This document shows, piece after piece, positions 1 to 64,000 of a DNA stretch of 64,000 nt (position 1 is the first letter of the stretch; each line of letters opens with the position of its first letter). This DNA comes from Caldifarciminota bacterium. Its GTDB lineage: Bacteria > Hydrothermota > Tepidihabitantia > Tepidihabitantales > Tepidihabitantaceae. Below the pieces are notes generated by a model that saw only the letters and a program-made list of their open reading frames with translations, was not told the origin of the DNA and did no database searches. The stretch is taken from positions 1-64,000 of the forward strand of contig JAOABP010000008.1 of NCBI GenBank assembly GCA_026418295.1. Direction: 5' to 3'. Both the position numbers and the translations under genes were made by a program.

Positions 1-3000
1 CGCCGGTCTTGTAGCCGCGTGCCGCATACAGCTTGCCACCATCCGGATCCTTGACCACAAATCCGCCATCCTTGACCTCACCGAGAATCGTCGCCATCTC
101 CTTCCAGCCCGGCTCATACGGCACTCTGACGATGAAGCTGAACTGGACCGTGTCATTCGCATGGTTGTTATCCTGCGCATAGACGATGTAGGCAACCGCC
201 AGATAGGAGCCGGTGTTGGCTGCGTTCCACTGGGTGCCAAACGCATGCTCAACCTCAGTACCCGGATCCAGCGTCAGCTGCTCGGTCTGGTCATAAACCG
301 CGCTCATCGCTGAGTCATAAATCACATAGTGGACATCAACATTTGCCGCCTGATCACCGTAGTTCGCATACTTCGCGGTCGGCGTGATGACTGCGCCCCG
401 GTTCACATTCCCGCTCGGCACTGTGATTGCGGTCGTCGCCACATCATACTTGTGGACATGGACCGAATCGGTCAGCAGGTCGTTCGCCGGGATCATATCG
501 CCGGTCAGCCGGGTTGTGCACCGGACCTCAAAGTCACCCAGCTGGTTTGCGGTCCAGTTCGGGAACCCGGTAATCAACCGCTCCTCATCCGGCGTCAGAC
601 CGACCACCAGCCGCTGCTGGTTGTAGCTCGAGCCGATCTGGAGCTGGACATAGAAGGAGACGGTCGAAGTGCCGTTGTTCCGGACCCGGACCTGCGGTGC
701 AATCACCGCACCGGAGTCCACATTGCCCACCGGCCGGACGATAGCGGTCGGCTGAACATCAACGAGATAGACATCAACTGAACCGGTCACGGTGTTGTTG
801 CCCGGCACCTCATCACCGCTGAGCAGGGTGGTGGCGCTGGTCGCATAGGTGCCCTTCGCCATCGGTGTCCACTGATCAAAGCTGACGATTGCGGACTCAC
901 CCGGTGCCAGACCGGTCACCGACTGCGTATCCGCATAAACCGAGCCGATCCGGAACTCCACCGGGAAGCTCTGGGTGCCGGAACCGAAGTTCCAGACCTT
1001 TGCCTGCGGTGTAATCGCCACGCCGTAAGGAATGGAGCCGGTCGGTGACAGAATCTCGGTTGCTGCGACATCAACCGGCTTACGACAGCCGATACCCGCA
1101 ACATTGTCAATCAGCCAGCCGTCATAGGTCACCGAGCCGTCCGTGCCGAACCGCCAGTGCACCTTGAATGATGTGCCGCTTGAGACCGGAATCTTGAACC
1201 GTGCAGCCTCCCAGCCCCAGGAGCCGGAATAGCCGTATTCGCCCAAGCCGTAGACCGTGCCGTAGTAGGCTCTTGTTCCATCCGGATAGAGCAGGGTCCA
1301 GGTCTGTCCGCCATCGGTTGAATACTTGAAGTTACCGCCGTCATAATAGGTCTCGCAATACATCCAGTGCATGAACATCACCACCGGTGTATCCGCAGTT
1401 GCGACCAGGTTGAAGGAAAGCAGGGTGTCATTGGCACTGTTCTGGTAATAACCGGACAGCACATCGCCCCAGCATTTCGGGCTGGAAGGCGGTGGTGTCC
1501 GGGAACCGCCAGACGGCTGACCCCACTGCCAGCCACCGGTACCCCGGAAGTTGCCGTTCGACGCATCAAACCGCTCCACAAAGTCCGCAACCATCGTTGT
1601 CTGGGTAATCCGGTCGTTGCTCGTGTTGCCATCACCCGACAGCTGAACCGAGCACCGGACCGCATACGAACCGCTGGCTGACGGCGTCCAGGTGGTAAAT
1701 CCGGTAACATTGTAGGTGTCACCCGGTGCCAGCGTCTGGTTCACGGTCACGGTTGAAGTATAGGAACCGCCGATATCCAGCTTCACGCTGAAGCTGGAGA
1801 CCGAGGCGGTGCCCACATTCTTCACCCAGACCGACGGGCTGACATTCTCACCCACCTCATGCAGACCGCTGGGCAGGGCGATTCTCCGCATCGCCAGGTC
1901 ATAGGGCGAAGGTGGCAGACCCTTCCGGTAGTAAATCTCATAGTTCCCCGGATGCGTGCCAACCCAGACCACATGGACCGATGAGGAGTCTGCGCCCGAA
2001 CCGCCATTATTGACCGAGGAGTAGTACTGATAATAGCTCGGGACATAGCAGACACGCTCATATGTGCCCCAGGTTCCGGAAACACTCCGCTCATTATACA
2101 TTATACCATAGTAGGTCTCACTGCTGGACGCATAGCCGGTCCAGACCACATGCGCCCTGCCATCCTTGGTGTAATTCAGGCAGGTTCCGTAAGTACTGGC
2201 ATAGACCAGCGTGTCATTGGCAATTTCATAGGCATTAGGCCAGGTGTCAGAAATTCCTGTGCCCATCCGCTCCTTGAACGCCACCGCATACCAGTAGTTG
2301 GGCATCGTATAGGTCCAGTAGGCAACCGCAGCCCGGTTGGTTCTCGGGTTGACTGCAACCGAAGGATAGTAGCAGTAGTAAGTATGCTTGGATGCATTCT
2401 GGACCGCACTCCAGGTGCTGCCGAACCGTGCCCGATACCATACCTGATAATAGGAGGTGTTGCCCGGCATATAGCCCATGAAGACGACATGGACACTGTT
2501 GTCCCTGCCACCCGCAACATCCGGTGCCATGTGATAATAACTGGTGGACTGGGAGTCAATCCAGACCCTCGGCTGCCATCCGCCCGAGGTCTTCTCCACA
2601 TAACCAATCGCATATCCCACGCTTGAATAGTAGTTGTAATAGACCACATGGACATTGCCGTTCGGCGTGCAGGCGATTGCAGGATAGTATTTATACCACA
2701 GCAGTGTATCTGAGGTAATTCTTGTGCTTGTCAACTGCCATCCGCCATTGCCCGATGAAGTCGGGGTGCACATCTTGTAGGCGATGTAATAACCGGTCGG
2801 AGCAGATGAAACTTTGTAATGATACCAGACCACATGGACATTACCCGATGAGTCAACCGCAAGTGACGGATAGTAGGAATAACCGGAGGATGCCAGATCC
2901 GCTGAAATGCAGGTGTCTGAAGTCCAGCCCGAACCCGGATAATACCGCTTGTAATAAACCTGCGGTGAGTAGGTACCTGGTGTCTGATACGACATCCAGA

Positions 3001-3319
3001 CCACATGCACCCTGCCTGACGGGTCAACCGCCACACCCTCCCGGCCGAAATACGAGACATAGTCCGTGACCGAGTTGGTGGTCAGCCGGACCGTATCCTG
3101 CCACTGGGCATCAGTCTCTGCCCAGGGCGGCGTCTGGGAGTTCTGCCACTCCACATACGCCTGGTCGGGTGGCTGCGGTGTTTTACCCGTATGGGTCACA
3201 GGTTGCACTGCCTCTTTTACTGGCAGGCCCGTCTCCGGGTCAAATTTCGGTGGCTGTGGCGCAAGCGCCAGTGCCACTGCTGCCAGCAGGAGCAGTGTCA
3301 GTGCTACCGCTTTACGCAT
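1..3319 (-). CDS. Secreted modular surface protein, 3' part beyond left edge
   Basis: The reading frame is open from the ATG at 3319 (preceded by GGAGGCAAGG) to the left edge, so about 1106 residues are visible and the C-terminus is missing. A signal peptide (about residues 1-21, rich in Leu/Ala) is followed by seven or so propeller-like repeats with the core VHVVW or VHVVY (about residues 70-450), as in BNR/Asp-box sialidase-like proteins. Then come a CARDB-type beta-sandwich (about 476-566), a MAM/immune-inhibitor-like sandwich (about 573-740), and three more CARDB-type units (about 745-1063). The last visible segment begins GWKEMATI and is nearly identical in plan to the Kelch-like module of the next gene (4429-8082). 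By analogy the missing end probably carries more Kelch-like repeats and a sorting domain. It is probably an extracellular or surface protein; ligand and enzymatic role are unknown. Confidence 0.85.
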   Translation of the reverse strand, partial: MRKAVALTLLLLAAVALALAPQPPKFDPETGLPVKEAVQPVTHTGKTPQPPDQAYVEWQNSQTPPWAETDAQWQDTVRLTTNSVTDYVSYFGREGVAVDPSGRVHVVWMSYQTPGTYSPQVYYKRYYPGSGWTSDTCISADLASSGYSYYPSLAVDSSGNVHVVWYHYKVSSAPTGYYIAYKMCTPTSSGNGGWQLTSTRITSDTLLWYKYYPAIACTPNGNVHVVYYNYYSSVGYAIGYVEKTSGGWQPRVWIDSQSTSYYHMAPDVAGGRDNSVHVVFMGYMPGNTSYYQVWYRARFGSTWSAVQNASKHTYYCYYPSVAVNPRTNRAAVAYWTYTMPNYWYAVAFKERMGTGISDTWPNAYEIANDTLVYASTYGTCLNYTKDGRAHVVWTGYASSSETYYGIMYNERSVSGTWGTYERVCYVPSYYQYYSSVNNGGSGADSSSVHVVWVGTHPGNYEIYYRKGLPPSPYDLAMRRIALPSGLHEVGENVSPSVWVKNVGTASVSSFSVKLDIGGSYTSTVTVNQTLAPGDTYNVTGFTTWTPSASGSYAVRCSVQLSGDGNTSNDRITQTTMVADFVERFDASNGNFRGTGGWQWGQPSGGSRTPPPSSPKCWGDVLSGYYQNSANDTLLSFNLVATADTPVVMFMHWMYCETYYDGGNFKYSTDGGQTWTLLYPDGTRAYYGTVYGLGEYGYSGSWGWEAARFKIPVSSGTSFKVHWRFGTDGSVTYDGWLIDNVAGIGCRKPVDVAATEILSPTGSIPYGVAITPQAKVWNFGSGTQSFPVEFRIGSVYADTQSVTGLAPGESAIVSFDQWTPMAKGTYATSATTLLSGDEVPGNNTVTGSVDVYLVDVQPTAIVRPVGNVDSGAVIAPQVRVRNNGTSTVSFYVQLQIGSSYNQQRLVVGLTPDEERLITGFPNWTANQLGDFEVRCTTRLTGDMIPANDLLTDSVHVHKYDVATTAITVPSGNVNRGAVITPTAKYANYGDQAANVDVHYVIYDSAMSAVYDQTEQLTLDPGTEVEHAFGTQWNAANTGSYLAVAYIVYAQDNNHANDTVQFSFIVRVPYEPGWKEMATILGEVKDGGFVVKDPDGGKLYAARGYKTG

Positions 3320-3445
3320 ACCTTGCCTCCTTTTTGTTTTACCATAATGTATGGCGCCCGTTTTCAGACAGAAAGCGCCTTACTTTCGGACGCCTTTACC
3401 CTGTACCTTTTTTATTCGGATGTCACCCACTCAGGTGGCACTAAA

Positions 3446-3474
3446 ATTATACACCCCTGCCTGCCCGCTGTCAA
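3446..3474 (-). promoter_or_regulatory. Promoter of the left-edge secreted gene
   Basis: Read on the minus strand this is TTGACA (3474-3469), a 17-bp spacer and TATAAT (3451-3446). It lies about 125 nt upstream of the ATG at 3319, so the mRNA would carry a leader of roughly 120 nt with a strong Shine-Dalgarno near the start. Confidence 0.75.
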
Positions 3475-3498
3475 GCAGAAAATTGACCCCGGAAAGTG

Positions 3499-3539
3499 AT
3501 TCCTCGACTCCGCCCCTGCGGGGCGTCGCTCGGAATGAC
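3499..3539. repeat. Hairpin-type dispersed repeat (palindromic form)
   Basis: The 41-bp unit starts ATTCC and ends GGAATGAC. It contains a CGCCCC-TGC-GGGGCG hairpin, so it is an imperfect palindrome. It resembles the short REP-like intergenic units common in FCB-group genomes. It lies in the 353-bp gap between the left-edge gene and the gene at 3700. Confidence 0.6.
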
Positions 3540-3578
3540 CAGAAACGAGGACCGGAGCCGCCGGCACACCTTTTTTCG

Positions 3579-3620
3579 GTCATTTCGACCGGAGCCCGAA
3601 GGGCGGAGCGGAGAAATCCC
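3579..3620 (+). repeat. Dispersed repeat, GTCATTTCGAC...GGAGAAATCCC, copy 1
   Basis: This 42-bp unit shares its outer ends GTCATTTCGAC and GAGAAATCCC with the copy at 4339-4376, in the same orientation. The middle differs in length and sequence (GAGCCCGAAGGGC here). The two copies bracket the gene at 3700-4266. Confidence 0.7.
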
Positions 3621-3644
3621 TTATTCTATCCAACCGCATTTTCC

Positions 3645-3673
3645 TTGACACCTCGCTTCACCGGCAATAAAAT
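3645..3673 (+). promoter_or_regulatory. Promoter of the small secreted gene at 3700
   Basis: TTGACA (3645-3650), a 17-bp spacer and TAAAAT (3668-3673). The predicted start of transcription is about 20 nt before the TTG start codon, leaving room for the AAGGAGG Shine-Dalgarno. Confidence 0.75.
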
Positions 3674-3699
3674 TGATAATTAACAATAAGGAGGTCACT

Positions 3700-4266
3700 T
3701 TGCGCAGAACCGTTTTAGCCCTTTGCCTCATTCTCGGGCTGGCAGGCATTGCCCCTGCCCAGATGAATATCACCGGCTATGTCACCACCGAAGCGATGCC
3801 GGTGGAAATTGATTCGGTCTATTTTGAATTCGGCTCCAACCGCATCTGGTTCACCACCCCGGGCTGGAACGCCAACCCGGGCGAGACCACATCCTTTGTC
3901 TTCCCCGAGTTCGCCGGCTGGCCCGCAATTATCAAAATGTCATTTAACACCGGCGGTATGCCCGGCTATGACAGCCTCTACCGTCCCCAGTCCGACTCCT
4001 GGTATCAGCTGCGCCCGCCCAATGAGCAGATTCGTTTCATGTTCCACGGCGAGGTGGGAATTCAGGAACAGAAACCGGTACCGGTTTACATCGGCATGAA
4101 CGGTATTCTCGGTTATCAGCAACTGCTGAACTTTGTCACCAGCGGTGAGCTGGAACTGGTGAACCATCTGGGACAGCGGGTGGAACCGGTCAATCTCGCA
4201 CCGGGCGTTTACTTCTACCGCTCTGCAGGCACCCGGGAATATCACCGCTTCCTGCTCGTCCGGTAA
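3700..4266 (+). CDS. Small secreted protein with partial C-terminal sorting domain
   Basis: Translation is placed at the TTG at 3700 because AAGGAGG ends six bases before it and the product then begins with a normal signal peptide (RRTVLALCLILGLAG, cleavage near PAQ). The upstream in-frame TTG at 3673 would add nine residues and sits inside the -10 box. The 188-residue product is a paralogue of the protein at 10513-11175. Both have a T/STPGW motif, a TWYEL/SWYQL-type motif and similar spacing. The end, containing LAPGVYFYRS and finishing LLVR, resembles the last strands of a Por/T9SS-type sorting domain but lacks the usual PNP entry motif. Function unknown; export is likely. A terminator follows directly. 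Confidence 0.75.
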   Translation: MRRTVLALCLILGLAGIAPAQMNITGYVTTEAMPVEIDSVYFEFGSNRIWFTTPGWNANPGETTSFVFPEFAGWPAIIKMSFNTGGMPGYDSLYRPQSDSWYQLRPPNEQIRFMFHGEVGIQEQKPVPVYIGMNGILGYQQLLNFVTSGELELVNHLGQRVEPVNLAPGVYFYRSAGTREYHRFLLVR

Positions 4267-4284
4267 ACCGCGGTTTTATGGATT

Positions 4285-4312
4285 AAAGGGCGGTCATCGA
4301 CCGCCCTTTTTT
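4285..4312 (+). terminator. Rho-independent terminator after the gene at 3700
   Basis: GGGCGGT-CATCG-ACCGCCC stem-loop followed by TTTTTT, 18 nt after the stop codon. Confidence 0.9.
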
Positions 4313-4338
4313 ATTATTTTGCCCCGGCGACCCCCTCA

Positions 4339-4376
4339 GTCATTTCGACTGAAGCGAAGCGGAATGGAGAAATCCC
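4339..4376 (+). repeat. Dispersed repeat, GTCATTTCGAC...GGAGAAATCCC, copy 2
   Basis: This 38-bp copy is in direct orientation relative to 3579-3620, with the same ends and a shorter centre (TGAAGCGAAGCGGAAT). It lies between the two opposing terminators of the flanking convergent genes. Confidence 0.7.
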
Positions 4377-4379
4377 TCA

Positions 4380-4411
4380 AAAATAAAGCGGGGGGCGATA
4401 TCGCCCCCCGC
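4380..4411 (-). terminator. Terminator of the Kelch/CARDB gene
   Basis: A perfect palindrome GCGGGGGGCGAT-ATCGCCCCCCGC at 4388-4411. Read on the minus strand it is followed by TTTATTTTTG. It ends 17 bp after the stop of the gene at 4429-8082. Confidence 0.85.
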
Positions 4412-4428
4412 AATCCGTTCGCAGTCGC

Positions 4429-7400
4429 TTACTGGACGATGAGCTTCTGGCTTGCGCTCCTGCCCGCCGCCTCGAACTTCACGAGGTAGATGCCGGCAGA
4501 CAGATTCCGCAGATCCAGGCTCTTGGTGCCGGTGCCCTGCGCCACAAAGCCGAACTCCGCAACCGTCCGACCCGTGACATCAAACACCTTCACCTTCGCC
4601 TCGCCCGCCTGCGGCACACTGTAGGAGAGCATGCCATAGCCCTTCACCAGCGGATTGGGCGTCAGCGTGAAGCCGAACCGTGCTGAACCGGTCTGCTCCG
4701 CCATCACACCCGAACGCTCGGGCGCAGAAGCGAATGCCGGCGGTTCCGCAACATAGCGCCAGAACTCGCTGGTCTTGCCACCCTTGAGGGCGTAGAAGAT
4801 CCAGTTGCCGGCGCTGATAAACGAACCGCCCGCCTTCACCCGCTTCTTCTTGCCGGTGGAGCCGACTTCGGGCATCAGGTCGAGCTCAGTCCAGCCCGTT
4901 CCGCCCGCAACATCATCCCGCCACAGTTCGCAGGTGTTACCGCCCTTGAGCGCAAAGAGGTATCCCTGGAAGTAGGCGCCATCACTGCCGTCCTTGGGCT
5001 TCTTGTTCTTGCCGGTCTTGGAGCTGGCAGTCGGAATGCCCGGCAGGGATGCAGAACCCCACTGACCGGTCGTGACATCAAATGTCCACAGCTCGGAGTA
5101 CTTCGCCTTGTGCGCATAGATCGTATTCGCACCGTCGTAGACCATCCAGGAGCCCTTGTCCCACTTGGGCTTGGCACCCGCCGGAGCTGCCGGCAGTGAC
5201 TCCCAGGTGGAGGTCTGGACATTGAACCGGCCGAAGTCCTGCTTGTAACCCTTCAGCAGGTAGACATAGGGCACATCCTCAACCACCGCATACACCAGGT
5301 CACCGCCACCCTTCGGGTTCTTGCCCGAGGTCCATGCCGGAATGTCGGGCAGGGCTTCCCAGCTGTTCGCGGCGATGTTGTAGCGGGAGAACTTGGCGGT
5401 GTTCTGTCCGTGCATCACATAGACATAACCGCCGCCGTAACAGCCGTTGCCACCCTTGCCGATGATTGACGGCGCCGGTGCCAGTGCGGTCCAGGCACCC
5501 ATTGTATCCGCATTCGGGTCATACTGATAGAAGTCGCCGGACTTGTAGCCGCGTGCCGCATAAACCAGGCCGTTCTCCTCGTTGTAGACCAGGAAACCGC
5601 CGTCCTTGACCTGATTGAGGATGGAAGCCATCTCCTTCCAGCCCGGCTGGACCGGTGGTCCACTGCTCACCCGGAACGAGCCCTGCTTGATGTCGTTTGC
5701 GGGATTGACATCACCGCCCGCAACCGTGGAGCACTTCACCGCATACTGACCCTCAGCGGTCGGCGTGTAGTTCGGGAAGGTGAACTGGATCTCCGCACCA
5801 CCCGCCAGCGAGCCGCTCTGGGACTCCGCATAGACGCGGGTGCCGGACGGGTCATCAATCAGATACCAGGCGGTGAAGTTCATTGCGGTCGTGCCGTAGT
5901 TCTTCCAGGTTGCCTTCGGCGTCACCGGATTGCCCGGCTGACCGTATGCCGGCGCATCAATCGACTTCACACCCACATCACCCGACTGCAGGGTCTTGAA
6001 GATAATCGTGCCATACCAGGAAGGAACCAGCCAGGAGTCAGCCGGCATGCCCGCATTCCACCAGCCGAAGAACCGGTTGTTGTCCATCTCAAAGAACCAG
6101 AGATGGGCGGTGTCACCAGCCGGATTCATATTCAGCTGATAGGGCAGAACACCAAACGGCGTCTTGGTCTCAAACACCAGGTAGCCGTTGAATACGCCCG
6201 TCACCGACTGGGCACCCGGTGCCACACCCTGTGTTCCCGGACCGGACGGTGTAATCGGCCGGTAGAGGACCTCGTCTACTCCTGAACCGTTGACCCAGTA
6301 CCAGTAGTTACCTTCAGAGTTGTCGGTTGCCCACTGACCGTCATTGTTCTCATCCAGATAGAAGCCGATCTGGTCGCCCAGATCCCGGGTGGTAGCAAGC
6401 GGCATCGCAAACGCCGCATACAGATAGTTGCCATCGTGCTTGAACCAGGCTTTTGCCGCATTCGGCGGATAGGGAGTGCCACCCCAGCCCCAGAAGTTGC
6501 TGGCGTTCACATAGTAGGCATCATCCCATTCACCCGGCGCAATGTAACCGTCAATGGAAGGTGTACTGCTGGAGCGGTAGGAGTAGATGGTGTCCAGCGT
6601 ATAGAGCATATACATATGAATCGTATCATTGGCAGCAATCGCATCACCATCCAGCACGGTGTAGCTGGTCACAGTATAACCGCTCCAGAGTGCGCAGTTC
6701 GGAGTCCACGGGATGGAGAACTCAACCTCAACCTCTTCACCCGGATAGACCGAATCCACCAGCGCACCATCCTCATAGATTGTGACACCGGCAGAGTCAA
6801 TCTTGAAGTTGACCGCAAAGTTGCCTTCCGCATTCAGACCGTAGTTCTTGACCTTGACCTTCGGGGTTACGGTTACGCCGTTCTGAACATTGGGTGAGGG
6901 GGGCTCAAGGATCGCCGAAACACCGACATCATGCGGTGGGGTGAACTGATTCCGGTAGTAGGTGTTGTTCGGAGTGCCCCAGTCACCATTATCATCACCC
7001 GCAACCTTTGCCAGCTCGTTTGACGCCTCCCAGCCGCACAGGAAGTTGCAGCGGGCAACGCCGGTGGAGGGTGGCGAAGGCAGCCAGGGCAGGGTTTCAA
7101 ACTGACCGGTGCTCGGCTTAAACCGCCAGCCGCGCTTGTGCGCTCCACCACTCAGACTGGCAAATCCGCCCAGACGGTAGACCCATCCGCCCAGCTCCAC
7201 GGTTCCGCCATTGAACCCGAGCGGATCCAGCTGGGTCGGCAGGTTGGACCAGGTAATCGAAAGCGGGTTGGAGGAGTTAATGACGCCCTTCCGTCCCGTG
7301 GTCCAGAGCACGCCACTCTGCCGGTCATACATATTGGTGATATAAATGGTATCACCAACAAGACAGGCAGAGCCCATGTCACCGGCCGCCGGCATTGAGG

Positions 7401-8082
7401 TTGCGGTCGCCCAGGTGTTGCGGTTCACATTGTAAACCTGCACCACATTGGAGCCGGAAAGGCTCGGACCGGCACCACCAAGGATGTAAATCAGCGAATC
7501 GTTCCAGATGCAGGAGCCATACGCAAGCGTAGCGCTGGACATCGTCGCCTTGGTCGCCCAGGTGTTGGTCGCAATGTCATACTCCCACATGTTGTTGTTG
7601 GCACTGCCGTTGTATCCGCCCGCAATGTAAATCTTGTTCAGGTGCCGGCAGTAGGAGCCTTCACCATCCAGCCAGGTCCGCTGACCGGGCATGTCCGCCA
7701 TATTGGTCCAGGTGTTGGTTACCGGGTTGAACCGCTGGTTGTAGGCAACACCATAACCGCCGGACGGATCGCCACCGATCATATACATCATATTGTGCTC
7801 AATGTCATAGACATTGGCTGAGCACATCCGGTCTGCGTTCGAGCTCGGAGGTGGGTAGGACACCCAGTTACCATCGGTGCCACCGCCGATAATCTGCGGA
7901 TGAGCCCCACCCGGCTGCCAGACCGTTGACTGGTCGCAGTCGGTCCGGGTGCAGGGCTCCGCATGGAATGCGGTTGGCGCCCAGTGGTAGTGCACCTTCT
8001 GGGCACTGATTACCGGTGATGCGGCAAAAACCGGGACCGCCAGCACCACCAGCAGCCAGCCCAGCATTCTTTTGTTACTCAT
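4429..8082 (-). CDS. Large secreted Kelch/CARDB/CBM9-like protein with sorting domain
   Basis: A 1217-residue exported protein with a strong AAGGAGGCAAG site before its ATG. Visible order: signal peptide (1-21); Kelch-type propeller repeats with the signature IYIAGG/IYILGG plus N-TW (about 95-345); a CARDB-like sandwich beginning DVGVSAI (about 388-490); a CBM9/DOMON-like domain beginning SIDGYIAPGEW (about 505-690); a second CARDB unit DVGVKSI (about 705-800); a second Kelch-like propeller starting GWKEMASI (about 812-1125); and a Por/T9SS-like C-terminal sorting domain with LTPNPL, DVTGRTV and GIYLV, ending LIVQ (about 1140-1217). The second propeller is closely related at DNA level to the left-edge gene. 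It is probably cell-surface; the CBM9-like domain suggests glycan binding, but no catalytic domain is visible. Confidence 0.9.
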   Translation of the reverse strand: MSNKRMLGWLLVVLAVPVFAASPVISAQKVHYHWAPTAFHAEPCTRTDCDQSTVWQPGGAHPQIIGGGTDGNWVSYPPPSSNADRMCSANVYDIEHNMMYMIGGDPSGGYGVAYNQRFNPVTNTWTNMADMPGQRTWLDGEGSYCRHLNKIYIAGGYNGSANNNMWEYDIATNTWATKATMSSATLAYGSCIWNDSLIYILGGAGPSLSGSNVVQVYNVNRNTWATATSMPAAGDMGSACLVGDTIYITNMYDRQSGVLWTTGRKGVINSSNPLSITWSNLPTQLDPLGFNGGTVELGGWVYRLGGFASLSGGAHKRGWRFKPSTGQFETLPWLPSPPSTGVARCNFLCGWEASNELAKVAGDDNGDWGTPNNTYYRNQFTPPHDVGVSAILEPPSPNVQNGVTVTPKVKVKNYGLNAEGNFAVNFKIDSAGVTIYEDGALVDSVYPGEEVEVEFSIPWTPNCALWSGYTVTSYTVLDGDAIAANDTIHMYMLYTLDTIYSYRSSSTPSIDGYIAPGEWDDAYYVNASNFWGWGGTPYPPNAAKAWFKHDGNYLYAAFAMPLATTRDLGDQIGFYLDENNDGQWATDNSEGNYWYWVNGSGVDEVLYRPITPSGPGTQGVAPGAQSVTGVFNGYLVFETKTPFGVLPYQLNMNPAGDTAHLWFFEMDNNRFFGWWNAGMPADSWLVPSWYGTIIFKTLQSGDVGVKSIDAPAYGQPGNPVTPKATWKNYGTTAMNFTAWYLIDDPSGTRVYAESQSGSLAGGAEIQFTFPNYTPTAEGQYAVKCSTVAGGDVNPANDIKQGSFRVSSGPPVQPGWKEMASILNQVKDGGFLVYNEENGLVYAARGYKSGDFYQYDPNADTMGAWTALAPAPSIIGKGGNGCYGGGYVYVMHGQNTAKFSRYNIAANSWEALPDIPAWTSGKNPKGGGDLVYAVVEDVPYVYLLKGYKQDFGRFNVQTSTWESLPAAPAGAKPKWDKGSWMVYDGANTIYAHKAKYSELWTFDVTTGQWGSASLPGIPTASSKTGKNKKPKDGSDGAYFQGYLFALKGGNTCELWRDDVAGGTGWTELDLMPEVGSTGKKKRVKAGGSFISAGNWIFYALKGGKTSEFWRYVAEPPAFASAPERSGVMAEQTGSARFGFTLTPNPLVKGYGMLSYSVPQAGEAKVKVFDVTGRTVAEFGFVAQGTGTKSLDLRNLSAGIYLVKFEAAGRSASQKLIVQ

Positions 8083-8203
8083 CTTGCCTCCTTATTTGTG
8101 TTTTAGCCTGATGCCGGGTTCATCACTGACTATTAACAGACCTGCCTCTGCAGGCAGTGTAACCCTTACTGCAGTTTATTGCGGAGGTGAACCCAGCATT
8201 ATT

Positions 8204-8231
8204 ATTATAACAATCCACATTTTGCTGTCAA
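8204..8231 (-). promoter_or_regulatory. Promoter of the Kelch/CARDB gene
   Basis: On the minus strand: TTGACA (8231-8226), 16-bp spacer, TATAAT (8209-8204). The start codon is at 8082, so the leader is about 115 nt. It includes a small inverted repeat CTGCCTCTGCAGGCAG near 8142-8157. Confidence 0.75.
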
Positions 8232-8253
8232 GCAGAAATTTTCCACCCGGCTG

Positions 8254-9855
8254 TTATTCCACCACCAGCTTCGCCCGCTGAATCTTGCCCGACTGGTTTA
8301 CCTCCACAAGATAAACCCCGGAGTTTAAACCGTTAAAACGGTAACCAGCTGGAACCTGAATGTCTTCTGCCATAACCATCGCACCAGTAGCGTCATACAC
8401 CTTTATCTGTGCCCTGCCTTCACCCGCAACCATCAGATTTACCCCTGCATTCCGGGGTGCGGGATTGGGCGCAAGTACTAGCCCCGGTGCCGGTTTCGGC
8501 AAAACCCTGCCTTCCGCAATTCCGGGTGCTGCTGAATCATACTTCACCGTAACGATATCATAGTTCATACTGGTAACACCCCAGTAGCAGACACCGGTTA
8601 TAACCACCTGCCCCTGGTCATCCACCGCAATACCGACCCCCTGATCATCATTGTCATAGGGTGAGTTGTAGCGGGCACCCGTGCCTTCAAATACACCGGT
8701 GCTGGAATAGCGGATGTGGTAGAAATCAAACCGGCTATTGGCATCCTTGCTCGAACCCATCAGGTGAATCTTGCCCTGTCCGTCAAGTAAAATCTGGGAA
8801 GGCACATCATCCTTATTGAACTGTGAGTTGTGCACCCGCACCCAGAGCGTGTCGCCCGAGCTGGGGTTATAAGCCACCAGACCGTAATCGGAATTGCCAC
8901 TGCGCATCACCTTGCCGAAGACATAAAGGGCGTTTGAACCCAGTGTCAGCCCGTATGCCTCAGCACCCGCATTGGCACCGGTGTAGGTCTTTGCCCACTG
9001 CTGGGCGCCATTGGCATCGTATTTTACCGTTACCCAGTTGAATCTGCCACCCGGTGGCGGTGCGGTGGCACTTTTACCGGTAACAAACACACTGCCATCA
9101 CCCGCCACTGCCAGTCCGCTCGCTGCGTCCTCCGCATTACCGGAACCGTTATAGTATTCGGACCAGGCTTCTGCACCATTGGAGGTGTATTTGATGGTTA
9201 CATAATCGGTATATGTGCCCTGCACACTGGAACCGGCAACATAAACTGTTCCACCCGGACCAAGCCCGATGCCTGCCGCCCCATCAGTGGCACCACCGTC
9301 AAAAATTGCAAACCACTCCCGGCTGCCACTGCTTGAGTATTTGATGGTTACGATGTCAGTCACATTATCGGCATTGGTCTCATTACCGGTGACATACACA
9401 TTGCCCGCCTCGTCAACTGCAATGTCTACCGGTTCGTCCCCCTTGCCGGCACTCCCCTGATAGGTAGCACTCCAGGCATCGGTGCCATTGGCATTAATCT
9501 TCAGCGTCAGGATGTTATAATCCGGATAGGTGCCGGTGGTGCCGGTAACATAAACCGCACCGCTGGCATCCACCACCGCTGCCTTGGCGATGTCGTTGGA
9601 ATAGCCGGAACCGGCAATCCGCCTTGCCCAGATGGAGTCACCATTGGGTGCATATTTGATAACAACAATGTCGTAAGCGGTGGTTGTGCCCGGGCTGGAC
9701 CCGACAACAATCACATTTCTTCCCGCATCGGTCAGCACCGCACACACCATTTCGTCACTGTTCGCCGGTCCGTTATACCGGTTGACCCAGAGCGGAAAAG
9801 CGAAAACTGCCGTCCCCCAGAGCAGGACGACCAGAGCAAATACCTTGCGGTTCAC
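8254..9855 (-). CDS. Secreted SBBP-type beta-propeller protein with sorting domain
   Basis: Start chosen at the GTG at 9855: AAAGGAGGC lies just upstream and the product then opens with a signal peptide (VFALVVLLWGTAVFA). The longer frame to 9948 would add 31 unlikely residues. The 533-residue product has about eight SBBP-like propeller repeats with the core GAVYVTG/GNVYVTG plus IVTIKYSSSG or similar (about 30-440), then a Pro-rich linker and a C-terminal sorting domain with LAPNPAP, KVYDATG and GVYLVEV, ending KLVVE (about 455-533). It is probably an extracellular adhesive or scaffold protein; no enzyme motif is seen. No clear terminator follows; the promoter of the downstream gene starts 23 bp after its stop. 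Confidence 0.85.
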   Translation of the reverse strand: MNRKVFALVVLLWGTAVFAFPLWVNRYNGPANSDEMVCAVLTDAGRNVIVVGSSPGTTTAYDIVVIKYAPNGDSIWARRIAGSGYSNDIAKAAVVDASGAVYVTGTTGTYPDYNILTLKINANGTDAWSATYQGSAGKGDEPVDIAVDEAGNVYVTGNETNADNVTDIVTIKYSSSGSREWFAIFDGGATDGAAGIGLGPGGTVYVAGSSVQGTYTDYVTIKYTSNGAEAWSEYYNGSGNAEDAASGLAVAGDGSVFVTGKSATAPPPGGRFNWVTVKYDANGAQQWAKTYTGANAGAEAYGLTLGSNALYVFGKVMRSGNSDYGLVAYNPSSGDTLWVRVHNSQFNKDDVPSQILLDGQGKIHLMGSSKDANSRFDFYHIRYSSTGVFEGTGARYNSPYDNDDQGVGIAVDDQGQVVITGVCYWGVTSMNYDIVTVKYDSAAPGIAEGRVLPKPAPGLVLAPNPAPRNAGVNLMVAGEGRAQIKVYDATGAMVMAEDIQVPAGYRFNGLNSGVYLVEVNQSGKIQRAKLVVE

Positions 9856-9932
9856 ATAGCCTCCTTTTTTATTCTTTGGGTGAAGATAATTGAATGACCA
9901 GTGCGAACAACACCGATAACCCTGCGGTAAAT

Positions 9933-9961
9933 TTGACAATCTGGTCACTTTGTTTTACTAT
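9933..9961 (+). promoter_or_regulatory. Promoter of the small lipoprotein gene
   Basis: TTGACA (9933-9938), 17-bp spacer, TACTAT (9956-9961). The leader is only about 12 nt but contains AAGGAGG, so this gene uses a Shine-Dalgarno. Confidence 0.75.
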
Positions 9962-9979
9962 AACAGAAAAAGGAGGAAA

Positions 9980-10450
9980 ATGCAAGCAAAACATTTCATA
10001 TTTTTACCATTGATGGTAAACCTGATGCTGTTCACTGCCGGCTGTCCGAAAAAAAAGCCCGCAGTCCTGCCCGATTCCTCTGCTACCCAGCCCGCCTTCA
10101 AGTTTCAGAGTGTACTCGGTGAGATTTACCAGGGAGATGTTGCGGGCGTTGATCTTACCGGGCTGCCCAAGAAACTGCATTATCCCGGTGCCAAACCTGT
10201 TGCCCGCTACGGGAAATATGAACGGCCCCGCTGGGGATGCTCATATAACTTTGAAACCCCGGACAAGGCGGAAAAGGTCCTGAAATATTTTCAGGAACTG
10301 CTCAAGGAGTGGGAGATTGTTCAGCGGTTTGAAAAAGAAACATATACCATGCTGGTTTTCCGGGCTCCGGGTGATAAAGAGGTGGTGGAGCTCACCGTTA
10401 CACCCAAGGAGGATAAGACCGTAATTGTTATTGGCCATACCTATAACTGA
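9980..10450 (+). CDS. Putative lipoprotein, function unknown
   Basis: Start at the ATG at 9980, directly after AAAGGAGGAAA. The 156-residue product has a hydrophobic leader ending LMLFTAGC, a plausible lipobox with the Cys at about residue 22, followed by KKK and a Pro-rich linker. The mature part contains a hydrophilic alpha/beta region with LPKKLHYPGAKP and a helix with KAEKVLKYFQELLKEW, then strands TYTMLVFRAPGDKEVVELTV. This pattern is like small domains seen in many periplasmic lipoproteins of unknown role. It is transcribed divergently from the SBBP-propeller gene. Confidence 0.75.
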   Translation: MQAKHFIFLPLMVNLMLFTAGCPKKKPAVLPDSSATQPAFKFQSVLGEIYQGDVAGVDLTGLPKKLHYPGAKPVARYGKYERPRWGCSYNFETPDKAEKVLKYFQELLKEWEIVQRFEKETYTMLVFRAPGDKEVVELTVTPKEDKTVIVIGHTYN

Positions 10451-10465
10451 CTGATTGGGATTTGT

Positions 10466-10494
10466 TTGACGAAACAGAGCAGTTTTATTATAAT
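10466..10494 (+). promoter_or_regulatory. Promoter of the gene at 10513
   Basis: TTGACG (10466-10471), 17-bp spacer, TATAAT (10489-10494). GGGAGGTG sits between the -10 and the ATG. Confidence 0.8.
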
Positions 10495-10512
10495 TTGTGA
10501 TGGGAGGTGAAT

Positions 10513-11175
10513 ATGAAAAGGTTCGGTCATATCCTGGTTCTTACTCTCCTTTTTGCCTGCTGTTCTCAGGTTCTGGCACTGGTAGATGTCGCCGGTATCC
10601 TTGAAGCGGGCAATACCACTATTCAGGTAGACAGTATTATCTGGTATCTGACCACCAGCCCGTTTCCGATTCTGGAATCAACCCCGGGCTGGGAGGCGGT
10701 TTCCGGCACTTACGACACCTTTCAGCTCGAGCAGAAAACCAACTGGCCTCAGTGGTGTAAACTCTTCTACCGGGTTAACGGTATCCCATCGCAATTTAAC
10801 CTCGATCCCTTACTCGCTGATACCTGGTATGAACTGCCTTCATATAATTTTCAGAACCCGAAAGTCCGGTTTGAAGATACGGTGCTGGTTGGCGTTGCCC
10901 AGCCCGAATCTCCCTTGCCACCAACAAGGCTGACGATTACACCCAATCCGGCAGCTGGCGGTTTTCTGTTGATAAACGCACCAGCACCTGCCAGCGGCAG
11001 TTTCCGGCTGGAAATCTATGACCTCGCCGGCAACCTGGTGTATGAAAATGAGTGGGAAAGTCTGGTTAATGTGCCGCTTCAGGCTGATATCTCCAGCCTG
11101 CGCACCGGTGTCTATCTGACCCGGATGACAACCGGCGCCGGCAGAAGAACCGGACAACTGGTAATTCTGCGTTAA
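10513..11175 (+). CDS. Small secreted protein with full C-terminal sorting domain
   Basis: Start at the ATG at 10513, five bases after GGGAGG; a GTG two codons earlier overlaps the ribosome site. The product is 220-221 residues with a signal peptide (about 1-22), a beta-rich N-terminal domain shared with the protein at 3700-4266 (STPGW, TWYEL), and a complete sorting domain starting LTITPNPAAGG, then IYDLAGNLVY, GVYLTRM and ending LVILR (about 140-220). Likely exported and anchored or released by a type IX-like route. Function unknown. Confidence 0.8.
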   Translation: MKRFGHILVLTLLFACCSQVLALVDVAGILEAGNTTIQVDSIIWYLTTSPFPILESTPGWEAVSGTYDTFQLEQKTNWPQWCKLFYRVNGIPSQFNLDPLLADTWYELPSYNFQNPKVRFEDTVLVGVAQPESPLPPTRLTITPNPAAGGFLLINAPAPASGSFRLEIYDLAGNLVYENEWESLVNVPLQADISSLRTGVYLTRMTTGAGRRTGQLVILR

Positions 11176-11192
11176 TCACCACTTTCAACCGT

Positions 11193-11220
11193 AAAGGGGG
11201 GCGTTCTGCCCCCTTTTTTA
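11193..11220 (+). terminator. Rho-independent terminator
   Basis: GGGGGGC-GTTCT-GCCCCC stem-loop followed by TTTTTTA, 18 nt after the stop at 11175. Confidence 0.9.
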
Positions 11221-11341
11221 TTTTCGCGGTGAATTTTCCCCTTTTTCCGGACTCTAACTGTATGGAAGCGAAAAAAGGACTGGTGCCAGCGGCAGCACCG
11301 GTCTGAAAAAATAAAACCTGCCGCAGAAAGGAGGTGATTTG

Positions 11342-11710
11342 ATGGCAAACCTGACGCAACGGCTGGCAAAGTGGACGGTTAAGACCAGCCCGGAACGGAT
11401 CAAGGCAATCCTGGAGGAACTGCGGAATACGATGACCGCCAATTTTCAGGCGGTCCTGCCCGACCTGATTGCCCTTGAGACCCGGACCAAGCAGGTGCTC
11501 AACGAGAACGGGGTTGCGACGATCGACAATCCCGCATATCTCGCCTTTGCCCGGGAGCTCTGGTCACTCCGCCGGCGCGAGTTTGCCGGTGATGCCCTGA
11601 CGAAGGAAACCGCCATCCTGATGCAGAAGTGGGTTGCGCGGGGTCTCCAGCTGCCGGTGCTGGAACAGATCCGGGATCAGGTCCTGACCATCTCCGCACC
11701 CACGCCGTAA
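11342..11710 (+). CDS. Conserved-looking small cytoplasmic protein, unknown
   Basis: I do not recognise this 122-residue protein. A strong AAAGGAGGTG site lies just before the ATG at 11342. It has no signal peptide or membrane segment and looks mostly helical: an N-terminal amphipathic part (residues 1-40), a middle helix with LPDLIALETRTKQVL, a short NPAYLAFARELW segment and a C-terminal helix ending LPVLEQIRDQVL. The about 120-bp region upstream of it has no clear promoter but holds a weak GGTGC...GCACC hairpin. A strong GC hairpin follows the gene, so it appears to be a single-gene unit. Confidence 0.65.
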   Translation: MANLTQRLAKWTVKTSPERIKAILEELRNTMTANFQAVLPDLIALETRTKQVLNENGVATIDNPAYLAFARELWSLRRREFAGDALTKETAILMQKWVARGLQLPVLEQIRDQVLTISAPTP

Positions 11711-11718
11711 GCAGAAAA

Positions 11719-11745
11719 GCGGGCGGGTCGCTCTGACCCGCCCGC
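11719..11745 (+). terminator. Strong GC hairpin after the orphan gene
   Basis: GCGGGCGGGTC-GCTCT-GACCCGCCCGC, a perfect 11-bp stem with a 5-nt loop. There is no T tract on the plus strand, so intrinsic termination is uncertain. On the minus strand, where no gene approaches, it would be followed by TTTTCTGC. Confidence 0.5.
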
Positions 11746-11752
11746 CCGATGT

Positions 11753-11781
11753 TTGACAACTCACAGTTTCTGCCTTAACAT
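11753..11781 (+). promoter_or_regulatory. Leaderless promoter of ribBA
   Basis: TTGACA (11753-11758), 17-bp spacer, TAACAT (11776-11781). Only 12 nt separate the -10 from the ATG at 11794 and no Shine-Dalgarno is present, so the mRNA leader would be about 0-6 nt. There is no room for an FMN riboswitch. Confidence 0.65.
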
Positions 11782-11793
11782 TATTGTTCAGGT

Positions 11794-13074
11794 ATGCCAG
11801 GGAACAGAACTCAGTCCCGCTGCCGGCAGACCCGCTCCACCGGTGCCGGATTTACCACTGTGCGCGAGGCGCTGAAGGAGTTCCGTCAGGGCAGGATGCT
11901 GATTGTCGTTGATGATGAAGCCCGGGAGAATGAGGGGGATCTGGTCTGCGCCGCCGAAAAGATTACCCCCGCCAAGGTCAACTTCATGGCAAAATATGGC
12001 CGGGGTCTGATCTGCGTCGCCCTGACCGCTGACCGCGCCCGGGAGCTGGAGCTGGTACCCCAGACTCAGAACAGCACCGCTCTCCACGGCACCGCCTGGA
12101 CTGTCTCGGTGGATGCGGTTAGAGGAACAACCACCGGTATCTCGGCACACGACCGGTCAATTACGATTAAGGCGCTGGTTGACCCCCAGACCAGACCTGA
12201 AGACCTTGCCCGGCCCGGACATATCTTTCCGCTGATCGCCCGGGAAGGCGGGGTGCTGGTGCGGGCAGGCCATACTGAGGCAGCGGTTGACCTTGCCCGG
12301 CTTGCCGGACTTCAGCCAGCAGGTGTGCTCTGCGAAATTATGGCTGACAATGGCAGGATGGCGCGCCTGCCCGAACTGCAGCGGCTGGCACGCCGGTTTG
12401 GACTTAAGATTCTGACCATCAAGGATTTAATTGAATACCGGCGCCAGCAGGAGATTCTGGTCCAGCGCCTGGTTGAGACCGAACTGCCAACCCGCTACGG
12501 CAACTTCCGGCTCATCGTCTATGAGGATAAGATCGAGGGCTATGCCCATCTGGCGCTGGTCAAGGGTGAGGTTGCGGGAAAGGAGCGGGTGCTGGTGCGG
12601 GTGCATTCCCAGTGCCTGACCGGCGATGTCCTCCACTCACTGCGCTGTGACTGCGGAGAACAGCTGGCAAAGGCGATGCAGATGATTGCTCAGGAGGGGT
12701 GCGGGGTCCTGCTTTATATGCGCCAGGAGGGCAGGGGGATCGGAATTACGAACAAAATCCGCGCCTATGCCCTGCAGGATCAGGGTCTGGATACGGTTGA
12801 AGCCAATCTGGCGCTGGGCTTTCCGCCCGACCTGCGGGATTACGGGATTGGCGCTCAGATTCTCTGTGACCTCGGCCTTTCCAGTATCCGGCTGCTGACC
12901 AACAATCCCCGCAAGGTGGTCGGGCTCGCCGGTTTTGGATTGAAGATTGTCGAACGGGTGCCGATTGTTGTGAAACCCAATCGGCGCAATCTGAAGTATC
13001 TGATAACCAAGCGGGATCGCCTGGGCCATATTCTGGGCGAGATTGAGAAAGGAGTGACAGATGGAAAGGCGTGA
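11794..13074 (+). CDS. ribBA: Bifunctional DHBP synthase / GTP cyclohydrolase II
   Basis: This enzyme supplies both precursors of riboflavin. The RibB half (about residues 20-220) makes 3,4-dihydroxy-2-butanone 4-phosphate from ribulose 5-phosphate; it has the acidic loop [10 protein letters not shown] and the later [13 protein letters not shown] motif. The RibA half (about 225-426) opens GTP; it shows the zinc-binding [10 protein letters not shown] cysteines, RQEGRGIG, and a late TNNPRK. Length (426) fits the fused family. The ATG at 11794 gives about 20 extra N-terminal residues compared with typical RibB starts. It is chosen because of the closely spaced promoter; a GTG near 11861 is the alternative. 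Overlaps ribH by 14 nt. Confidence 0.95.
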
Positions 13075-13522
13075 ATTCAAGGGCAGGCTGGACGCCTCGG
13101 GCAAAACCTTCTGTCTCGTTGTCTCCCGGTTTAATGAGCTGATCAGCCGGGAACTGCTTGCCGGCGCACTGGACTGTCTGGAACGGCATAACGCCAAAGG
13201 GGCAGATGTTGTCTGGGTGCCGGGTTCGTTTGAAATACCACCGGTTGCCCTGAAGCTGGCACAGAGCAGAAAGTATGACGGGATTGTCGGACTGGGAGCG
13301 GTGATCCGGGGCGACACACCGCATGCGGAATACATCTCCTCCGAAGTTGCCAAGGGGCTGGCAAAGGTGGCAATGCAGACCGGGGTGCCGGTTACTTTCG
13401 GCATCATCACCGCCGACACGCTGGAGCAGGCACTGGAGCGGGCTGGCGCCAAGCAGGGGAATAAGGGCTGGAATGCCGCCCTTTCGGTGATCGAACTGGC
13501 AAATCTGAACCCGGGGCAGTAA
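13061..13522 (+). CDS. ribH: 6,7-dimethyl-8-ribityllumazine synthase
   Basis: Condenses the RibB and RibA-pathway products into lumazine, the penultimate riboflavin step. The 153-residue length is normal. Motifs seen: VSRFNELI near the N-terminus, VPGSFEIP (about 48), [14 protein letters not shown] (about 76) with the catalytic His, and GNKGWNAA near the end. Start ATG at 13061 lies inside ribBA after AAAGGAGTGACAG, so the two are translationally coupled. ribD and ribE are not in the window. Confidence 0.96.
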
Positions 13523-13545
13523 ACGGCTCTATCTGCCTTAAAGGT

Positions 13546-13965
13546 ATGACCCAGCGCCGGCTGGCTCGGGAGAGTGCGGTGGAAATTCTCTACCGGCTGG
13601 AACTGGTTGGTGATGAACCGGAAACAACTATTCAGGAAATTCTGGTGCGTCGTAATCCATCCGAGGAGGCAGAAACCTATATGCGCCGTCTGATTACCAC
13701 CATTGAGAACAACCGGGCTGAAATTGACGATACCCTGCGCCGTCATCTCCGGCGCTGGCGCCTGGAGCGCCTGACCTATCTCGACCGGGCGATTCTGCGG
13801 GTCGGCTGTGCCGAAATTCTGTATTTCAGTGATGTCCCGCCCAAGGTGGCAATCAATGAGGCGGTGGAGATTGCCAAGAAGTTCGGCGATGATCAGGCAG
13901 GGAAATTTGTTAACGGCGTGCTGGACAGTATTTACAAGGAGAAGTGCCTGCCGGCAAATCAGTAG
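13546..13965 (+). CDS. nusB: Transcription antitermination factor NusB
   Basis: A 139-residue all-helical protein of the NusB family, which binds boxA RNA with NusE (S10) in antitermination complexes on rRNA operons. Family signatures: RRLARESAVEILYRLE at the N-terminus, LTYLDRAILRVGCAEIL (about 81-98), and KVAINEAVEIAKKFG with FVNGVLDSI near the C-terminus. It follows ribH by 23 bp, and ribH-nusB linkage is very common in bacteria. It shares the operon with the downstream phosphoesterase, whose ATG is 3 nt past the nusB stop. Confidence 0.95.
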   Translation: MTQRRLARESAVEILYRLELVGDEPETTIQEILVRRNPSEEAETYMRRLITTIENNRAEIDDTLRRHLRRWRLERLTYLDRAILRVGCAEILYFSDVPPKVAINEAVEIAKKFGDDQAGKFVNGVLDSIYKEKCLPANQ

Positions 13966-13968
13966 GCG

Positions 13969-14697
13969 ATGCGGATCGGCATCTTCAGTGATGTTCATTC
14001 CAATCTTGAAGCCCTGGTCGCAGTCCTGAGTTTCTTCCGGGAAAAGGAGGTCCAGTGGCTGCTGTGCTGTGGTGATGTTGTCGGCTACGGACCGAATCCC
14101 GAGAAATGCATTGAGCTGGTGCGTATCAGCCGGGCAAAAGTGGTCGCCGGTAATCATGACTGGGCGGTTGCGGGTCGAATTGGCATCGGCAGTTTCAATT
14201 CCATTGCTGCTCAGGCGGTCCGCTGGACCCAAACCCGGCTCAAGGAACAGGAAATTTCCTATCTGCGGAATCTGCCGCTGACCGAGGATGTCGGACCGTT
14301 CCATCTTGTCCATTCTGCACCATCATCACCCTCATTGTGGGAATATATTACTACGCTTGAAGATGCGGAGGAGGAGATGGGCAGTTTCATCGCCGATATC
14401 TGCTTCATCGGTCACACCCACATTCCCTTTGCGGTTGAACGGATATCCGGCAGGCAGGCGCGCATCATTACCGGGAGCTCTTTTGAGCTCCGTCCCGATG
14501 CCAAATATCTGATCAATGTCGGGAGTGTCGGTCAGCCGCGTAATGGCGATCCCCGTGCCTGCTGTCTCGTTATTGACTGGGATGAACGAAGGGCAGAATT
14601 TCACCGGCTGAAATACGATTTCACCATCACCCAGAAGAAAATCACCACCGCCGGACTGCCGGCATTCCTTGCTGAACGGCTGGCGACCGGCACCTGA
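13969..14697 (+). CDS. Calcineurin-like metallophosphoesterase (YfcE/MJ0936-like)
   Basis: A 242-residue cytoplasmic phosphoesterase. Metal-binding motifs in family order: GIFSDVHSN (D and H, residues 4-12), CCGDVVGYGPNP (about 35), GNHDWAV (about 63), LVHSAPSSP (about 108) and FIGHTHIPF (about 145). A cap-like region includes IAAQAVRWTQ. Relatives hydrolyse phosphodiesters or phosphoproteins; the physiological substrate cannot be told from sequence. Start at 13969 follows the nusB stop by three bases; no other start fits as well. Confidence 0.88.
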   Translation: MRIGIFSDVHSNLEALVAVLSFFREKEVQWLLCCGDVVGYGPNPEKCIELVRISRAKVVAGNHDWAVAGRIGIGSFNSIAAQAVRWTQTRLKEQEISYLRNLPLTEDVGPFHLVHSAPSSPSLWEYITTLEDAEEEMGSFIADICFIGHTHIPFAVERISGRQARIITGSSFELRPDAKYLINVGSVGQPRNGDPRACCLVIDWDERRAEFHRLKYDFTITQKKITTAGLPAFLAERLATGT

Positions 14698-14730
14698 AAA
14701 AAGTAAGGGGATGTGACACCGCACATCCCC
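14697..14730 (-). terminator. Terminator of the subtilisin gene
   Basis: Stem GGGGATGTG/CACATCCCC (14707-14730) followed, on the minus strand, by TTACTTTTTT. It also lies right after the stop of the plus-strand phosphoesterase gene, though without a T tract on that strand. Confidence 0.8.
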
Positions 14731-14751
14731 CGTCTCAACAGCTCCCGGATA

Positions 14752-17442
14752 TTAACGCAGCACCGCCGCCTTCTGGGCGTAAACACCTTCGCCGGTTACC
14801 AGCTGGAAAAGATAGATGCCGTTTGTCAGCTCCCGGGCATCAACATTCATCCGGACATAGTCGCCAAAATTGACCTGACGGCTTACTGTACTTACCAGCT
14901 GTCCGGAGAGGCTGTAAACCCGCAGTTCCACACCACCCGTTACCGGTGCGGTAAATTCCACCAGCGCCCGGCTGCTGAACGGATTGGGCGTAATCCGCAG
15001 GGCATAAGGTCGCCGGCTTTCAGCTGCCACTGGCGGCTGTTCCACCCCGGGCAACCGCTCACCAAACCAGTCAAAGATTCTCCGGATCAGGGTCCAGCGC
15101 TGGAGATAGCGGTTGGAATGGTCAATCGCCTCAAACGGCACCGAGAAGAAGACCAGCCGGTAGTTGCCCGAGTAGCGAATCATCGGCACCGCGGTCGTAT
15201 CCGGATAGTCCCGGTAGCGGGCGCAGGCAACCGCCTCACCCAGCGCCCGGATTGCATCGCTGGAACGGGCGTTGTTCGCTCCACCACCGCCCGCGGTCAC
15301 CATCGTATCACCGCGCGTCAGCGGATCGCCGACAATTCCCGGCAGATAGGGCTTGCCGGTCGAGTCCGCAACATATTCACATTTGAGATAGTTGCTCAGA
15401 AAGGCACTGCCGTTCAGCTCATAGGCGATGTTCTGCCCGGAAAGGATCAGTTTGCCGCCGTTGTCCAGATATGACGCCAGATTTGCCTGATCGGTCGGCG
15501 TCAGCGTGCTGGTCCGGGTATCACCGGTGAACCAGATGACCACCGGATAATGGCGCAGGGTGTCCGCTGAAGGTGAACCCGAGGTCTGAACCGAATAGAC
15601 ATCATAGAGCAGACGGTTGGAATCGCAGGCGGAGGTGTAGTAGCGCTCATAGTTCTGCCCCGCATCATCATCAACGATCAGCACCCGCGGACTGCCGGAC
15701 TGGGCAGCAAAGTTGGTGTCCGGATATGCCGGCTCCGGACTGGCGCTCACGGTGAGAAAGAACCGGAGCATCTCCGGCGGTGCCGCCGGGCTGATCTGAA
15801 AGACAAAGGAATCGGCAGAGCAGTTGCCACTGCCCCCTCCCGGAATATCCGGGAAGGTTGCCGTTCCCTTGACAATTGTAACATCAGTGCCCAGGACCCC
15901 GAGTGTCGCCTGAACATTGGTTGCGGTGCGCCACCCCGGACTGTTGGCATAGGTGACAATCAGCGCCACCGTTTCGCCCGGGTCCGGCCTGCCATTACCG
16001 CCACCGTCGTTGAACCGCCAGCCGGTCAGCTTCAGGTTGCAGTAATACTGCGGGAGCACGACATTCGCCATTGACACCCTGCCTGCACCCAGCTTGCCCT
16101 GAACATAGAGCGGGTCGGGCATGGAATCGCAGGCATCATGGAGCAGCTGGATACAGGTGGCATTGGAAACCGTGGAGTCATAGGACTTGATCCAGCAGGC
16201 AACGCCCGCCGCCAGCGGACAGGACATTGAGGTGCCGTCAAGCGAGGCATATGAACCGACCAGCCGGGGCACCGTGGAGTAAATCCCTTCACCCGGCGCG
16301 GTTACATCCACCCAGGTGCCGTAATTGGACCAGGAGGTCTTGGTGTCATTTCTGCCAGAAGCGGCGACATTTTCCACCCCGTTATAGCAGGCAGGATAGC
16401 GCATCGCCTCCACACCTTCGTTGCCCGCCGAGCCGAAGAGCACCAGCCCTGAATCCCAGGCATACTGGCAGGCGTCTGCCATCGGCTGATAGGGAGAAGC
16501 GGAACCGAAACTCATGGAAATTGACCAGGCGTTCATCGGCACCAGATAGTAGATCGCTCCGATCGCCGCATATATGCTGATTCCGCCCTCCTGTCCGCAG
16601 CGCAGTGCCATCGAACGGCTGTTCCAGGTGGTACCGGCGACACCAACTCCGTTGTTGGTTACCGCATTGGTAATTCCCCAACAGTGGGTACCGTGCTCAT
16701 TTGTGCCGTAAGGCATGGGAATCGCATCTCCGGTAACAAAATCCCAGCCCACCACATCATCCGCATAACCGTTCATGTCCTGATCCACCCCGTCCAGGTC
16801 GCCGTCAGGATAGGGCAGAGTATCAAACCGGCCATTGCCGTTCACATCCTCGGGCGTATTGATCCAGAGGTTCGCCTCAATGTCAGGATGGAAAAGGTCC
16901 AGCCCGTCATCCAGAACACAGTTGACCACCCGGGTTCTGCCCTTGGCAACACCCCAGGCAAAGGGCGCCCCGAGGTTGACAAAATGCCACTGCCGGCTGT
17001 ATTCCGGATCATTCGGCACCTCATCAAAGCGCATATACCCGTTCGGGCAGACATAATCCACCTCCGACAGCCGCTCATAATCGGCTGCCACCGGTGTGAT
17101 GTCCTGATTGACATCAAACTGAATCAGATACTGCAGATCGCAGCCGTATTTCATTGCAATCGGGTCCACGGTCGGCCGGCGCCAGAGCGGTGCGATCAGT
17201 TTGACCCCCCACTTCCGGTTCAGCTCGTCCAGTGCCGGAATTCCGAACAGTGCCACTCCATCCTTTTCGCTCAAGCTAACCTGTCCGCGCATTTCCGGCT
17301 TCAGCTCAATAATCAGCTGACCGGCAAGATGCTCCTCGCCGTCCGCACTCCGGACCACCGGCCGCAGCAGATCGGGCCAGCTGCCTTGAGCAGACACTAC
17401 CATCACTGCTGCTGCCACCAGGGCTAATACTCTGATTCTCAT
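14752..17442 (-). CDS. Secreted subtilisin-like serine protease with sorting domain
   Basis: An 896-residue S8 family protease. The start is the ATG at 17442, after AACAGGAGGAAACAG; a start 21 nt upstream is less likely. Signal peptide residues 1-20; propeptide to about 160. The catalytic triad can be read as Asp178 (VLDDGLD), His250 (EHGTHC) and Ser405 (DGTSMSCP). After the protease domain come a CARDB/NEW-like beta domain with PDPGETVALIV (about 470-580), then a ThuA/GATase-like region with VLIVDDDAGQNYE and YPVVIWFTGDT (about 585-800), and a C-terminal sorting domain with ITPNPFSSRA, VYSLSGQLVS and GIYLFQL, ending AAVLR. It is an exported protease; substrate unknown. Confidence 0.93.
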   Translation of the reverse strand: MRIRVLALVAAAVMVVSAQGSWPDLLRPVVRSADGEEHLAGQLIIELKPEMRGQVSLSEKDGVALFGIPALDELNRKWGVKLIAPLWRRPTVDPIAMKYGCDLQYLIQFDVNQDITPVAADYERLSEVDYVCPNGYMRFDEVPNDPEYSRQWHFVNLGAPFAWGVAKGRTRVVNCVLDDGLDLFHPDIEANLWINTPEDVNGNGRFDTLPYPDGDLDGVDQDMNGYADDVVGWDFVTGDAIPMPYGTNEHGTHCWGITNAVTNNGVGVAGTTWNSRSMALRCGQEGGISIYAAIGAIYYLVPMNAWSISMSFGSASPYQPMADACQYAWDSGLVLFGSAGNEGVEAMRYPACYNGVENVAASGRNDTKTSWSNYGTWVDVTAPGEGIYSTVPRLVGSYASLDGTSMSCPLAAGVACWIKSYDSTVSNATCIQLLHDACDSMPDPLYVQGKLGAGRVSMANVVLPQYYCNLKLTGWRFNDGGGNGRPDPGETVALIVTYANSPGWRTATNVQATLGVLGTDVTIVKGTATFPDIPGGGSGNCSADSFVFQISPAAPPEMLRFFLTVSASPEPAYPDTNFAAQSGSPRVLIVDDDAGQNYERYYTSACDSNRLLYDVYSVQTSGSPSADTLRHYPVVIWFTGDTRTSTLTPTDQANLASYLDNGGKLILSGQNIAYELNGSAFLSNYLKCEYVADSTGKPYLPGIVGDPLTRGDTMVTAGGGGANNARSSDAIRALGEAVACARYRDYPDTTAVPMIRYSGNYRLVFFSVPFEAIDHSNRYLQRWTLIRRIFDWFGERLPGVEQPPVAAESRRPYALRITPNPFSSRALVEFTAPVTGGVELRVYSLSGQLVSTVSRQVNFGDYVRMNVDARELTNGIYLFQLVTGEGVYAQKAAVLR

Positions 17443-17571
17443 CTGTTTCCTCCTGTTAATCAAAATCTAAAATTGCCACCTGTTCCCATTACTGGTCAGG
17501 TGCCAGCAGTCATTCCGTTTCCACTCTCCCATTTGTTCTGGCTGAGTGAAACGCCGGAATTCTCAGCTTTA

Positions 17572-17599
17572 ATCATAGAGAATGCCGGAATGAAGTCAA
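17572..17599 (-). promoter_or_regulatory. Promoter of the subtilisin gene
   Basis: Minus strand: TTGACT (17599-17594), 16-bp spacer, TATGAT (17577-17572). About 129 nt lie between the -10 and the start, so this is another long-leader secreted-protein gene. Confidence 0.65.
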
Positions 17600-17630
17600 C
17601 AACTTGCCGGACCGCCGGCGGAAAAAACCG

Positions 17631-18404
17631 CTAATCGCCGGACGGTTTGTCCGCCGCGATGATCAGCTGTTCGGGCAGACCGGAAAGGTTGGGCATCTCC
17701 CACCGCTGCCGGGCATCGCCCACCTCCTCAATGCCCGTAACCCGGAACCCGGCACGGTTGAGAAAGAAGAAGTGATCCGAAATGGTCCAGCGGAACTCAA
17801 AGCGCCGGGAGGTAAGACCGGCCGGAGTTTCATCCGGCATGCCCGGATAGCGGAACTCCTCCTCTGCCTCCTCTCTCGGCTTCTGACGCTCAAAATAGGA
17901 ATGCGCGACCCGTGGCTGCCCCGGCTCCTGTTTCCAGATGCGCCGGAACGGATGATACTCGTTGATGATCAGCCTGCCGCCGGGAGTCAGAATCCGGAAC
18001 ACCTCAAGATAAAAATCACCCAGATTCTCAATGCCGGCACTCAGCTGGGCAGCATAGGCGATGTCACACCAGCCCTCACCCAGTGCAGAAAGCTTCCCGA
18101 ACTCCGCCTCACGGAACTCCAGCTCCACCCCGACAATCTGTGCCCGGACCATAACCACATCCAGCCCGCTGTTTGTCGGATCAACCACCGTCACCTTTGC
18201 CCCCATCGCTGCCAGCGCGAGGGGCACCATGCCCTCACCCGCGCCCAGCACCACCACCCGCCGGCCTGCTACCACACCCAGAAACTCCAGCTCTGCCTGG
18301 TTGAGCACCAGCGCCGGCATCACCACCACCCGGCGCCAGATATCGCTGTCCTCAGGGTTACGCTCCCAGGAAGGAGCAACCGGAATGTAATCCCGCCGCT
18401 CCAT
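17631..18404 (-). CDS. SAM-dependent methyltransferase (class I)
   Basis: A 257-residue Rossmann-fold methyltransferase. Motif I is VVVLGAGEGMVPLALAAMGA, followed by the acidic VTVVDPTN and a later LTPGGRLIINEYHP, typical of small-molecule or quinone-type methyltransferases. The ATG at 18404 is chosen over an upstream in-frame start at 18443 because it is 5 nt past the stop of the preceding gene. Last gene of a minus-strand group behind a beta-barrel protein and a lipoprotein. Substrate cannot be inferred. Confidence 0.8.
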   Translation of the reverse strand: MERRDYIPVAPSWERNPEDSDIWRRVVVMPALVLNQAELEFLGVVAGRRVVVLGAGEGMVPLALAAMGAKVTVVDPTNSGLDVVMVRAQIVGVELEFREAEFGKLSALGEGWCDIAYAAQLSAGIENLGDFYLEVFRILTPGGRLIINEYHPFRRIWKQEPGQPRVAHSYFERQKPREEAEEEFRYPGMPDETPAGLTSRRFEFRWTISDHFFFLNRAGFRVTGIEEVGDARQRWEMPNLSGLPEQLIIAADKPSGD

Positions 18405-18408
18405 TTTT

Positions 18409-19050
18409 CTACCGGTATTCCACCAGGAGCTCGTCACCGGCACCGGTGGACCGCTTTACCACTCCCACATCCGGTGCCAGCCACTCAACCCAGTTGATAA
18501 CGGTGGTATCTTCGCTGACAATCGTTTCGGTAAACTCCAGCCGGTAGCAGTCCTCAAATTCACCTGCCGGCACGGTCACCGTTTCAATCTCCCCCACCCG
18601 GATATCCAGGAGATGGGTAAAGGCAATTGTATCCGGACCGGAAATCAGGGTGGTGTCAAACCGGTCCTGATACCGGTTACCGAGAACCGGCGGGAGCCAG
18701 TAAAGTAACCCGAAACGGAACTCAACCGTATCCTCCCCTCCCGGTCTGGGCCTGGTGGTAACGATCAGCTTTCTGACCTCGTTCGGGCTGGTGATATAGT
18801 ACTCGGGAGCAAAATTCCGGTCCACCTGAATGCATCCCCGGTTGAGCACCGCAGTATCACCCCGCACCTCCACATAGACTGTATCATTTCCGAGCGCATA
18901 CTTCCAGCTCCTGCCCGCACTCAGGGGAAAATAATTTCTGCCTGCCCGGAACAGAACCCGCTCCGAACAGCCGGCAATCAGCCCGACGAGCAGTAATAAC
19001 AGCCCGGATACCGCCACCATCACCCCGGTCTTTCTCCCGCTAAAAGGCAT
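18409..19050 (-). CDS. Putative lipoprotein, function unknown
   Basis: A 213-residue protein with a lipoprotein signal: a hydrophobic stretch LLLLLVGLIAGC with the lipobox Cys at about residue 28. GGAGGTGGGTT precedes the ATG. The mature part looks beta-rich, starts with YFPLSAGRSWKY, a motif common in secreted proteins that begin with a PL-GxxW pattern, and contains TVPAGEFEDCYRLEFTE. It overlaps the upstream beta-barrel gene by 11 nt, which suggests the two envelope proteins act together. Confidence 0.75.
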   Translation of the reverse strand: MPFSGRKTGVMVAVSGLLLLLVGLIAGCSERVLFRAGRNYFPLSAGRSWKYALGNDTVYVEVRGDTAVLNRGCIQVDRNFAPEYYITSPNEVRKLIVTTRPRPGGEDTVEFRFGLLYWLPPVLGNRYQDRFDTTLISGPDTIAFTHLLDIRVGEIETVTVPAGEFEDCYRLEFTETIVSEDTTVINWVEWLAPDVGVVKRSTGAGDELLVEYR

Positions 19051-19546
19051 AACCCACCTCCACCCGCAGCATCGGAATATAGGTCAGCAGCGGGCGGTCT
19101 GCCCTGCCTTCCATAAAGATGATATTATCCAGTCCCGCACTCACCCGGCTTTTACCTTCGTGCTGAATAACCTTCATTGCCAGATGAATATCCGGTGTCC
19201 TGCCCGTTTCCCGGCCGGTGTTGAAGCTGCGCTGAAGGATGCTGTAACCGGCACCCGCCCCGGCGCTGATGCCCCAGTTCATCCGGTGTAAAAACTCATA
19301 ATCATAAGCCAGCGCCACATCATGCACCCTCAGCTCATACGGAACGCTCACCTGACCCGGAAAGGTAAAATATGAATATCCCAGCTCCAGCCGGTGCCGG
19401 TTCAGCGAATACCCCGCCTGTAAACCGATCGTTGTGCCGGAACGGAGCGTGCGGTTGACTCCGCCGGTGGGAAATGCAATCCCCACCCGGCCACCGATAT
19501 CCAGCCCGCTGCACAGAAGAGTTAAAATTACTGTCAGATTGACCAC
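19040..19546 (-). CDS. Small outer-membrane beta-barrel-like protein
   Basis: A 168-residue protein with a short signal sequence (about 1-15), alternating hydrophobic/polar strands such as HRLELGYSYFTFP and WGISAGAGAGYSIL, and a C-terminal aromatic residue in VGYAF, as in outer-membrane barrels of eight to ten strands. The start is GTG at 19546; it has no Shine-Dalgarno and sits six bases after a -10 box. Related in plan to the OmpA/OmpW-like small barrels, but no family can be named. Confidence 0.7.
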   Translation of the reverse strand: MVNLTVILTLLCSGLDIGGRVGIAFPTGGVNRTLRSGTTIGLQAGYSLNRHRLELGYSYFTFPGQVSVPYELRVHDVALAYDYEFLHRMNWGISAGAGAGYSILQRSFNTGRETGRTPDIHLAMKVIQHEGKSRVSAGLDNIIFMEGRADRPLLTYIPMLRVEVGYAF

Positions 19547-19552
19547 AAAAGA

Positions 19553-19581
19553 ACTTTATCCCCGAATTCGGCTTTTGTCAA
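19553..19581 (-). promoter_or_regulatory. Leaderless promoter of the beta-barrel gene
   Basis: Minus strand: TTGACA (19581-19576), 17-bp spacer, TAAAGT (19558-19553), then six bases and the GTG at 19546. The -35 box overlaps the nadA stop codon, so this gene can be expressed apart from the nadA operon. Confidence 0.65.
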
Positions 19582-20495
19582 GAAATCTCCAGCATTCGCT
19601 TCAGCGCCCGCTGTGCCCGTTCTGCCACGATCGCCGGTATCTCCACCTCGGGAACCACCCCCTGCAGTGCCGCCTTCACATCATCAAGGCTGGTTAGTTT
19701 CATATTCCGGCAGATGGCGGTCCGGCGCAGCGGATAGCAGTGGCAATCCGGGTACTCGCGCCGGATCCGGTTGCACATCCCGGCTTCGGTACCGAGTACC
19801 AGCTCCTTCACCTCACGGGCAATCCGGACCATCCCGCTCGTCGATGCCACCCGGTCGGCGACCTGAATCACCTCCAGCGGACATTCCGGATGGACCACCA
19901 CCAGCGCACCGGGATGTTCAATGCGCGCCCGCCTGACATCCTCAACCGTAAACTGGGCATGGACATAGCAGAACCCCTCCCAGGGAATGATCTCCCTTCC
20001 TGTCTCCTGTTCCACCCAGCGTGCCAGATTCCGGTCCGGCACGAAGAGAATTTTTGGGGACCTGGGCAGAGACTGAACGACCCGCACCGCATTGGCTGAG
20101 GTACAGCAGATATCCGCCTCTGCCTTGACTTCTGCCGGCGTATTCACATAGGCTACCACCAGTACATCTCCCAGCTCCTGCCGGCGCCGGCGCAGCGCTT
20201 CAGCAGTAATCATGTTCGCCATCTGGCATCCTGCCTTGGGATCGGCAAGTACCACTGGTCGCCCGGGATTGACCAGTTTAGCGTTCTCCGCCATGAACCG
20301 CACCCCGCAGAAGACAATCAGCGCACTCTCCACCCGGGCAGCCGCCTGCGCCAGCTCGAGCGAATCACCGATAAAATCTGCCACCTCATAGATCTCGGGC
20401 AGCTGATAATTGTGCGCCAGAATCACCGCCCGCTGCTTCTGTTTCAGCTGTCTGATTTCCGCAATCAGCCGTTCCTGCTCACCACTTTCCGCCAC
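19578..20495 (-). CDS. nadA: Quinolinate synthase
   Basis: Makes quinolinate from iminoaspartate and dihydroxyacetone phosphate in NAD synthesis, using a 4Fe-4S cluster. The 305-residue length fits. Conserved parts: AHNYQLPEIYEVADFIGDS (about 24), VFCGVRFMAENAK with a cluster Cys (about 76-90), DPKAGCQMA, HPECPLEV (about 202) and RTAICRNMK near the end. Start is GTG at 20495 after GGAGGTAAAGA, three bases past the DUF488 stop. nadB and nadC are not in the window. Confidence 0.95.
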   Translation of the reverse strand: MAESGEQERLIAEIRQLKQKQRAVILAHNYQLPEIYEVADFIGDSLELAQAAARVESALIVFCGVRFMAENAKLVNPGRPVVLADPKAGCQMANMITAEALRRRRQELGDVLVVAYVNTPAEVKAEADICCTSANAVRVVQSLPRSPKILFVPDRNLARWVEQETGREIIPWEGFCYVHAQFTVEDVRRARIEHPGALVVVHPECPLEVIQVADRVASTSGMVRIAREVKELVLGTEAGMCNRIRREYPDCHCYPLRRTAICRNMKLTSLDDVKAALQGVVPEVEIPAIVAERAQRALKRMLEIS

Positions 20496-20498
20496 TCT

Positions 20499-20987
20499 TT
20501 ACCTCCGGGGACGCCGTGTTACCGCCGGCGTCCAGAAACGGTCCTCCTCCAGTATATGCACCACCTCAATCCCCTGTCGCGCCAGTTCCTCCGCGATAAT
20601 CAGCCGGTGGCACCGCTCGGGCAGATAACAGGAGCAGACAATACAGCACACCCGGACCGGCACCTTGCCGGCAATAATCTTCAGCCCCCGGCGCACCTGC
20701 TCCCGGTTCAGCCACTCCTTCAGACTGTCCCGGACTGCTCCCACCCCTTCCGGTGGCGCCAGCTCGTTTCCCAGATACAGGTAATTGACCCTGTTGGCTG
20801 AACACAGCGCCTCCATCCCCGCCCGGCTGTAGTCGGTCTTTTCCGCACCGAAGAAACTTGGTGGATTAACCGGTGCCGCAGGCAGATTGGCACGAATGTC
20901 AAACAGCACCTGAATGCCGAACTTGGTCAGCAGCCGGCTGAACTCAAACCCGGGCCGGCGGCCGATTCCCAGTGTATAAAGCCTCAT
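20499..20987 (-). CDS. DUF488 family protein
   Basis: A 162-residue cytoplasmic protein of the DUF488 family. Signatures: LYTLGIGRRPGFEFSRLL at the start, VLFDIRANLPA (about 28), and the C-terminal cysteine/histidine motif CSCYLPERCHRLIIAEEL. Biochemical role is not established; the Cys-His cluster suggests metal or thiol chemistry. Its ATG overlaps the scpA stop (ATGA). Confidence 0.88.
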   Translation of the reverse strand: MRLYTLGIGRRPGFEFSRLLTKFGIQVLFDIRANLPAAPVNPPSFFGAEKTDYSRAGMEALCSANRVNYLYLGNELAPPEGVGAVRDSLKEWLNREQVRRGLKIIAGKVPVRVCCIVCSCYLPERCHRLIIAEELARQGIEVVHILEEDRFWTPAVTRRPRR

Positions 20988-21706
20988 TCCGCCTCCGACA
21001 CCGGGGTCAGATTTTCCGGCTCCCGCCGCATCAGCCGGATCGGACCGAACTCCTCCTGCTGTTCCACCCGCACCTCTCCCAGCCGTACCAGTTCCAGCAG
21101 TGCCAGAAATGTCACAACAATTTCTCCCAGTGTTGCCCCGCTTACCGCCTCCTCAAACTCAACCACCGCCCGCTCCTCTAAAAGCTGCCTCAACCCTTCT
21201 ATCTTGTCTTCGATTCTGATTTCCCGCGGGGTAATCGTCAGCCGCGGTTCGGGTTTGAGCCGTGCCAGCAGCCGGCTGAAGGCACGGGTCAGTACTGCAA
21301 TGTCTTCCCCTTCAGCCCGGGCCACAGGCGGTGACTCCCCCCGGCGCGGAAAGCGCTGCCGCTGTTCCGCCTCTCTCCGAGCAAGGAGCCGTGCCGCACT
21401 CTGAAACTGCCGGTAGGCATCCAGGATCTGTTCGAGGGAAACCTGTGGTGTTGACAGATCCTCTTCTTCGGTCCGGGGCAGCAGTGCCCGCACTTTGAGC
21501 CGCACCAGCACCGCCGCCATTGTCAGAAAATCACCCGCCACCTCAAGATTCAGCGCTGTGCTGTTGCGGAGCATTGCCAGATAGTCGTCGGTCAGCCGGG
21601 CAATGGGAATGTCAAGGATATCCAGCTCATTCTTCCGCACCAGATAGAGCAGCAGCTCCACCGGGCCTTCAAAAATATCCAGCCGGACCTGTGCTACTTC
21701 ACTCAT
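20984..21706 (-). CDS. scpA: Segregation and condensation protein A
   Basis: A 240-residue kleisin subunit that bridges SMC heads in bacterial condensin. Family signatures: an N-terminal LDIFEGPVELLLYLVRKN, IPIARLTDDYLAM (about 39), FLTMAAVLVRLKVRALLP (about 61), and a C-terminal winged-helix part with GEIVVTFLALLELVRLGEV. scpB and smc are not visible. Placed between a DUF362 protein (4-bp gap) and DUF488 (overlap). Confidence 0.93.
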   Translation of the reverse strand: MSEVAQVRLDIFEGPVELLLYLVRKNELDILDIPIARLTDDYLAMLRNSTALNLEVAGDFLTMAAVLVRLKVRALLPRTEEEDLSTPQVSLEQILDAYRQFQSAARLLARREAEQRQRFPRRGESPPVARAEGEDIAVLTRAFSRLLARLKPEPRLTITPREIRIEDKIEGLRQLLEERAVVEFEEAVSGATLGEIVVTFLALLELVRLGEVRVEQQEEFGPIRLMRREPENLTPVSEAE

Positions 21707-21709
21707 AAC

Positions 21710-22741
21710 CTAAAGACTCACCAGCTCATACTCCCTTTTTCCCAGCCCCAGCTCCACCGCCCGTTCCAGCAGCACCTGATAATTGAGGTGGGGATACAGC
21801 CGTCTGATTTCAACCCCAACCCGGTCCAGCGCCGCCTGATCACAGGCAACCGGGTCCAGCGAGGCAAATACTCCAACATCAGGTATTACCGGCTCCTCGG
21901 TCTGGGGATAACAGTCGCAGTTCGGCGTAACCTTCAGCACAAAGTTGAAGTGAATCGCTACCCGGCCGGCAAGGATCGCCTGGCAGTAGTCTGCCATTTT
22001 CTCCTGCACCGACTCGGACGCCTCATCCCAGTTCAGCTTGATCGCCCCCGAGGGACACACAGCCACACACCCGCCGCAGCCGGTACAGGACCGGCCGATC
22101 TTCGCCACATACTCGACAAAACCGATCGCATCATGCGGACAGTAGTCAACACAGGTACCGCAACTCACACACTTGTTCTTGTCAACATAGGGTTTGGAAC
22201 TGGAATGCATCGCCAGCTTGCCCGCCTTGGCTGCCAGACCCATCGCCAGATTCTTCAGCGTTCCACCATAGCCGACAACAAAATGGCCCTTGAAATGAGC
22301 AAGGTTGATCAGATACCGGTAATAGCGCAGCCCCGAAGCCAGATACGCCTCGGCCACCCGTCCGTTCGGCACCGGCACCGCATAAAACTTCTCACCATAT
22401 TCACCGTCAAGAATTTCAACCGGTGCCAGCACCCGCTCCGGAACAAATCCATGCTCATGCGCCACCTTGATATGCTCACTTGCCCGCTGCCGCCTGCCCC
22501 GGTAAAGCGAAGTGGTCTCAATCAGCGCCGGCTGAAGATTGAAGTAAGTAGTGGTAATCACTACCCGGCGCACATACTCCGGGTCAATATGATTGGTGTT
22601 CCCCGCTTCACCGAAATGGACTTTGATGCCCACCCGCTTTCTCGGCTTCACCATCTCAAAAAACCCGGAATTCTTCAGTACCACCCCCAGTCCGTCCAGC
22701 ACCCGCTCCTTCGGTAAAAACCACACCCTCGCTCTGCTCAT
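21710..22741 (-). CDS. DUF362 protein with two 4Fe-4S clusters
   Basis: A 343-residue protein. The N-terminal DUF362 part (about 1-175) has KVHFGEAGNTNHIDP and LINLAHFKGHFVVGYGGTLKNLAMG. A ferredoxin module follows with two full motifs, CVSCGTCVDYCP and CTGCGGCVAVCP (about 180-230), then VTPNCDCYP and a final DUF362 stretch. The ATG at 22741 overlaps the stop of the radical SAM gene (ATGA), so it is preferred over an upstream in-frame ATG. Likely an electron-transfer or redox protein; partner unknown, possibly the co-encoded radical SAM enzyme. Confidence 0.88.
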   Translation of the reverse strand: MSRARVWFLPKERVLDGLGVVLKNSGFFEMVKPRKRVGIKVHFGEAGNTNHIDPEYVRRVVITTTYFNLQPALIETTSLYRGRRQRASEHIKVAHEHGFVPERVLAPVEILDGEYGEKFYAVPVPNGRVAEAYLASGLRYYRYLINLAHFKGHFVVGYGGTLKNLAMGLAAKAGKLAMHSSSKPYVDKNKCVSCGTCVDYCPHDAIGFVEYVAKIGRSCTGCGGCVAVCPSGAIKLNWDEASESVQEKMADYCQAILAGRVAIHFNFVLKVTPNCDCYPQTEEPVIPDVGVFASLDPVACDQAALDRVGVEIRRLYPHLNYQVLLERAVELGLGKREYELVSL

Positions 22742-23844
22742 CGCCACACACCACTGATTCTGCAACCGCAGAAACGGCATCTGCCATTCGCGATATTGTT
22801 TTCCGTCACCGTAAACCCCTGACGCCCGATCAGTTTCTTACCGCAGTCCGGACAGTAGGTGTTCTCATCGGGATGGCCCGGCACATTGCCGACATACACA
22901 TATTTGAGTCCGGTACGCCGTGCCATCCGCACCGCCCGTTCCAGCGTTGCCACCGGTGTTGCCGGACTGTTGAGCAGTTTATAATCGGGGTGAAACCGGG
23001 TAAAATGTACCGGAATTGTGTCCCCCAGACTGTCCCGGATCCACTCACACATCCGCCGGATGGTTGTGCTGTCATCGTTGAATCCGGGGACCACCAGATT
23101 CACCAGCTCCAGATGCACTCCGCTTTGGGCAACCGTCCGGCATGCCGACAGCACCGGGGCAAGCGTTGAACCACACACCCGCTCATAAAACTCCGGTGTA
23201 AACCCCTTGAGGTCAATCTTGATTGCGTCCACCACCCGGCACAGCGACTCCAGCGGCTGCGGATTCACATATCCACCGGAGACAACTGCAGTTCTGATAC
23301 CCCTTGACCGCGCCTGCCGGGCAATATCGTACATATACTCATAAAACACCACCGGCTCCGTATAGGTAAAACAGATAACCGGCAGTTTCAGCCGTTCTGC
23401 CAGTGCCACCACCTCCTCCGGACTCATCGTTTCTGCCGGTACATCCTCCGGTTTTGCCTGAGAGATCTCCCAGTTCTGACAGTACCGGCAGCGCTGATTA
23501 CACCCGACCGTTGCCAGCGTCAGCCTTTCCCTGCCGGGCAGAAAATGGAAAAAAGGCGCCTTTTCAATCGGCTCGCGGTTAATGGAACAGGGCCGGCCGT
23601 AGACCAGAGAATAGAGCACCCCGTTTCTGTTCTCCCGGACCCGGCAGAACCCCCTTTTCCCGGAAGGAATCACGCAGCGCCGCGGGCACAGCTCACACTG
23701 GACAACGTGGTTATCCAGCTTCCGGTACCACATCGCCTCCCTGCCCCCGCTGTGCTGCCCGATCTTTGAGTCCACTGCCGGTATTGTCCCGACCAGAATC
23801 AGCAGAAAAACCGCCAGCCCGGCTTTCAAACAACCTCTCACCAT
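22738..23844 (-). CDS. AmmeMemoRadiSam-type radical SAM enzyme with membrane leader
   Basis: A 368-residue radical SAM protein of the AmrS/pyruvate-formate-lyase-activase-like family. The SAM cluster motif is GCNQRCRYCQNW (about 113). A Cys-rich N-terminal CELCPRRCVIPSGKRGFCRV and a C-terminal zinc-ribbon-like tail (YCPDCGKKLIG, CRFCGCRISG) match the family. The first 30 residues form a hydrophobic segment GLAVFLLILVGTIP, unusual for this family and suggesting membrane attachment or export. Start ATG at 23844 is nine bases after an alternative TTG at 23853 that overlaps the upstream stop. Memo and AMMECR1 partners are not adjacent. Confidence 0.88.
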   Translation of the reverse strand: MVRGCLKAGLAVFLLILVGTIPAVDSKIGQHSGGREAMWYRKLDNHVVQCELCPRRCVIPSGKRGFCRVRENRNGVLYSLVYGRPCSINREPIEKAPFFHFLPGRERLTLATVGCNQRCRYCQNWEISQAKPEDVPAETMSPEEVVALAERLKLPVICFTYTEPVVFYEYMYDIARQARSRGIRTAVVSGGYVNPQPLESLCRVVDAIKIDLKGFTPEFYERVCGSTLAPVLSACRTVAQSGVHLELVNLVVPGFNDDSTTIRRMCEWIRDSLGDTIPVHFTRFHPDYKLLNSPATPVATLERAVRMARRTGLKYVYVGNVPGHPDENTYCPDCGKKLIGRQGFTVTENNIANGRCRFCGCRISGVWR

Positions 23845-23849
23845 GAGAC

Positions 23850-24290
23850 TCAATTAACCGCCAGTCCGATTACCAGCCCGGTAATTGCACCCAGTCCGAA
23901 AAGCCCGAAGACCGAACCGCCGAAAAGCCATTTCGCCCGCCGGGCACTCTGCTCCATGGTCCGGGCGCTGATCTCCACTTTAGTCTCCATTGCCGGCAGA
24001 ATCTCCACCCGGGCTGAGGCAGCGTCAATCCGCGCCAGCGTCCACAGTGCGGCAAGCCGTCGTCCCGGTGCTGCGGTTCGCACCGTCTGATAAAGCCGCT
24101 CCAGACTGTCATTGGAAACCACGGTCACCCAGTAATTTCCCGGCTCAAGCTGATACCGCATCAGCGGTGTTATTCCGACACTCTCCCCTTCAACATACAC
24201 CGGCATCCCGGCAGGCTGGGAATTCACCGACAGAAACCCGGGACTTGCCAGCCCGGAAACCAATCCTGCAAAAATTAACAGGCTCATCAT
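23850..24290 (-). CDS. PEGA-domain envelope protein
   Basis: A 146-residue product from the ATG at 24290. A hydrophobic leader (MMSLLIFAGLVSGLA) is followed by a PEGA domain (about 20-70) with FLSVNSQPAGMPVYV and GITPLMRYQLEPGNYWVTV, and a C-terminal transmembrane helix (GLFGLGAITGLVIGLAV). PEGA domains are small beta-sandwiches of surface proteins. Longer in-frame starts up to 24347 exist but the promoter geometry favours 24290 (leaderless). First gene of an overlapping six-gene group ending with nadA. Confidence 0.75.
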   Translation of the reverse strand: MMSLLIFAGLVSGLASPGFLSVNSQPAGMPVYVEGESVGITPLMRYQLEPGNYWVTVVSNDSLERLYQTVRTAAPGRRLAALWTLARIDAASARVEILPAMETKVEISARTMEQSARRAKWLFGGSVFGLFGLGAITGLVIGLAVN

Positions 24291-24297
24291 AATAAAA

Positions 24298-24325
24298 AGA
24301 CTATCCAAAAAAATCCTGCTGTCAA
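24298..24325 (-). promoter_or_regulatory. Leaderless promoter of the PEGA-amrS-...-nadA group
   Basis: Minus strand: TTGACA (24325-24320), 16-bp spacer, TAGTCT (24303-24298), then seven bases to the ATG at 24290. The -10 is imperfect. Confidence 0.5.
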
Positions 24326-24367
24326 AACGGTAAACGGCATCCCGCATCCGTCAGTGCTAAAATTTGA

Positions 24368-24397
24368 TTGACAACCCTGCACCCTTTGCGGTATAAT
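24368..24397 (+). promoter_or_regulatory. Promoter of pilB-pilC
   Basis: TTGACA (24368-24373), 18-bp spacer, TATAAT (24392-24397). The leader is about 45 nt and carries AAGGAGGC before the ATG. It is divergent from the PEGA promoter; the two -35 boxes are 42 bp apart. Confidence 0.8.
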
Positions 24398-24448
24398 TAT
24401 TCTGGTATGCAGTGCCCATGGCGGTAATAATTAAGGAGGCTTGAAAAA

Positions 24449-26038
24449 ATGGCTGATGAACAGACACCGATTGAAGAAAGCGGAGCCGCATTAGAGCAGA
24501 AATACGGCGTGCCGTTTATTGATTTAACCAGCTTTAAACTGGACTCCGAGGTCCTTCAGCTGTTCCCGGAGGAGTTTCTCCGCAACAACAAGCTCATTCC
24601 CCTTTTCCGTTCGGGTAACACGCTGGCAGTCGCCATGGTTGACCCGGGTGATATCTACACCATTGACGAGGTCCGGCGGATGACCGGGATGGAGGTGGAG
24701 CCGATGGTCTGCCGCGAGCTGGACCTCTATCAGGCGCTTAACCAGTATTACGCCGCACCCGAACCGTCCGACCTGCCCGATGAACCGGAAATCACCAGCC
24801 TTGATGATCTGCCCGTGGAAGAAGGCGACAGCGCCGCAGTGGCGGAAATGAGTGCCGAACCGAAGAAACTGGAGGAGCTCGCCTCCGAAGCACCGGTGGT
24901 CCGCTGGGTGAACCAGATGATCATCCGGGCGGTCCGGGAGCGTGCCAGTGACATTCACATTGAGCCGACCCGTGAAGGCCTGCGGGTCCGGTTCCGGATC
25001 GACGGTATTCTCCACCCGATCGTCTCTCCGAAAAAGGCGCTCCAGCTGGCGGTGGTCTCCCGAATCAAGATCATGTCCAAGATGAATATTGCGGAAAAGC
25101 GGGTACCGCAGGATGGCCGTTACGGTGCAATTGTTGACGGCCGGGAGATTGACTTCCGGGTCTCCACCTTCCCGACCACCTACGGCGAAAAGGTGGTGAT
25201 GCGTATCCTCGACCGCATGCGTCTGCTCTCACTGGACGAACTGGGTCTGGTGGACGAAAGCTATCAGGCGCTCCGGGAGATGATCGCCAAACCGCACGGC
25301 GTGATTCTGATCACCGGTCCGACCGGCTCGGGCAAATCAACCACCGTCTACGCCATTCTGCAGGAAATCCGCTCTGCCGACACTAACATTATCACCATTG
25401 AGGACCCGGTGGAATACGACCTGGATGAAATCTGCCAGTCCCAGGTCAACGAGCGTGCCGGCTACACCTATCTCGTCGGCCTCCGGCACATCCTGCGTCA
25501 GGACCCGGATGTGATCATGATCGGTGAAATCCGTGATGCGGAAACCGCCGGTGTTGCCATCCGTGCCGCTCTGACCGGTCAGCTCGTATTCTCCACCATT
25601 CACACCAATGACGCACCGGGCACGGTCACCCGTCTGATTGACATGGGTATTGAGCCCTTCCTCGTTGCCTCCGGTCTGGAAGGTGTTGTGGCACAGCGGC
25701 TCGTCCGGCGGATCTGTCCCAAATGCAAATACCCCTATGACCCGCCGGCAAAGATGCTGGAGGAACTGGAACTGCCACCGGGCACCAAATTTTACAAGGG
25801 CAAGGGGTGTGAGCACTGCCGGAACACCGGTTTCCGGGGCCGGATCGGCATCTTTGAAGTCATGAAGATGAATGACCGCATCCGCGAACTGGTAGTCACC
25901 CGGCCGCCGACCTCGGCAATCCGTGCTCTGGCACGGGAGTACGGCATGCGCACCCTCTGGGAGGACGGAATCCGGAAGGTGGTTGCGGGCATCACAACAA
26001 TTGAAGAGGTTATGGAAGAAGCGGAAAAGGTTGATTAA
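24449..26038 (+). CDS. pilB: Type IV pilus / type II secretion assembly ATPase
   Basis: A 529-residue GspE/PilB-family hexameric ATPase that powers pilus extension or pseudopilus assembly. N-terminal MshEN-like domain (about 1-110); core from about 150 with RASDIHIEPT, the Walker A GPTGSGKST (about 290), the Asp box IEDPVEYDL, IRDAETAG, the His box FSTIHTND, and a tetra-Cys zinc site CPKCKYPY...CEHCRNTGF (about 425-455). The ATG at 24449 follows AAGGAGGCTTG. pilC follows after 20 bp. Which pilus or secretion system it serves cannot be decided here; no pilins are present. Confidence 0.93.
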   Translation: MADEQTPIEESGAALEQKYGVPFIDLTSFKLDSEVLQLFPEEFLRNNKLIPLFRSGNTLAVAMVDPGDIYTIDEVRRMTGMEVEPMVCRELDLYQALNQYYAAPEPSDLPDEPEITSLDDLPVEEGDSAAVAEMSAEPKKLEELASEAPVVRWVNQMIIRAVRERASDIHIEPTREGLRVRFRIDGILHPIVSPKKALQLAVVSRIKIMSKMNIAEKRVPQDGRYGAIVDGREIDFRVSTFPTTYGEKVVMRILDRMRLLSLDELGLVDESYQALREMIAKPHGVILITGPTGSGKSTTVYAILQEIRSADTNIITIEDPVEYDLDEICQSQVNERAGYTYLVGLRHILRQDPDVIMIGEIRDAETAGVAIRAALTGQLVFSTIHTNDAPGTVTRLIDMGIEPFLVASGLEGVVAQRLVRRICPKCKYPYDPPAKMLEELELPPGTKFYKGKGCEHCRNTGFRGRIGIFEVMKMNDRIRELVVTRPPTSAIRALAREYGMRTLWEDGIRKVVAGITTIEEVMEEAEKVD

Positions 26039-26058
26039 AAATCTATTAAGGAGGCATT

Positions 26059-27303
26059 ATGCCCATTTTCCGTTACAAGGTCCGGGACAAGGATGGTAAA
26101 ATCCTTTCCGGCACCATTGAGGGCACCGATGTTGCCAGCATCACCGAGAAACTGGAAACCTACGGCTATGTTCCGATCACAATCCGGGAAGAAAAGGGCA
26201 AGGTAGCAGCCGGTCCCCAGTTCAACCTCAACGCCCTGTTTGAACGGGTCAAGCCGGTTGACCTGATCAACTTCACCCGCCAGTTCGTCACCCTGCACCG
26301 TGCCGGCCTGCCGATGCTCACCGCCATCACCGCCCTGCAGGCGCAGACCAAGTCCAAGGCGCTCGTCCGGGCGCTGGATGCGATCCGCAAGGACCTGATG
26401 GGTGGCGCCTCGCTCTCGGTGGCGATGGCAAAGCACCCCCGGGTGTTCAACGAGCTTTATGTCAACTCCATCTGGGCGGGGGAAACGGGCGGTGTGCTCG
26501 ACGACATCCTGGACCGGCTGGTCATGCTCCTGGAACACGACCGCAAGCTCAAGTCCGATGTCGGCAGTGCCATGCGCTATCCGATCATCCTGATGGTGTT
26601 CTTTATCATCGCAGTTGCGGTCCTGGCAACATTCGTCTTGCCGAAATTCGTCTCCCTCTTGGCAACCGTCGGCGGCAAGATGCCGCTGCCGACCCAGATC
26701 CTGATCATGGTTACCAACTTCATGGGTAAATACTGGTATCTGCTCGTCCTGCTCGTTGCCGCGGTCGTTGTCCTCTTCTACATGTTCATCCGGACCAGTG
26801 TCGGCAGGATGTGGTGGGACCGGCTCAAGCTCCGGCTGCCGATCTTCGGGCCGATCATCTACAAAATGGCACTCTCCCGGTTTGCCCGGATGTTTGAAAC
26901 CCTGGACCGCACCGGTCTGCCGATCCTGCGCAGCCTCAACCTCGTTTCCAAGACAATCGGCAATGTCTATCTGGCACAGGCGGTCGATAAACTGGCGGAA
27001 AGTGTCCGCCGGGGCCGGGGTATTGCTGCCCCGATGCGCGAACTGGGGGTCTTTCCGCCGATGGTGGTCCAGATGGTTGCCACCGGCGAGGAGTCCGGCG
27101 CTCTGGATGACATGCTCAAGCAGATCTCCGACTACTTTGACAGCGAAGTGGAGTATGCGGTCAAGAACCTCACTGGTATGATTGAACCGATCCTCATTCT
27201 CTTCATGGGTGTCGGCGCGGTATTTCTGATCGTTGCCATCCTCATGCCCTACATGGCAATTCTCACCAGCTTCGGCTCCTCGGGCGGCTACGGCGTGCAC
27301 TGA
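26059..27303 (+). CDS. pilC: Type IV pilus / type II secretion inner-membrane platform protein
   Basis: A 414-residue GspF/PilC protein. Two repeated T2SSF domains (about residues 70-195 and 275-395) are each followed by hydrophobic segments: IILMVFFIIAVAVLATFVLP (about 176), LLVLLVAAVVVLFYMFI (about 230) and LILFMGVGAVFLIVAILMP (about 380). Signatures FTRQFVTLHRAGLPM and SRFARMFETLDRTGLPIL. RBS AAGGAGGCATT. Operon with pilB; ended by a bidirectional terminator. Confidence 0.93.
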   Translation: MPIFRYKVRDKDGKILSGTIEGTDVASITEKLETYGYVPITIREEKGKVAAGPQFNLNALFERVKPVDLINFTRQFVTLHRAGLPMLTAITALQAQTKSKALVRALDAIRKDLMGGASLSVAMAKHPRVFNELYVNSIWAGETGGVLDDILDRLVMLLEHDRKLKSDVGSAMRYPIILMVFFIIAVAVLATFVLPKFVSLLATVGGKMPLPTQILIMVTNFMGKYWYLLVLLVAAVVVLFYMFIRTSVGRMWWDRLKLRLPIFGPIIYKMALSRFARMFETLDRTGLPILRSLNLVSKTIGNVYLAQAVDKLAESVRRGRGIAAPMRELGVFPPMVVQMVATGEESGALDDMLKQISDYFDSEVEYAVKNLTGMIEPILILFMGVGAVFLIVAILMPYMAILTSFGSSGGYGVH

Positions 27304-27313
27304 AATCAATCTG

Positions 27314-27354
27314 TAAAAAATGCCGGCTCGGGAAACCGAGCCGGCTTAATTTTT
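27314..27354. terminator. Bidirectional terminator between pilC and gyrB
   Basis: GCCGGCTCGG-GAAA-CCGAGCCGGC (27322-27345). A TTAATTTTT tail follows on the plus strand and an A-run at 27315-27320 gives TTTTTT on the minus strand. Confidence 0.9.
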
Positions 27355-27368
27355 GGGGGCGAATTCAA

Positions 27369-29306
<1,938 letters not shown>

Positions 29307-29615
29307 CTAACGCCTCAGCACCAGCCGGATTTCGGTTATCAGTCCGGCGCCGATGTGCTCCGCCACCTTCTTCAGAATTTCATTCTTGAGGTAAAACAGC
29401 TGGGTCATCCAGGCGGGCGAGTCCACCGCTACGAGCAAAGTTTTCTCTTCCACCCCCACTGCGCTCGCATGCCGGGCAATTGCCGGTCCGACAATCTCGG
29501 ACCATTCAGCAACCGCCTGATACGCCGCCACCTTCTCTGCCAGTCCGATCTCCCTCAGCACTGCGGGCAGGCTTTCCGAAATACTCTTGAAACTGGTTCG
29601 GCGTTTACCGCCCAT
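29307..29615 (-). CDS. DciA-like protein (DUF721)
   Basis: A 102-residue protein of the DUF721/DciA family. In other bacteria DciA helps load the replicative helicase DnaB. Family features: SISESLPAVLREIGLAEK, W-EIVGPAIARHA, then the beta-strand block TLLVAVDSPAWMTQLFYLK and a final helix. The neighbourhood with gyrB matches a common replication-gene linkage. It has no Shine-Dalgarno, and a TTATAA lies four bases upstream of its ATG. Confidence 0.82.
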   Translation of the reverse strand: MGGKRRTSFKSISESLPAVLREIGLAEKVAAYQAVAEWSEIVGPAIARHASAVGVEEKTLLVAVDSPAWMTQLFYLKNEILKKVAEHIGAGLITEIRLVLRR

Positions 29616-29619
29616 GACT

Positions 29620-29649
29620 TTATAATTACCAATTTCCAGCCCGTTTCAA
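29620..29649 (-). promoter_or_regulatory. Possible leaderless promoter of the dciA-like gene
   Basis: Minus strand: TTGAAA (29649-29644), 18-bp spacer, TTATAA (29625-29620), four bases to the ATG. Other -10 choices overlap this position, so the exact box is uncertain. Confidence 0.45.
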
Positions 29650-29657
29650 GTCCGGCA

Positions 29658-29688
29658 TAAAAAAAGGGCAGGGTAAAAACCCTGCCCT
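29658..29688 (-). terminator. Terminator of the secreted propeller gene at 29706
   Basis: AGGGCAGGG-TTTTTA-CCCTGCCCT stem-loop followed by TTTTTTT on the minus strand. Confidence 0.9.
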
Positions 29689-29705
29689 GAGTTGTCAATC
29701 CTTCT

Positions 29706-31388
29706 TCAGTGCGTGACCACAATCGTGCCGGTTTCACTGCCGCCTTCTGCTTCAAACCGGAAGAGGTAAACACCGGCCGGCACCTGTGCGCAGTTCCAGA
29801 CTGCACCCGTTGCACCCCGGAGCCGGCTCACCTCTCTGCCCGTAATGTCCCGGATTACCAGTTCGGCACTGCCGGAAACCGGCTTTGCCCAGCTCAGGTG
29901 TGCGGATCTCTGCGCCGGATTCGGACTCACCCGCACTAAACTCCGGCTCAGACCGGTTCTCCCCTCAGCAATACCGGTGGTATTGTCCCAGGAGTCAAAC
30001 CACAGGTTCAGAGGCCCGACCCCGGCATAGAGGACGGTGGAATAGTTGTTGCTGCCCGAGGTTTTCCAGCCCGCTGCCGGTGCAAAGTTGCCGGTGTGCC
30101 GGTAGTCATTCACCCTGATCGGCATCGTCCAGTTGGTATCACCCGAACACCAGGTGAACATCAGCGACTCTGAAGGCACAATCGCATAGGCAACGGTCGG
30201 GGCTCCGCCGTTATGCAGGGTGGCAATGCTTGGCATCTGCTCATCATTGTCCGTATCCAGATGGCCGATCCCGGCATCGCCACCATAGGAGAAGACGGTA
30301 TCATTCCCCATCGTGTAGTAATAGAAGATACCAAGTCCCTTGCCGTTAAACGGGTCCATATCCCGGACATGAACAAGCCAGAGTGTCTGACTGCCGCTCA
30401 GGGCACCGAGCACACCGTCAAACACCCGCACCGTCGGACCCCCCACCTGCCTTGACTGCTCCCAGCTTCCGCCCCGGTCGGTGCTGCGCTTGATCCGGAA
30501 CGCCGCCGAGTCCACCGAGCTCATCCGCCGGTCAAGAAATGAAACATGAACCCGGTTGTTGTAGCCGACCGCCACATCCGGCTTGGGCGGAACCCGGGTG
30601 TCAACCACAAATGTCCCCGGCGAGACCCAGTTCTTGCCGTAATCGGTAGAACGGAAAAGCCCGACATTGTATTGACCATTGCGATACTCATAGGTGACAT
30701 AAAGATAATAGGGGTTACCGTTGTCCCGGCAGGCGGCAAGGTTGACAACCGTATCGGCATCCGCCTTGACCGGAAAGATCGCTGACCCTGATGTCAATCC
30801 GAACCGGGCACAGTAGATATCACCGTTGTTGGCGGAGGTGCGCAGAAACAGAAAGACAAAGCTGGAATCACCCTCTGCCACCACCAGTTCCGGTGATGAC
30901 AGCACATTGCCCGAATGGACAACCCCGTTCCAGTTGCTCCAGGTGCTGCCGTGATCAGTGGAACGGTAGATGCGCATCGTGTCGCCGTTGGGGGCCACAA
31001 ACGCCGCAAAAAGGGTGCCGGTCGAGGTCTGGTCATAGGCGATCATCCGCTCACTGCCAGGCGAAGACGGCGACCGCAGACTGCCGCTGTAAACCTGAAT
31101 GTCCTGACCCCAGAGCGGTCTCGGCTCTGCCGGATTGCCCTGATCACTCATTTCCAAAACCTGCGGCGGTTCACCCTGTGCCGGTGCTGCCGGAGTCTCA
31201 ACCGTCCCGGGCGGGACATCCAGCTCATTCACCATTCGGGTCGGCATTGCCGATTCTGAAGACCTTGGATTGGAAAATGCCGGAATATCATCCGGACGGT
31301 CAGCACCGGAACCATTGCGCTCCGGTGTTACTGCCAGGGCGATGCTCAGCATCAGCCCCAGAGTCAGTATTACTATTTTTTTAGCCAT
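29706..31388 (-). CDS. Secreted BNR/Asp-box propeller protein with sorting domain
   Basis: A 560-residue exported protein. Signal peptide about 1-20; a low-complexity Pro/Glu-rich linker to about 90; then a sialidase-like six-bladed propeller with Asp-box motifs STDHGSTWSNW, STDYGKNWVSP and STDRGGSWEQS (about 95-450). C-terminal sorting domain with VSPNPAQRSA, IRDITGREVS and GVYLFRF, ending TIVVTH. The Asp-box fold is found in sialidases and in non-enzymatic propellers; no catalytic Arg triad can be assigned, so no enzyme activity is claimed. Start ATG at 31388 after CAAGGAG. Confidence 0.88.
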   Translation of the reverse strand: MAKKIVILTLGLMLSIALAVTPERNGSGADRPDDIPAFSNPRSSESAMPTRMVNELDVPPGTVETPAAPAQGEPPQVLEMSDQGNPAEPRPLWGQDIQVYSGSLRSPSSPGSERMIAYDQTSTGTLFAAFVAPNGDTMRIYRSTDHGSTWSNWNGVVHSGNVLSSPELVVAEGDSSFVFLFLRTSANNGDIYCARFGLTSGSAIFPVKADADTVVNLAACRDNGNPYYLYVTYEYRNGQYNVGLFRSTDYGKNWVSPGTFVVDTRVPPKPDVAVGYNNRVHVSFLDRRMSSVDSAAFRIKRSTDRGGSWEQSRQVGGPTVRVFDGVLGALSGSQTLWLVHVRDMDPFNGKGLGIFYYYTMGNDTVFSYGGDAGIGHLDTDNDEQMPSIATLHNGGAPTVAYAIVPSESLMFTWCSGDTNWTMPIRVNDYRHTGNFAPAAGWKTSGSNNYSTVLYAGVGPLNLWFDSWDNTTGIAEGRTGLSRSLVRVSPNPAQRSAHLSWAKPVSGSAELVIRDITGREVSRLRGATGAVWNCAQVPAGVYLFRFEAEGGSETGTIVVTH

Positions 31389-31460
31389 TGCTACTCCTTG
31401 GTTAATTTTACCCGGCGCAACATCTCAACCTCAAAGGTGAAAATCACGGCGGGCAGAATC

Positions 31461-31488
31461 ATTATAACACTTTCCCGCATTTTGTCAA
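31461..31488 (-). promoter_or_regulatory. Promoter of the propeller gene
   Basis: Minus strand: TTGACA (31488-31483), 16-bp spacer, TATAAT (31466-31461). Leader about 65 nt with an AGGAG site near the start codon. Confidence 0.8.
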
Positions 31489-31682
31489 TAATAAACCAGT
31501 TCCCCTATATATTTAGAGTCCGAAGCCGGGCGGAATTTCACACCCGGTTTGATCTGCCAGATCAGTAACCCGCAGTTTTTCATGAGCTTGGGGAAAAAAA
31601 TTAATGCCTGATGCCGGCAGGAGAGGGGGCAGTTCCCGTGACGGTAAGGACATCACCATCCCCAAATTCTGAAACTGTATTA
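31489..31682. other. Gene-free spacer between divergent promoters
   Basis: This 194-bp stretch holds no convincing gene. It contains a CCGGG...CCCGG inverted repeat (31527-31548), a short palindrome GATCTGCCAGATC (31551-31563), and the string GGGGCAGTTCCC near 31629-31640, which recurs near 63470. No riboswitch or small RNA could be recognised. Confidence 0.5.
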
Positions 31683-31710
31683 TTGACTTTTAACCGGCTT
31701 ATCATATAAT
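31683..31710 (+). promoter_or_regulatory. Promoter of the rpmA operon
   Basis: TTGACT (31683-31688), 16-bp spacer, TATAAT (31705-31710). Leader about 42 nt with AAAAGGAG before the ATG. Confidence 0.8.
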
Positions 31711-31759
31711 TCAGTCTTAAAACATTTGCACAGACCGAACTGCAGTAAAAGGAGTTCAT

Positions 31760-32020
31760 ATGGCACATAAAAAAGGCGGTGGCACAGCCAAGAACGGCCG
31801 GAACAGTCCGGGTCAGCGGCTGGGGATCAAGGCATTTGCCAGCGAACGGGTACGGACCGGTGCGATCATCGTTCGCCAGCGCGGAACGAAGTTTCTGCCG
31901 GGCAGAAATGTCGCCCGCGGTGGTGATGACAGCCTTTATGCCCTGACCGACGGGATTGTCCGGTTTGAGTGGGTGAACCGGAACAAACAGCGGGTATCGG
32001 TGCTTCCGCTGTCAAACTGA
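31760..32020 (+). CDS. rpmA: 50S ribosomal protein L27
   Basis: An 86-residue L27 with the usual [21 protein letters not shown] start and the conserved [24 protein letters not shown] core. The N-terminal tail reaches the peptidyl-transferase centre. The gene normally follows rplU (L21), which is absent here; instead rpmA heads a promoter-driven run of metabolic genes. The N-terminus shows no cleavable prepeptide of the kind described in Firmicutes. Confidence 0.97.
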
Positions 32021-32021
32021 A

Positions 32022-32678
32022 ATGAAGATCAAGTGGCTCGGTCATGCGGCGTTTGCCCTGACCGCCGCTGACGGCACCAAGCTTATCACCGACCCCTATG
32101 TGCCCGGCGCCTATGACGGTGCGGTCAGTTATGACCGGATTACTGAGCGGGCTGATGCTGCCACGGTCAGCCATGACCACGCGGACCACAACGGCGCGGA
32201 ACTCCTGCCCGGCAGACCGCCGGCGCTGAAGGGAACCGGACCGTTCACGGTCAAGTCGTTAAGGATCACCGGCGTGGAAACCTTCCACGATCCGTCCGGC
32301 GGTGCGGAGCGGGGGAAAAATACCATCTTCATCATTGAGATTGACAACCTGCGGATTGTCCACTGCGGTGACCTCGGGCATCTGCCTGATGAAGCAACAG
32401 TCAAGGCGCTGGGCAGGGTTGACATCCTGCTTGTGCCGGTGGGAGGACTGTTCACAATTGACGCCAAGGGAGCGGTCAAGCTGGTGGAGCGGGTGAAGCC
32501 CAGACTGGTGATTCCGATGCATTACAAGACCCACAAGCTCGGCTTCCAGATCGCCGGGGTTGAGGAGTTTGCCCGGCTCGCCCCGCAGGTCCGGCGACTC
32601 GGCAGATCCGAGATTGAGATTACCGCAGAAAATCTGCCTCAGGAGACTGAAACCTGGATTCTGGAGCCGGCACTCTGA
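32022..32678 (+). CDS. UPF0173 metal-dependent hydrolase
   Basis: A 218-residue metallo-beta-lactamase-fold protein of the UPF0173 family. Motifs: IKWLGHAAF, LITDPYV, the zinc-binding SHDHADHNGAELL (about 46-58), VETFHDPSGGAERG, IVHCGDLGHLP and VIPMHYKTH (about 164). Length is typical. Natural substrate unknown. Its ATG is one base past the rpmA stop and its last base overlaps the first of the fumarase gene, so it is part of one transcription unit. Confidence 0.92.
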   Translation: MKIKWLGHAAFALTAADGTKLITDPYVPGAYDGAVSYDRITERADAATVSHDHADHNGAELLPGRPPALKGTGPFTVKSLRITGVETFHDPSGGAERGKNTIFIIEIDNLRIVHCGDLGHLPDEATVKALGRVDILLVPVGGLFTIDAKGAVKLVERVKPRLVIPMHYKTHKLGFQIAGVEEFARLAPQVRRLGRSEIEITAENLPQETETWILEPAL

Positions 32679-33520
32679 TGCGTCTCATCCCGTTTGATCA
32701 GATTCGCGACACGGTTGCCCGGCTGTGCATTGAGGCAAACTGCATCCTCGGTGAAGATGTGGTCCGGGCGCTGGCAAAGGGACGGGAGATTGAAGAGAGC
32801 CCGACCGGCCGGGAGATCCTAAACCAGCTGCTGGAAAATCAGCAGATCGCCCGTGAGGAGATGATGCCCATCTGTCAGGACACCGGCTGGGCGGTCGTCT
32901 GGCTGGAACTTGGTTCGCAGGTAAAAATTGATGGCGGAGAGCTTTACGATGCGATCCAGGCCGGGGTCGCCAAGGGTTATACCGAAGGTTATCTGCGCAA
33001 GTCAATTGTTGCCGACCCGCTCCGGCGCAAGAATACCGGTGATAACACCCCGGCAATCATCTACACTGAAATTGTCCCGGGTGACCGGCTGAAGATCACC
33101 GTCCAGCCCAAGGGCGGCGGCAGTGAAAACATGAGTGAAATCAAAATGCTCTCCGCCGCTGACGGGGTGGCGGGAATCAGGAAATTTGTTGTTGACCGGG
33201 TGTGGCGCTCGCAGGCAAACCCCTGCCCGCCGGTGATTGTCGGTGTCGGTCTGGGCGGCACATTTGAAAAATGCGCCCTCCTGGCAAAACGGGCGCTGCT
33301 GCGGGAAATCGGCTCAGTGCACCCGGACCCTTTCTATGCACAGCTGGAGCAGGAACTGCTGGAAGAAATCAACAAACTGGGCATCGGTCCCCAGGGGCTG
33401 GGCGGAAGGGTTACCGCACTGGCGGTATTCATTGAAGCCTTCCCCTGCCACATCGCCACCCTGCCCTGTGCGGTCAACATCAACTGCCATGCCGCCCGGC
33501 ATAAAAGTGCGGTAATTTGA
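32678..33520 (+). CDS. Fumarate hydratase, alpha subunit (class I, Fe-S)
   Basis: A 280-residue large subunit of the oxygen-sensitive two-subunit class I fumarase, which interconverts fumarate and malate with a 4Fe-4S cluster. Conserved parts: ICQDTGWAVVWLELG with the first cluster Cys, GDNTPAIIYTEIVPGD, KGGGSENMSEIKML, NPCPPVIVGVGLGG with the second Cys, and CHIATLPCAVNINCHAARH with the third. The related L(+)-tartrate dehydratase alpha subunit is the main alternative, but the neighbouring fumarate reductase genes favour fumarase. Confidence 0.9.
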   Translation: MRLIPFDQIRDTVARLCIEANCILGEDVVRALAKGREIEESPTGREILNQLLENQQIAREEMMPICQDTGWAVVWLELGSQVKIDGGELYDAIQAGVAKGYTEGYLRKSIVADPLRRKNTGDNTPAIIYTEIVPGDRLKITVQPKGGGSENMSEIKMLSAADGVAGIRKFVVDRVWRSQANPCPPVIVGVGLGGTFEKCALLAKRALLREIGSVHPDPFYAQLEQELLEEINKLGIGPQGLGGRVTALAVFIEAFPCHIATLPCAVNINCHAARHKSAVI

Positions 33521-33523
33521 ATC

Positions 33524-34084
33524 ATGAGTCAGATCAAGAATATTATCACTCCGCTCACCGACGAGGTGGTTAAAAACCTGCACGCCGGTGATGCGGTGAC
33601 CATTACCGGCAGCATCTATACCGCCCGCGACCTCGCCCACCAGCGGCTGGTGGCTGTGCTCCAGAATAACGAAACTCTGCCCTTTGATCTCCGCGGGGCG
33701 GTGATCTACTATGTCGGACCCAGCCCGGCAAAACCGGGCAGACCGATCGGCTCCTGCGGACCGACCACCTCCTACCGGATGGATGCGTATACACCAGCTC
33801 TCCTTGCCGCCGGACTCAAGGGCATGATCGGCAAGGGCAACCGCTCGCCCGCGGTGATTGACGCCCTGAAAAAATACTGCGGAGTCTACTTTGCTGCGGT
33901 CGGTGGCGCCGCAGCACTGCTGGCACAGCGGGTGCGTTCAGCCCGGGTCATCGCCTATGAGGAGCTGGGACCGGAAGCCCTGCAGGAGCTGGTAGTGGAA
34001 AATCTGCCGGTGATCGTGGTCAACGACTGTTATGGAGCTGACCTTTATCAGGAGGGCGTGCGCCGCTACAAAAAGGAGGGGTGA
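33524..34084 (+). CDS. Fumarate hydratase, beta subunit (class I, Fe-S)
   Basis: A 186-residue small subunit that completes the class I fumarase. Signatures: LHAGDAVTITGSIYTARDLAHQRL (family start), VIYYVGPSPAKPGRPIGSCGPTTSYRMD and GMIGKG with the late GPEALQELVVENLPVIVVND. It starts 3 bp after the alpha-subunit stop. The two polypeptides are encoded separately, unlike the fused enzyme of many Proteobacteria. Confidence 0.92.
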   Translation: MSQIKNIITPLTDEVVKNLHAGDAVTITGSIYTARDLAHQRLVAVLQNNETLPFDLRGAVIYYVGPSPAKPGRPIGSCGPTTSYRMDAYTPALLAAGLKGMIGKGNRSPAVIDALKKYCGVYFAAVGGAAALLAQRVRSARVIAYEELGPEALQELVVENLPVIVVNDCYGADLYQEGVRRYKKEG

Positions 34085-34087
34085 AAG

Positions 34088-34822
34088 ATGGCAAAACGGG
34101 CATTGAAAACGGGCAAAAAGAAACCGGTTGAGGCTCAGCCCGCAGGAGAATTTGTTACCATCTATGTGATGGGTGAAGCCTATCGGGTACCGAAGGAGCT
34201 GACGATCATGAAGGCGATGGAGTATGCGGGCTACCGGTTCATCCGGGGCTGTGGCTGCCGGGGCGGATTCTGCGGTGCCTGTGGCACCGTTTACCGGACC
34301 CGCGACTCCTATAAACTCAAGGTCGGACTCGCCTGCCAGACGGTGGTTGAGGACGGAATGTATCTCACTCAGATCCCCTTCTATCCCGCCAACAAGAAGG
34401 AGTATGATATCAGCCAGCTCCAGCCCGATACTCAGGTACTGGTCCGGCATTATCCGGAGCTGATGCGCTGTATTGCCTGCAACTCCTGCACCAAGATCTG
34501 CCCGCAGGATATCGATGTCATGGGTTATATCCAGGCGGCAATCCGCGGTGACATCGCCCGCGTTGCCGACATGTCGTTTGACTGCATCATGTGCGGACTG
34601 TGCGCCAGCCGCTGTCCGGCGGAAATCGTCCATTACAATGTCGCCCTGCTGGCACGCCGGCTCTACGGTGCAAAAATCGCGCCCCGGGCAGCACACCTCG
34701 CCCGCCGGCTGGAGGAAATCCGGTCCGGAAAGTTTGAGCCCGGTCTCGATAAACTGGTGCAGATGAGCGAAACGGAACTTTCCCGCCTTTATTACCAGGA
34801 ACGGGACATTGAACCGGAATAG
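34088..34822 (+). CDS. Fumarate reductase/succinate dehydrogenase-type iron-sulfur protein
   Basis: A 244-residue electron-transfer subunit. Residues about 20-100 form a 2Fe-2S ferredoxin domain with the cysteine pattern CRGGFCGAC and a later LACQT. Residues about 125-195 carry two 4Fe-4S-type motifs, CIACNSCTKICP and CIMCGLCASRCP. Ordinary SdhB/FrdB has one 3Fe-4S centre whose second Cys is replaced; here both motifs have the full four Cys, as in heterodisulfide/thiol-type or soluble enzymes. RBS AAGGAGGGG before the ATG. The flavoprotein gene follows after 9 bp. Confidence 0.85.
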   Translation: MAKRALKTGKKKPVEAQPAGEFVTIYVMGEAYRVPKELTIMKAMEYAGYRFIRGCGCRGGFCGACGTVYRTRDSYKLKVGLACQTVVEDGMYLTQIPFYPANKKEYDISQLQPDTQVLVRHYPELMRCIACNSCTKICPQDIDVMGYIQAAIRGDIARVADMSFDCIMCGLCASRCPAEIVHYNVALLARRLYGAKIAPRAAHLARRLEEIRSGKFEPGLDKLVQMSETELSRLYYQERDIEPE

Positions 34823-34831
34823 GAGGCTTGA

Positions 34832-36463
34832 ATGTACCCACCGTCAATGCAGGAGTCAATCCGGAAACTGGAAGCGACCCGGCAGGAACGCATCCGGCAG
34901 GGCAAGATTCCCCTGCTTGATGCTGAGGCGAAAAAGGCACTGCTCAAATCCTTCCATCCTGACTACATTGAGACCAGCATGCGGCAACTGCAGGTCGGTC
35001 CGAACAAAGGTGACCGGACCCCGCATGAACTCGCGGATGTGCTGGAAGCCTGGCCGCTCGTTGACCCGAAACGGTTTGATACTGAACACCCGAAATTCAC
35101 GGTTGATGTGCTGGTGATCGGTGGCGGCGGTGCGGGTGTTGCCGCTGCCCTGACAGCTCAGGAAAACGGTGCCCGGGTACTGCTGACCACCAAGCTCCGG
35201 CTCGGCGATGCCAACACGATGATGGCGCAGGGCGGAATTCAGGCTGCGGACAAGGAAAACGACTCCCCGGAACGCCATTATCTGGATGTCCTCGGTGGCG
35301 GCCATTTCAAGAACATCCCGGAACTGGCACGGGCGCTCGTCACCGATGCCCCCGGCATCATCGCCTGGCTTGAGGAGCTGGGGGTGATGTTTGACAAACA
35401 GCCCGATGGCACGATGATCACCATCCACGGCGGCGGCACCTCGAGAAAGAGGATGCATGCCTGCCGGGACTACACCGGCGCCGAGATCATGCGCACACTG
35501 CGGGATGAACTCCGCAACCGCCGGATTGAGGTGCTGGAATTCTGCGCTGCACTTGAACTTTTAACCGACGACCAGGGTGCGTGCTGCGGTGCGGCGTTTG
35601 TCAATCTGGATACGAATGAACTGTTTACCGTCCGGGCAAAAACGGTCATCCTTGCCACCGGCGGCTGCGGCCGGCTCCACATTCAGGGCTTCCCCTGCAC
35701 CAACCATTACGGCGCTACCGCTGACGGCCTGGTCCTCGCCTATCGGGCTGGTGCCCGGCTGGTATTCATTGACACCATCCAGTATCACCCGACCGGTGTC
35801 GCCTATCCGGAGCAGATTGTCGGCCAGCTGATCACCGAAAAGGTGCGCGGGCTGGGTGCCCATCTGGTAAATGTCCACGGCAACCGGTTCATCTACGAGC
35901 TGGAAAGCCGGGACATCACCGCCTCGGCGATCATCCGCGAATGCACCGAACGGGGCAACGGCGTGGCGACACCAACGGGCAGGGTGGGCGTCTGGCTTGA
36001 CACTCCCCTGATTGAAATCCTCAAGGGTGAAGGTGCGGTCAAGAAGAACCTGCCCGCGATGTATCACCAGTTTGCCCGGTTCGGTATCTATATGGACAAG
36101 GAGCCGATCCTCACCTATCCGACCCAGCACTACCAGAACGGCGGGATCCTGATCAACGATCAGGGCGAAACCGGGGTGAAAAACCTTTATGCTGCGGGTG
36201 AGGTTGCCGGTGGTATCCACGGCCGGAACCGGCTCATGGGCAACTCCCTGCTGGACATCCTGGTCTTCGGCCGAAGGGCGGGCAGGTCGGCAGCGGAAAA
36301 ATCAAAAATTGTCACCCTTGACCAGCCCGCAGGATTTCATCACCTGCAGAAATTTCAGGCTGAACTTAAAACCGCCGGCATTCCGCGGGACCGCTGCGCC
36401 CCGATTCTCTTCCCGGAATACCGCCGGCCTGAACTGCAGACGCCGTTTGCCTTTGCTGGCTGA
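34832..36463 (+). CDS. Fumarate reductase/succinate dehydrogenase-type flavoprotein
   Basis: A 543-residue FAD protein of the FrdA/SdhA/NadB superfamily. An extra N-terminal region of about 90 residues precedes the FAD motif VLVIGGGGAGVAAALTA. Other signatures: the flavin-linked His region typical of FrdA is seen as MMAQGGIQAAD, the substrate part TIHGGGTSRKRM, VILATGGCGRL, IQYHPTGVAYPEQ and a late AAGEVAGGIHGRNRLMGNSLLD. No membrane-anchor genes follow, so it may form a soluble fumarate reductase with the Fe-S subunit. L-aspartate oxidase is less likely given that partner. Confidence 0.87.
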   Translation: MYPPSMQESIRKLEATRQERIRQGKIPLLDAEAKKALLKSFHPDYIETSMRQLQVGPNKGDRTPHELADVLEAWPLVDPKRFDTEHPKFTVDVLVIGGGGAGVAAALTAQENGARVLLTTKLRLGDANTMMAQGGIQAADKENDSPERHYLDVLGGGHFKNIPELARALVTDAPGIIAWLEELGVMFDKQPDGTMITIHGGGTSRKRMHACRDYTGAEIMRTLRDELRNRRIEVLEFCAALELLTDDQGACCGAAFVNLDTNELFTVRAKTVILATGGCGRLHIQGFPCTNHYGATADGLVLAYRAGARLVFIDTIQYHPTGVAYPEQIVGQLITEKVRGLGAHLVNVHGNRFIYELESRDITASAIIRECTERGNGVATPTGRVGVWLDTPLIEILKGEGAVKKNLPAMYHQFARFGIYMDKEPILTYPTQHYQNGGILINDQGETGVKNLYAAGEVAGGIHGRNRLMGNSLLDILVFGRRAGRSAAEKSKIVTLDQPAGFHHLQKFQAELKTAGIPRDRCAPILFPEYRRPELQTPFAFAG

Positions 36464-36483
36464 TCATCACCGGAAATAAAAAC

Positions 36484-36556
36484 TGGGCCGTGCAGGACTC
36501 GAACCTGCGGCCACCGGGTTAAAAACCAGGTGCTCTGCCAACTGAGCTAACGGCCC
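36484..36556 (-). tRNA. tRNA-Lys (anticodon TTT)
   Basis: 73 nt on the minus strand, no encoded CCA. Acceptor GGGCCGT/ACGGCCC, D arm GCTC...GAGC, anticodon loop TTTTTAA, T arm GCAGG-TTCGAGT-CCTGC. The anticodon stem CCTGG/CCCGG contains one U-C mismatch at the middle pair. Confidence 0.92.
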
Positions 36557-36572
36557 GAACTTTACTATGCAG

Positions 36573-36658
36573 TGCCGGAGGCCGGAGTCGAACCGGCACG
36601 ACCCTGACGGGTCAAGGGATTTTAAGTCCCTTGCGTCTGCCCATTCCGCCACCCCGGC
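36573..36658 (-). tRNA. tRNA-Leu (anticodon TAA)
   Basis: 86 nt with the long variable arm of class II tRNAs. Acceptor GCCGGGG/CTCCGGC (one G-U pair), anticodon loop CTTAAAA flanked by AGGGA/TCCCT, T arm GCCGG-TTCGACT-CCGGC. Confidence 0.93.
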
Positions 36659-36672
36659 GCCCCAGTTTCAAG

Positions 36673-36744
36673 AGGCGGCACGGGGATTTGCACCCCGGAA
36701 TTGCGGTTTTGCAGACCGCTGCCTTGCTGCTTGGCTATGCCGCC
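36673..36744 (-). tRNA. tRNA-Cys (anticodon GCA)
   Basis: 72 nt. Acceptor GGCGGCA/TGCCGCC with T as discriminator (normal for Cys), anticodon loop CTGCAAA in stem GCGGT/ACCGC. The T loop reads TGCAAAT instead of the usual TTCAAAT, so the normal T55 is replaced by G. Confidence 0.9.
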
Positions 36745-36760
36745 AGATTATGATGAAAAA

Positions 36761-36833
36761 AGCGGGAGACGGGATTTGAACCCGCGACCCCCACCTTGGC
36801 AAGGTGATGCTCTACCAGCTGAGCTACTCCCGC
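36761..36833 (-). tRNA. tRNA-Gly (anticodon GCC)
   Basis: 73 nt. Acceptor GCGGGAG/CTCCCGC, anticodon loop TTGCCAA in stem TCACC/GGTGG, T arm GCGGG-TTCAAAT-CCCGT, discriminator T. Confidence 0.93.
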
Positions 36834-36836
36834 ATC

Positions 36837-36909
36837 TGGCCCCAACCGGAGTCGAACCGGTGCCTTCACCTTGAAAGAGTGATGTCCTAAACCGCTAGAC
36901 GATGGGGCC
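36837..36909 (-). tRNA. tRNA-Glu (anticodon TTC)
   Basis: 73 nt, first tRNA of the five-gene cluster in transcription order (Glu, Gly, Cys, Leu, Lys). Acceptor GGCCCCA/TGGGGCC, anticodon loop CTTTCAA in stem TCACT/GGTGA, T arm ACCGG-TTCGACT-CCGGT. Only 3 bp separate it from tRNA-Gly. Confidence 0.94.
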
Positions 36910-36933
36910 GGTCCAGTCTCTACCGCCCTATTA

Positions 36934-36962
36934 AATATAACCATCAGACCTGGCTCCGTCAA
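36934..36962 (-). promoter_or_regulatory. Promoter of the tRNA cluster
   Basis: Minus strand: TTGACG (36962-36957), 17-bp spacer, TATATT (36939-36934). The -35 overlaps the stop codon of the PpiD-like gene. Transcription would begin about 17 nt before tRNA-Glu. Confidence 0.75.
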
Positions 36963-38782
36963 TAACTTCTGACCAGCCGCCAGTCCCTCGTCTCCGGCTG
37001 CTCGGTAATCTTGTCCCACAGCTCCTGAAACAGCGTCTGCTGTCGTGACTGGACATAGTTTTCCCGGTTCAGCACCGGCCGCTCATTCGCCTGCTTACTG
37101 TCACAACGGATAATATAATACCCCCAGTTGGTCATGATCGGTCCCGCGATCTCACCCGGCTCCAGCGCCAGCGCCGCACCGACAAACTCCGCACCCCGTC
37201 TTCCCCGTGCCATGATATCGGTAGTTCCATTAATCACTTCATGAATCAGTTCCACCCGCGGGTTCTGAGCCGCATAATCTTCCAGACTCTTACCCTGCTT
37301 CAGTGCCTCACGTGCTGCATTTGCCATTTCACCACACAGTTTCTTTTCCCGCTCCTGACGCAGCCGCCATTTCACCGCCTCCTTCACCTGCTCAAATGGC
37401 ACCGGCTGTACCGGCACAATCCGCTCCAGCCGGAACACATAGTAGCCATAAGGACCACGCATCGGTACCGGCATGATCTCGCCAACCTTTGCATCTGCTG
37501 CCCACGCCACCAGCTCACCCGGATTGTAAATCTGCACACTCCAGTTGAGCCGTTTCCTGCCCACAACCCGTGCCGGGGTCTGTCCCACCATCAGATTCAT
37601 CCGCAGTGCCACCGAATCAAATTCACCAGCCGCCGTCTGTTCCATAAACTCCCGGATTTTATCCTGGACCGCCAGCTCCCGCGCCTCATCCGGCTTTACC
37701 CGGGTCCGGATGCGCCGGACCCAGAAGGTATCATTCCGGGCACTGTCCAGCAGAATGATCTGCCAGCCATTGCCGGTTGCCAGCGGCCTGGTGAAACTGC
37801 CCGGCTTGAGCCGGCGGACAATCGACTCCACGGGTGGTGCAAACTGCTGCCCTGTAAAGGCAACCGATACTGTATCCGGTTCATAATCGCCAAACATCAG
37901 CCCTGCCATCTCAAAGCTGTCCCGCAGACTGCCGGTATCGGCAGCCAGCAGCCGGCGATATGCCTCATCAATCCTTGTCCGCGCCGCCTGCGTATCCTCA
38001 GGGGTGATGGTAAAGGGGAAGAAGGCAAACTTCAGCTCCCGGATTTCCTCCTTCGGCTGAAAGTCCCGGCGGTGCTTATTGTAATACGCCCGCAGTTCGG
38101 CTTCAGAGGGTTCATAGTTCCGCTCCGAATCGCTGAGCGCCGTCGGCCCGATATACAATGCGGTCACAGTTGCCACAGTATTCGCCAGATTCACCGTCTG
38201 CTCCACCTCGTTTCTGGGCACAATGATGGCACCGGCGACATAAAGCTGAAGCTTCTGGGGCCGGAGCTGCTCGTAAATCTCCCGGGCATACTGGGCAAAG
38301 AAAGGACGGTTGTTCGGATTGGCAAGCGCCTGCCGGTACTTGTTCGTATCAAATTTGCCATCCGTCATCAGGTCCGGATGATTCAAAAGCCCCTGAGGCG
38401 GAAAATTACTGATGATCCATTCCAGTTCACCCTCGGTAATGTCCAGTTTGGTCTGTTTGAAAATTTTCGCCCAGGTAAGTTCGGTCTCCAGATGGTTCCA
38501 GGCCAGATGCTCAATCCGGGTTTCATCTTCATTCGTCAGGTCACGAAACATACTGTCTTTGTGATATTTACCGGCAATATACTGCCGCACCTGCCGGTAT
38601 TCCTCAAGGCTTACTTTATAATCCCCAACCTGACCGACCACCCCCGGAGGGATATTGCGCCGGGACCCGCGCTCGCTCCGGCGGATCAGATTCCAGACTT
38701 CGCTCATCAGAAAACCGGCGATAAATGTCACCGCCACAATAATCATGATCACCTTTACTCTCTTCCGCAATGTGCTCAGCAT
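36959..38782 (-). CDS. PpiD/SurA-like membrane-anchored peptidyl-prolyl isomerase
   Basis: A 607-residue periplasmic folding factor. One N-terminal membrane helix (VIMIIVAVTFIAGFLM, about 11-27) anchors it as in PpiD. A SurA_N-like helical chaperone region follows (VVGQVGDYKVSLEEYRQV, about 47-180), then a parvulin-type rotamase region at about 225-360 and probably a second at about 400-560, seen as GNGWQIILLDSARND and NWGYYIIRCDS repeats. Parvulin domains are divergent, so activity is uncertain. In this cell type such proteins escort outer-membrane or secreted proteins. Start ATG at 38782, leaderless. Confidence 0.83.
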   Translation of the reverse strand: MLSTLRKRVKVIMIIVAVTFIAGFLMSEVWNLIRRSERGSRRNIPPGVVGQVGDYKVSLEEYRQVRQYIAGKYHKDSMFRDLTNEDETRIEHLAWNHLETELTWAKIFKQTKLDITEGELEWIISNFPPQGLLNHPDLMTDGKFDTNKYRQALANPNNRPFFAQYAREIYEQLRPQKLQLYVAGAIIVPRNEVEQTVNLANTVATVTALYIGPTALSDSERNYEPSEAELRAYYNKHRRDFQPKEEIRELKFAFFPFTITPEDTQAARTRIDEAYRRLLAADTGSLRDSFEMAGLMFGDYEPDTVSVAFTGQQFAPPVESIVRRLKPGSFTRPLATGNGWQIILLDSARNDTFWVRRIRTRVKPDEARELAVQDKIREFMEQTAAGEFDSVALRMNLMVGQTPARVVGRKRLNWSVQIYNPGELVAWAADAKVGEIMPVPMRGPYGYYVFRLERIVPVQPVPFEQVKEAVKWRLRQEREKKLCGEMANAAREALKQGKSLEDYAAQNPRVELIHEVINGTTDIMARGRRGAEFVGAALALEPGEIAGPIMTNWGYYIIRCDSKQANERPVLNRENYVQSRQQTLFQELWDKITEQPETRDWRLVRSY

Positions 38783-38790
38783 AATGGTCT

Positions 38791-38819
38791 ATTTTAATGA
38801 AAATTCACTCCCAAGTCAA
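38791..38819 (-). promoter_or_regulatory. Leaderless promoter of the PpiD-like gene
   Basis: Minus strand: TTGACT (38819-38814), 17-bp spacer, TAAAAT (38796-38791), eight bases to the ATG. No Shine-Dalgarno. Confidence 0.7.
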
Positions 38820-38847
38820 TTTGGCAAGCTTACCTTTCCCACGGTTG

Positions 38848-38875
38848 TTGACTTTTACCTTCACCAGCCTAATAT
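38848..38875 (+). promoter_or_regulatory. Leaderless promoter of the radical SAM gene
   Basis: TTGACT (38848-38853), 16-bp spacer, TAATAT (38870-38875), 12 bases to the ATG at 38888; TATACT at 38873-38878 with a 19-bp spacer is an alternative. No Shine-Dalgarno. Divergent from the PpiD-like promoter; the -35 boxes are 28 bp apart. Confidence 0.6.
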
Positions 38876-38887
38876 ACTGTTTCAGCA

Positions 38888-41305
38888 ATGAATGAGCAGT
38901 TAAACGAGGTTCTACCCCTCGTCACCAAACCAGTCCGCTACACCGGCGGCGAATACAACGCCTATTATACCGGGTCGGGCAGTGAGCAGGTCCGCTGGGT
39001 GCTGGCAATGCCCGAGGTTTATGAAATCGGCATGTCCAATTACGGGCTCAGGATACTGTATTCCATCCTCAACCGGCTGGATGGGGTCAGCTGTCAGCGC
39101 TGTTATGTTCCCTGGCCCGACTTTGGCGATCTGCTCCGGGCAAGACAACTGCCACTTTATGCCCTGGAATCAGGACAGCCCCTGAACGAGTTTGACATCA
39201 TCGGTGTTTCGCTCCAGAGCGAACTTTCCTACACCAATCTCCTCTATCTCCTGGATCTCGCCCGTGTCCCGCGACACCGTTCTGACCGGGGCAATTCCGA
39301 TCCGCTCATTGTTGCCGGCGGACCCTGCACCGTTAATCCGCTGCCACTTGTGGATTTTGTTGATGTGTTTGTCATCGGCGACGGCGAGGATGCGGTGCGG
39401 GAGATCAGTGCGGTGTATGCCGACTGGAACCGTAAAAACCGGGACGAACTTTTATCCCGCCTTGCCCGGCTCCGGGGTCTGTTTGTCCCCGGCTATACCG
39501 ATATCCGGAACCAGCAGGTGGAACGCCGTATTGTAACTCAGCTCCGGGAGGAAGACTTTCCTTTTCCGCCCATTGTCCCGATCTGTGAAATCACCCACGA
39601 CCGCCTCACCGTGGAGATCGCCCGCGGCTGTGGCCGGGGTTGCCGGTTCTGCCAGGCAGGAATGATCAACCGTCCCGTCCGGTTCCGGGATGTGGACCAG
39701 ATCGTCCGGCTGGCGGAACGGGGAATCCGTGCCTCCGGGTGGGAGGAGGTTTCACTCCTTGCCCTCTCAGCACTTGACTACCCTTATCTCTTGGAGCTGG
39801 TTCAGCGGCTGAACCAGCGTCTGTTCGGACGCCGGGTCTCCATCTCTCTGCCATCAACCCGGGGTGAGGACTTCACACCGGAGCTGGCAATCAACCTGCA
39901 GGAGGTAAAAAAAGCCGGCTTGACCTTTGCGCCGGAAACCGCCTCTTCCCGGCTCCGCTCATTCATCAACAAGAATATTTCTGAAGTAAAAATTCTGGAA
40001 TCAATCCGCAATGCTCTGGATGCCGGCTGGGGCGGGATCAAACTCTATTTCATGATTGGACTGCCGGATGAAACCGACGAGGATGTCCGTGAGATCGCCC
40101 GGTTCGTCCTCGAAATCGCCCGGCTGTGCCGGAGCCGGACTGTGCGCTTCAACCTCACCCCGTTCATCCCCAAACCCCACACCCCGCTGCAGTGGGCAGG
40201 ATTCGCTGATATCTCCGAAACCAGGGAAAAAATTACTCTGCTCAAGGAGATGCTCTCAAGGCGCAATATCAAGCCCAAATGGGAGAATCCGGAATGTTCC
40301 TGGGTTCAGGCGCTGCTTGCCCGGGGAGATGAAAAACTGGGTCCGGTGATTGAACGGGTATATGAAGCCGGAGGTATCTATCAGGAATGGACCGAGTTCT
40401 TCAATTTCACCCGCTGGCAGGAGGCACTTGCCGCCTGCGCTGTCGATCCTACTCCCTACCTTAAGGAGCAGCACCCGGCAACACCACTCCCCTGGGAATT
40501 CATCAATGTCGGAGTCAGCCGGCAGTTTCTTCTTCAGGAGTTTGAACGGGCAAAGGCCGGGGTTGAAACTCCGGACTGTCTGACAGGAGGCTGCACCGGC
40601 TGCGGCGCCTGCAATAGCCCCGGACCAGAACGTCCGCATCCGCCATCGAGTACAGCCGATACATCCGGTTTCGGACACCTCCATATCGGGACGATAGAAC
40701 AGCTGAAAAAGCGGTTACGGTTGAAATATGTTGTGGATGAACCGTTTCGCTTTGCCGCACATCTTGATCGAGTCCGCGCCTTCTACCGTTCACTGCGCCG
40801 GAGCGAACTTCCGGTTATTTACACCCGCGGCTTTGCCCCAAAACCGATGCTCTCCTTCGGACCACCCCTGCCGGTCGGCGTACTTTCGGATGGCGAATAT
40901 GTCGATCTGTTTCTTGACTTTCAGTATTCGGGTAACATCGCCCGGGACCTCGGACCGTTTCTGCCCCGTGGCATCCGGATCGTTGCCGCCCAAGCGGTTC
41001 CCCGAAGCACACCATCCCTCGGTGAACTGATCAATCTCGGCCGGTATGAAATCCGGATTCCACCGGCACTCACCCTGCCTGAAAACCAGCCGCTTCCAGC
41101 CGGGGTCCGCCGCCTTCAGGTACGGTCCGATCGCTCCCTGCTGCTTGATCTGACCATCGCACCGGGAGTTAAACTGTTTCCGGTGCTGGCAGCACTCCTG
41201 GGCATCACCGAATCTGAAGCAAGAGTTCTGAAGGTAAAACGCCTGGACTGTCTCATTTTTTCCGACGGCTCGCTGCGGACTCCGTTGGGCGAAAACATCA
41301 CTTGA
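38888..41305 (+). CDS. B12-binding-like radical SAM protein fused to DUF2344
   Basis: An 805-residue protein that joins two families often found as neighbours. Residues about 1-560 match the TIGR03960-type radical SAM family: AMPEVYEIGMSNYGLRILY at the front, AGGPCTVNP, then the SAM cluster motif IARGCGRGCRFCQAG (about 240) and GGIKLYFMIGLPDETDED. A Cys cluster CLTGGCTGCGACN (about 565) follows. Residues about 600-805 match DUF2344/TIGR03936 (LRLKYVVDEPFRFAAHLD, TRGFAPKPMLSFGPPLPVG). Its frame overlaps or abuts the RNase G gene, a conserved pairing. Substrate unknown; tRNA or RNA modification is a plausible guess only. Confidence 0.9.
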   Translation: MNEQLNEVLPLVTKPVRYTGGEYNAYYTGSGSEQVRWVLAMPEVYEIGMSNYGLRILYSILNRLDGVSCQRCYVPWPDFGDLLRARQLPLYALESGQPLNEFDIIGVSLQSELSYTNLLYLLDLARVPRHRSDRGNSDPLIVAGGPCTVNPLPLVDFVDVFVIGDGEDAVREISAVYADWNRKNRDELLSRLARLRGLFVPGYTDIRNQQVERRIVTQLREEDFPFPPIVPICEITHDRLTVEIARGCGRGCRFCQAGMINRPVRFRDVDQIVRLAERGIRASGWEEVSLLALSALDYPYLLELVQRLNQRLFGRRVSISLPSTRGEDFTPELAINLQEVKKAGLTFAPETASSRLRSFINKNISEVKILESIRNALDAGWGGIKLYFMIGLPDETDEDVREIARFVLEIARLCRSRTVRFNLTPFIPKPHTPLQWAGFADISETREKITLLKEMLSRRNIKPKWENPECSWVQALLARGDEKLGPVIERVYEAGGIYQEWTEFFNFTRWQEALAACAVDPTPYLKEQHPATPLPWEFINVGVSRQFLLQEFERAKAGVETPDCLTGGCTGCGACNSPGPERPHPPSSTADTSGFGHLHIGTIEQLKKRLRLKYVVDEPFRFAAHLDRVRAFYRSLRRSELPVIYTRGFAPKPMLSFGPPLPVGVLSDGEYVDLFLDFQYSGNIARDLGPFLPRGIRIVAAQAVPRSTPSLGELINLGRYEIRIPPALTLPENQPLPAGVRRLQVRSDRSLLLDLTIAPGVKLFPVLAALLGITESEARVLKVKRLDCLIFSDGSLRTPLGENIT

Positions 41306-41319
41306 TCGGGGAGGAAAAA

Positions 41320-42831
41320 ATGAAAGTAAAAACGAAAATTGTCATCAGTGCCAATGAATGGGAAACCAGAGTTGCGGTCTTTGAACAGGACCGGCTGGTT
41401 GAGTTTTACATTGAACGGGCAGAACAGCAGAATCTCGTCGGCCGGATTTACAAGGGACGGGTAGAAAATGTGGTCAAGGGCCTGCGTGGTGCCTTTGTCA
41501 ATATTGGTTTGCGCAAGAACGGTTTTCTCCCCCTGACCGAAATTCCGGAGTTCGATATCCTGGAGGGTGATGAAATTGAAGAAGCGGACAGTGGCACCAG
41601 CCGGAGCCGGGTACCGGAAAAACTGCCCGCCCGCACTATCACCCTGCGCGAAGGTGAGGAAATTCTGGTTCAGGTCGTCAAGGACCCGTTTGCGGAAAAG
41701 GGTGCCCGACTGACATCGCTGGTCTCGGTCCCCGGCCGTTATCTCGTTTACTTCCCAAATGCTCAGCGAATCGGCATCTCCCGCCGGATTGCCGACCGCC
41801 GGGAACGGAGCCGGTTGCGCGACGCGGTCCGGCAGTTCAAGAACCCGCAGGCCGGTCTGATCATCCGCACCGTAGCCCAGGAGGCTTCGGTTGATGACCT
41901 GAGGCGGGAATACCAGGAGCTGGAACGAACCTGGGAGGAAATCAGGCAGAAGGCGGAACAGCACAGTGCACCGGCACTGCTTTATGAAGAACCCTCAATC
42001 GCCCTCAAGGTCGTGCGTGATCTCCTGAGCGAGCAGGTGGAAAAGGTGCTGGTGGACTACGAACCGGTCTATCAGCAGCTGCTCAGCTATGTCAGCCGGG
42101 TAGCACCCCGTTTCCGGCGCCGGATTGAACATTATCAGGGTGAAGTCCCGCTTCTGGAATTCACCGGTGTTGAGGCAGAACTGGAACGGCTGTTTCACAA
42201 ACGCATCTGGCTCAAGGGGGGTGGTTTCATTACTATCGACCAGACTGAGGCGATGGTCGCTATTGATGTCAATACCGGCCGGTCCGCTCAGGAGGAGGAC
42301 CCGGAAAAGCTGATCTTCGAGACCAACCTGGAAGCGGCCGCGGAAATCGCCCGCCAGATCCGGCTGCGCGATCTCGCCGGATTGATCATCATTGACTTCA
42401 TCGACATGCAGGATCCGAAAAATACCGAACGGGTGGTACAGGAACTGAAAAATCATCTGGCACACGACCGGGCAAAATCGGATTTTTCCAAAATGAGCCG
42501 GTTCGGACTGCTGGAGATGACCCGGGAACGGACCCGTCCCGGAATGATGTATCTGCTCTTTGAAACCTGTCCGGTCTGTCAGGGATCAGGCCGGGTGCGC
42601 TCCCGGTCTGAAGTGGCAATGCGGATTGAACGCCTCATCCTCACCCGGCTCCCCAAACTCCGGGGTCGAAAGGTCCGCATTCTCGCTTCCCCCTTGATGA
42701 CCGAATTCCTCACTACCGAATGGTTCGAACGGCTTTCTGAGTTTGCCCGGCGCTACGAACTGGCGATTGATGTCAAAACCGATTACCAGCTGGCGCCAAC
42801 CGAATTCAAGCTTCTTACTGAATCCGGTTAA
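41320..42831 (+). CDS. rng: Ribonuclease G/E family endoribonuclease
   Basis: A 503-residue RNase G-type enzyme that cuts single-stranded AU-rich RNA and matures rRNA. Start is the ATG at 41320 after GGGGAGGAAAAA; a TTG six codons earlier is inside the upstream gene. Seen: the family start KIVISANEWETRVAVFE, the S1 domain with LVGRIYKGRVENVVKGLRGA (about 33-120, with an acidic insert near 85), the catalytic region with VAIDVNTGRSAQEEDPE (about 310) and LIIIDFIDM (about 352), and the zinc-link CPVCQGSGRV (about 418). No long C-terminal degradosome scaffold. Confidence 0.93.
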   Translation: MKVKTKIVISANEWETRVAVFEQDRLVEFYIERAEQQNLVGRIYKGRVENVVKGLRGAFVNIGLRKNGFLPLTEIPEFDILEGDEIEEADSGTSRSRVPEKLPARTITLREGEEILVQVVKDPFAEKGARLTSLVSVPGRYLVYFPNAQRIGISRRIADRRERSRLRDAVRQFKNPQAGLIIRTVAQEASVDDLRREYQELERTWEEIRQKAEQHSAPALLYEEPSIALKVVRDLLSEQVEKVLVDYEPVYQQLLSYVSRVAPRFRRRIEHYQGEVPLLEFTGVEAELERLFHKRIWLKGGGFITIDQTEAMVAIDVNTGRSAQEEDPEKLIFETNLEAAAEIARQIRLRDLAGLIIIDFIDMQDPKNTERVVQELKNHLAHDRAKSDFSKMSRFGLLEMTRERTRPGMMYLLFETCPVCQGSGRVRSRSEVAMRIERLILTRLPKLRGRKVRILASPLMTEFLTTEWFERLSEFARRYELAIDVKTDYQLAPTEFKLLTESG

Positions 42832-43052
42832 ACACCGATATCATAAACTTTCTGGCGCGAACGGGCGCCCGCCACCAGCCGGACCGCGGACTTTGGTACC
42901 CGGAAAAAGGTGGCGAGCATTTCTGCGGCTGCCCGGTTCGCCCTGCCCTCAACCGGTGGTTCCCGAACTGCAACTGTCAGGCTTCCATCCGGATTACGCA
43001 CAACCTGGTTCTTGGCGGAACCGGGCTTCACCCGAACCCTGACCCGCACCAT
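42828..43052 (-). CDS. UPF0235/DUF167 protein
   Basis: A 74-residue member of the DUF167 (YggU-like) family. Conserved KPGSAKNQV near the start and PPVEGRANRAAAEMLA, VRLVAGARSRQK in the second half. Function not established. It starts one base past the nrdD stop and its last codon overlaps the end of the convergent rng gene by four bases. Likely co-transcribed with nrdR-nrdD. Confidence 0.88.
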   Translation of the reverse strand: MVRVRVRVKPGSAKNQVVRNPDGSLTVAVREPPVEGRANRAAAEMLATFFRVPKSAVRLVAGARSRQKVYDIGV

Positions 43053-45578
43053 TTACAATTCCTGAAACCGCAGAATCGGCACCCGGACCGGATTGATATT
43101 TATCAGATCACTCTTGAACCTATCCTTGAGCTCCTGCTTCTTCCCGGCGTTCCAGCCGGAAACCCGGGAAAAGTATCCGGTCACGCGCGTGATGTGATCT
43201 ACTTCGGCTGAATGGCAGTAGGGACAGGTGGAATTAAGACCCCGGCTCGTCCGGTGACACCGGGCACAGGTTGTGAACTCGGGTGAAAAGGCAATCTGGG
43301 CATTCCGGGTCCGGTGATAGGTCTTGAGCACGAAATTGGCAATCGCCTCCTTCGGTGGCCGGGAATCTGCCAGCCAGACATGAGTCAGCGCGCCCGCCTC
43401 AATCATATCGTGAAACTTGCCTTCAAGGTAAACCCGTTCAATCGGATCGATCGCCGCTCCGATGTTCAGATAGGTGGAGTTCGTATAGTAAACCGCTCCG
43501 GACTGAAGGTCTCCCTTGACTACCTGCTGTGCCTGCTCCGGATAGAGCTCCAGATCCAGCTTTGCCAGCCGGAACGCTGTTGACTCAGCCGGCGTCTGCT
43601 CGATAACCAGTCGCATTTTGTGTTCCGCTGCCAAGCGCCGGCACTCCAGATTGAGGAACGCCATCACCTTCAAACCGAACCTGAACGCCTCCTCGCTTTC
43701 ATGGAGCTCCTTGCCCAAGTGATACTGCACCATCTCATTCAAACCCAAAACGCCGACAAGATAGGTCACCCGGTGCATCCGCAGATAGGGTTCGCCATCC
43801 GCATCCATGGTCAGCAGCGCAAGCGGTCCTTCTGACTTCAGTGCCAGAAGCTTTTCAATGAAAGTCCGCTTCTCCTCGTGCGCCCGGGCAACCATCTCCA
43901 TCCGCTCCCGCAGAAGTGAAAACAGCACCTCATCATCATGATTGGCAAGAAAAGCCACCCGGGGCAGATTGATCGTCACATTCTGCAGCGCACAGTAGCG
44001 CATCTTCCAGGGAGTTCTGGCATCATTCATATCATGCTCATCCAGCTTGAAACTGAGCCGGCAGCACTCACTGATCTTGGCAGTTTTGCCCCGGTCAAAG
44101 ACAAAATAGGTATTACCCTTCTCGGCAGCGACATCGGCGATGTGATTGAGAAAATCCTGATAGCCAGGGGTCTTAAAGAAGTTCTCGGTGATGTGCACGA
44201 GCGGTTTGGGGAAGAAAAACGGCCGACCGGAGCCGTCGCCGTCCCGGTAGACATCAAAGATCGCCCAGACGAACCGCTGTGCCTCGTTCAGATAATCACC
44301 ATATTTCTTGCCGGTATACTCACCACCAGGGCCGATTGCCGGCACCTCGGCAAAATGCGCCGGCATCTCCCAGTAAAGATTAATGTCGGAAAAGATCGCC
44401 TGTCCACCCCGGGCGACATTCTGCTGTGAATACTCAAAAACCAGCATCTGCGCCAGCTGGTGAATATCCCTGTCGCTCATCCCGACCAGAAATGGTGCAA
44501 AAAATATGTTAACCGCATCCCAGCCGATTGCCCCGGCAAAGTGTCCCTGCAGCGCCGCAGAAAACTTGACCATATGTGCCAGCAGTGTCTCCGGATGGCG
44601 TGCCGGCTTTGCCATTGATAACGCATTCGGCAGATTGAGTCCGAACTTCTTCACATACTCCAGCGACTGCCCGGAGCAATAAGGTCGATTGATAAAACCA
44701 AGATCATGCAGATGGATATCACCACGGGTGTGAGCGTCGGCAATGTCGGCATCAAATACCGAACTCAGGGCAAACTGTTTCAATGTCCACTCGGCAAGGG
44801 TCATATTCGTTGCCTCGGGATTGTGCGGGGTATTTGCATTCTCCCGGTTCTTGTAGAGAATCAGGTTCTCCACATCAGCAATCGGTACCCCCAGTCGGGC
44901 ATGGCGGCGTCGCGCCTCCTCCAGCCCCCGCTCCACCAGTTTGGCGTTCACCAGCTCCCGCACCAAGCTTGAAGTTACCCGCCGGACATTGGCATTAACA
45001 ATCGTCTCCTCAACCTCACGGGCAATCTCCTCGGCAATTTCCGGTTCCAGCCCGGCCTCACGCACCAGCGCCCGGCTGATCCGGGAGCGGTCCCACTGCC
45101 GGATCGTATCATCGGACGAACGGACGAACAGGGCAAATTCGGTCGTATCCCGCTTGCCAAAAAGCATGGGCTTAACCCGCACCGCCTCCAGTCGCCTTGC
45201 CCGCGCCCGCTCCTCCCGTTTCAGAATATACGCTTTGGCAGTCTGAGCATGACCATATTCCACCAGTACCTTTTCCACCGCATCACCAATCTCCTCAACC
45301 GTCGGAATGTGAGGACCGCGCTGGGCATAAAGATACTCTACCACCCGTTCCGCCAGCCAGCGCGCCCGATTATAATCCTCGCCTCCAACCGAACGGGCGG
45401 CATTGAAGATCGACCCGGCAAGTTTGTCAATGTCAAAATCAACCAGCTCGCCGGAACGCTTCTGGACCTTGCGAAAATACCATTTCCTGCCGGTCTCTCC
45501 CTCAGACGGCTTCCCCCCCGCTGCCGGCAGCCGTGAATGCGGGAACTTGTACTCCTGATGATTATTCTCCTCTGACAC
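43053..45578 (-). CDS. nrdD: Anaerobic (class III) ribonucleoside-triphosphate reductase
   Basis: An 841-residue glycyl-radical enzyme that reduces NTPs to dNTPs without oxygen. Start GTG at 45578 after GGAAGGAGGCAAGAG. Domains: N-terminal ATP-cone (about 33-125; VQKRSGELVDFDIDKL), then the NrdD barrel from about 250 (YKNRENANTPHNPEATN, HLHDLGFINRPYCSG) with active-site cysteines including ISECCRLSF, a zinc ribbon CARCHRT...CPYCHS (about 768-790), and the radical loop VSGWNAGKK with Gly at about residue 808. Regulated with nrdR, whose gene overlaps it by 17 nt. The activase nrdG is not in the window. Points to an anaerobic lifestyle. Confidence 0.95.
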   Translation of the reverse strand: MSEENNHQEYKFPHSRLPAAGGKPSEGETGRKWYFRKVQKRSGELVDFDIDKLAGSIFNAARSVGGEDYNRARWLAERVVEYLYAQRGPHIPTVEEIGDAVEKVLVEYGHAQTAKAYILKREERARARRLEAVRVKPMLFGKRDTTEFALFVRSSDDTIRQWDRSRISRALVREAGLEPEIAEEIAREVEETIVNANVRRVTSSLVRELVNAKLVERGLEEARRRHARLGVPIADVENLILYKNRENANTPHNPEATNMTLAEWTLKQFALSSVFDADIADAHTRGDIHLHDLGFINRPYCSGQSLEYVKKFGLNLPNALSMAKPARHPETLLAHMVKFSAALQGHFAGAIGWDAVNIFFAPFLVGMSDRDIHQLAQMLVFEYSQQNVARGGQAIFSDINLYWEMPAHFAEVPAIGPGGEYTGKKYGDYLNEAQRFVWAIFDVYRDGDGSGRPFFFPKPLVHITENFFKTPGYQDFLNHIADVAAEKGNTYFVFDRGKTAKISECCRLSFKLDEHDMNDARTPWKMRYCALQNVTINLPRVAFLANHDDEVLFSLLRERMEMVARAHEEKRTFIEKLLALKSEGPLALLTMDADGEPYLRMHRVTYLVGVLGLNEMVQYHLGKELHESEEAFRFGLKVMAFLNLECRRLAAEHKMRLVIEQTPAESTAFRLAKLDLELYPEQAQQVVKGDLQSGAVYYTNSTYLNIGAAIDPIERVYLEGKFHDMIEAGALTHVWLADSRPPKEAIANFVLKTYHRTRNAQIAFSPEFTTCARCHRTSRGLNSTCPYCHSAEVDHITRVTGYFSRVSGWNAGKKQELKDRFKSDLININPVRVPILRFQEL

Positions 45579-46035
45579 CTCTTGCCTCCTTCCTGATTTT
45601 CCTCAGTTCTTCCACAAACTGTTCCGGACTGGTAAACTGCCGGTAGACCGAAGCAAACCGGACATAGGCTACCGGGTCAATTCCAATCAACTGCTCAAGC
45701 ACCAGCTCACCGATCTCAGCCGAACTCACCTCAACTCTACCCTCCTCCTCCAGCCGGCGTTCCAACGCATCAACCAACCGTTCGATTTCGTTTCTGCCTA
45801 CCGGCCGCTTCCGACAGGCAAGCACAATCCCGTTAACCACCTTCTGCCGGTCATAAGGCTCGTGCCTCCCATCCCGCTTGATCACCATCAACGGCATTCT
45901 CTCCACATACTCATATGTCGTAAACCGCCTGCCACACTTCAAACACTCCCTTCTGCGCCGGATCGCACTTCCATCCTGAACCGGCCTGGAATCCAAAACC
46001 TTATCCTCTTCGCTTGAGCAGTAAGGACACTTCAT
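45562..46035 (-). CDS. nrdR: Transcriptional repressor NrdR
   Basis: A 157-residue repressor of ribonucleotide reductase genes that senses dATP/ATP. Start at the ATG at 46035, giving the standard MKCPYCSSEEDKVLDSR; the frame extending to 46077 would run through the promoter. Zinc ribbon CPYC...CLKCGRRF (1-36), then an ATP-cone (about 49-139) with PLMVIKRDGRHEPYDRQK. The gene overlaps nrdD, so repressor and target are made together. Confidence 0.96.
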   Translation of the reverse strand: MKCPYCSSEEDKVLDSRPVQDGSAIRRRRECLKCGRRFTTYEYVERMPLMVIKRDGRHEPYDRQKVVNGIVLACRKRPVGRNEIERLVDALERRLEEEGRVEVSSAEIGELVLEQLIGIDPVAYVRFASVYRQFTSPEQFVEELRKIRKEARGVRGE

Positions 46036-46048
46036 ATAGATCAATAAT

Positions 46049-46077
46049 ATGTTACACCACAATATATAGCGTGTCAA
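46049..46077 (-). promoter_or_regulatory. Leaderless promoter of nrdR-nrdD
   Basis: Minus strand: TTGACA (46077-46072), 17-bp spacer, TAACAT (46054-46049), 13 bases to the ATG. No Shine-Dalgarno before nrdR. Confidence 0.7.
46057..46072 (-). promoter_or_regulatory. NrdR-box-like operator in the nrdR promoter spacer
   Basis: ACGCTATATATTGTGG on the minus strand agrees with the known NrdR box consensus (acaCWAwATaTtGtgT) at nearly all positions. It fills the spacer between -35 and -10, so bound NrdR would block RNA polymerase and repress its own operon. Usually NrdR sites come in pairs; a second good box was not found nearby. Confidence 0.6.
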
Positions 46078-46259
46078 TTATAATAAATAATCAGTTCCGA
46101 TTCTGTAACTTATTGAAAAAAAATCATTTTTATTAATATTGCCGAATACTCCGGCAGAAAGATAAATCACAGGACTATCAAGATGGATTTTATACAAATT
46201 TATAGATATTATTTGTTATCCACAGGTTTATCCACATCTTTTCAACATTAATTCAACTT
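46078..46259. other. AT-rich island with two DnaA boxes (candidate origin or regulatory site)
   Basis: This 182-bp gene-free stretch is far richer in A+T than anything else in the window (for example runs such as AAAAAAAATC and TTTTATTAATATT). Two perfect DnaA boxes TTATCCACA lie in tandem at 46216-46224 and 46228-46236, three bases apart. It lies between the thiL 3' end and the nrdR promoter. It could be an origin with a DNA-unwinding element, or a DnaA-binding control region of nrdR-nrdD. Confidence 0.55.
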
Positions 46260-47222
46260 TTACTCTGCAAGATGATCATAGCCGGTAATTTTTAATGGAA
46301 CTACCTCCTCCCCCTCCTTAATAAACAAACCTTTACCTTCTCTCACATGGCCAATCCTTGTAATCTTCACATTCTTAATCATCTGAGGCAAGTTCCTTCT
46401 GCTGGTAAACAGCAGCTCATAATCCTCGCCTGCACTCAAGGCAAACTCCAGCGGATTCTTTCTCAGCTGCTGACACAATTTAATTGTAACAGGATGTAAC
46501 GGCAGCTGGTCCGGGTCAATCACGATTTTCACTCGACTCAGAACGCTCAGCTGCCGGGCATCACTCCCCAAACCGTCTGAAGTATCAATCAATGCCGAAA
46601 TCCTCAACCCCAGCGCGCGCATCACCTGGGCTCTTGGTACGGGACAGAGGTGGCGCTGAACCGCCAGTCGTATTCCTGCGGTACCTGCCGGCAATCTGAC
46701 TCTTCCGGCAAGTATCAGCCTGCCGGTCTCGGCAAGTCCGGCATAACCGGTCAGATAGAGGAAATCACCGGGTTGCGCCCCGGAACGGAGCAGAGGTACC
46801 GCTGCCCTGCCCAATGCAGTTAGTGTTATCACCAGCCGGTCAAGAGCGATGATATCTCCGCCACCGATCTCACACCCCATCTCTTTGCATATCCGCTCCA
46901 GCCCCCGATACAACTGCCTTATCGCACGCAAATCGGTTTCCCGTGGCACCGCCAGCCCCACCACCAGCACCTTGGGTTCACCGCCCATCGCCACTACATC
47001 AGAAAGCGCAGCACATGCACATCTTGTCCCCACATCATAATAACTCATATAACTTAAATCAAAATGTACCCCTTCCGCATAGGTGTCTGTAGTCAGGACC
47101 GTATTCCCATCCTTCAGAATCAGGGCGTCATCACCAATCCCGAGCTGAAGATTGCCCCGGCTGTGGATCTGCCGCTGAATTATCCGGATCAACCCCTGTT
47201 CTCCTAACTGGTTAATTCGCAC
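46260..47222 (-). CDS. thiL: Thiamine-monophosphate kinase
   Basis: A 320-residue AIRS-type kinase making thiamine diphosphate from thiamine monophosphate. Start GTG at 47222. Signatures: GIGDDALIL near residue 28, LTTDTYAEGVHFDL, the central DVVAMGGEPKVLVVGLAVP and GGGDIIAL, LTGYAGLAETGRL, then IDTSDGLGSDARQL and AGEDYELLF. Transcribed divergently from yjbQ, itself linked to thiamine phosphate chemistry. The -10 box lies five bases before the GTG, with no Shine-Dalgarno. Confidence 0.94.
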   Translation of the reverse strand: MRINQLGEQGLIRIIQRQIHSRGNLQLGIGDDALILKDGNTVLTTDTYAEGVHFDLSYMSYYDVGTRCACAALSDVVAMGGEPKVLVVGLAVPRETDLRAIRQLYRGLERICKEMGCEIGGGDIIALDRLVITLTALGRAAVPLLRSGAQPGDFLYLTGYAGLAETGRLILAGRVRLPAGTAGIRLAVQRHLCPVPRAQVMRALGLRISALIDTSDGLGSDARQLSVLSRVKIVIDPDQLPLHPVTIKLCQQLRKNPLEFALSAGEDYELLFTSRRNLPQMIKNVKITRIGHVREGKGLFIKEGEEVVPLKITGYDHLAE

Positions 47223-47227
47223 TAGCT

Positions 47228-47256
47228 ATGATATCAAAAACCGGCTTAACGGGCAA
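47228..47256 (-). promoter_or_regulatory. Leaderless promoter of thiL
   Basis: Minus strand: TTGCCC (47256-47251), 17-bp spacer, TATCAT (47233-47228), five bases to the GTG start. Confidence 0.5.
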
Positions 47257-47277
47257 GAAGAAAAAAACGCTTCAGCA

Positions 47278-47305
47278 TTGACACGAGCGCAGCTGCTGTT
47301 ATCAT
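47278..47305 (+). promoter_or_regulatory. Leaderless promoter of yjbQ
   Basis: TTGACA (47278-47283), 16-bp spacer, TATCAT (47300-47305), ten bases to the ATG at 47316. TATCAT is also the -10 of the divergent thiL promoter. Confidence 0.65.
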
Positions 47306-47315
47306 ATTCGACAGG

Positions 47316-47717
47316 ATGGAATCCCTGACGATTAATACCCGGAAACGTACCGAACTGATCGACATCACAGCGCAGGTTGCCCGGCTCGTAGAAAAGAGCG
47401 GCATTCGCTCCGGTGTCTGCATCCTTTATGTTCCCCATACGACCGCGGGCATTACGATCAACGAAAGTTATGACCCGGATGTGACTGAAGATATCACTGC
47501 GCTGCTCAACCGGCTCGTTCCGCCGGATCGGTCCTACCGGCACACCGAAGGCAACGCCGATGCCCATATTAAATCGGTGCTCGTCGGCTGCTCTTTGGTA
47601 ATACCGGTTGAAGACCATCGGCTAACGCTGGGCCGCTGGCAGGGAATATTTTTCTGCGAATTCGATGGACCCAGAACCCGGGAATGCCGGGTAAAAATTA
47701 TCAGTGATCAGAAATAA
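47316..47717 (+). CDS. YjbQ/UPF0047 family protein
   Basis: A 133-residue protein of the YjbQ family, reported to have weak (secondary) thiamine-phosphate synthase activity in E. coli. Signatures: LYVPHTTAGITINE (metal-binding His, about 42), ENADPDV-like NESYDPDV, SYRHTEGNADAHIKSVLVG (about 77) and LGRWQGIFFCEFDGPR (about 109). The divergent neighbour thiL makes the link to thiamine plausible but not proved. Confidence 0.9.
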   Translation: MESLTINTRKRTELIDITAQVARLVEKSGIRSGVCILYVPHTTAGITINESYDPDVTEDITALLNRLVPPDRSYRHTEGNADAHIKSVLVGCSLVIPVEDHRLTLGRWQGIFFCEFDGPRTRECRVKIISDQK

Positions 47718-47738
47718 ATCTAAAGCACAGGAGGAAAA

Positions 47739-48812
47739 ATGACGCACAAAAAACTTTTTGTCCCCGGACCAACCGAGGTGCGGGAAGAAATCCTGAAGGC
47801 TCAGGCACAGTGGATGATCGGCCACCGATCCAAGGAGTTTGGTGACCTCAACCACCGGTGTATAGAAAAGACCCGCCAGATACTCAAAACCAAGAATTAT
47901 GTCTTCTGGTGGACTGCCTCCGGAACCGGACTGATGGAAGGTGCTATCCGCAATGTTGTCCGTAAAAAGGTACTCCATACCATTAATGGCGCCTTTTCCG
48001 ACCGCTGGTTCAAAATCTCACAGGCGTGCGGCAAAGAACCGGGCGCGGTGCGGGTGGAATGGGGTAAGGCGGTCCGGCCGGAACTGGTTGATGCCGAACT
48101 TGCTAAGGGAGGATACGAAGCGGTAACCATCACCCAGAACGAAACCTCAACCGGTGTGCGGGCACCGATTGAGGAGCTCGCCACCATGATCCGGGAAAAA
48201 TATCCCGATGTCCTGATTCTAGTCGATGCGGTCTCAAGTTTGATGGGCGACTGGTTTGACATTGACCGGCTTGGTCTGGATGTGGTGGTTGCATCAAGCC
48301 AGAAGTGCGTGGCACTGCCCCCGGGTCTGGCGGTGGCGATCGTTTCCCCCCGGGCAATGGAAAAATGCCGGACAATTCCCGATCGTGGCTACTACTTCGA
48401 CTACGAGGCGATGCTCAAGCGCTATGAAAAGGACCACCAGACGCCCACCACACCTGCAATCTCCCTTTTCTGGGCACTGGACAAGGAACTGGACTACATC
48501 CTTGCCGAAGGCATGGAAAAAAGGTATCAGCGCCATCTGGAAATGGCAAAATTCACCCGGGAATGGGCGAAAAAATACTTTGCGGTATTCCCGGAGCCGG
48601 GCTACGAATCGGTCACCCTCACCACCGTTACTAATACCCGGGGTATCAGCGTCAAAGATCTGAACACCGCTCTCGGCGAGCGGGGCATGCAGATTTCAAA
48701 CGGCTACGGTGACCTCAAGGAAAAAACCTTCCGGATTGCCCATATGGGGGATCTGACCTTAAACGATATGCAGGAAGTTACGCAGGCGATCGTTGACATT
48801 CTGAAACTGTGA
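47739..48812 (+). CDS. Class V aminotransferase (alanine-glyoxylate/serine-pyruvate type)
   Basis: A 357-residue PLP enzyme. Family pattern: FVPGPTEVREEIL at the start, HRSKEFGDL, ASGTGLMEGAIRN, ITQNETSTGVRAP, VDAVSSLMGD and the PLP lysine in SSQKCVALPPGLAV (about 188). Relatives act as alanine-glyoxylate, serine-glyoxylate or serine-pyruvate aminotransferase; the amino donor cannot be fixed. Could also serve in serine biosynthesis. Its stop overlaps the start of the subtilisin gene, RBS AGGAGG. Confidence 0.88.
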   Translation: MTHKKLFVPGPTEVREEILKAQAQWMIGHRSKEFGDLNHRCIEKTRQILKTKNYVFWWTASGTGLMEGAIRNVVRKKVLHTINGAFSDRWFKISQACGKEPGAVRVEWGKAVRPELVDAELAKGGYEAVTITQNETSTGVRAPIEELATMIREKYPDVLILVDAVSSLMGDWFDIDRLGLDVVVASSQKCVALPPGLAVAIVSPRAMEKCRTIPDRGYYFDYEAMLKRYEKDHQTPTTPAISLFWALDKELDYILAEGMEKRYQRHLEMAKFTREWAKKYFAVFPEPGYESVTLTTVTNTRGISVKDLNTALGERGMQISNGYGDLKEKTFRIAHMGDLTLNDMQEVTQAIVDILKL

Positions 48813-51079
48813 ACCGCTGGTTCGGGCTCGGGCTGGTACTGATTGCCACCAGTCTCGCTCAACCGGTCCTGAACCGGACCCAGGTGCGTGCCCGGTTCCA
48901 GCCCGAGCCCTACACTGATGCCCGCTATATCCGGCTGGCGGGCGGCATTATTATTGATATCCGCAGCGCCACTCCGCCAGCTGAAATCTCATCCCGCTAC
49001 TGGCTTCTGCACTTTACTGCTCCAATTTACAACCACTGGCTCGCCACACTGAACAACCGCGGATTTGTCCCGGTCGCCTATCTTGCCTATCAAACACTGG
49101 TTGTGCGGGCACCTGCCAGTTGCACCCCTGATTCTATCGCCCGGCTCTGTCAGTCTCTGCCGATTGACTGGCATGGGCCATTTCTTCCGGAATACAAACT
49201 TGCCCCGGAATTCCGAAAACTGGGTGCCCGCGTCACCCGGCTGACCTGTGCCTGCTGGAAACCGGCAAGAACCGAAACACTCGATCTTTCGGCGCTCGAC
49301 CCGGATGATCGCAGTCGCCGGCTCGAAAGCCTCGCTACCCGGGATGAGATTTTCTGGATTCAAGCCCGGGGAAAGCCCGTATCATTCAATCGCAATGTGC
49401 AGTGGGTCCTCCAGTCCGGCTGGGACAGCACCATTCCTGACCCGGCTGGAAGCCGGCGCATCTGGCGTTGGGGCATCCGGGGACAGAACATGCTCATCGG
49501 GCTGTTTGACTCCGGAATCAACACTGAACATGACATGTTCTTTGACCCCTATTTCCCCCTGACTCAGCCGGGCATCTATCCTGATCACCGCAAGATTACC
49601 GCCTATAAACTTTACTATAATGCTGCATTCGGCGACGCCCCTGGTGCCAACTATCACGGATCAGCAGTTGCGGGCACTCTCGCCGGCGAGGATTCTATCA
49701 ACGGTAACGAAAGCGATCTTGAGGGCATGGCACCTGATGCCCGGATCTATTTCCTGGATATCGGCACCGCCAGCGGTCAGTATATCTATTCTGATGACCT
49801 GACCGAAATGCTCGATTCAGTCCGGCTCGGTCTCGGCATTCCGGAACCGGTCCGTCAGGTATCCGGCTCCTTCGGCACCATGGATTACCTTTCCGAATAC
49901 CGGCTGGCAGATGCCTCTCTGGATGCGGTCTGCTGGCAGGACAAGAAATTTCTGGTAATCTGGGCTGCAGGCAACGGTGGCGGTACCCGTTACAAACTCG
50001 GTCACCCCGCCTGTGCAAAAAATGCACTCACCGTCGGCGGCTGTGGCAATGGCACCAGGGCGAATTTGATTTACTCCCTCTCCTCTGCCGGTCCAACCCG
50101 TGACAACCGGCTCAAACCCAATCTTGTGGCACCGGCAGAGAGCATCTGGACCGTTTATGGTGGCGGGATCAACTCCTACCGGGTCCGGGAAGGAACCAGC
50201 TTTGCTGCACCATCAGTCAGCGGTGCGCTCACTCTGCTCCGTCAGTACCTGAAAGAAGGCTGGTACCCGACCGGTCAGCCAGACCCGGAACACTCCATTT
50301 GCGAACCCAGTTCGGCGCTGATGCGGGCATTAGCCATTACTGCTGCCGACACAAATGTCGGCCGGGAAACCATCCCGGACATCCGCACCGGCTGGGGCAG
50401 ACTGAACCTATCCCGGGTTATGCACTTTCCGGACGACTCGCTCAGTCTGGTGTTTGTGGACGAAACCCTGGGGCTGGCAACCGGAGAATATGATGAATAT
50501 GAGATTACCATTAACCGCCGGGAACCGCTGCGTGTAGTTTTAACCTGGACCGACACAGCGGCCATGCCCAACGCCGAAATCGCCATTGTTAACGACCTGA
50601 ATCTCGAACTGGAAAGCCCGGACCACAACCGCTACCGTGGTAATCAGCTCGCATTAAACCAGTCGATTCCCAATCCCGTGCTTTGGGACGAGCGTAATGT
50701 TGAGGAACTGATTCAACTCGCCCGGCCCATAACCGGCACCTGGAAAATCCGGGTTTACGCACGCAACATCTATACTGCCCGTCAACCCTATGCGCTTGTG
50801 GTCCACGCGGGAATACAGGGGACCCCGGGAATCAGGGAAATGCCGGAAACGGTTCAGCTGCCAGCCCGCATCTGCCGGCTCGGTCAGATTCAAATGTTAA
50901 TTCCACCAAAAACCCGGTTCCGTCTCTGGTCGATCACCGGCACGCTGGTTGCTGATGTCTTTAACAATCAACTTCAGCCCTGCTATTGGAAAGCTCCAAA
51001 CACACCGGCTGGCGTTTACGTCCTCCAGACAGTAACTTCAAACTCAGTCCAGACTGGCAAAATCATTCTCCTGAAATAA
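48809..51079 (+). CDS. Secreted subtilisin-like protease with sorting domain
   Basis: A 756-residue S8 protease with a start GTG overlapping the previous stop (GTGA). Short signal peptide (about 1-17), then a propeptide region. Catalytic triad: Asp234 (LFDSGIN), His283 (YHGSAVAG) and Ser464 (REGTSFAAPS). Downstream a P-domain-like sandwich (VFVDETLGLATGEYDEYEI to RVYARN, about 545-660) and a sorting domain beginning near residue 690, with RLWSITGTLVADV, GVYVLQTV and the end IILLK; the usual PNP motif is missing. Similar in plan to the subtilisin at 14752-17442, but a different protein. Confidence 0.9.
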   Translation: MNRWFGLGLVLIATSLAQPVLNRTQVRARFQPEPYTDARYIRLAGGIIIDIRSATPPAEISSRYWLLHFTAPIYNHWLATLNNRGFVPVAYLAYQTLVVRAPASCTPDSIARLCQSLPIDWHGPFLPEYKLAPEFRKLGARVTRLTCACWKPARTETLDLSALDPDDRSRRLESLATRDEIFWIQARGKPVSFNRNVQWVLQSGWDSTIPDPAGSRRIWRWGIRGQNMLIGLFDSGINTEHDMFFDPYFPLTQPGIYPDHRKITAYKLYYNAAFGDAPGANYHGSAVAGTLAGEDSINGNESDLEGMAPDARIYFLDIGTASGQYIYSDDLTEMLDSVRLGLGIPEPVRQVSGSFGTMDYLSEYRLADASLDAVCWQDKKFLVIWAAGNGGGTRYKLGHPACAKNALTVGGCGNGTRANLIYSLSSAGPTRDNRLKPNLVAPAESIWTVYGGGINSYRVREGTSFAAPSVSGALTLLRQYLKEGWYPTGQPDPEHSICEPSSALMRALAITAADTNVGRETIPDIRTGWGRLNLSRVMHFPDDSLSLVFVDETLGLATGEYDEYEITINRREPLRVVLTWTDTAAMPNAEIAIVNDLNLELESPDHNRYRGNQLALNQSIPNPVLWDERNVEELIQLARPITGTWKIRVYARNIYTARQPYALVVHAGIQGTPGIREMPETVQLPARICRLGQIQMLIPPKTRFRLWSITGTLVADVFNNQLQPCYWKAPNTPAGVYVLQTVTSNSVQTGKIILLK

Positions 51080-51094
51080 CATTCAGCAAACACT

Positions 51095-51134
51095 CGGGCA
51101 GAGCTATTATCTTTTGACTTCTGAGCCCTGCCCG
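51095..51134. repeat. Inverted repeat around the rocD-like promoter -35
   Basis: CGGGCAGAGCT (51095-51105) and AGCCCTGCCCG (51124-51134) form an 11-bp near-perfect inverted repeat with an 18-nt centre. The -35 of the next gene lies between the arms and the right arm falls in the promoter spacer. It could be a terminator stem for the subtilisin gene or an operator. Confidence 0.5.
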
Positions 51135-51142
51135 CTTAAAAT
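51114..51142 (+). promoter_or_regulatory. Promoter of the ornithine aminotransferase gene
   Basis: TTGACT (51114-51119), 17-bp spacer, TAAAAT (51137-51142). Leader about 20 nt with AAAGGAG before the TTG start. Confidence 0.7.
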
Positions 51143-51169
51143 AAGTTTAAAACAGGAAAGGAGTTTAAA

Positions 51170-52366
51170 TTGAATACCGCTGATTACATTCAACTTGAAG
51201 AAAAATATTCCGCACACAATTATCACCCTCTGCCGGTCGTGCTCTGCAAAGGTGAAGGGGTCTGGGTGGAAGATGTTGAAGGCAGGCGTTACCTCGATAT
51301 GCTTTCCGCCTATTCGGCACTCAACCAGGGACATCGCCACCCGCGCATCATTCAGACCCTGATTGAACAGGCAAACCGGCTGACCCTGACCTCACGGGCG
51401 TTTCACACTGATCAGCTCGGTCCGCTCTGCCAGCTGCTTTGTGAGATCACGGGGCAGGAACAGGTGCTTTTGATGAACTCGGGTGCAGAGGCGGTGGAGA
51501 CCGCAATCAAGTGCGCCCGGCGCTGGGGCTACACGAAAAAGGGAGTTCCGCCGGACCGGGCAGAAATCATTGTCTGCGCCAACAATTTTCACGGTCGGAC
51601 GACCACGATCATCAGTTTCTCCACCGAAGCGCTCTATCGCGACGGTTTCGGACCTTTTACCCCGGGCTTCAAAATCATCCCCTACGACAACCCTGATGCA
51701 CTCGAACAGGCAATTAACAAAAACACGGTCGCCTTCCTGGTGGAGCCAATTCAGGGTGAAGCCGGAATTATTGTCCCCCGTCACGGCTATCTGCAGCGTG
51801 CCCGTGTCATCTGTCATCAGCACAACATCCTCTTCATCCTTGATGAAATCCAGACCGGTTTGGGCAGAACCGGACGACTCTTCTGTTACCAGTATGAAGA
51901 TGTCCGACCTGATGTCCTGATTTTAGGCAAGGCGCTGGGCGGGGGCTGCATACCAATCTCCGCAGTTCTTACCTCCCGTGAAATCATGAGCGTATTTGTG
52001 CCGGGTAACCACGGCTCAACCTTTGGCGGCAATCCCCTCGCCTGCGCGGTTGCCCGGACCGCTGTCAGTGTAATTCTGGAAGAAAAGCTACCCGAACGGT
52101 CATCAGAACTGGGAACATATTTTCAGAGCCGGCTGAAAGCACTGAACTCCTCAAAAGTTAAGGAAATCCGGGGACGGGGGCTCTTCATCGGAGTAGAGCT
52201 CAAACCCGAGGCCGGCACCGCCCGGGAATACTGCGAAAAACTGCTCCGGCTCGGCATCCTTGCCAAGGACACCCACGAGCAGGTGATCCGGTTTGCACCC
52301 CCGCTCGTAATCACCCGGGAGGAAATCGACTGGGCGCTGGAACGAATCGCTCAGGCACTTGCATAA
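51170..52366 (+). CDS. rocD: Ornithine aminotransferase (class III aminotransferase)
   Basis: A 398-residue PLP enzyme that moves the delta-amino group of ornithine to 2-oxoglutarate. Start TTG at 51170, seven bases after AAAGGAG. Family features: EKYSAHNYHPLPVVL at the start, LDMLSAYSALNQGHRHP, MNSGAEAVETAIKCARRWGY, NFHGRTTTIISFS, the DEIQTGLGRTG motif and the PLP-binding LGKALGGGCIPISA (about 255), with late GRGLFIGVEL. A generic class III aminotransferase such as argD is possible; the N-terminal motif favours RocD. Followed closely by folP. Confidence 0.9.
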   Translation: MNTADYIQLEEKYSAHNYHPLPVVLCKGEGVWVEDVEGRRYLDMLSAYSALNQGHRHPRIIQTLIEQANRLTLTSRAFHTDQLGPLCQLLCEITGQEQVLLMNSGAEAVETAIKCARRWGYTKKGVPPDRAEIIVCANNFHGRTTTIISFSTEALYRDGFGPFTPGFKIIPYDNPDALEQAINKNTVAFLVEPIQGEAGIIVPRHGYLQRARVICHQHNILFILDEIQTGLGRTGRLFCYQYEDVRPDVLILGKALGGGCIPISAVLTSREIMSVFVPGNHGSTFGGNPLACAVARTAVSVILEEKLPERSSELGTYFQSRLKALNSSKVKEIRGRGLFIGVELKPEAGTAREYCEKLLRLGILAKDTHEQVIRFAPPLVITREEIDWALERIAQALA

Positions 52367-52372
52367 CTTTTT

Positions 52373-53566
52373 ATGCGGCTCCTTGCATTGCACCATCCTG
52401 CCGATCTCAATTCAGAACTCGCCCGGGTGGGTGTTGACCAATGCGCATGGACGATCTTCTCCCAGAAAGCCGAGGTAATTCCGCTCAAAATCACCGGTAT
52501 CTCGGTGGCAGCCGGCAACATTCTCAAGCAGACCGCCCTTGTCTGCGGCGCTGACTGCGCCCTGCACCGGGATGCCATCTCCGGAAGGGTGAAAAAAACT
52601 GATGCGATCCTCTTTGCCACCCCGCGCCAGTATGAACAGATCTGCCTCCGGCTGAAGCAACAGCCGGATTGTGCTGCCCGGCTCATCCCCGAGATCCGGA
52701 CCCTGCTTGCTGCTGCCCGCCAGCCGCAGCGCCGGGTTAAACTCGGCCGCAAAACCCTGACGCTCAACCGCACCCTGATCATGGGTATACTCAACATAAC
52801 CCCCGACTCCTTCTATGACGGCGGCCGGTATCTCAACCCGCATGCGGCACTGGAACGGGCACATCAGCTGGTGGAAGATGGTGCGGACATTCTGGATATC
52901 GGTGCCGAATCCACCCGCCCCGGTGCAGCACCGGTAACTCCGGAAGAACAGCTGAAACGGATCCTGCCCGTGCTCAAACCGCTGGTAAAAAAGACCCGGG
53001 TGCCGATCTCGATTGATACAACCAGCTCCCGTGTTGCTGAAACCGTGCTTGCCGAAGGTGCCGTACTCATTAACGATATCTCCGGGCTGAAGTTTGATCC
53101 CGCACTTGCCCGGGTCTGCGCCCGATACAATGCCGGCTTAGTCCTGATGCACATCCGCGGCACCCCCCGCACCATGCAGCGCAATCCGGTCTATAAAGAC
53201 CTGATGGCGGAAATTACCGGCGAACTCCAGAAATCAATTCATCAGGCGCTTGAAGCCGGCGTCGCCTTTGAAAACCTGCTCGTTGATCCTGGTATCGGCT
53301 TTGGTAAAAAGCCGGAACACAATCTTGAAATCCTCCGCCGCCTTGCTGAACTGCGCACCCTGAACCGGCCGATTGTAATCGGACCCTCGCGGAAATCATT
53401 CATCGGCCATATCCTCAACCTCCCTCCGGAAGAACGGCTCGAAGGCACCATCACCAGCTGTATTGTCGGAGCACTCAACGGCGCCAGTATCGTCCGGGTT
53501 CATGATGTTCTCCCGGTCCGCCGGGCGCTGCAGGTGCTGGCAGCGATTCAGTCCGGGGGGAGCTGA
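52373..53566 (+). CDS. folP: Dihydropteroate synthase (long form)
   Basis: Joins p-aminobenzoate and the pterin diphosphate in folate synthesis. The 397-residue length exceeds the usual 270-285 because of about 130 N-terminal residues with two or three cysteines (VCGADCALH), as seen in the long DHPS variants of some anaerobes. TIM barrel from about 133: LIMGILNITPDSFYDGGR, ADILDIGAESTRPGA, ISIDTTSSRVAE, INDISGLK, LMHIRGTPRTMQ, LVDPGIGFGKKPEHN and VIGPSRKSFIG. No Shine-Dalgarno; likely coupled to the upstream gene 6 bp away. Confidence 0.94.
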   Translation: MRLLALHHPADLNSELARVGVDQCAWTIFSQKAEVIPLKITGISVAAGNILKQTALVCGADCALHRDAISGRVKKTDAILFATPRQYEQICLRLKQQPDCAARLIPEIRTLLAAARQPQRRVKLGRKTLTLNRTLIMGILNITPDSFYDGGRYLNPHAALERAHQLVEDGADILDIGAESTRPGAAPVTPEEQLKRILPVLKPLVKKTRVPISIDTTSSRVAETVLAEGAVLINDISGLKFDPALARVCARYNAGLVLMHIRGTPRTMQRNPVYKDLMAEITGELQKSIHQALEAGVAFENLLVDPGIGFGKKPEHNLEILRRLAELRTLNRPIVIGPSRKSFIGHILNLPPEERLEGTITSCIVGALNGASIVRVHDVLPVRRALQVLAAIQSGGS

Positions 53567-53568
53567 CT

Positions 53569-54315
53569 GTGATTTCCTTTATCCGTATCCGGCCGGTTGA
53601 TATTATTGACATCCTGCTGGTTACAGTCGCCACCTACTACTTCCTGCGCTTTATCCGCGGCACCCGGGCAATCCGCATGCTCTATGCCCTGCTCTTCCTT
53701 GTACTTGTCGGCACGATCGCCCGGTGGCTTGACTTCAAGGCACTCGGGCTGATCATCAGCTCCCTGACCACCGTCTGGCTGGTGGCGTTTGTCATTCTCT
53801 TCCAGCCGGAAATCCGTAACCTCCTCTCCAGGTTCGGCCGTGCCCGCCCGATCCGTTTTCTCTTTCGCCCGGCCGCCGATTCAACTCTGGTTGAAGAGCT
53901 GGTCGCCGCTGCCGCCCAGTTAAGGGAGCGGAAAATCGGTGCCCTGATTGTCGTGGAACAGGAGATCGGACTGCGCGAATACACTGAAACCGGCAGCCGG
54001 CTTGAAGCCCGGGTCTCCGCACCACTGCTGGTCTCAATCTTCACTCCGCCTTCACCGCTCCATGACGGTGCGGTCATCATCTCCGGCAACCAGATCATCG
54101 CTGCCGGCTGCACCCTGCCGCTGGGTGAAGCCGAACCCGGACTGGGAATGCGCCATCGGGCTGCTGCCGGTATCACTACCCTGACCGATGCGGTCGCCAT
54201 TGTCGTCTCAGAGACCACCGGCAACATCACCTTTGCCCGCCGGGGTCGGCTGTTAATCAATTTGACACCATCGCAATTGAAGTATAATTTAATGCAGGCA
54301 ATTTTGAAGGTATAA
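53569..54315 (+). CDS. cdaA: Diadenylate cyclase
   Basis: A 248-residue membrane enzyme making the signal c-di-AMP from two ATP. Three N-terminal hydrophobic segments (about 10-30, 38-55, 62-80) then the DAC domain with SIFTPPSPLHDGAVII (the DGA motif at about residues 166-168) and GLGMRHRAAAGIT (RHR motif). Start GTG at 53569. Position right after folP is a widespread arrangement. The DUF2723 gene follows after 20 bp. Confidence 0.95.
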   Translation: MISFIRIRPVDIIDILLVTVATYYFLRFIRGTRAIRMLYALLFLVLVGTIARWLDFKALGLIISSLTTVWLVAFVILFQPEIRNLLSRFGRARPIRFLFRPAADSTLVEELVAAAAQLRERKIGALIVVEQEIGLREYTETGSRLEARVSAPLLVSIFTPPSPLHDGAVIISGNQIIAAGCTLPLGEAEPGLGMRHRAAAGITTLTDAVAIVVSETTGNITFARRGRLLINLTPSQLKYNLMQAILKV

Positions 54316-54335
54316 TGAACAAAGGAGCTTGAAAG

Positions 54336-57215
54336 ATGAATGAATCACGCTGGCGCCTGGTTATTTTTCTGCTGGTATTTCTGGTGGTTCTGGGCGTCTA
54401 TCTCTACAGTGTTGCGCCCACCGCATCCTTCTGGGACTGTGCCGAACTGATCGCTGTCTCCTACATTGCGGGTATTCCTCATCCGCCCGGCACACCGCTG
54501 TTTGTCATGCTGGGCAGAATCTTCACTATGCTGCCAATCGGCCGGGAAATCGCCTTCCGGGTGAATCTCATACCTGCCCTGTTCGGTGCCTTCTCCTGCG
54601 GACTGCTCTATCTCATTGTCATCAAGATTCTTGCTATCAACGCCGCCACAGAAAAGGACCGGCGCCCGTGGTTACCGCACATTGCCGGTGTCTTCGGTGC
54701 CCTGATGTGCGGGTTTGCCTACTCCTACTGGGATAACTGTGTCGAGGCTGAAGTCTACGGTCCCTGTGTGGTCATCGCCCTCACTGTGCTCTACCTGGCG
54801 CTCGTCTGGCGCGAAGGCCGGGAAAAGGGGACCGGTGACAACCGTCAGATTCTTGCCGCCATCTTTCTGCTGTTTGTCGCCACCGGCATCCACTTCACCC
54901 CGATGCTGGTGGTCTTTGCGGTGCTCATCTTCGCCCTGCTCGTTGACCGGCAGGCGGTAATTCATCTGCGCTTCATTGAATTCATGGTCGGCTACCTGCT
55001 GATCCTGACCGTGAATGAAATGGGACTTTCTGCCGGCACCTTCATCGTTGTGCCCCTGATCCTCGCCGGCACCTATTATGCCATCCGGATCATGGAGCGC
55101 TCGGAAAGGAATCTTACTCTCCTCTACGGACTGGGAATTCTGGCTGGCGTCTTCCTCGTCGCCTACATCGGTGCCGGACAGAAGCTCATGGATGATATTG
55201 TCCTCTTCCTCGCCTCCCCGACCGTTGCCTTCATTGAGCGCTGGTTCCGCTCTCCGGTGCTGGTAGTCCTCTTCATCCTCGGCTACGGCGGCTACCTCTA
55301 CTGGCTCCACACCCGGAAGAAACTGCGTGCCGGCTATGTCGGTCTGCTTCTCGGACTGGTCCTGCTTGCCGGCACAGTCCAGTTCATCATGCTCATCCGT
55401 GCCCGCCACTATCCGACAATCAACGAAGTGGAACCGGCACGCTGGCGGGACTTCGTCAGCGTGCTCAAGCGGGAGCAGTATGACCCGATGCGCCTGTTTC
55501 CGCGCAAAACCCAGTTTCTCACCGAAGATGAATGGCGGGCTAACCGCAATCCGGTCTTTGATGTCTTCCGCGCCTACATTGAGCAGATCGCCTTTTACAC
55601 CCGCTACTTCCTCTGGCAGTGGGGCAATGAGCGCTTTCTGGATGTCCTCTTTACCAACATCCCCCGCATCTTTCTCCGGCTCTCCTGGCAGGGAATACTG
55701 GGACTGATTCCTCCGCTGCTCGGCATCTGGGGTATGGTCCATCAGTTCAAGCGGGACAAGAAATCCTTCGCCCTGATCTTTGTTGCCTTCATCGTCGCCT
55801 CACTCGGACTGCTCACCTATCTCAATCTGAAATTTTCCCCTTCCGACCCCAGACCCGAGCTCAAGTTCCGGGAGGTGCGCGAGCGTGACTACTTCTTTGC
55901 CTTCTCATTTGTCTTCTACACCATCTTCATCGGTAATGGCGCCTATGCCCTGCTCAAATGGCTTGATGCGGAACTGAAGGATAAAAAATTTGCCCCGATG
56001 CCCGTTGTTGCCGGCCTCGTCCTTACCTTCGGATTTGTCCCGATGCTGCTCAATTACAAGACCGTCACCCGGCGCCACAACTGGATTCCCGCCGAATACG
56101 GCTATAACATGCTCGTCTGCTGTGAGGGGGATAAGGCGGTCGTTTTCACCAACGGTGATAACGACACCTTTCCGCTCTGGTTCATGCAGACCGTGCCCTC
56201 CATCGTGGCGGGCAACGATCCCAACTTCGGCAAGAATGTGGCAGTCGCCAACCTGTCACTGCTCAACACCCCCTGGTACTGCAAACAGCTCAAGCGCTGG
56301 GGGGCACCGATCTCCTTCAGCGAGGAGGAGATTGACCGTCTGCCTCAGGGCTTTGTGACCAAAAACAACCGGGTGGTTCTGCTCAAGGACATCATGATCC
56401 GCAACATCGTTGCCACCGCCGGCGGAGTGAGGCTTATCTGGCCTCAGGACTATGAGTCCACACCGCAGGAGTTCATGGCGAAGGTATTCGGGTCCGGTTA
56501 TCAGCCCCGCAGTCCGGTCTATTTCGCCACCACTGTCTCCCCCGACAATATGCAGGATGTCCAGCCTTATCTGCGGCTTGAAGGTCTGGTCCAGCGGGTC
56601 GTCGGCGAACGGGAAAAGATTCCGGGTGAAGGACAGATTGACACTGCCCGCACCCGCCGGCTCCTGTTTGAGCAGTTCAAGATGAAATCGATGCTCGACC
56701 CGCGCGTGGAGAAGGATGAAAATACCCGCGGCCTGCTCATCACCTACGCCCATTCCTACCTCCTTCTGGCAATGGAATACGCCCGCACCGGCAACTATGC
56801 CGCTGCCTGCTCAACACTGCAACCGGCACTCCGTTTCGAACTGGAAGCACCGCAGAAGATGCTTCTCTTCTATCACTACTCCCGCTTCTCAGCACTGAGC
56901 AGCAACTACTCCGCGGCACTGATGGCGGTCGATTCGGCACTCGCCTATGCCGGCGAAGACCCCAGACTCCGGCTCGAACTGATACTCCAGCGCGGTCTGA
57001 TCGCTCAGGGTATGGGCAACTACCCGGAGGCAGAGAAGATGTTCCAGCAGGCGCGGGCAATGTACCCGGATGAATGGCAGCTCGTCAATGTCCTCTACCG
57101 GCTCTATGTTGACGACCTGCACGACTATAACCGCGCCCGCACGCTGCTTACTGACTGGCTCCGGCGTCATCCTGCCGACTCCAATGCCGCCCGGCTGCTG
57201 CACGCACTGCCTTAA
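54336..57215 (+). CDS. DUF2723 multispanning membrane protein with TPR tail
   Basis: A 959-residue protein. Residues about 1-400 hold many hydrophobic segments with the DUF2723 opening APTASFWDCAELIAVSYIAGIPHPPGTPLF; DUF2723 proteins have the shape of GT-C glycosyltransferases, and the human DUF2723 protein TMEM260 is a protein O-mannosyltransferase. Further membrane segments at about 455-560 precede a soluble C-terminal half with TPR-like helices (about 820-950; TYAHSYLLLAMEYARTGNYAAACSTL, LILQRGLIAQGMGNYPEAEKMF). A role in glycosylating secreted proteins is an inference. RBS AAAGGAGC. Confidence 0.85.
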   Translation: MNESRWRLVIFLLVFLVVLGVYLYSVAPTASFWDCAELIAVSYIAGIPHPPGTPLFVMLGRIFTMLPIGREIAFRVNLIPALFGAFSCGLLYLIVIKILAINAATEKDRRPWLPHIAGVFGALMCGFAYSYWDNCVEAEVYGPCVVIALTVLYLALVWREGREKGTGDNRQILAAIFLLFVATGIHFTPMLVVFAVLIFALLVDRQAVIHLRFIEFMVGYLLILTVNEMGLSAGTFIVVPLILAGTYYAIRIMERSERNLTLLYGLGILAGVFLVAYIGAGQKLMDDIVLFLASPTVAFIERWFRSPVLVVLFILGYGGYLYWLHTRKKLRAGYVGLLLGLVLLAGTVQFIMLIRARHYPTINEVEPARWRDFVSVLKREQYDPMRLFPRKTQFLTEDEWRANRNPVFDVFRAYIEQIAFYTRYFLWQWGNERFLDVLFTNIPRIFLRLSWQGILGLIPPLLGIWGMVHQFKRDKKSFALIFVAFIVASLGLLTYLNLKFSPSDPRPELKFREVRERDYFFAFSFVFYTIFIGNGAYALLKWLDAELKDKKFAPMPVVAGLVLTFGFVPMLLNYKTVTRRHNWIPAEYGYNMLVCCEGDKAVVFTNGDNDTFPLWFMQTVPSIVAGNDPNFGKNVAVANLSLLNTPWYCKQLKRWGAPISFSEEEIDRLPQGFVTKNNRVVLLKDIMIRNIVATAGGVRLIWPQDYESTPQEFMAKVFGSGYQPRSPVYFATTVSPDNMQDVQPYLRLEGLVQRVVGEREKIPGEGQIDTARTRRLLFEQFKMKSMLDPRVEKDENTRGLLITYAHSYLLLAMEYARTGNYAAACSTLQPALRFELEAPQKMLLFYHYSRFSALSSNYSAALMAVDSALAYAGEDPRLRLELILQRGLIAQGMGNYPEAEKMFQQARAMYPDEWQLVNVLYRLYVDDLHDYNRARTLLTDWLRRHPADSNAARLLHALP

Positions 57216-57220
57216 ACTGG

Positions 57221-57550
57221 ATGCATGAGTTTGCCATTACCAGCAGCCTGATCAGTCAGGTAATCAGGGAGGCGGAAAAAAACGGCGCCCGCCGAATCCG
57301 GCGGATCACCCTGCTGATCGGCGAACATTCCTCCGTTGTCCCCGAATGTGTCCGGTTTTACTTTAACCGGCTCAAGGATCACCCGCTGCTGAAGAGTGCC
57401 GAGCTGGAATTCAGACCGGTCCCGCTCCGCCTGCGCTGTCCGAAATGCGGGCAGGAGTTCGGCTCGATCGAAGAGATGTGCAGCTGCAATGCCGGTGCTG
57501 AAATCACCGGCGGTGATGAACTGACCGTAGAAAGCATGGAAATTGAATAG
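57221..57550 (+). CDS. hypA: HypA/HybF-like nickel chaperone
   Basis: A 109-residue HypA-type protein that delivers nickel to NiFe-hydrogenase. The N-terminal MHEF with the nickel His2 is present, as is VGEHSSVVPE-like LIGEHSSVVPECVRFYF. The zinc site begins CPKCG but its second half reads CSCN instead of the usual CxxC. No hydrogenase or other hyp gene is in the window, so its client is unknown. It starts 5 bp after the DUF2723 stop. Confidence 0.87.
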   Translation: MHEFAITSSLISQVIREAEKNGARRIRRITLLIGEHSSVVPECVRFYFNRLKDHPLLKSAELEFRPVPLRLRCPKCGQEFGSIEEMCSCNAGAEITGGDELTVESMEIE

Positions 57551-57559
57551 GGAGGATTT

Positions 57560-59284
57560 ATGAATGCAATACTTGTAATCCTGATTGCCCTGCAACCGGG
57601 ACTGAAGATTGAGTTCACCGGACCGGAAACAGAAGTCCCGGGTATGCTCACCATCACTCCGGCAGACCTGCCGGCAGAGCTGCCGGCAACCGACGAGCTG
57701 CGGGTCATGCCCGGCTGGCCGAAAAAGGTAACCTACAATCCCCAGTTCGGACCGGCACGGGGAATCACCCTTGCCGATCTTGACGCTGACGGCCGGCAGG
57801 AGGTGATCATGCCTTCAACCGCCGGACAGCTCCATGTCTGGCGTTATGATGGCAGCTATTATCCCGGCTGGCCGAAAAGTTTTTCCTATATGGGCCAGTA
57901 TGCGGCGGCAGCAGCCGATATCGACCGGGATGGCCTGATTGAGATTGCCATCTGTACCCGGGGCATGACCAGCGGCGGTGCGGTCTATGTCTATGACCGC
58001 AACGGCAATGTCAAGCCCGGATTTCCCTTCAACGGTCTGGTCAACGGCAACTTTGCCGATTCCCCCACGCTGGCAGACATCGACGGCGACGACACGCTGG
58101 AAATCATCGCCGGAGAACGGGACTGGCCGATCGGCCATCTCCATGTCCTGCGCCACAACGGCACCCGCCAGCCCGGGGCCTGGCCCTGTTCACTTGACCA
58201 TGTGCCCGCACTCGGTGCTGCGGTTGGCGACATCAACCTTGACGGCCAGCAGGAAATCGTCTACGCCTCCTATAACTCACTCTATGTCCTGCATCCTGAC
58301 GGCACCGTTCTGCCCGGCTGGCCCGTCACAAGCCCCAACGGTGCCAAGTTCTCCTACCAGTCACCCGCACTTGCCGACCTCGATGGCGACGACACGCTGG
58401 AAATCATCGTCGCCATGCATCAGGGAACCCAGGGTGTCTATGTCTTCCGCCACAACGGCACCATTATGAACGGCTGGCCCTGCCCCTTCCCGCGCTGGAC
58501 CTACTGTCCGCCCACGGTTGCTGACCTGTATCTCAACGGTGAGCTCAACGTACTGTGCGGTCTGTCCGGTGTGGTCAGTGGTGGTGCCTCGGTACTCTAT
58601 GCCCTGAGTGCTGACGGCTCAATCCTGCCCGGTTTCCCGGTGTTTCAGCCCAACGGCGATGCGGCTGAGGGCAATATCACCGTTGCCGACATTGACGGGG
58701 ACGGCGACATGGAAATAATTTTTACCAGCAACCTGCTCTCCAACACCGACACCCTCGGCTACCTCTTTGCCGTGCACCATGACGGCACCCCGGTCTCCGG
58801 CTGGCCCCTGCGGCCAAGGGGCTGGACCTATCTCAACGGTGCCACCGTTGCGGATGTTGACGGCGATGACACGATGGACATCGTTGCCGTCTCCTATGAT
58901 AACGCCAATACGATGAGCGTCACCATCTGGGAGACCGATGTCCCCTGGTCCCGGACCTGCTGGCAGTGGCCCACCTACCAGTTTGACATGCAGCGCACCG
59001 GTCTTTACCGCTATCCCGTCACCGGCATCAGTGAACACCACCATAATCTTCCGGGAAACTTCCGGCTGGTGCCGGGCGTTGCCCGTACGGGCGAATACAT
59101 CCGGTTCCAGCCGGCACCGATGAAATCGCTGCCGGTCCGGCTTTATGACCATACCGGTGCCCGCATTTACGGTCTCACCGCCAAAACCGATGGATTCGTG
59201 CTTCCTCCCCGCCTCGCACCCGGCATCTACTTTGTTCAGGCCGGAACCGGTCAATTCTGCCAGAAACTGCTGATTACCAGATAG
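57560..59284 (+). CDS. Secreted VCBS/FG-GAP propeller protein with sorting domain
   Basis: A 574-residue protein with a short hydrophobic start (about 1-14), then about seven FG-GAP/VCBS-type blades each with a calcium-loop-like DxDxDG pattern: ADLDADGRQEVI, ADIDRDGLIEIAI, ADIDGDDTLEIIA, ADLDGDDTLEIIV, ADIDGDGDMEIIF and ADVDGDDTMDIV (about 70-470), each blade beginning with PGWP or SGWP. C-terminal sorting domain without a clear PNP, with LYDHTGARIYG and GIYFVQA, ending LLITR. Probably an integrin-alpha-like surface propeller; partner unknown. RBS GGGAGGA. Confidence 0.88.
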   Translation: MNAILVILIALQPGLKIEFTGPETEVPGMLTITPADLPAELPATDELRVMPGWPKKVTYNPQFGPARGITLADLDADGRQEVIMPSTAGQLHVWRYDGSYYPGWPKSFSYMGQYAAAAADIDRDGLIEIAICTRGMTSGGAVYVYDRNGNVKPGFPFNGLVNGNFADSPTLADIDGDDTLEIIAGERDWPIGHLHVLRHNGTRQPGAWPCSLDHVPALGAAVGDINLDGQQEIVYASYNSLYVLHPDGTVLPGWPVTSPNGAKFSYQSPALADLDGDDTLEIIVAMHQGTQGVYVFRHNGTIMNGWPCPFPRWTYCPPTVADLYLNGELNVLCGLSGVVSGGASVLYALSADGSILPGFPVFQPNGDAAEGNITVADIDGDGDMEIIFTSNLLSNTDTLGYLFAVHHDGTPVSGWPLRPRGWTYLNGATVADVDGDDTMDIVAVSYDNANTMSVTIWETDVPWSRTCWQWPTYQFDMQRTGLYRYPVTGISEHHHNLPGNFRLVPGVARTGEYIRFQPAPMKSLPVRLYDHTGARIYGLTAKTDGFVLPPRLAPGIYFVQAGTGQFCQKLLITR

Positions 59285-59304
59285 ACCGCATAAATAAAAA
59301 ATTG

Positions 59305-59330
59305 AGGGGGTGTCCGGCCGGACACCCCCT
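59305..59330. terminator. Bidirectional terminator
   Basis: A perfect palindrome AGGGGGTGTCCGG/CCGGACACCCCCT. It is followed on the minus strand by CAATTTTTTATTT and on the plus strand by TTGGTTTT, between the convergent VCBS and C25 protease genes. Confidence 0.88.
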
Positions 59331-59350
59331 TTGGTTTTAACTGACCGGAC

Positions 59351-62300
59351 TCAGCGCTTGATCACCAGTTTCTGGGTTTCAACGCCACCGGGTGCAGTAA
59401 CCTTCACCAGGTATACTCCGCAGGCGAGCCGGCTCGCATCCCAGCGCAGCTCCAGCCTGCCCGGTTCCAGCTGCCGGTCAAGAAGACCGGCAACCTGCCG
59501 GCCGGTGATGTCATAGAGTGCAACCTGCACCCGTCCTGCCTGATTCAGGTTGTAACTCAGGTACAGCATTCCGGAAAGCGGATTGGGAACAATTCTGATA
59601 CCGGCAAATTCCGGACTCCGCTGACCCCCCTCCTCCGCCTGAATCCCGAGGTAGTTGTCATACCACGACTGGGCGCTGTCCGCATTGGCTTCAAAATCGG
59701 CGGCTGAGGTGCCACCGACAAAGGCGAATGCTACCCGCTGGCTCTCTCCCGGATTCAGACTGAACGGACCGGCTGAAACACCGATCGACCAGTCATAATT
59801 CCGGTTGGAGTTCCGCTGGACAATCGTGCCATTCAGAATCCGGAACTTCATCCCCTCGGTCATCGCCGAATCGGGATAAACATAGCGCGCATGGTCAATC
59901 GCACACAGGTTGGCAAAAGACTGCGGCTCAAGGATCTTCACCCCGACACAGGGGTTGGCGCTGGATGCGGAGCGCATGTAGCTGAACCGCTTGGTCTCAT
60001 TGCTTGTCACCGTATTCTGGGTCGGATCTGCTCCGACATCAAAGTCGGCAAAGATACCGGCATAAAGCCCGTTCACCGCACTTGAGCCCTGATTCTGAAT
60101 ATCATATACCAGCACGACAAAATCATCATAGCCGGGCTGTGCCGACATATAGCTGTTCTGGGTTATGCGCAGGTTCTTGGGGGTTGAATGGGCAGCATCA
60201 CTCAGGACCGCCCGGAACTGCTCGTCGCCCGACTGCGGCGGGAAGATCATCCGCACACTGTCCACGAGCCGGAAGTCGGTATTGATACTGGATGCCGGCC
60301 GGCCGTAGAACCGGTCCACGACATAACTCTCGCTGTTACCCACCAGCAGACTTGAATAGTAAAGGTGGCTGGCACTCGTCTTCGGGTAGCAGAACCCGGC
60401 ACCCAGATCCAGACTCGGCGGTTCGGTGAATCCGATTGAACCGAGCGCGGTTACGCTCAGTTTGCAGTTGCCGGTATCATGATTGACCCAGAGCTGTCCC
60501 GGCTGCTGCGGTGTCCCAACCGTCAGGCTGAATGTGGGATTCCAGCTGCCTTCGTTGCTGGTGATGTTGAGGGTGAAACTGACCTGACTGCCGGGCGGTG
60601 TTGAGGCGCTGGCGGTCAACCGGTAGCGGTCGCCCCGGGCGGTGTCATTTGCATTCAGCGTCCCGTAACTGGCGGTGGAATCGCTCATCGTGATATATCC
60701 TGAAGCGGTGCGCAGTCTGCCAGCAACATTTGTTGCCGGCGCACTGCCGATATTTTTCACCGTCACATAGAGATCAGCGGTCTCGCCCGGGTCGAGCTGA
60801 TTGTTGCCCCCGTCATCAACAAAGGTCCGGATGATCGTGATATACGGCTGAGGTGTGCCCGGCACCACCACCACCGTCTTCTCCACCGGCAGATACTGCT
60901 TGCGGCTGACCGTCAGATACATCGTCCCCGTGGTCAACGGATTGATGGTCACCGTCGCAATCCCGCTGCCGTTCGTATACCCGACCTCGTGCACCTCTCC
61001 CGGCTTGTAACAGCAGACCAGCGCGCCGACCACCGGCGAACCGCCACTCGTCACCGTCACCTGAAAACTCTGGGCACCGGTCGTCACCGTATCCCGGTTC
61101 TGGACGCTCATCGTGCCCGGCACTCCGTTCCACATCGGCAGTGCCGGATCTCCGAACAGATTCAGCTCATAATAACACCAGCGCCACACCGCCTGACTCT
61201 GGGCGATATAACCGTAGACACTCTTGCTTGAGCAGTGATTTCTGCCAATCTCCACCGTATCGCCGATGAAGTAATAGTCGTAGAAAATGCAGTCCAGTTT
61301 CTCACTCGGTCCCATGGTCGGCGGCGTGCCCCAGCCGTAACGGGAGTTCATGATTGTCGCCACCGCCCCGCCGTAAGCGTTGTTCATCAGCGCCTCAGCC
61401 AGACAGTCCTCAGCCTCAAAATTGCCCGAGATGCAGGCGATCGAATTCAGAATCACCGGCCGGGTCGAGTTGGTCTGACCGCTCGCAGTGCTGGTCGTAT
61501 AAATCGGGGTTCCGCTCTCAGTATAAAACCCGTAATCATCTCCGTGGGCAGCAGCATGGCAGAAATGATACCCCCGGTTGATTGAATCCCGCATCGGTGT
61601 GGTTGTGGTCGGATTGGCAATGTAGGCATCGGTCCAGCCGGATGGGGTCTTCGCTGCGATTGTCTCCGAGACCACCCGGCCCGAGTAGCCGGATGAGGAC
61701 CAGAGCATCACATAGGGCAGCAGCATCCGCTGGAGATAGTCGGTGGTCGGAGTCTTCTCATAAAACAGCGTCTTGCTGATAAAGGTGTTCACCTGAGTTG
61801 CATTGTCCACCGATGCCCGGCCGATGAACAGATCATAGAACAGATCCACCGTATCTCCGCTCATCTCGCCGAAGATGTTGTTCCGGTTGCCGTCCCAGGA
61901 CCACTGCAGGTCCGCATAATAGAGATCGGCCGGAATGTCATCGGTAGTAGTTCCGACCACACACCTTGCCCGGCGTGCCGGCACCAGTGAATTGTCTCCC
62001 GCCAGCAGGACATAGATCAGCCCGTGATTGGTCCAGTAATCAATAATGAAATTTCTGATCTTCTCCTGCAGGTCCCGTCCCGGATAACGGGCGCTGATCG
62101 AGTCGGTGCGGAAGATGCGGGTGTAGAGCCCCTTCTTCGTCCGCCAGTCGGCAAGCGACTGAAAAGTGCTCGCCAGCGATCCGCTGGTGATAATCGCATA
62201 GTCACAGTCCAGCTGGTCGGTCTGCCGGATTTCAGGTGCGAATCCGCCTACATCCTCCGGATTGACCACGACACTGCGCACCGCGGGCGCAAACGCCGCC

Positions 62301-62851
62301 AGCTGGCGCTCGGAAAGCCGCACCGGACTGACCGCCCCTTCCTGATAGCTGACCCTCACCTGCAGCCGCTTGTAAAGTGTCAGCCTGCCGCTTGCCGGCT
62401 CATACTGGAGGGGATAGACTCCAAAACCGCACACCCGCCAGCCCATCATCGCGCCGGTATAGCCGTTCCAGTCATAGACCCTGCCTGGAAACGGTTCACT
62501 GCGGGAATAAACCTCTGGGTCCGGCGGGACAAACCCGGGCTGGCTCTTTGATGACAGTACCACCGGCTCCTGTGCCGGATGAACACGGTAGGAACCGGCA
62601 AGCACCTCAACTTCAACCGGAATTACCTCGATCCCGGTTACTGTCGCATTTGCCGGAATGGCCAGATTCACCGGCACAACCGGCAGTGCCGGCCTGCCCG
62701 GTTCGGTGATTGAACCGGCATTTCTCAGCTGAACCACATCATAGCCGTTGGCACTGGTAATGATCAGCTCAGTTGGACTGAACTCCAGTGTCTTCGTAAT
62801 CGTGCCGGCAAAAAGGAAAACCGGCACCAGCAGTACCGCATACCTTTTCAT
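59351..62851 (-). CDS. Secreted gingipain-like C25 protease with sorting domain
   Basis: An 1166-residue cysteine protease. Signal peptide about 1-16; propeptide to about 215; C25 catalytic region (about 215-560) with the likely His436 (AAAHGDDYGF) and Cys473 (SIACISGNFE), spaced as in gingipains. Then an FN3/NEW-like beta region (about 575-780; DDGGNNQLDPGETADLYVTV), a further extracellular region with FADFDVG (about 830-1075), and a sorting domain with IVPNPLSG, LYDITGRQVA and GVYLVKV, ending LVIKR. The C25 family also includes PorU, the sortase of type IX secretion; this one looks like a substrate protease rather than PorU. RBS AAGGAG. Confidence 0.92.
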   Translation of the reverse strand: MKRYAVLLVPVFLFAGTITKTLEFSPTELIITSANGYDVVQLRNAGSITEPGRPALPVVPVNLAIPANATVTGIEVIPVEVEVLAGSYRVHPAQEPVVLSSKSQPGFVPPDPEVYSRSEPFPGRVYDWNGYTGAMMGWRVCGFGVYPLQYEPASGRLTLYKRLQVRVSYQEGAVSPVRLSERQLAAFAPAVRSVVVNPEDVGGFAPEIRQTDQLDCDYAIITSGSLASTFQSLADWRTKKGLYTRIFRTDSISARYPGRDLQEKIRNFIIDYWTNHGLIYVLLAGDNSLVPARRARCVVGTTTDDIPADLYYADLQWSWDGNRNNIFGEMSGDTVDLFYDLFIGRASVDNATQVNTFISKTLFYEKTPTTDYLQRMLLPYVMLWSSSGYSGRVVSETIAAKTPSGWTDAYIANPTTTTPMRDSINRGYHFCHAAAHGDDYGFYTESGTPIYTTSTASGQTNSTRPVILNSIACISGNFEAEDCLAEALMNNAYGGAVATIMNSRYGWGTPPTMGPSEKLDCIFYDYYFIGDTVEIGRNHCSSKSVYGYIAQSQAVWRWCYYELNLFGDPALPMWNGVPGTMSVQNRDTVTTGAQSFQVTVTSGGSPVVGALVCCYKPGEVHEVGYTNGSGIATVTINPLTTGTMYLTVSRKQYLPVEKTVVVVPGTPQPYITIIRTFVDDGGNNQLDPGETADLYVTVKNIGSAPATNVAGRLRTASGYITMSDSTASYGTLNANDTARGDRYRLTASASTPPGSQVSFTLNITSNEGSWNPTFSLTVGTPQQPGQLWVNHDTGNCKLSVTALGSIGFTEPPSLDLGAGFCYPKTSASHLYYSSLLVGNSESYVVDRFYGRPASSINTDFRLVDSVRMIFPPQSGDEQFRAVLSDAAHSTPKNLRITQNSYMSAQPGYDDFVVLVYDIQNQGSSAVNGLYAGIFADFDVGADPTQNTVTSNETKRFSYMRSASSANPCVGVKILEPQSFANLCAIDHARYVYPDSAMTEGMKFRILNGTIVQRNSNRNYDWSIGVSAGPFSLNPGESQRVAFAFVGGTSAADFEANADSAQSWYDNYLGIQAEEGGQRSPEFAGIRIVPNPLSGMLYLSYNLNQAGRVQVALYDITGRQVAGLLDRQLEPGRLELRWDASRLACGVYLVKVTAPGGVETQKLVIKR

Positions 62852-62861
62852 TCTGCACTCC

Positions 62862-63275
62862 TTACGGTTGACTTAAATTGCCAAAGAAAAATCTGATTTC
62901 CCGCTCCACATCCTCAGCCGGATTGGCAGCATGGACCGCATTCTGCCGGACCGAAGAGCCGAACCGCTGCCGGAGTGTGCCGTCAGCCGCCCTTGCCGGA
63001 TCGGTCGCACCGGCAAGCTCCCTTACCCGCTGCCGGGCGTTCTCACCCTCAACCAGCAGGGCAACCACCGGACCGGAAATGATGAACTCCACCAGCCCGG
63101 CAAAAAACTCCTTGCCCCGGTGGATGGCATAGAACTCCTCTGCCTCAGTTCGGGAGAGCCGGCGCATCACCAGACCGGCGATCTTCAGTCCGGCGCGCTC
63201 AATCGTGGTGATGATCTCACCGATCACCCCCCTTGCCACCGCATCCGGCTTGATCACGAGCAGCGTCTGCTCCAC
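62862..63275 (-). CDS. ndk: Nucleoside diphosphate kinase
   Basis: A 137-residue NDK that balances NTP and dNTP pools by phosphate transfer through a His. Start GTG at 63275, giving the usual VEQTLLVIKPDAV opening; the longer frame to 63377 is not supported. Family motifs: LLVIKPDAVARGVIGEI, SGPVVALLVEGENA, and the active-site region RQNAVHAANPAEDVEREIRFF with the catalytic His (E. coli-type NAVHGSDS). Stop is 10 bp before the C25 protease gene, which has its own Shine-Dalgarno. Confidence 0.96.
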   Translation of the reverse strand: MEQTLLVIKPDAVARGVIGEIITTIERAGLKIAGLVMRRLSRTEAEEFYAIHRGKEFFAGLVEFIISGPVVALLVEGENARQRVRELAGATDPARAADGTLRQRFGSSVRQNAVHAANPAEDVEREIRFFFGNLSQP

Positions 63276-63283
63276 AAATAGAA

Positions 63284-63311
63284 ATTTTAACCGGTGGTAA
63301 ACAGAAGTCAA
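63284..63311 (-). promoter_or_regulatory. Leaderless promoter of ndk
   Basis: Minus strand: TTGACT (63311-63306), 16-bp spacer, TAAAAT (63289-63284), eight bases to the GTG. No Shine-Dalgarno. Confidence 0.65.
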
Positions 63312-63606
63312 TTGCATAAACCCACCTGCCGGAAAAGCCCATCTACAGTTAGAGTCAGTTCCAGCGTCTGATTTCACACCCTCCTGATGGCAAAAACTGG
63401 CACCTTTCAGTTAAATTTTGAATCTGCTGACAGTTAGTAACTCGATCGCCGCTGGCGGCCAGGCCCGGGGGCAGTTCCCCTTACCCTACCCGCTCCGGTA
63501 TAATATCCGGTTGTACCTAATGATTAATGACATCCGGAGCTGTGTCAGGTGACGCTGGTTTATCCCAGCAGCTGGAATCACTTGTGGCATCCCGACCGCT
63601 CCTGCT
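63312..63606. other. Gene-free spacer between ndk and the right-edge gene
   Basis: About 295 bp with no convincing gene. It includes GGGGCAGTTCCCC near 63470, also found in similar form near 31629, a TATAAT-like string at about 63499, and a CCAGCAGCTGG palindrome at about 63566-63576. No recognised RNA or repeat family. Confidence 0.45.
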
Positions 63607-63634
63607 TGACAGGTTTTAACTGAAGATTATGCTT
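63607..63634 (+). promoter_or_regulatory. Possible leaderless promoter of the right-edge gene
   Basis: TTGACA (63607-63612), 16-bp spacer, TATGCT (63629-63634), five bases to the ATG at 63640. The -10 is imperfect. Confidence 0.5.
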
Positions 63635-63639
63635 GACTA

Positions 63640-64000
63640 TGGTCTGTGTCTATGAGGATGAGAACTGGGGTAATTTCTATCCACTGATTCAGCTCCGGCC
63701 TGTCTTTGACCTGCTGTTCGGCTGCCGGACTCTCTTGGAGAAGCTGCGCCGCCGCTACCCGAAGGAAAGCTTCAACCTCTGGGTCCGGGATGAGCTCGCC
63801 GAACTGGTGCAGGAACAGCATCCCGACTGCCTGGTCAACCAGCCGGTCCAGCCACCAGTGCTGTTTATCTCCGCAAGTGCGGTCCTGCTGGAAAAAATGC
63901 CGGTCAGCGGTCCGGAGGAGCTGTTTGTTGCCGAAAAACGCATCGCCGGTTTCCGGCTCAGTCAGCCCCGCTCCTGGAAACCGGGCTTTTTGGGCCGGGT
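63640..64000 (+). CDS. GlmU-like sugar-phosphate nucleotidyltransferase, 5' part
   Basis: Only the first 120 residues are present; the frame runs off the right edge. It opens VCVYEDENWGNFYPLIQLRPVFDLLFGCRTLLEKL, matching the N-terminal domain of the putative sugar nucleotidyltransferase (GlmU-like) family typical of FCB-group bacteria, followed by LWVRDELAELV and SASAVLLEKMP. These proteins end in left-handed beta-helix repeats, which would lie beyond the window. Start ATG at 63640; an ATG at 63630 is in another, short frame. Confidence 0.72.

Follow-up and report, generated by a model that had tools for sequence, protein, structure and literature searches.

The window, the whole 64-kb stretch of DNA analysed, harbours a run of six genes on the minus strand, extending from 24347 down to 19578:

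23850–24347, minus strand: PEGA-domain protein with a hydrophobic N-terminus (PF08308, 39.6 bits)
22738–23853, minus strand: AmrS, the AmmeMemoRadiSam system radical SAM enzyme, of the predicted signal-bearing type (TIGR04337, 368 bits)
21710–22741, minus strand: DUF362 protein with an inserted 2×[4Fe–4S] ferredoxin domain, hereafter DUF362fd (PF04015, 138 bits; Fer4)
20984–21706, minus strand: ScpA, a condensin subunit (PF02616, 89 bits)
20499–20987, minus strand: DUF488-like protein (PF04343, a weak match of 24.1 bits against a cut-off of 22.2)
19578–20495, minus strand: NadA, quinolinate synthase (profile matches of 370 and 386 bits)

The PEGA and AmrS genes overlap by 4 bp if AmrS starts at the TTG at 23853, or are separated by 5 bp if it starts at the ATG at 23844. 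The AmrS and DUF362fd genes share a 4-bp ATGA overlap, a 3-bp gap precedes the ScpA gene, the ScpA and DUF488 genes overlap by 4 bp and a further 3-bp gap precedes NadA. A previous reading of this DNA from the sequence alone had described six co-directional genes with overlaps or gaps of 3–5 bp, as well as the ATGA overlap of the radical-SAM and DUF362–ferredoxin genes, and both descriptions agree with the coordinates and, apart from the weak DUF488 assignment, with the families. Its limit of the run, 24290, coincides with an in-frame ATG, but the PEGA frame is open to 24347, and the gene may start at either position. The order of the genes is not due to chance, since other members of the order show the entire run or sizeable portions of it; the PEGA gene also precedes AmrS in relatives of families f1 and f2. 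Most of the run is ordinary.

AmrS scores 368.4 bits against TIGR04337, above the family cut-off of 220, and displays both the CxxxCxxC motif and the barrel of the radical SAM superfamily. Three features of the protein are considered below, with core residues numbered from the Met at 23733:

23479–23502, minus strand: radical-SAM CxxxCxxC motif (C78, C82 and C85 of the core), invariant in 208/208 rows
23644–23697, minus strand: N-terminal Cys motif of the core (C13, C16, C20 and C30), invariant in 208/208 rows
23734–23853, minus strand: N-terminal extension of at most 40 residues with an uncharged hydrophobic stretch, a predicted Sec-type signal (hydropathy script)

In the same alignment K176 is likewise invariant (208/208), and D174 and E126 are conserved in 207 and 204 of the 208 rows, respectively; none of the 141 signal-labelled rows in the alignment has lost a radical-SAM cysteine. 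The fold nearest to the predicted model of AmrS is that of PflA (3cb8; E = 3.3e-15). A second AmrS of the same genome is encoded on contig C12, beside ApbE and not Memo.

The N-terminal extension of AmrS has a mean hydropathy of 3.23 over ten residues, and similar extensions are found in its relatives. Signals were called by a home-made hydropathy script, complemented by motif, rather than by a trained predictor, with a few hand edits: a Tat (twin-arginine) motif rule was added, Memo 'Tat' calls were changed to Sec, the AmrS of G003 was set to none, those of L065 and L044 to Sec and the Memo of L173 to SecC, and incomplete starts lacking a signal were set aside. The AmrS of L240 was counted as 'none' in the co-variation, alignment and tree despite its strict Tat motif, and was set to Tat elsewhere. 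By these calls, the relatives carry either Sec or Tat signals, the copy in the window being of the Sec type. All 25 Tat-signal AmrS rows of the phylum carry the strict RRx[FL] motif. Among the named loci of other organisms, which are the best 80 of at least 587 confirmed loci and not a survey, the strict motif is present in 48 rows and missing from seven of the 55 Tat calls; 12 of the 81 named AmrS rows have an uncertain start, their open frame reaching more than 90 residues ahead of the core.

The extension might instead be untranslated, an artefact of start-codon choice that would leave AmrS an ordinary cytoplasmic enzyme. There is an in-frame ATG at 23733 with a purine-rich stretch just upstream, and, by our count, ten of the 40 residues of the extension are not those found in G107, while the cores are 95% identical. 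However, a frame control argues against such an artefact: of 28 loci in the order, which represent 27 genes from 26 genomes, 26 have a hydrophobic sequence ahead of the core in the AmrS frame, whereas each of the other five frames is hydrophobic there at only two to six. The same control on the 148 signal-labelled rows is partly circular, as these rows were labelled by hydropathy, and counts some genes twice through overlapping loci, the window's gene included; in signal-less AmrS rows other frames are hydrophobic in up to 24 of 67. Together with the strict Tat motifs in the 48 named rows, the match of signal type to TatC and the co-variation with Memo signals described below, the control makes an untranslated extension extremely unlikely.

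The type of signal largely matches the presence or absence of TatC. TatC is present in 22/22 genomes of the phylum with a Tat-signal AmrS, and of the 41 genomes with Sec-type AmrS signals only, 33 lack a TatC match and eight have one, one of these eight (G139) scoring under the family cut-off. The genome that contains the window gave no match in the TatC search.

In a tree of AmrS sequences, calculated with FastTree only, the signal label changes three times, compared with a mean of 57 for shuffled labels, and one of the three changes is the miscalled L240. The signal-labelled rows thus appear to form nearly a single clade, and the AmrS encoded here is, judging by its sequence, a member of a widespread group of radical-SAM enzymes with predicted signals. 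Four named loci that group with G010, a genome discussed below, have signal-less AmrS.

The usual partners of AmrS are also present in this genome: Memo and AMMECR1 are fused in a single gene of 508 residues on contig C11 (G000:C11, about 2893–4419, minus strand), while the AmrS genes lie on contigs C15 and C12. AmrS is accordingly unlinked to Memo–AMMECR1, and the three-gene adjacency of the AmmeMemoRadiSam system is not found here. Such adjacency is common among the best 80 of at least 587 confirmed named loci; in our view it is usual for the system, not strictly defining. Across the phylum, Memo was found in 141/147 genomes and AMMECR1 in 134/147. The Memo residues H44, H76, H126, D180 and H183 are invariant in 148 aligned rows, and C225 is present in 146. 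BadFG-like genes (BadFG/DUF2229) occur in 14 of the 17 f1 Memo loci examined; nothing ties them to AmrS.

The Memo–AMMECR1 fusion also begins with a signal, often lipoprotein-like, according to the hydropathy script. The start of AmrS was read in 103 of the 147 genomes and that of Memo in 100, the genomes having been chosen by us; 95 of them yielded both. Among these 95, signals are predicted on both proteins in 57, on neither in 34, on AmrS only in one and on Memo only in three; the raw script calls, before hand edits, give 52, 34, two and seven. Genomes that belong to the same family do not count as independent; by family majority, 17 families have signals on both, 14 on neither, none on AmrS only and one on Memo only. 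G017, G018, G020 and G050 each carry signal-bearing and signal-less copies of both proteins, and G010 combines a signal-bearing Memo–AMMECR1 with a signal-less AmrS (two of its four AmrS matches read). In other phyla, the best 80 of at least 587 named loci contain 36 same-strand AmrS–Memo pairs, 32 of which have script-called signals on both members. No exported AmrS or Memo was found in the titles, opening parts of abstracts and passages of the open-licence literature consulted (PMC10924467, PMC11770544, PMC7159879, PMC7772410); a study of Memo–Ammecr1 systems (Burroughs et al., 2019) is cited in PMC7159879 and may already mention such signals.

The sequence-only reading had taken the overlap of the AmrS and DUF362fd genes as a hint of a redox partnership that makes an unknown product, in place of the usual Memo and AMMECR1 partners. 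The pairing itself stands, as the two genes are neighbours, by overlaps or short gaps, in all 27 genomes of the order with DUF362fd (a match at E ≤ 1e-20; the order comprises 28 genomes, and G118 has no such match), and DUF362fd, AmrS and Memo–AMMECR1 share one stretch at a single locus of another phylum (L273, Elusimicrobiota). The replacement does not: Memo and AMMECR1 are indeed unlinked to this AmrS, but the fused, signal-bearing gene on contig C11 and the near-ubiquity of both families led us to reject DUF362fd as a substitute. The pattern that would have told against that reading, with Memo and AMMECR1 elsewhere in the genome beside another AmrS copy and with a pair here that is not conserved, was seen only by half: both genes do lie elsewhere, but the second AmrS adjoins ApbE and the pair is conserved in the order. 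A dedicated pairing is further weakened because seven f6 and f7 genomes have DUF362fd with signal-less AmrS only (among the starts read), and four f17 genomes and G050 have a signal-bearing AmrS and no DUF362fd match at E ≤ 1e-20. A self-contained pair that replaces Memo and AMMECR1 is thus very unlikely.

DUF362fd has its own distinctive feature:

22055–22174, minus strand: ferredoxin insert, whose eight cysteines, from C191 to C229, do not vary across an alignment of 14 sequences

No signal sequence was seen at its start, and the protein presumably stays inside the cell, as a co-expressed iron–sulfur protein of the order and possibly an electron or cluster donor. It might give AmrS electrons or load its cluster before export, with Memo–AMMECR1 as the partner on the substrate side, which would be compatible with the export of AmrS. 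The order-wide adjacency, the invariant ferredoxin cysteines and the missing signal are in line with such a role; however, DUF362fd adjoins AmrS in 0/62 other phylum genomes that have it, by coordinates among the matches listed, and adjacency alone is weak since the housekeeping genes for ScpA and NadA share the run. A donor role is therefore rather unlikely, if conceivable. Rnf and the BadFG/DUF2229 set were also considered as conceivable sources of electrons. The genome has one FMN_bind match, whose neighbours were recognized as RnfD, RnfE and RnfA by reading translations, not by profile. The predicted model of DUF362fd (pLDDT 85.5) has a LarA-like fold (9q3k; E = 4.9e-7), and passages of PMC11770544 place DUF362 and DUF2088 in the same Pfam clan, CL0471. 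Nickel-pincer chemistry, suggested by this fold, was disfavoured: LarC (PF01969) has no match in the genome, which is 96.7% complete, making a pincer cofactor unlikely.

The predicted signals and their co-variation, the intact radical-SAM and Memo site residues and the descent from nearly a single clade suggest that AmrS is probably the radical-SAM part of a form of the AmmeMemoRadiSam system that works outside the cytoplasm. The export of AmrS and its partnership with Memo–AMMECR1 are likely: both proteins would be exported and meet in the envelope. There, AmrS might work like PflA, abstracting hydrogen either from a partner protein or from a substrate carried by Memo–AMMECR1, although such an action on the partner is a doubtful part of the proposal.

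To our knowledge, radical-SAM enzymes are treated as cytoplasmic, since SAM and low-potential reductant are found there, and we know of no extracytoplasmic pool of either. The N-terminus could therefore be an inner-membrane anchor only, with AmrS facing the cytoplasm. The Sec-type signal of this lineage fits an iron–sulfur enzyme poorly; because Sec transports proteins in an unfolded state, cluster assembly would have to take place beyond the cytoplasm, for which we know of no machinery. Some extensions (L015 and L029), moreover, have positive charges flanking the stretch at either end. Against an anchor stand the Tat signals of the relatives, a cleavage-like site that follows the hydrophobic sequence in 142 of the 148 signal-labelled rows (a loose pattern with no null, some genes being counted twice) and the often lipoprotein-like signals of Memo–AMMECR1, which render it improbable. 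If AmrS is indeed exported, we consider few turnovers, or a SAM cofactor that is recycled, the most probable course, as we know of no SAM supply outside the cytoplasm. More tentatively, and somewhat short of an even chance, an old and widespread clade of radical-SAM enzymes may be exported with a Memo–AMMECR1 lipoprotein and perform SAM radical chemistry in the envelope, with SAM carried out bound or recycled. The findings suggest that a chemistry regarded as purely intracellular may also take place beyond the cytoplasm. A clade that combines conserved signals and a signal-bearing partner with intact catalytic residues would either move this chemistry there or reveal radical-SAM proteins in another role at that site, and would narrow the function of Memo and AMMECR1 to substrates reachable from the envelope.

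Four known systems offer comparisons. The predicted fold of DUF362fd matches LarA-like enzymes of the nickel-pincer racemase superfamily, from which the protein differs in its inserted ferredoxin domain and in the missing LarC match. Tat-exported iron–sulfur enzymes exist, hydrogenases for example, and relatives of AmrS resemble them as iron–sulfur proteins with a Tat motif and a hydrophobic stretch; unlike these enzymes, AmrS is a radical-SAM enzyme, and the copy in the window has a Sec-type signal in a genome with no TatC match. PflA (3cb8/3c8f) is the nearest solved structure to AmrS both by sequence and by model fold, and the CxxxCxxC and DLK stretches align, whereas AmrS has additional N- and C-terminal cysteine motifs, TYTEP at the SGGEA position of PflA and a predicted export signal. 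All three components of the AmmeMemoRadiSam system (TIGR04337, Memo PF01875 and AMMECR1 PF01871) are present in this genome with conserved radical-SAM and Memo site residues, and are set apart by the predicted export signal on AmrS, by the fusion of Memo with AMMECR1 in a signal-bearing protein and by the location of the genes on separate contigs.

The sequence-only reading described a run of six genes in one direction, and this is borne out: the genes occupy the minus strand from 24347 to 19578, joined by 4 bp overlaps or 3–5 bp gaps. The run and the loci discussed with it (L, fetched locus; C, contig; f, family within the phylum) are as follows.

24347–19578, minus strand: PEGA, AmrS (radical SAM enzyme of the AmmeMemoRadiSam system), DUF362 protein with ferredoxin insert (DUF362fd), ScpA, DUF488 (weak match) and NadA, in this order, from profile searches
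L007:6268–8285 (own genome, C12): second AmrS with ApbE (flavin transferase)
L008:2893–7302 (own genome, C11): Memo-AMMECR1, BadFG ATPase and two DUF2229/HGD-D proteins
L042:8491–8868 and L061:8642–8986 (relatives): DUF498 gene between ScpA and DUF488

Apart from a few loci in which a gene was masked by ORF picking or the run ended at a contig edge, the order PEGA-AmrS-DUF362fd-ScpA-DUF488-NadA is kept, complete or almost so, in f1, PEGA-AmrS-DUF362fd-ScpA in f2, and AmrS-DUF362fd-ScpA with NadA in f3 and f5. Some relatives carry an extra small gene between ScpA and DUF488, which is DUF498 in both scanned cases and is absent from that junction in the window. The closest named records, among the matches listed, are titled candidate division WOR-3.

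With the DUF362 protein of the window as query, matches at E ≤ 1e-20 were obtained in 89 of the 147 genomes of the phylum; 27 of these belong to the order, which has 28 genomes in all. AmrS adjoins DUF362fd on the same strand in all 27 (AmrS being partial in a few), either overlapping it, with the large overlaps a product of the longest-start rule, or lying at most 55 bp away. Among the AmrS coordinates listed, which cover part of the other 62 matching genomes, none falls beside DUF362fd. A single locus among the best 80 of at least 587 named loci, L273 from Elusimicrobiota, combines DUF362fd, a stretch of ∼0.4 kb, a signal-bearing AmrS and Memo-AMMECR1. Seven genomes of f6 and f7 have DUF362fd with only signal-less AmrS (among the AmrS read), while four f17 genomes and genome G050 have signal-bearing AmrS and no DUF362fd match at E ≤ 1e-20; because each type thus occurs without the other, strict coupling is lacking. 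The suggested AmrS–DUF362 pairing stands as adjacency within the order and is weakened as a dedicated partnership.

DUF362 had also been proposed to replace Memo and AMMECR1, which is wrong: the sole Memo match of the own genome lies on C11 within a 508-residue Memo-AMMECR1 fusion, and across the 147 genomes Memo occurs in 141, AMMECR1 in 134 and AmrS in 143 (above the family cut-off in 137 of these). The alternative that both partners are linked elsewhere to another amrS copy holds for their presence elsewhere only, since the second AmrS, which bears no signal, overlaps the ApbE gene on C12. The loci with a short AmrS that were read in relatives of f1, f2 and f5 contain an ApbE-AmrS pair as well. 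Of 17 Memo loci fetched from f1, 14 include BadFG-like genes; HgdB- or BadFG-like genes are likewise present in the AmrS loci L014, L017, L074 and L255.

Up to 40 residues precede the core of the window's AmrS, among them an uncharged hydrophobic stretch. AmrS starts in the phylum are mostly of two kinds, short without such a stretch or longer with a Sec-type or Tat signal; a few signal-less proteins have a long extension of a different kind, such as the Mut7-C ubiquitin/ThiS-like domain fused to AmrS at L127:1486–2778 (f21), with L126 and L128 similar by look. Most Memo-AMMECR1 fusions begin with a hydrophobic stretch, in many followed directly by a cysteine, and in unfused Memo proteins little or nothing precedes the core; 66 of 67 signal-bearing Memo rows of the phylum reach 400 residues, versus nine of 47 signal-less ones. 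For the 28 signal-labelled loci of the order (27 genes, 26 genomes), translation of the pre-core stretch of AmrS in the coding frame gives a hydrophobic segment in 26, against 2–6 in the five other frames; the full set of 148 signal-labelled rows gives 122 in frame against 11–30, and the 67 signal-less rows give three against 4–24. Because hydropathy was used in labelling, the control is partly circular for signal-labelled rows. A second signal-bearing AmrS subtype has CxxCFRxC as first cysteine motif (L065 and L068 of f3, where the gene behind has a spermine-synthase-like domain, and L193, L195, L196, L197, L198 and L205).

Signals on AmrS and Memo go together. In the 95 genomes with both starts read, both proteins bear one in 57, neither in 34, AmrS only in one (G019, its second Memo left out) and Memo only in three (G010, G014 and G118), giving a Fisher p of 3.8e-21; raw script calls give 52/34/2/7 (p 1.6e-16) and family majorities 17 both, 14 neither and one Memo only (p 3.2e-8), kinship being ignored in all three. 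Four genomes (G017, G018, G020 and G050) hold signal-bearing and signal-less copies of both. G010 is the best counter-example to matched export: its signal-less AmrS lies near a Memo-AMMECR1 fusion whose lipoprotein-like signal is clear (L023/L075), showing that the one can accompany the other. TatC was matched in 81 of 147 genomes (80 above cut-off), and a profile search of the own genome gave no match. All 22 genomes with Tat-signal AmrS have TatC and the strict motif. Sec-type signals alone occur in 41 genomes, of which 33 are without TatC and eight have a match, one below cut-off. The predicted signal type matches the export machinery of the cell.

Among the best 80 of at least 587 named loci, 81 AmrS rows comprise 55 Tat (48 with the strict motif), 15 Sec, four Sec with cysteine, five without signal and two truncated, the start being unsure in 12 with more than 90 residues ahead of the core. 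By record title, 21 named phyla of bacteria and one of archaea are represented among the signal-labelled rows of this set, almost all of which come from metagenome-assembled genomes. Tat-labelled AmrS occurs on two contigs titled archaeal (L277, Aenigmatarchaeota; L281, Altiarchaeota), which could be mis-binned. Both proteins are signal-bearing by script in 32 of the 36 same-strand AmrS-Memo pairs of these 80 loci; the other four involve two truncated AmrS, one Memo called signal-less (L259) and L240, whose AmrS was called signal-less yet holds a strict Tat motif.

On a FastTree phylogeny of 211 AmrS cores the signal label needs three changes, against a shuffled mean of 57. One is due to L240; on this unrooted tree the others fit a single signal-bearing clade enclosing one signal-less group, which consists of G010 together with four named loci (Omnitrophota in three cases). 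With Sec, Tat and none as states, 15 changes are needed. The Memo tree (148 rows) has five signal changes, each forced by well-supported branches, and the history of the Memo signal is therefore less simple.

The catalytic sites of both proteins look intact in the alignments. In 208 AmrS rows (141 signal-labelled, 67 signal-less) the four N-terminal cysteines, three radical-SAM cysteines and Lys176 are invariant, with Glu126 kept in 204 and Asp174 in 207; by alignment, Glu126, Asp174 and Lys176 would correspond to SAM- or ion-contacting positions of PflA. His44, His76, His126, Asp180 and His183 of Memo, presumably site residues together with Cys225, are invariant in 148 rows (100 signal-bearing, 48 signal-less), Cys225 being kept in 146.

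We take the AmrS of the window to be the probable radical-SAM component of an AmmeMemoRadiSam variant that would be exported and would have the Memo-AMMECR1 fusion as partner, and DUF362fd, on which no signal sequence was seen, to be a lineage-specific companion that would remain inside the cell; these three locations are predicted from sequence alone. The open-licence literature, as far as its texts were available, yielded no description of such a variant; a 2019 paper on the Memo system lies outside that scope. An FMN_bind gene on C14 of the own genome (L331) stands amid genes reading like RnfD, RnfE and RnfA, a possible electron route to the outer side of the membrane.

Comparison with known structures places the AmrS core model (pLDDT 92.4) closest to PflA with AdoMet (3cb8). 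The DUF362fd model (pLDDT 85.5, lower across the ferredoxin insert) matches LarA-like enzymes; LarC gave no match in a profile search of the own genome. The predicted LarA-like fold is in line with Pfam clan membership, DUF362 and DUF2088 sharing clan CL0471 (PMC11770544).

What the first reader, a model, noticed from the sequence alone, without database searches (positions are those of the whole stretch)
46078..46259. AT-rich island with tandem perfect DnaA boxes: candidate oriC
In a GC-rich window this 182-bp gap is strikingly AT-rich and holds two perfect TTATCCACA boxes three bases apart. Gene direction also switches from minus to plus nearby (47.2-47.3 kb). It could be the chromosomal origin, or DnaA control of nrdR-nrdD like the DnaA boxes of E. 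coli nrdAB. dnaA and dnaN are not adjacent, and gyrB lies about 17 kb away.
Basis: partly seen in the sequence, partly recalled or inferred. Interest (0 to 1): 0.6.

Follow-up and report, generated by a model that had tools for sequence, protein, structure and literature searches.

The report
Replication-initiator sites before ribonucleotide reductase genes
The two DnaA boxes are real, but they are not the chromosome's replication origin: they are a family-wide DnaA binding array in front of nrdR-nrdD, the genome's only detected ribonucleotide reductase genes, and probably tie DNA-precursor supply to replication control, as DnaA is thought to do in E. coli.

Summary
46216-46236 carries two perfect TTATCCACA boxes 3 bp apart, plus a weaker third (46239-46247), in the most AT-rich stretch of the window. 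The headline reading (oriC) does not hold. In four genomes of this family (own genome, G001, G003, G009) GC skew turns from minus to plus at dnaA, elsewhere in the genome, and does not change at nrdR. The array lies between thiL and nrdR-nrdD in all 17 family genomes where the region is held (7 genera), always in the same orientation, its middle box 139-161 bp upstream of the -35 of a promoter with tandem NrdR-box-like sites. The middle box is the most conserved 9-column stretch of the intergenic alignment. Three genomes that lost nrdR in place keep the boxes, so they belong to the nrdD promoter rather than to nrdR. In the own genome NrdD is the only RNR found, and only two perfect tandem pairs exist: this one and one just before dnaA. 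E. coli ChIP-seq shows DnaA on double boxes with 2-3 bp gaps upstream of nrdA and nrdD. Best reading: a DnaA-controlled RNR promoter, absent from sister families. DnaA binding and the direction of control are inferred, not shown.

The parts
46216..46224 (+). DnaA box, TTATCCACA, perfect (box nearest the nrdR promoter)
46228..46236 (+). DnaA box, TTATCCACA, perfect; middle box, the most conserved 9-column stretch of the intergenic region across the family (17.0 of 18 bits)
46239..46247 (+). third, degenerate DnaA box TTTTCAACA, 2 bp gap; TTATCAACA in genus g2 and in G012
46072..46077 (-). -35 element TTGACA of the nrdR-nrdD promoter
   Evidence: conserved as TTGAC[A/T] in all 17 family genomes
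46049..46054 (-). -10 element TAACAT, 17 bp spacer
46057..46072 (-). NrdR-box-like site 1 (ACGCTATATATTGTGG), between -35 and -10
   Evidence: 14 of 16 to the consensus used
46027..46042 (-). NrdR-box-like site 2 (GATCTATATGAAGTGT), overlaps the nrdR start codon, 30 bp from site 1 (14 bp spacer)
   Evidence: spacers of 14-17 bp are accepted by NrdRs tested in PMC12051234
46140..46156 (.). inverted repeat TGCCGAATACTCCGGCA between the DnaA array and the promoter; conserved in g1/g2 only, role unknown; no T-run, so no intrinsic terminator
45562..46035 (-). nrdR, transcriptional repressor of ribonucleotide reductase genes (157 aa)
   Evidence: TIGR00244; start by homology
43053..45578 (-). nrdD, class III (anaerobic) ribonucleoside-triphosphate reductase (841 aa); only RNR found in the genome
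   Evidence: TIGR02487
46260..47222 (-). thiL, thiamine-phosphate kinase; upstream neighbour on the same strand
   Evidence: TIGR01379

Best explanation
The array at 46216-46247 is a regulatory DnaA binding site of the nrdR-nrdD promoter, not an origin. DnaA binds the tandem boxes cooperatively (the 2-3 bp gap is that of the functional double boxes of E. coli) about 140-160 bp upstream of the -35. It acts on the promoter, probably through the same face of the helix, to raise or lower transcription of the class III ribonucleotide reductase in step with DnaA-ATP level or replication. NrdR (dATP/ATP sensing) acts separately at the core promoter. Shown here: the boxes, their conservation, their link to nrdD rather than nrdR, and the absence of an origin. 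Inferred: DnaA binding, control of transcription, and its direction.
For: (1) Family-wide: the box array sits between thiL and nrdR or nrdD in 17 of 17 family genomes where the region is held, 7 genera, same orientation. (2) The middle box TGTGGATAA is the most conserved 9-column window of the intergenic alignment, 17.0 of 18 bits against a spacer mean of 0.47 bit per column, above the nrdR start region (16.1) and the -35 (12.1). (3) nrdR was lost in place in G006, G008 and G012 (remnants readable in G012), yet array and promoter remain in front of nrdD. (4) In a scan of 8 family genomes for double boxes with up to 3 mismatches, the only sites recurring across genera lie before dnaA and before nrdR/nrdD. 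(5) NrdD is the only RNR found in G000, G001 and G002. (6) E. coli: ChIP-seq finds DnaA at double boxes with 2-3 bp gaps upstream of nrdA and nrdD, and changing gap or box disrupts binding (PMC11317965); the perfect boxes upstream of E. coli nrdD have the same orientation relative to the gene. (7) Middle-box to -35 distances fall in classes 139-141, 150-153 and 158-161 bp, near whole helical turns; the tree implies at least three length changes.
Against: No binding or expression data exist for this lineage. The boxes lie further upstream than is usual for a direct activator or repressor. thiL-nrdR/nrdD adjacency is kept throughout the family, so no case was found where the boxes moved with nrdD away from thiL. 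The helical-phasing test is post hoc and weak when shared descent is allowed for (p 0.0045 if genera are independent, 0.06 on three length classes).
Confidence: 0.75

Rival explanations
1. Chromosomal origin oriC: the AT-rich gap is the unwinding element and the boxes load DnaA for initiation.
For: Perfect tandem boxes beside AT-rich DNA.
Against: GC skew keeps essentially one sign around nrdR in G000 (whole 93.5 kb contig), G001 (100 kb, one small exception) and G009 (200 kb), and over the 40 kb examined in G003. It switches from minus to plus at dnaA in all four, for genes of both strands alike in most bins. AT-richness is not shared by genus g4. dnaA has its own box pair.
Confidence: 0.03
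2. Roadblock terminator: DnaA bound just after the thiL stop stops RNA polymerase reading from thiL into nrdR-nrdD, as reported for E. coli asnC.
For: Boxes lie just after (or overlapping) the thiL stop, always in one orientation relative to transcription; no intrinsic terminator was found. DnaA roadblocks are known (PMC11317965 citing Schaefer and Messer 1988).
Against: Does not by itself explain the near-helical spacing to the -35. Boxes are not found right after thiL in order-level relatives, where nrdR is not its neighbour.
Confidence: 0.12
3. A DnaA titration or nucleotide-exchange locus (like datA, DARS1/2 or the Bacillus DnaA-box clusters) that happens to lie in the thiL-nrdR gap.
For: Tandem high-affinity boxes in an intergenic region, conserved across a family; E. 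coli DARS1, DARS2 and datA also carry double boxes.
Against: Only three boxes, all in one direction; a titration site need not keep a fixed distance class to one promoter nor sit at the RNR operon. Conserved IHF/Fis-like partner sites were not tested.
Confidence: 0.08
4. Chance or phylogenetic inertia of a non-functional AT-rich spacer.
For: The conserved gene pair would keep the spacer together.
Against: The rest of the spacer has diverged (0.47 bit per column) while the middle box has not (17 of 18 bits); about 0.001 tandem pairs expected by chance in the genome.
Confidence: 0.02

Closest known systems
E. coli nrdDG promoter (class III RNR) with a DnaA-bound double box (PMC11317965)
   Same: Same target enzyme class; tandem box pair with a 2-3 bp gap; TGTGGATAA orientation toward the gene.
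   Different: In E. coli one box of the pair is degenerate and the pair lies at about -36 to the start codon, with another perfect box at -112; here the array is about 180-210 bp upstream of the start codon and the first gene is nrdR.
E. coli nrdAB promoter (class Ia RNR) regulated by DnaA-ATP/ADP (PMC8203912)
   Same: Three DnaA boxes upstream of an RNR operon; RNR supply linked to DnaA state.
   Different: Different RNR class; Fis and IciA sites also act there, not tested here; binding and direction of control not known here.
NrdR-box promoters of RNR operons
   Same: Tandem NrdR-box-like sites overlapping -35/-10 and the start, 14 bp spacer.
   Different: The distal DnaA array is an addition, found in none of the 80 named nrdR loci examined.
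dnaA upstream region of the same family
   Same: Tandem boxes, 2-3 bp gap, same orientation toward the gene.
   Different: Close to the dnaA start and at the skew minimum, so probably autoregulation and/or origin.

Membership tests
Chromosomal origin (oriC) | GC-skew minimum at the site | tested here: not met
   No switch at nrdR in G000, G001, G003, G009; the switch is at dnaA in all four
Chromosomal origin (oriC) | Cluster of DnaA boxes | tested here: met
   Two perfect and one degenerate box
Chromosomal origin (oriC) | AT-rich unwinding element conserved with the boxes | tested here: not met
   AT-rich in g1/g2 but not in g4, by reading the alignment
Chromosomal origin (oriC) | DnaA-trio repeats beside the boxes | not tested
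   No formal scan; skew already excludes an origin here
DnaA-regulated RNR promoter (E. coli nrdAB/nrdD type) | Double DnaA box with 2-3 bp gap | tested here: met
   3 bp gap here, 2 bp in g2; rule from PMC11317965
DnaA-regulated RNR promoter (E. coli nrdAB/nrdD type) | Located upstream of an RNR operon promoter and conserved there | tested here: met
   17 of 17 family genomes
DnaA-regulated RNR promoter (E. coli nrdAB/nrdD type) | DnaA binds the site in vivo | not testable with these tools
   Needs ChIP-seq or footprinting
DnaA-regulated RNR promoter (E. coli nrdAB/nrdD type) | Expression changes with DnaA level or nucleotide state | not testable with these tools
   Needs reporter or transcript data
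NrdR regulon promoter | Two NrdR boxes in helical register (14-17 bp spacer) at an RNR promoter | tested here: met
   Tandem score 25 of 32, shuffled 95% level 20; consensus recalled from memory, spacer rule from PMC12051234
DARS/datA-type DnaA control locus | Characteristic box arrangement with IHF/Fis sites, acting on DnaA nucleotide state | tested here: inconclusive
   All boxes tandem and few; IHF/Fis sites not tested

The most novel reading that the evidence does not exclude
In this uncultured family DnaA has become a principal transcriptional governor of the only ribonucleotide reductase. The link was acquired separately from E. coli, its binding array is held in helical register with the promoter, and it survives, and so may replace, loss of the near-universal repressor NrdR.
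Probability: 0.3. Interest if true: 0.6.

Novelty: new member of a known kind. Interest (0 to 1): 0.4.

Why it matters
DnaA control of ribonucleotide reductase has been shown in E. coli and only proposed in Bacillus subtilis and Caulobacter. A deeply conserved DnaA array before the sole RNR of a distant lineage, missing from its sister families and kept after NrdR was lost, is comparative evidence that coupling dNTP supply to the replication initiator recurs in bacteria. It also names the two sites (dnaA and nrdR/nrdD) to test. It corrects a false origin call.

Tried and rejected
oriC at the site: rejected by skew in four genomes. G004 (single 3.3 Mb contig) was sampled for skew but shows no usable profile and no dnaA was found in it. 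Double boxes upstream of nrdR in 80 named GTDB loci: none, 0.1 expected by chance. Double boxes upstream of nrdR in order/class relatives: none (the start of L154 could not be placed). Class II-type (PF02867) RNR genes of G003 and G009 have no DnaA box array in the upstream DNA held (only a single TTATCCCCA at the far end of L338). An intrinsic terminator after thiL was not found. NrdR-box decay after nrdR loss was checked as a contrast: clear only in G006 (tandem score 14), not in G008 or G012 (19, 21). G013 could not be judged: its contig ends before the nrdD upstream region.

Full report
Observation. Two perfect DnaA boxes lie at 46216-46224 and 46228-46236, same strand, with a 3 bp gap. 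The gap region has 25.8% GC against 56.9% for the window, and the window's lowest-GC 182-bp stretches all lie there. Across the own genome (1.797 Mb, 16 contigs) there are 13 perfect boxes, against 9 for the reversed pattern, and exactly two tandem pairs: this one and one immediately upstream of dnaA on another contig. Random placement predicts about 0.001 such pairs. The genes are thiL, nrdR and nrdD, all on the minus strand. nrdR starts at 46035 by homology, so the intergenic region is 46036-46259. A third, weaker box (TTTTCAACA, 46239-46247) makes a triple array.

Not the origin. In the own genome all ten bins of contig C15 (93.5 kb, which holds the window) have negative GC skew, while on C10 the skew passes from negative to positive between about 193 and 198 kb, where dnaA lies (197-198 kb). 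The same holds in G001 (dnaA at 49 kb of C2; nrdR contig positive nearly throughout), G009 (dnaA at 164 kb of C2, sharp switch; 200 kb around nrdR all positive) and G003 (dnaA at 179 kb of C2; nrdR region all negative). Third-codon-position skew has the same sign in genes of both strands in most bins, so this is not a gene-orientation effect.

What it is. The array was looked for upstream of nrdR in relatives. In all 14 family genomes with nrdR there is an array of two or three boxes between thiL and nrdR, in the same orientation; it is weakest in G007 and G010. Sister families of the order, class relatives and 80 named nrdR loci from other phyla do not have it. Three family genomes (G006, G008, G012) have lost nrdR but keep thiL and nrdD as neighbours. 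In G012 nrdR remnants can still be read. All three keep the array and the promoter. The array therefore follows nrdD, not nrdR. In an alignment of the 17 intergenic regions the middle box is the most conserved 9-column stretch, at 17.0 of 18 bits, with spacer columns averaging 0.47 bit. A scan of 8 family genomes for double boxes with up to 3 mismatches gives only two places that recur across genera, upstream of dnaA and upstream of nrdR/nrdD. NrdD is the only ribonucleotide reductase found in the own genome. Genus g2 also has a PF02867 reductase gene, and no box array was found upstream of it.

Anatomy of the promoter. TTGACA (46077-46072), a 17 bp spacer and TAACAT (46054-46049) form the core. 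NrdR-box-like sites lie at 46057-46072 and 46027-46042, 30 bp apart, i.e. a 14 bp spacer, inside the 14-17 bp range that NrdRs bind (PMC12051234). The distance from the middle box to the -35 falls in three classes across the family: 139-141, 150-153 and 158-161 bp. The NrdD tree groups g1 with g2, g4 alone, and g3, g5, g6 and g7 together, so at least three length changes occurred, each near one or two helical turns. Treating genera as independent gives p = 0.0045, and treating only the three classes as independent gives p = 0.06. This was noticed after the fact and is suggestive only.

Mechanism. E. coli ChIP-seq shows that DnaA binds mainly to pairs of boxes with 2 or 3 bp between them, including pairs upstream of nrdA and nrdD (PMC11317965). 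DnaA-ATP/ADP and DnaA level control nrdAB in E. coli, and similar control has been proposed in B. subtilis and Caulobacter (PMC8203912). NrdD abundance also changed in E. coli strains with altered DnaA control loci (PMC12371093). The window's pair meets the spacing rule with two perfect boxes, and the genome's DnaA is a full-length family member (TIGR00362). The best-supported mechanism is that DnaA binds the array and modulates the nrdR-nrdD promoter, so that dNTP production tracks replication control. Binding, effect and direction (activation or repression) are inference. The main rival is a DnaA roadblock that ends thiL transcription, for which position and orientation also fit; a titration or DARS-like locus is less likely.

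Novelty. DnaA-controlled RNR promoters, including a DnaA-bound class III promoter, are known from E. coli. This is a new member of that kind, in a lineage whose sister families lack it, probably a separate acquisition (inference). The lineage was not named by any tool used here.

Noticed in passing
L040 about 7.7-8.0 kb (G014:C75:100749-100916); L038 about 7 kb (G016:C5:32943-33109): Genus g4 genomes carry another dense DnaA-box cluster (five perfect boxes in 170 bp, both directions, in G014) about 40 kb from dnaA; a type I restriction methylase-like gene lies nearby. Displaced origin or island replicon is undecided; skew there is weak.
   Followed up: partly
window 46078-46112 (minus strand) and the same place in relatives: A second conserved block just upstream of the -35 (TTAC-GAAT, then GGGATG in most genera; about 11 bits per 9 columns), possibly another regulator's site.
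   Followed up: no
window 46140-46156: Inverted repeat TGCCGAATACTCCGGCA between array and promoter, seen in g1/g2; no T-run after it.
   Followed up: no
L249, after the promoter (G012:C202 about 13.3-13.6 kb): nrdR decaying in place: the start region and a C-terminal fragment (FASVYRQFGNAEQF) remain between an intact promoter and nrdD.
   Followed up: partly
L003/L001 upstream of dnaA: A tandem DnaA-box pair directly before dnaA in the own genome and, perfect or degenerate, in most family genomes; probable autoregulation and/or origin.
   Followed up: partly
L340 (E. coli nrdD upstream): E. coli nrdD has two perfect TGTGGATAA boxes in its direction, at -112 and -35 relative to the start codon.
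   Followed up: yes
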